Source of the DNA: Verrucomicrobiota bacterium
GTDB lineage: Bacteria > Verrucomicrobiota > Verrucomicrobiia > Opitutales > Seribacteraceae
Direction: 5' to 3'
DNA: 10,274 nt
Assembly (NCBI GenBank): GCA_030830145.1
Contig: JAURNO010000428.1
Coordinates: 1-10,274 of the forward strand
The notes beneath the pieces are model-generated. The model searched no databases. It saw only the letters and a list, made by a program, of their open reading frames with translations, and was not told where the DNA came from. Every line of letters starts with the position of its first letter. Within the stretch, counting starts at the first letter, position 1. This document shows positions 1 to 10,274 of the stretch, piece by piece. The position numbers and the translations under genes were made by a program.

Positions 1-633
1 ACCGTCGAGACCGTCCAAATCAATGAAAGCACCGTAATCAGTGATGTTCTTGACCATTCCACGGCGAGTTTCGCCTGGTTTGATCTTGGAAAGAATTTCA
101 CGCTTCTTGTCCTGTCGTCTTTCTTCAATGAGTTCTCTACGTGAAACGACAATGTTTTTTCGTTCCCGATTGATTTTGACGACTTTAAAATCGAAAGTTT
201 GGCCCACGAATTGATCCAAATTCTTGGGAGCTTGAATATCGACCTGAGATGAAGGCAAAAAGGCATCTACGCCGATGTTGACCACAAGTCCGCCTTTTAC
301 CTTGGAACGAACGCGGCCAGTTATAACCGAACCTTCCTCGCAAGTATTGACGATCTTTTCCCAATTCTTCTTTTGCTCGGCTTTGTCGAAGGAAAGTTGA
401 GGGTTACCATCACGATCCTCCAATCGCTCCAAATAAACTTCCAAGTCGGATCCGATCTCCAACTCACCAAGATCAAGGAATTCATGGGCAGGTATAGTAC
501 CTTCGGCTTTTCCACCAAAATCAATTACGACTTCGGTAGGTCTGATTTCCATTATGGTCCCGGAGATTACGGAACCTTCTTTTAATAATTCGATTTTGCT
601 CTCTTGGAGCAATTCTTCCATCAAAGCACTCAT
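1..633 (-). CDS. rpsA: 30S ribosomal protein S1, N-terminal part (runs off left edge)
   Basis: These are the first 211 codons of ribosomal protein S1, the multi-domain RNA-binding protein that helps the 30S subunit capture and unfold mRNA. The ATG is at 633-631 and the frame stays open to base 1. Three S1 (OB-fold) repeats are visible. Repeat 1 spans about residues 19-85 (GTIMEIRPTEVVIDFGGKAEG) and repeat 2 about 101-166 (GRVRSKVKGGLVVNIGVDAF). Repeat 3 begins near 187, with the hallmark VKNITDYGAFIDLDGLDG at the cut edge. The short first repeats followed by the canonical third repeat match the ribosome-binding N-terminus of bacterial S1. No Shine-Dalgarno sequence precedes the ATG (the upstream bases read atatctcact), which is common for rpsA and compatible with its known autoregulation. 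The gene is transcribed away from hisG, from which it is separated by a terminator. The rest of the protein lies outside the window. Confidence 0.96.
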   Translation of the reverse strand, partial: MSALMEELLQESKIELLKEGSVISGTIMEIRPTEVVIDFGGKAEGTIPAHEFLDLGELEIGSDLEVYLERLEDRDGNPQLSFDKAEQKKNWEKIVNTCEEGSVITGRVRSKVKGGLVVNIGVDAFLPSSQVDIQAPKNLDQFVGQTFDFKVVKINRERKNIVVSRRELIEERRQDKKREILSKIKPGETRRGMVKNITDYGAFIDLDGLDG

Positions 634-788
634 AGTGAGATATAATTTTAGTCCAAATTCACCAGTGCAAAATCGCTAACTTAAGCGAACAGCTGGGAAA
701 AATGGGGTTAAAGGTTGATATTAACTAGTTATAAAGAACAAATTTGGGCAAGCGATCAACAAATACTCAAAGACTGCATCACGCAAGT
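634..788 (-). other. rpsA upstream/leader region, no gene
   Basis: This AT-rich stretch of 155 bases separates the hisG terminator from the rpsA start and should hold the rpsA promoter. On the minus strand TTGCAC and AATTAT occur 17 bases apart just before the ATG. Using them would leave almost no leader, so I do not call them as a promoter. A near-palindrome, GTTGATATTAAC, lies at 714-725. The small open frames here look like chance. Confidence 0.4.
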
Positions 789-827
789 GCAAAAAAGCAA
801 AAAGCCACAACTTATTAGGGAGTTGTG
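789..827 (-). terminator. Intrinsic terminator after hisG
   Basis: Read on the minus strand, just past the hisG stop, CACAACT (827-821) pairs perfectly with AGTTGTG (812-806) across an 8-base loop. It is followed by GGCTTTTTGCTTTTTT, a T-rich tract. This is a conventional Rho-independent terminator and marks the end of the minus-strand gene group that includes hisG, insulating rpsA. Confidence 0.85.
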
Positions 828-828
828 C

Positions 829-1704
829 TCAGGGTACGATTTTATTCAAAGGAAACTCAACGATTCCCTCGGCTCCCATTCTCTTGAGCATAGGAATCAA
901 CTCACGGGAAACTTTTTTCTCGATAACCGTTTCCAAAGCAATCCATGATTCGTCACTCAAGGAGGATACAGTAGGTTTGCGCAGGGAGGGAACCTTCTGC
1001 AACACTTCATCCAACTTTGATCTTTCAAGATTGAATTTGAGCCCTACCTTGGTGTCAGCTTCCAGAGCAGCACTGAGCATGAGGGCAATATTTTCGATTT
1101 TCGCTCTTTTTTCCTGGTCCGCCCAAGTGGACTTGTTGGCGATGAGAACAGTGTTGGTCTCCATGAGGACATCCACGATTCTAAGCTTGTTTGCACGAAG
1201 TGAACTTCCAGTTTCAGTAAGGTCCACGATCGCATCAACCAATTCAGGAACTTTTACCTCCGTTGCTCCCCAGGAAAACTCGACTTCTGCTTCGACCCCG
1301 TTTTCATCGAGGTAAGAACGAGTTACGTTAACCAATTCAGTTGCGATCGTCTTGCCGCTCAAATCGGAAACTGTATGGATCTCAGATTGCTCGGGTACGG
1401 CAAGAACCCATTTGGATATGCGGTTTGAGGCACGACTGTAAATGAGGTCAGCAACGATTTCGACTGAGGAATCGTTTTCCTTCACCCAATCTCTTCCAGT
1501 TAGACCGCAATCAAAAAAACCGTCTTCAACATACCGGCTCATTTCCTGTGCTCTTACAAAGCGACCTTCGAGGTCTGGATCATCCCAGCAAGGAGTGTAA
1601 GAGCGAGATCCCTTCGTTATTCGAAATCCAGCTTTGCCGAACAGCTTGACAGTGGGTTCTTCCAAGCTACCCTTGGGAAGACCGAAATTTAGTAGCGCGC
1701 ACAT
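829..1704 (-). CDS. hisG: ATP phosphoribosyltransferase, long form
   Basis: HisG catalyses the first step of histidine biosynthesis, joining ATP and PRPP to give phosphoribosyl-ATP in the cytoplasm. The 291-residue product shows the family N-terminus (FGLPKGSLEEPT, residues 7-18). The PRPP-binding signature DAIVDLTETGSSLRANKL is at 157-174. A C-terminal ACT-like domain of about 75 residues (from about 218, GLKFNLER to GAEGIVEFPL) binds histidine for feedback inhibition in long-form enzymes. Length and C-terminal domain place it in the long class, which does not need HisZ. An AGGAG Shine-Dalgarno (minus strand, 1718-1714) sits 9 bases before the ATG, the strongest ribosome site in the window, but it is partly inside a hairpin (1708-1731). 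The gene follows the exonuclease gene by 62 bases and ends at a clear terminator. No other his genes are in the window. Confidence 0.96.
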   Translation of the reverse strand: MCALLNFGLPKGSLEEPTVKLFGKAGFRITKGSRSYTPCWDDPDLEGRFVRAQEMSRYVEDGFFDCGLTGRDWVKENDSSVEIVADLIYSRASNRISKWVLAVPEQSEIHTVSDLSGKTIATELVNVTRSYLDENGVEAEVEFSWGATEVKVPELVDAIVDLTETGSSLRANKLRIVDVLMETNTVLIANKSTWADQEKRAKIENIALMLSAALEADTKVGLKFNLERSKLDEVLQKVPSLRKPTVSSLSDESWIALETVIEKKVSRELIPMLKRMGAEGIVEFPLNKIVP

Positions 1705-1707
1705 TTT

Positions 1708-1731
1708 AAAAGGCTCCTAAAACAGCCTTTT
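1708..1731 (-). promoter_or_regulatory. Hairpin overlapping the hisG Shine-Dalgarno
   Basis: On the minus strand AAAAGGCT (1731-1724) pairs perfectly with AGCCTTTT (1715-1708) around an 8-base loop. The hisG AGGAG (1718-1714) has three bases in the loop and two in the stem, so folding would limit ribosome access. The T run is inside the stem and only AAA separates it from the ATG, so it does not look like an ordinary terminator for the upstream gene. On the plus strand the same repeat ends in TTTTT, but no plus-strand gene lies here. The structure is seen in the sequence; a regulatory role is inference. Confidence 0.45.
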
Positions 1732-1766
1732 TGATCGATCATAGCAAGAAAATTGAAGTGGATGAA

Positions 1767-2633
1767 TCAACTATATCGACGACAGGACTCTTCCCAGGAT
1801 TTGTTCATTTCCAATTCGAGCAAAATTTCTTTTATTTCCTCCCTATTGACCGACGGACAGTCACTCATGTCCAAATCAACATCAGACTCCAAGCGGACAA
1901 GCTCCCGATTCCTGAGCAAATCGGCTCTCATTTCATAGACTAGGCTACAAAATCTCTTTGGAGACAAACGTCCGGCGTTTTCAATGATACCCTCCAAGTC
2001 CCCATATTCACTCATCCATTTGAGAGCAGTCTTCGGTCCCACTCCCGGAAGACCGGGAATATTATCGGATTGGTCTCCTATAATCGAAAGGTAATCAAGA
2101 ATGCCAGACGGAGGAACACCGAACTTGTCTTTCACCCCAGCCTCATCAAGCAAACGCCAACCCAACTTGGGGTTGGCGGTAGGAGGAGGGAGAAGTTGCT
2201 TAGTATTTGGACTCACCAACTGACTTAAGTCTTTGTCGGAACTTACGATAAGCAAATTATTTTCCTCTGCCGACTTTTTGCGAACGGCCGAGGCAATAAG
2301 ATCATCTGCCTCCAATCCTTCCTGCTCTCTCCAACCATATCCGAGAGCCGTCGTCAAACGCTTCACCCAGGTCAATTGCTCGGAGAAACCATCTGGTGGA
2401 AGACCTCGATTAGCTTTGTAGGAAGGCAAAATATCTTCTCTTCGCTTGGAACCACCTTTATCGAAAAACACCCAAATTTGGTCCGGCGAGCAATCATCCT
2501 CAAGTCTCCAAAAGGAGCGTAACCAACCATGAACCATATTGGTGGGAAAACCGTCCGAACGACTGAGCTCGCGGATACCGTAAAAGGCCCGAAAGGCTAA
2601 ATTGTGCCCATCACAAAGTAAGATTTTCGCCAT
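1767..2633 (-). CDS. 5'-3' exonuclease (PolA N-terminal domain type)
   Basis: This is a stand-alone relative of the 5' nuclease domain of DNA polymerase I, a flap/RNA-primer-removing nuclease using two metal ions. The 288 residues carry the whole fold. LLCDGHNLAFRAFYG is at 5-19 with metal ligand Asp8. FDKGGSKRREDILPSYKANR is at 57-76 (Asp58 and the helical arch). GLEADDL is at 106-112 and SSDKDLSQLV at 131-140. GDQSDNIPGLPGVGPKTA (186-203) is the helix-3-turn-helix DNA-binding element. All acidic residues expected for catalysis appear present, unlike in degenerate paralogs such as ExoIX. There is no polymerase domain. The ATG at 2633-2631 is chosen over the adjacent TTG (2636). Neither has a convincing ribosome site. 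It lies 65 bases after mtaB and 62 before hisG, in the same direction. Likely roles are Okazaki fragment processing or repair. Confidence 0.9.
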   Translation of the reverse strand: MAKILLCDGHNLAFRAFYGIRELSRSDGFPTNMVHGWLRSFWRLEDDCSPDQIWVFFDKGGSKRREDILPSYKANRGLPPDGFSEQLTWVKRLTTALGYGWREQEGLEADDLIASAVRKKSAEENNLLIVSSDKDLSQLVSPNTKQLLPPPTANPKLGWRLLDEAGVKDKFGVPPSGILDYLSIIGDQSDNIPGLPGVGPKTALKWMSEYGDLEGIIENAGRLSPKRFCSLVYEMRADLLRNRELVRLESDVDLDMSDCPSVNREEIKEILLELEMNKSWEESCRRYS

Positions 2634-2698
2634 CAAGCGATAAAGACAGGCTCATGAGTAATTGGGCAAGCTCAAAGGATAAACCCGATGATGCTAGG

Positions 2699-4057
2699 TC
2701 AAGGAAATACCAATCCCTCGTCACTACCCTCGTATGAAAGCAGCCTGCCTTCGATAAACTCCGGTGTAGATTTTTCCATTTTAACGAGAGCCATTCGGTT
2801 TTCCAGCCCAGTGATAGACTGGGGAACGACCACCCTGACGTAATGATCTGTGTAACCTGAATAAAATTCGTCCTTGGGGTTTTCCAAAAGCACTCGAAAT
2901 ACCTGTCCCAGTTGCTTTTCGTGAAAGCTCATCCTCTTGGCCGCGGAGAGTCTGCGCAAACGAGCGCTACGCAAGCGCTTCTCCTCCATTTGCAGTTGCT
3001 TATCCATTTTAGCAGCCGGTGTCCCTGCCCGCTCTGAAAAAGTAAAAACATGACAATAAGCAAAGGGCAACTCGAGGAAGCGGTCGCAAGTTTCCTCAAA
3101 CTCGCTTTCCGTTTCCCCTGGGAAACCCACCATCAGGTCGGTACCAAGGCACAATTGAGGAATTGCTTGAGTGGCTCTATCAAAAAAGTCAGTCATTTCC
3201 TTCATGCCATATTTTCTTTTCATTCCGGCAAGGGTTCGATCGCAACAGGACTGCATTGGTATGTGCAAGTATGGCATAAGTGAATGACCAGGGTCAGCCA
3301 TCATGTCAAAAAGCTCTTCCGGTATGGTTGTCGGCTCGATACTGCTTATTCTCAACCTGTCAACCCCTTGTAGATCGGCCAAAGCTTCAACCAAGGCAAG
3401 AAAATCATTCCCTTTGGATTCATAAGTCCCCAGGTTTACACCTGTAAGAATGAACTCACGTACGCCTTTTCTTATCATTTGTCCTACCTCCTCGAACAAA
3501 TCCTCCCAATCTCGTGAGCGGGCCCTTCCCCGGGCGAAAGGAATTACGCAGAAGGAGCACATAAAGTCGCATCCGTCTTGAATTTTGAGGTTGGCTCTTT
3601 GCTCAAAATCAGGGTCCCCGACAAAACCGATGCTGAAATCTTCTCGACTGATTCTTTCCCTTACAATAACGGGAGATACCGGCTTATCATCAGCAAGATA
3701 ATCTAGGAAATTCAACTTATCATGATTGCCTATGACGTAATCAACCCCATCAATCATAGCAATTCGGTTAGCGGCCATTTGCGAATAACACCCGACGACA
3801 ACCGTCATTGCTTCGGGGTTTTTACGAATGAAACGTCGAATTGCGTTTCTTGATTTCGCATCAGCCTCATTCGTTACGGTGCAAGAGTTAATTACACCCA
3901 AATCGGCGTCCTCCCCATAGGACACAATCTCATAGCCGGCGGCTTTCAGTTTTCCTTCCATTGCCAATGCTTCATACTGGTTGAGGCGACAACCAAGAGC
4001 TTTGACCGAGGCTTTTTTTCCACTTCCATGCATTGTTATTTCATTCGGACGTTTCAT
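2699..4057 (-). CDS. mtaB: tRNA t6A37 methylthiotransferase (MtaB family, radical SAM)
   Basis: MtaB converts N6-threonylcarbamoyladenosine at position 37 of ANN-decoding tRNAs into its 2-methylthio form, using S-adenosylmethionine and two [4Fe-4S] clusters. The 452-residue product has the N-terminal UPF0004 domain with three cluster cysteines (Cys23 in ALGCRLNQYE, Cys59 in NSCTVTN, Cys90 in VVGCYSQ). The radical SAM motif CDFMCSFC is at 163-170, and a C-terminal TRAM-like RNA-binding segment covers about 385-450. The LGCxxNQYE form favours MtaB over MiaB or RimO. The start is uncertain. ATG 4057 leaves an 11-base gap to the upstream glycosyltransferase stop; TTG 4072 would overlap that stop; ATG 4033 is also possible and gives the shortest lead before the LGC motif. 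None has a good Shine-Dalgarno. It is probably cotranscribed with its neighbours. Confidence 0.93.
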   Translation of the reverse strand: MKRPNEITMHGSGKKASVKALGCRLNQYEALAMEGKLKAAGYEIVSYGEDADLGVINSCTVTNEADAKSRNAIRRFIRKNPEAMTVVVGCYSQMAANRIAMIDGVDYVIGNHDKLNFLDYLADDKPVSPVIVRERISREDFSIGFVGDPDFEQRANLKIQDGCDFMCSFCVIPFARGRARSRDWEDLFEEVGQMIRKGVREFILTGVNLGTYESKGNDFLALVEALADLQGVDRLRISSIEPTTIPEELFDMMADPGHSLMPYLHIPMQSCCDRTLAGMKRKYGMKEMTDFFDRATQAIPQLCLGTDLMVGFPGETESEFEETCDRFLELPFAYCHVFTFSERAGTPAAKMDKQLQMEEKRLRSARLRRLSAAKRMSFHEKQLGQVFRVLLENPKDEFYSGYTDHYVRVVVPQSITGLENRMALVKMEKSTPEFIEGRLLSYEGSDEGLVFP

Positions 4058-4068
4058 ACCCGAGCAAT

Positions 4069-4866
4069 TCAATTATGAGAAAACGAGTCAACTGCCTCGG
4101 GGAGAGCGCTTCCATTTTTAGCCAAAAGACCGATTAAGGTGAAAGCCTTGAGATACCGGGGAACAAATACCTTCGGATTGACCAAACACCGCACCATCCA
4201 TCCCATGTAAAATCGATCCGCCCAATTCGGTATTCTCGCCTGTGTTCCCGAAAGAAATGCCAAGGCAGCTCCCGTACACAATATGACGGAGGAAAAGGAA
4301 AGGTTTTCACGCAGATAAAAACCGAGTCTTTCCTGCACCCCACCTCCAAGTTGGATAAAAATCGTCTTGGGACGAATTTCTCGAAGTTGAGCCAAGAGCT
4401 CAAGATCTTCGATCTCACCGCTCCTGGCATAGGTTGGAGCGACGTAACACGCATCCTCTTCTATAAACTGTCCAAGCTCCTTGTTAATCCATTTACGGCT
4501 GGCTTCGCTTTGCTTCTGATCGGGCATGACCCAAAAGGCATCTTGAAGCGAAACATTATTATCGAAAAGATAGGCCCGCAAAAAAGCCAAACCCGAAATC
4601 CTTTTGATTGGTTTACGGGTGAAAAAATTGGCCCATAAACACATCAACCCGCTATCCGGCAAAACCAACTCGGCTTGAGTCACCGCACGTGAATAGAAGG
4701 AACACTTAAGAAAATCATCCGCTAATCCCGGACCAGACGGAGCAACACACAAACCGCCGCGATTTGCTTCAAAAACGGCATCCGACAACGAACCTGAAAA
4801 AAAGTCGATACCAAGAATTCTCTTTTTGCCGACTGTCGGACCATCCCCTCTTACGGAAGGATTCAC
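4069..4866 (-). CDS. WecG/TagA/CpsF-family glycosyltransferase
   Basis: Members of this family (GT26) add the second sugar, often N-acetylmannosamine or its uronic acid, to undecaprenyl-diphosphate-linked sugars at the membrane. Visible family features are ILGIDFFSGSLSDAV near the start, AELVLPDSGLMCLWA at 65-79 and GGGVQERLGFYLRE at 174-187. The C-terminal stretch SGTQARIPNWADRFYMGWMV (206-225) is followed by R226, P231 and PRY at 236-238. I chose the GTG at 4866, 7 bases after the upstream transferase stop and preceded by GAAG. It gives 265 residues, close to the family norm, while an ATG at 4962 would overlap the transferase by 89 bases. Two usual motif residues differ: the Asn expected in the early TxN-type substrate motif is absent (VAPSGPG, 41-47), and G-P-K-Q-E is GGVQE. 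The donor sugar cannot be told. It probably acts right after the transferase encoded before it. Confidence 0.8.
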   Translation of the reverse strand: MNPSVRGDGPTVGKKRILGIDFFSGSLSDAVFEANRGGLCVAPSGPGLADDFLKCSFYSRAVTQAELVLPDSGLMCLWANFFTRKPIKRISGLAFLRAYLFDNNVSLQDAFWVMPDQKQSEASRKWINKELGQFIEEDACYVAPTYARSGEIEDLELLAQLREIRPKTIFIQLGGGVQERLGFYLRENLSFSSVILCTGAALAFLSGTQARIPNWADRFYMGWMVRCLVNPKVFVPRYLKAFTLIGLLAKNGSALPEAVDSFSHN

Positions 4867-4873
4867 AAATGCT

Positions 4874-6289
4874 TCAGCAAGCGCTTTTGGGAGGGAACAA
4901 AACTTGACCAACCGTCCTGAGAACGATTTCAAAATCCAACCAAATCGACCAATTGCCGACATAATTGAAATCAAGCTCGATCCTTTGGCGAACAAGTGCA
5001 GGATCCGTAAACTCGCCACGCAACCCCCTGCATTGGGCAGGGCCCGTCACGCCGGGTTTTACGAATTGTCGAATACGGTAAGCTTTGTAGTCACGCTGAA
5101 AGAGATAATCATGCTCAGCCAAATAAGGTCTCGGTCCAACCAAGCTCATTTCTCCTTTCAAAACATTAAAAAATTGAGGAACTTCATCGATGCTGAATCG
5201 GCGCATAAAGCGTCCGAAACCAAACACTCTCTTATCTCCGGGAGAGGCTTGTATCGCTTCGTCTCGGGTCTTGGCTTCATCATGCACCATCGATCTGAAT
5301 TTCCATATGACGAATCGCTTGCCGGCCAAGCCAACCCGCTCTTGCCTGAAGAACAAGGGCCCGGATGCCTGAATTGCTTGGAACATCTTAACAACCACCA
5401 TACAAAGCGGAAGAATGAAAAGAAGAGCAGGCAAGCTTATGCACAGATCAAAGGATCTTTTGAGCATTTGATTAAAAGGGCTTTCCAAAGGTTCGTTTTG
5501 CAAAGAGAAAAACTGTCTTCCCGATTCCTCTACAAAAACTAGGCGGGAATCGAAAAAGCCGGACAGTGAATTATAAATAAGTACCCTGCAACCGTGTTGG
5601 CTAGCCAAATCCGTAACAACAGGGATCCAGTCGTCCATGTTTCGGTCAGGCAAAATGACGAGTTGATGAATATTATTCTTCTGCAAAAAAACTTCAAGTT
5701 TGGCGTAAGAACCGAGCCATGGCAGTTGAACGGTACTCGGTGCCTTTTCGCAGGTTGAAAAGGTTCCCGCAAAACTAAAGCCATGGCTCGAATGCCTGGT
5801 TATCCAATTGCTCAGTCCGTCCAACGCAGTGGCTTCTCCGAGGATAACGCTTCTCTTGCTAATCGAGCGGAATCCGATCAACCGTTTAAAAAGCCCAGGG
5901 AGCGCAAAATTAGAACTGACCAACAAAGGCCAACATGTGGAAAGATAAAAAACCAAGAAAAGTCGACTAGTTTCCTTGTCCTTGGTTGCAAAATAAGATG
6001 CAAAAACGAAAAAGGCGATGAGAGAGGTTTGAAAATTAGCCTTCATGACGGATTCACGAATTCTTCGCCATCCGCTCTTGATGAAAAAAGACCCGTAGTT
6101 TTGAAGTGTACCGAAAGTCGAAACGATGAGGCCCGCACCGGCAACTAACGCATAATTCCAAGGCAGATTAATCAAGGAGTACTCCCACTCCTCCCAAAGA
6201 TACAAACAAAACCAAAACCACGAAAAAACAAACACAAGCAGAAATAACTTGTGCATGAGAGCATATCCACGATCTCTATGGTTGGGCAT
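4874..6289 (-). CDS. Polyprenyl-phosphate sugar-phosphate transferase (WbaP/WcaJ type)
   Basis: This integral membrane enzyme starts a polysaccharide repeat unit by moving a sugar-1-phosphate from a nucleotide sugar to undecaprenyl phosphate. From the ATG at 6289 the product has 471 residues. Four hydrophobic segments lie at about 14-32, 45-63, 86-102 and 109-130. A Rossmann-like CoA-binding-type domain covers about 145-265, and the phosphoglycosyl transferase core runs from KRSFDL (277-282) to the end. The core shows the membrane re-entrant helix (about 281-302), FRQERVGLAGKRFVIWKFRSM, the catalytic Asp368-Glu369 in SIDEVPQFFNVLKGEMSLVG, GPRP (385-388) and PGVTGPAQ. A TTG at 6340 would add 17 residues and a fifth hydrophobic segment. 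I prefer the ATG because it gives the usual four-segment topology and leaves room for a promoter. The sugar (galactose, glucose or another) cannot be read from the sequence. It diverges from the regulator gene and probably supplies the substrate for the next gene. Confidence 0.9.
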   Translation of the reverse strand: MPNHRDRGYALMHKLFLLVFVFSWFWFCLYLWEEWEYSLINLPWNYALVAGAGLIVSTFGTLQNYGSFFIKSGWRRIRESVMKANFQTSLIAFFVFASYFATKDKETSRLFLVFYLSTCWPLLVSSNFALPGLFKRLIGFRSISKRSVILGEATALDGLSNWITRHSSHGFSFAGTFSTCEKAPSTVQLPWLGSYAKLEVFLQKNNIHQLVILPDRNMDDWIPVVTDLASQHGCRVLIYNSLSGFFDSRLVFVEESGRQFFSLQNEPLESPFNQMLKRSFDLCISLPALLFILPLCMVVVKMFQAIQASGPLFFRQERVGLAGKRFVIWKFRSMVHDEAKTRDEAIQASPGDKRVFGFGRFMRRFSIDEVPQFFNVLKGEMSLVGPRPYLAEHDYLFQRDYKAYRIRQFVKPGVTGPAQCRGLRGEFTDPALVRQRIELDFNYVGNWSIWLDFEIVLRTVGQVLFPPKSAC

Positions 6290-6343
6290 AAGAAAATTTA
6301 GAAGCAAATATACAATGCCGAAAATCCAAATACACTGCAAGGA

Positions 6344-6372
6344 ACTATTTGCCCTAGACGATACGGTATCAA
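6344..6372 (-). promoter_or_regulatory. Candidate promoter for the sugar-transferase operon
   Basis: On the minus strand TTGATA (6372-6367) and AATAGT (6349-6344) are separated by 17 bases. The first matches the -35 consensus at 5 of 6 positions and the second matches the -10 consensus at 4 of 6. Transcription would begin near 6337, giving a leader of about 50 bases to the ATG at 6289 but ruling out the TTG at 6340. The spacer contains most of the GATACGGTATC palindrome. Confidence 0.3.
6360..6370. promoter_or_regulatory. Palindrome GATACGGTATC, candidate operator
   Basis: Five-base arms GATAC and GTATC flank a single central base. The site lies in the 140-base region between the divergent sugar-transferase and GbsR-like regulator genes, overlapping the candidate -35 side of the minus-strand promoter. 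A dimeric winged-helix regulator encoded next door would bind a site of this symmetry, but the arms are short and the match could be chance. Confidence 0.3.
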
Positions 6373-6429
6373 AACCTCGCTCAGCCCTTTCACTAAAGTA
6401 ATAACTTGCTTATTTCATTTTTTTTTGAA

Positions 6430-6957
6430 ATGAATGAAAGGATGACGGTGCCGGCAAATCTTCAAGCAGAATCAAACACTACAATTAACGCACGCAACCT
6501 CGAACTCGAATCAATCGATTTTTTCGTCCGCCTGATGAGCATGTTAGGGATGCCCCGATCGGTTGGAGAAATTTATGGATTGCTGTATTTCTCCAAAGAC
6601 TCTCTGCCGATGGATCAAATCGCTTCCCGGCTTGGAATAAGTATTGGTTCCGCTAGTCAGGGCCTTCGTACTCTCCGTTCCCTGAAGGCGGTACGAACCG
6701 CTTATGTTGCAGGAGACCGCAGGGATCATTACTTTGCAGAAACTGAATTCAGGAGATTGTTTTCAAACTTTATCAAAGACGAAATCATGCCCCACTTGGA
6801 TAGTGCAAAAGATCGAATCAGTCGGATGGAAAAATCACTTCCGGAGCAATCGCCTGAAGAAGATGAATTTTATGCAGTTCGCATTGAAAAACTAAGACGG
6901 CTCACAAAAGCAGGCGGACGTTTGCTTCCCGCCCTCGCTGGCCTACTGAAGTTATGA
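6430..6957 (+). CDS. GbsR/MarR-family winged-helix transcriptional regulator
   Basis: This is a DNA-binding regulator of 175 residues. A winged helix-turn-helix spans about residues 41-100. The pattern is SVGEIYGLLYFSKDSLPMDQ, then IASRLGISIGSASQGLRTLRSL (about 64-85; positioning and recognition helices), then the wing VRTAYVAGDRRDHYFAET. That wing form is typical of GbsR-like proteins. A charged helical C-terminus (about 108-160) probably forms the dimer interface. No obvious ligand pocket can be named. The start is uncertain: ATG 6430 is used, ATG 6442 is in frame, a TTG lies at 6406, and none has a well-spaced Shine-Dalgarno; a run of nine T precedes the gene. Its stop overlaps the start of the NusG-like gene (ATGA), so the two are translationally coupled. 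It sits at the head of a polysaccharide operon and probably controls this operon or the divergent one. Confidence 0.85.
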   Translation: MNERMTVPANLQAESNTTINARNLELESIDFFVRLMSMLGMPRSVGEIYGLLYFSKDSLPMDQIASRLGISIGSASQGLRTLRSLKAVRTAYVAGDRRDHYFAETEFRRLFSNFIKDEIMPHLDSAKDRISRMEKSLPEQSPEEDEFYAVRIEKLRRLTKAGGRLLPALAGLLKL

Positions 6958-7499
6958 ACCAAACCCAAGAAGAACTGAAGGATTGGTCCGAAGGTTGGTA
7001 TTGCATCCGAACCAAACCCCGGATGGAAACGGTAGCCGCTGCAACGTTGCAAACCCTTCAAAACGTTGAAGTTTTTTTACCTCGGACAATCCGTCCTCCT
7101 AAAGCTAAAGTTTTTTCGGCCAAAGCTCTTTTCCCTGGCTACATGTTTGCTCGGTTTGACCCAATTTTGCATATCCGAAACGTGCATTATGCCAGGGGCG
7201 TTGGGTATGTCGTAAGGCGTAAGGAAGTACCCGTCCATGTCCCACCGCAAGTAATGATCGAGCTACGACTCATTTCGCCCGATGGACTCTTGGAAATCCC
7301 CGACCAACCTCACAAGGTAGGAGATAAAGTAACCGTCATTTCAGGTCTTTTTGCCGGAGGTGAAGGCACAGTTACTCAATTGATACCCGCCCGAGAAAGA
7401 ATAAAGATACTTTTTGAAATCCTCGGACAACCCCGAGAGGTCGAAATTAACGAGGATATTGTAGATTTTCCCAGCGCTCACCCGATGGGCATCGGATAA
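6954..7499 (+). CDS. NusG paralog (RfaH/UpxY-like transcription elongation factor)
   Basis: This 181-residue specialised elongation factor would bind RNA polymerase and suppress pausing or termination in a long operon. An NGN domain covers about 14-105 (WYCIRTKPRMETVAAATLQ, LFPGYMFARFDP at 59-70, RGVGYVVRRK at 81-90). A KOW domain covers about 120-172 (HKVGDKVTVISGLFAGGEGTV). The segment from LFPGY through VPPQVMIEL aligns with RfaH almost without gaps. His73 and Arg81 fall at the positions of RfaH His65 and Arg73, which I recall as DNA-contacting residues. The housekeeping NusG is normally beside secE and rplK, which are absent here, so this is a paralog. It starts inside the regulator's stop codon (ATGA), with only a weak GAAG before it. 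An ops-like sequence lies 63 bases after its stop and before the polysaccharide gene. The domain assignment is firm; the RfaH-like role is inference. Confidence 0.9.
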   Translation: MNQTQEELKDWSEGWYCIRTKPRMETVAAATLQTLQNVEVFLPRTIRPPKAKVFSAKALFPGYMFARFDPILHIRNVHYARGVGYVVRRKEVPVHVPPQVMIELRLISPDGLLEIPDQPHKVGDKVTVISGLFAGGEGTVTQLIPARERIKILFEILGQPREVEINEDIVDFPSAHPMGIG

Positions 7500-7533
7500 A
7501 TTTGCCTAAAACAAACCCCATCTTCTTGCCTGA

Positions 7534-7560
7534 TTGGCCTTGCAACGAGCAAACGGCCAA
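7534..7560 (+). promoter_or_regulatory. RNA hairpin just upstream of ops-like element
   Basis: TTGGCC (7534-7539) pairs with GGCCAA (7555-7560), and TTGC (7540-7543) with GCAA (7549-7552). The result is a 10-base-pair stem with a 2-base bulge (AC) and a 5-base loop. There is no T tract after it, so it is not an intrinsic terminator. Its base is 12 nt before the predicted ops pause position, similar to the spacing of known pause hairpins. A role in pausing is inference. Confidence 0.6.
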
Positions 7561-7561
7561 G

Positions 7562-7573
7562 GGCGGTAGCTTG
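7562..7573 (+). promoter_or_regulatory. ops-like element (RfaH loading/pause site)
   Basis: GGCGGTAGCTTG matches the enterobacterial ops consensus GGCGGTAGNNTG at all ten defined positions, and the first nine bases are the same as the E. coli sequence. In E. coli this element makes RNA polymerase pause and exposes a small non-template-strand hairpin that recruits RfaH. The pause pattern (GG, then a pyrimidine followed by G) is kept. It is on the same strand as, and just after, a NusG paralog, and 14 bases before the gmd start. A ten-position match is expected by chance roughly once per million bases per strand. Function in this organism is inferred. Confidence 0.75.
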
Positions 7574-7587
7574 AAATAATAACATCA

Positions 7588-8568
7588 ATGCCCAGAGTCT
7601 TAATCTCCGGAATATCAGGGCAAGACGGTTCTTACTTGGCTGAAAGCCTTGTACATGAAGGTTGTGAAGTTCATGGATTGGTCCGCCGAACTTCCTTGGA
7701 AGTCCCCCATGTCAAGCTGACTCGGATTTCCCCGTTTTTGGATAAATTGACACTCCACCCCTGCTCTTTGGAAAGTCAAACTGCACTTTTCGAGGTTGTC
7801 CGTGAGATCAAACCCGATTTCCTTTATCACCTGGGAGCCCAATCATTCGTTTCCTATGAAATCGAACAGGAATACGCGACCTTGGACACTAATTTGGGAT
7901 CCACTCACGCTCTTTTGTCGGCGGTCATGAGATTCGCTCCTGAATGCCGTTTCTATTTTGCCGCCTCAAGCGAAATCTTCGGTCATGCAGAGACATCCCC
8001 GCAAAATGAATCCACTCCTTTCAATCCTCGCTCAATCTATGGGATATCAAAGTTAGCAGGCTTTCATATTTGTAAATCATTTAGGGAAAACGAGGGTGTT
8101 TTCGCCTGTTCTGGAATTCTCTACAATCACGAATCACCTCGCAGAGGTAAGGAGTACGTAACCCGGAAAATCATTTCACAAGCCGTTGCAATTCATCGCG
8201 GTCAATCGGACGTCATTAAGTTGGGAAACTTGGATTCCGAAAGAGACTGGGGTCATGCAAAGGACTATGTGAATGCCATGAGAAAAATCACGGAGTTTGA
8301 CAAACCCGATGATTTCGTGGTTGCTTCCGGACGAACTCATACTGTCAGAGAGTTTTGCCAAAAAGCCTTTTCACTTCTCGATCTTACCTTCGAAGATTTT
8401 TTTGAATACGATCCACGTTTTTTCAGACCTACTGAAAAAACCACTCTTTGTGGAGACGCTAGCAAAGCGAAGAAAGAACTAGGTTGGTCCCCGTCTCATG
8501 ATCTCGACTCAATAATCGAGGAGATGATGAATAGTGAACTAGAAAGAACTGCCTCTTTGAGCAACTAA
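7588..8568 (+). CDS. gmd: GDP-mannose 4,6-dehydratase
   Basis: Gmd turns GDP-mannose into GDP-4-keto-6-deoxymannose, the precursor of fucose, rhamnose, perosamine and related sugars of surface glycans. The 326-residue short-chain dehydrogenase has the NADP-binding GISGQDGSYLAE (8-19) and the Arg pair VRRTS (32-36). Catalytic residues are Ser127 (in place of the usual Thr), Glu129 in AASSEIFG, and Tyr151/Lys155 in SIYGISK. The family-specific stretches GILYNHESPRRGKEYVTRKI (176-195) and LGNLDSERDWGHAKDYV (212-228) follow. These separate it from RMD reductases and other sugar dehydratases. The usual GDLTD-type segment is CSLES (59-63), and the protein is somewhat short for the family (about 340-370). 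No clear Shine-Dalgarno precedes the ATG. No reductase or aminotransferase for the product is in the window, so the final sugar is unknown. It is the first gene after the ops-like element. Confidence 0.92.
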   Translation: MPRVLISGISGQDGSYLAESLVHEGCEVHGLVRRTSLEVPHVKLTRISPFLDKLTLHPCSLESQTALFEVVREIKPDFLYHLGAQSFVSYEIEQEYATLDTNLGSTHALLSAVMRFAPECRFYFAASSEIFGHAETSPQNESTPFNPRSIYGISKLAGFHICKSFRENEGVFACSGILYNHESPRRGKEYVTRKIISQAVAIHRGQSDVIKLGNLDSERDWGHAKDYVNAMRKITEFDKPDDFVVASGRTHTVREFCQKAFSLLDLTFEDFFEYDPRFFRPTEKTTLCGDASKAKKELGWSPSHDLDSIIEEMMNSELERTASLSN

Positions 8569-8571
8569 AGG

Positions 8572-10274
8572 ATGATTCGATACAAACTTAGTTACCTTAC
8601 TTCGCTTCTCTTCCTTTTCATCTTCACTGTTGTCTTTTTATCCGTCGATTTCTTCATGCCCCACTTGCGTTCATGGAAATCAGACAAAATGCGTCTGCAG
8701 TCGCAAGTTTACCTAGACGAATCTATCGACAAGCGAAGCGGTTTGCTGGAGGACGGCGTTCGCAAAGCCAAGATCGCATTCCTACTCGATCCTGAAAACG
8801 AAGATACTTTTGAGAACTACAACCTATTGCTTTTCCGAACAAATCCTTCCGTGGCATTGGAGAACTGGTCGGCAAAATTGGTGGACCAGGGTGATGAAAT
8901 TGAAAAAAGAATCAATATTTTCGAAAAAAGCCTGACCACGTTGAGGGACGACACCCTTTCGCCTTTGCACCGTAAACGGGCAGGTGAAGTGGCTTTTACG
9001 CAAATGAAAAGACTGACCATGTCCAACAATTGGATCGATGATCCCAAAAATGCACTCATGGTTTGTAATTTATTGGCTGAGACCGGGAACCAAATCGAAG
9101 CCCTTAGGCAAGTCAAAAGACTTTTAGAAAGACACCCTGGGCATCCACAGGCTTTATTTCTTCTTACTCGCCTTTCGGTTCACCTCAAAGAAGTATCTCA
9201 ACTCCCCAGCATTGGGAAGGCGTTGGCTGGGCTCTCCGCTCAAAGAGATGAAACCGGACTAGAAGCGATTAGGCACATGACTTTACTACACCTGATGCAA
9301 CCCCTCTCTTCCGGAAGCCTGAACAAATGTATTCAGCTTCTTCAAGCGAACAAGCATGCACAGCCTATCGACTTCCTTCGCGTTCATGCACTACGAGTCG
9401 CTTCCTCACCCAGCGAAAAGGAAAAAAAAGTAATCATCAAAAATTGCTCTGAACTATTCGATTTGGAGAATCCCAAGGATCTGCTTATTTTTTCGAATTG
9501 GTTGGCTCGATTACGACACTTTCGAGACCTTCTTAGTTATTTACCCACCTCCAAAGCTAAAGTAGACGAAAACCTCTTTAAAATAAGAATGAACGCTCTT
9601 GCGCATCTCAATGATACCGAAAGCATTCATCGCGAAGTTAGGAATTCGCCGATAATCCCTCAAAGGTGGAGATTTCTCGTAGAGGCTAGAGCCTTTGCCC
9701 TAGCCGGCAATTTCAAAGAAGCTTCGGCCATATTGGACCGATTGATTCCTGTTTTAGGTGAAGATTATAGAAAAGTGCGAGGAATTTGCCAATATTTGGA
9801 AAACTCGGACGACATACCAAGCTTGGTTCACATTCTCGAAAAGTTAATCGACAAGCCGATTCACAAACGTTTCGCACTTCAAAAGTTGATGCAGCATCGG
9901 TCTGCCTCCGCATCACTGAAAGATTTGCTGGGTTGGATGGGAAGGCTTGCCCAAACAGAAGACAGCAACGCTGCTTTTTCTGAGTCTTACCTTTATTTCG
10001 AATTACTCAATCCGCATCTTCCTTCACCCTCCCAAAAACTAGACCAATTAATAGCAGAGGCAAAAGTATTCCATAGCGAACACAACACTATGCGGACTCG
10101 CATTACACTTGCCCTTGCTTACCTCAGAAATCATTCAGCAGACCTTGCACTCGTTGCTCTCGGTCGAGCGGAGAATTGGAGGGAGTGGGCCAACACGAGA
10201 TCCGCGTGGGCATACATCGCCGCACAAATTTTCAACCTCAATCATAGCTCAGAAAAAGCTCTAGTGGTTTCATC
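8572..10274 (+). CDS. Membrane-anchored helical-repeat (TPR-like) protein, 3' end missing
   Basis: An uninterrupted frame of 567 codons runs from the ATG at 8572 to the right edge without a stop. It starts with a single hydrophobic segment (about residues 8-29, YLTSLLFLFIFTVVFLSVDF) after a basic MIRYK, which suggests a signal anchor with the bulk outside the cytoplasm. The rest is charged and almost wholly helical. Stretches resembling tetratricopeptide repeats lie near 160-208 (NALMVCNLLAETGNQIEALR) and 366-410 (ARAFALAGNFKEASAILDRL). No enzyme motif was seen. It begins 3 bases after the gmd stop, with AAAGG directly abutting the ATG, so it is cotranscribed and probably coupled. Placement in a polysaccharide operon suggests a scaffold for synthesis, export or chain-length control, as TPR proteins do in several exopolysaccharide systems. 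I do not recognise a named family. Confidence 0.8.
   Translation, partial: MIRYKLSYLTSLLFLFIFTVVFLSVDFFMPHLRSWKSDKMRLQSQVYLDESIDKRSGLLEDGVRKAKIAFLLDPENEDTFENYNLLLFRTNPSVALENWSAKLVDQGDEIEKRINIFEKSLTTLRDDTLSPLHRKRAGEVAFTQMKRLTMSNNWIDDPKNALMVCNLLAETGNQIEALRQVKRLLERHPGHPQALFLLTRLSVHLKEVSQLPSIGKALAGLSAQRDETGLEAIRHMTLLHLMQPLSSGSLNKCIQLLQANKHAQPIDFLRVHALRVASSPSEKEKKVIIKNCSELFDLENPKDLLIFSNWLARLRHFRDLLSYLPTSKAKVDENLFKIRMNALAHLNDTESIHREVRNSPIIPQRWRFLVEARAFALAGNFKEASAILDRLIPVLGEDYRKVRGICQYLENSDDIPSLVHILEKLIDKPIHKRFALQKLMQHRSASASLKDLLGWMGRLAQTEDSNAAFSESYLYFELLNPHLPSPSQKLDQLIAEAKVFHSEHNTMRTRITLALAYLRNHSADLALVALGRAENWREWANTRSAWAYIAAQIFNLNHSSEKALVVS

Follow-up and report, generated by a model that had tools for sequence, protein, structure and literature searches.

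In Escherichia coli, the ops element has been shown to pause RNA polymerase and to form a hairpin in the non-template DNA strand, which recruits the NusG paralog RfaH (eLife 36349). In this system, the side chains of K10, H20, R23 and R73 of RfaH contact ops, and the bases that are read are G5 and T6 (Zuber et al., 2018); according to Wang et al. (2020), K10 predates RfaH and R73 is a later arrival. In the view taken in 2020, detailed knowledge of recruitment existed for one RfaH-like regulator alone, E. coli RfaH, its reading of ops was a late step inside the Proteobacteria, and the recruitment modes of paralogs encoded within operons were called unknown (mBio 02717-20). Another example of a specialised NusG paralog is LoaP, which depends on a hairpin in the leader RNA of its target operon and which its authors describe as the sole NusG-like protein for which binding to a specific RNA element is known; in the LoaP study, the dfn hairpin gave no discernible pause. 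A conserved stem-loop is also part of the JUMPstart RNA, which has been listed for gamma-Proteobacteria (Weinberg et al., 2010), and a term search of RfaH papers hardly met with an upstream hairpin. A literature search that covered few subscription journals found no work on RfaH-ops or on NusG paralogs in Verrucomicrobiota, and 'Verrucomicrob' is absent from the main text of mBio 02717-20. The ops sites of this second phylum are preceded by a hairpin that covaries, and most element-bearing genomes of one order also encode a candidate factor, which makes RfaH-type recruitment testable there.

The ops element and its conservation

The window analysed here is the whole stretch of 10,274 nucleotides from a Verrucomicrobiota bacterium, whose genome assembly is fragmented, 75% complete and 2.69 Mb in size. 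On the forward strand, the gene at 6954..7499 encodes a protein of 181 aa with NGN and KOW domains (Pfam NusG and KOW), which is taken as a specialised NusG paralog because a second, better-scoring NusG gene of the same genome sits on a separate contig (C33). Its start is overlapped by 4 bases by the gene of a winged-helix regulator (6430..6957, forward strand), whose assignment to the GbsR/MarR type is weak (65.7 versus 218 bits for NCBIfam CudC, and no match in Pfam). The first gene 3' of ops, at 7588..8568 on the forward strand, encodes a gmd-like nucleotide-sugar dehydratase (Pfam GDP_Man_Dehyd, 344 bits) that reaches 313 bits with TIGR01472 gmd, and, this being well under the cut-off of 415, its product may be another sugar. 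It is followed on the same strand by a gene for a protein with weak TPR matches (8572..10272), which runs off the contig end. Divergent polysaccharide genes occupy 4069..6340 on the reverse strand, with a WecG/TagA-type transferase at 4069-5019 and an initiating sugar transferase at 4874-6340.

The gap of 88 bases between the paralog stop at 7499 and the gmd-like start at 7588 contains a stem-loop and, as a preliminary description of this DNA had reported, an ops element on the sense strand at 7562..7573 (GGCGGTAGCTTG, positions G1-G12), for which a pause is predicted with the RNA 3' end at T11 (7572). The consensus GGCGGTAGNNTG has one match in the window, where 0.02 would be expected and where 4 of 200 shuffles had one. 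The preliminary description had also named a JUMPStart string, GCCAGGGGCGGTAGCGTG, which does occur in the wza and rfbB leaders of E. coli K-12 and which matches 7556-7573 at 16 of 18 letters. An enrichment of the element over its own genome, which had been suggested as a check, is not seen, as the 12-mer occurs once and the reversed control pattern twice, which is not above chance. With one copy against two of the control, frequency in this genome is uninformative, and the useful test is position. An element within 200 bp downstream of the NusG-paralog gene is present at 30 of 31 such genes, the 31st being cut by a contig end, in 42 genomes of the family, of which 31 have the paralog.

These family loci show which parts of the region are kept. 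Among the 42 genomes there are 31 exact copies of the 15-mer GCCAAGGGCGGTAGC, where by our own arithmetic about 0.2 would be expected, and when up to one mismatch is allowed it is found in 46 places, compared with 12 for the reversed pattern. The motif GCGG[TC]AGC lies 54-69 bases past the paralog stop in all 31 loci read (the 30 of the family paralog search plus L032, which is probably the same contig as L018), one of them with an undetermined base, and the ops core is kept among the 31 paralog loci while the genes downstream differ. A chance likeness, or the common descent of a single functionless intergenic region, would fit the one copy of the 12-mer against two of its reversed control in the window's genome. 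Such an account is contradicted by conservation and is scarcely credible: in 29 family loci aligned without gaps on the core, identity is 74% in the 3' arm of the stem-loop and 82% in the core, as opposed to 27-35% in the flanks (the 5' arm and loop, which vary in length, give 38% in this ungapped view), and copies recur at other loci before one class of genes. The preliminary description had named non-conservation combined with a chance frequency as what would speak against its reading; chance frequency is indeed seen in the own genome, but the element is kept at orthologous loci and turns up again elsewhere in the order and in further groups of the phylum. Judged from these comparisons, it is real and almost surely functional.

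Across 89 distinct elements, G2, C3, G4, G5, A7, G8 and C9 are identical in all 89, T11 is present in 86, position 10 is free, and position 12 is G in 55 and A in 26, a constancy that is partly due to selection, since the core was part of the models and patterns by which elements were found. These 89 are what is left of 92 after three were removed as duplicates, cut short or with N; L117 and L182 are one site. At base 6, 39 of the 41 family elements have T, and the 48 elements outside the family have mostly C (C 37, T 9, A 2), the search having been open at this base for the 48, restricted to T or C for the set downstream of paralog genes (cis), and nearly fixed as T for the set elsewhere (trans). 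Position 12 of the 48 is G in 31 and A in 12. Because of the preference for C at base 6, the strict form GGCGGTAGNNTG is, on the elements collected here, a special case of GGCGGYAGCNT.

Distribution and gene neighbourhoods

Two models were used, R1 for the element search and R2, which was built from a wider set. In the family, R1 at E ≤ 1e-5 finds 48 elements, of which 30 lie behind the paralog gene, 17 before wzz and one at a contig edge. From the side of the target gene, a search for wzz at E ≤ 1e-20 gives 17 genes in 16 family genomes (one gene being given as two pieces), and all 17 have the element upstream; in the best-read of these loci the order is Wzi, polysaccharide export protein, GbsR-like regulator, element, Wzz, UDP-sugar dehydrogenase and epimerase. 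Ops stands in the leaders of unlinked operons in the family and also in the order, and the window's own genome, in its 75% complete assembly, has the cis site only, with no wzz found. As elements lie both downstream of paralog genes and upstream of wzz, the paralog probably acts in cis and in trans. The preliminary description had the factor encoded in cis before its own loading site, and this placement holds at 30 of 31 loci; it is not the only one, however, since copies stand before wzz and other surface-sugar genes, and in some lineages the paralog is unlinked to any visible ops.

In the order, R1 at E ≤ 0.01 detects the element in 45 of 177 genomes and the paralog is present in 67, and the two occur together: 39 genomes have both, 6 the element alone, 28 the paralog alone and 104 neither (Fisher 5e-15), or 29, 5, 27 and 101 when the own family is left out (Fisher 7e-12), these being counts over related genomes and not over independent events. 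At E ≤ 1e-4, the paralog is found in 34 of 35 element genomes, the exception being the contig-edge case. The 28 of 67 paralog-bearing genomes that lack an R1 element are partly a matter of sensitivity, as at least five of them (G043, G050, G062, G072 and G125) match R2. Within the order, 23 elements sit 31-114 bases behind a paralog match (48 of the 49 elements at E ≤ 1e-4 being entered, and the contig-edge one of G001 omitted), no cis ops was seen in nine unlinked paralog loci that were opened, and a further 20 matches comprise 18 in apparent leaders and 2 in coding sequence. Two matches in coding sequence, L185 (E 1.4e-4) and L189 (E 0.002), were omitted as false; G070:C1 and G010:C552 are placed by coordinates only; and of the matches weaker than E 1e-3, L189 was opened early and one of 17 others (G061:C46) later, as L284.

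In the phylum, R1 at E ≤ 0.001 matches 18 of 387 genomes and R2 matches 62, including groups outside the class, the weak matches being unopened and some of them surely due to chance. Of 30 loci from the R2 search, 16 were opened, and 9 of these have both regulator and paralog, while 7 have neither in the stretch (for L304, the core shown is not the match of the model). The suggestion that ops occurs outside the Proteobacteria is borne out by its recurrence in the family, in the order and in groups beyond the class. As a control, 75 viral-contig stretches picked by a 17-base pattern gave R1 scores of up to 24.6 bits, with the five best inside or at the ends of open frames, so that an R1 score of 25 bits or less needs context. 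A BLAST search of the phylum-type element against plasmids returned no match over 80% of the query.

The placement of the element before polysaccharide operons extends from the 17 wzz genes of the family to the 48 elements outside it, 35 of which have a first gene that fits surface-sugar work by Pfam. These are epimerase/dehydratase (10), ABC-2 transporter (8), WecG (6), SIS_2 (6), GlmS-like with SIS and glutamine amidotransferase (3), sugar transferase (1) and cytidylyltransferase (1) genes. A further 10 are other or unnamed (APS kinase 2, ABC exporter 2, DUF218 2, porin-like 1, methyltransferase 1, and 2 without a Pfam match, where the gene is the regulator itself), and behind 3 elements the next 500 bases hold no frame of 150 codons; for L082, the frame seen on reading the locus was used in place of the one picked automatically. 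At one SIS_2 locus, PfkB, DAHP-synthase-type and SIS-CBS genes lie further on, and these are read as heptose and KDO genes of LPS. The map of elements names likely target operons in a poorly known phylum.

A GbsR-like gene is found upstream of 79 of the 89 elements and downstream of 3, and is absent from the stretch read for 7, and the GbsR/MarR-like protein may be a functional partner of the NusG paralog. Some neighbourhoods are of interest in their own right. In one group outside the class (L118, L119, L121, L290 and L293), the site stands before a glmS-like gene, assigned by Pfam in the first three and by reading in the last two, which is an unusual target for ops. The site stands before an APS-kinase gene in family f21 (L089 and L179), which hints at a sulfated polysaccharide. 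In family f18 (L164 and L165), by our own reading, the paralog is followed directly by a gmd-like gene and a relative of the window's TPR-type gene, with no ops between.

The stem-loop upstream of ops

The preliminary description saw a likeness to JUMPStart over 18 letters. This likeness is sound and goes further than was noticed, since a stem-loop sits directly 5' of ops. In the window, the bulged stem-loop occupies 7534..7560 on the forward strand, with arms at 7534-7543 and 7549-7560 and a 2-nt bulge at 7553-7554, and reads TTGGCC TTGC, loop AACGA, then GCAA AC GGCCAA; one G follows, and then GGCGGTAGCTTG. Among relatives, the loops differ in length and letters, the upper stem changes with pairing kept, the bulge lies on the 3' arm, and TTGG/CCAA is the most constant part of the arms.

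Covariation has been assessed in two sets with shuffles, which ignore relatedness, and with slid controls, which correct for it in part, on a structure drawn after the sequences had been seen. In 40 family elements (28 cis and 12 trans) and over ten pairs, 94.0% of cells are paired, as opposed to 88.5% when shuffled and at most 51.7% when slid, and there are 19 double-change cells against 3.5 shuffled; further pair types number 12 against 9.6, a value reached by 33 of 500 shuffles. The 48 elements outside the family, whose alignment used letters alone, have 84.6% of their cells paired, compared with 65.0% in shuffles and no more than 47.3% when slid; double-change cells number 106 against 36.6 shuffled, and the covariation score is 0.518 compared with 0.174 shuffled and at most 0.144 slid. 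Two of the five measures in this set lie within the shuffles, namely double-change pairs (7 versus 6.4) and further pair types (23 versus 21.8), and three of the five lower-stem pairs show no change in step. The 40 bases before G1 also fold better than their own shuffles, with a mean z of -2.06 (n = 89) versus -0.17 for 178 random segments of the same loci, and in 66 of 89 elements the pairing within these 40 bases ends at -2 from G1; when a longer stretch of the window is folded, extra pairs reach into ops.

This is like the arrangement in E. coli K-12, where the wza, rfbB and waaQ leaders contain GGCGGTAGCGTG and where the 26, 30 or 40 upstream bases, folded alone, give a stem of 5 pairs with its last base at -2 from G1 in all three; including ops in the fold changes the pairings of the K-12 leaders. 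In the wza leader of E. coli CP53 and at a site on a Rahnella plasmid, the stem end is not at -2. The verrucomicrobial signal and the JUMPstart RNA (RF01707) are alike in the order of stem-loop, G and ops, in a stem 3' end placed as in K-12 wza, rfbB and waaQ, and in their location in polysaccharide leaders; the former differs by its 3'-arm bulge and its longer, covarying upper stem. Identity with the Rfam JUMPstart family was considered and rejected, the window scoring 17.4 bits with RF01707 and the best of 16 loci (L015) 25.7 bits, against a gathering cut-off of 35; none of 19 relatives is above the cut-off, and E. coli matches. When two models made from Verrucomicrobiota only were run on 71 kb of E. 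coli and Rahnella, the same six sites with an ops core were the best six for both, with the score coming mostly from ops letters: the three K-12 leaders, CP53 wza, the Rahnella site and one site between transposase pieces of CP53. To our knowledge, the last is not a known ops site; it is a second GGCGGTAGCTTG upstream of a truncated transposase gene, between insertion-sequence pieces (L127:1701-1740). The ops core of the Rahnella plasmid (L126:2988-3042) lies between hcp and tssH in a type VI secretion cluster, which suggests control by RfaH.

An inverted repeat beside a regulator gene may also be a DNA operator, in this case for the GbsR/MarR-like neighbour, with ops as a separate, adjoining feature. 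The frequent company of the GbsR-like gene (upstream of 79 and downstream of 3 of the 89 elements) and the constancy of TTGG/CCAA would be expected of an operator; a loop of varying length, a bulged 3' arm and an upper stem that changes with pairing kept would not, nor would a repeat whose end keeps the same distance from ops in 66 of 89 elements, and 7 of the 89 have no such gene in the stretch read. An operator is therefore very improbable. Covariation alone does not separate RNA from single-stranded DNA, and it is the position of the stem that points to RNA: with the polymerase at ops, this stretch would lie behind the transcription bubble. From an RNA 3' end at T11 it is 12 bases back to the end of the stem, which is about the distance at which pause hairpins act. 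The hairpin is likely to be a working RNA part of the signal.

The NusG paralog and its recruitment

The paralog of the window had been called RfaH-like, which appears apt for its likely way of working but does not extend to membership of the RfaH family. The RfaH model TIGR01955 is its best NCBIfam match, at 83.0 bits against a cut-off of 144.5, and PRK09014 (RfaH) gives 45.3 against 124 bits; for four other paralogs, the RfaH model is again the best NCBIfam match and again below its cut-off (75.6-93.1 versus 144.5 bits). The best match among PDB sequences is RfaH (E 1e-10). Among the residues that contact ops, the window paralog keeps K10 and R73 and has T for H20 and L for R23. The 31 family paralogs have K10 in 31, H20 in 2, R23 in none and R73 in 21, and the 19 linked paralogs outside the family have them in 4, 3, 2 and 4, respectively. 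On account of both the curated score and these reader residues, the protein is not filed as RfaH. As regards the autoinhibited, alpha-helical KOW of free RfaH, positions E48, I93 and F130 correspond to K, M and V in the window paralog, and an AlphaFold2 model of the paralog from two sequences was discarded (mean pLDDT 33). As the site is kept where the known reader residues are lost, either other residues would read ops or the stem and the pause would carry more of the load.

It is proposed, with a probability of about 0.8, that the NusG paralog encoded just upstream is loaded at this element and that recruitment works as in RfaH-ops. In this scheme, RNA polymerase would leave the paralog gene, the nascent RNA would form the stem-loop just where it emerges from the exit channel, and the polymerase would pause at T11 (7572), where the non-template strand of the paused bubble would expose the GCGGTAGC mini-hairpin. 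The paralog would bind the paused complex through this mini-hairpin, through the RNA stem-loop or through both, displace housekeeping NusG, and hence Rho, and stay on through the polysaccharide operon; in family members with a wzz operon, the same site before wzz would load it there too. Pausing, binding and antitermination are the steps that we infer here from sequence, and it is with less certainty that the hairpin may be thought to prolong the pause or to be touched by the protein.

This arrangement shares several features with the RfaH-ops system of E. coli, namely a NusG paralog, the same 12-base site, capsule and LPS-type operons, and sites at unlinked operons. It differs in that the paralog is under the curated RfaH score, that H20 and R23 are lost in the window and K10 and R73 in most linked paralogs outside the family, that base 6 is mostly C outside the family, that the factor is often encoded directly before its own site and usually has a GbsR-like partner, and that the phylum is another one. 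As in UpxY of Bacteroides, the paralog gene lies within the polysaccharide operon that it is thought to serve, with the order paralog, ops and gmd in the window; unlike UpxY, the window paralog scores 49.6 bits against an UpxY cut-off of 100, and there are trans sites. LoaP and its dfn leader hairpin also combine a NusG paralog with an RNA hairpin in the target leader; here the window paralog reaches 36.8 bits against a LoaP cut-off of 125, and the loops are variable, as opposed to the UNCG-type hairpin of LoaP.

The LoaP precedent, in which a leader RNA hairpin is needed, bears on another reading, in which ops, resembling a consensus elongation pause, was reached twice in its letters and recruitment of the paralog depends mainly on the RNA stem-loop, much as LoaP would be recruited by its leader hairpin. 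The loss of most ops-contacting residues of RfaH, the relaxation of T6 to C and the covariation of the stem agree with such convergence. However, G4, G5, A7 and G8 are reported to be dispensable for pausing in E. coli and yet are identical in 89 of 89 elements (found by a search that favours the core), and the stem ends at the same base as in the K-12 JUMPStart leaders. Since upper-stem and loop letters vary, there is also little stem sequence for a protein to read, and convergence is considered unlikely. Within the family, paralogs with Q at RfaH position 73 go with C at base 6 of ops (L030 and L031), and those with R or H go with T or an undetermined base; judged by eye, this pattern is absent outside the family.

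A joint transfer of RfaH and ops between Proteobacteria and Verrucomicrobiota could also account for the likeness, as RfaH genes are known to move (mBio 02717-20) and the RfaH model is the best NCBIfam match of all five paralogs tested. In a tree of 41 proteins, however, which is unrooted, has long branches and few outgroups, and contains neither UpxY nor LoaP, the verrucomicrobial paralogs group together, separate from the four RfaH-like proteins of Proteobacteria. The system is moreover present both within the class and beyond it, and has a usual gene partner and a preference at base 6 of its own; transfer appears improbable. A bolder reading, which we consider possible though doubtful, is that stem-loop and ops form one composite recruitment signal that predates the split of Proteobacteria and Verrucomicrobiota. 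Reading of ops would then be no late proteobacterial addition on the way to RfaH but an old property of specialised NusG paralogs, re-tuned later in enterobacteria through T6 reading and autoinhibition, and the hairpin would be a working part in both phyla. Gene switching of the ops type may thus have a far greater age than has been assumed, or two separate origins.

The recruitment through ops proposed here raises the questions of which residues read ops without H20 and R23, of how important the hairpin is, and of whether E. coli RfaH and the verrucomicrobial paralog can exchange sites. An observation from another group concerns Marivivens (L190, near 3720, reverse strand), where a gene annotated as RfaH adjoins that of an EPS-associated MarR regulator and GCGGTAGCCGTG lies just before the MarR gene; this is a possible ops variant in Alphaproteobacteria.
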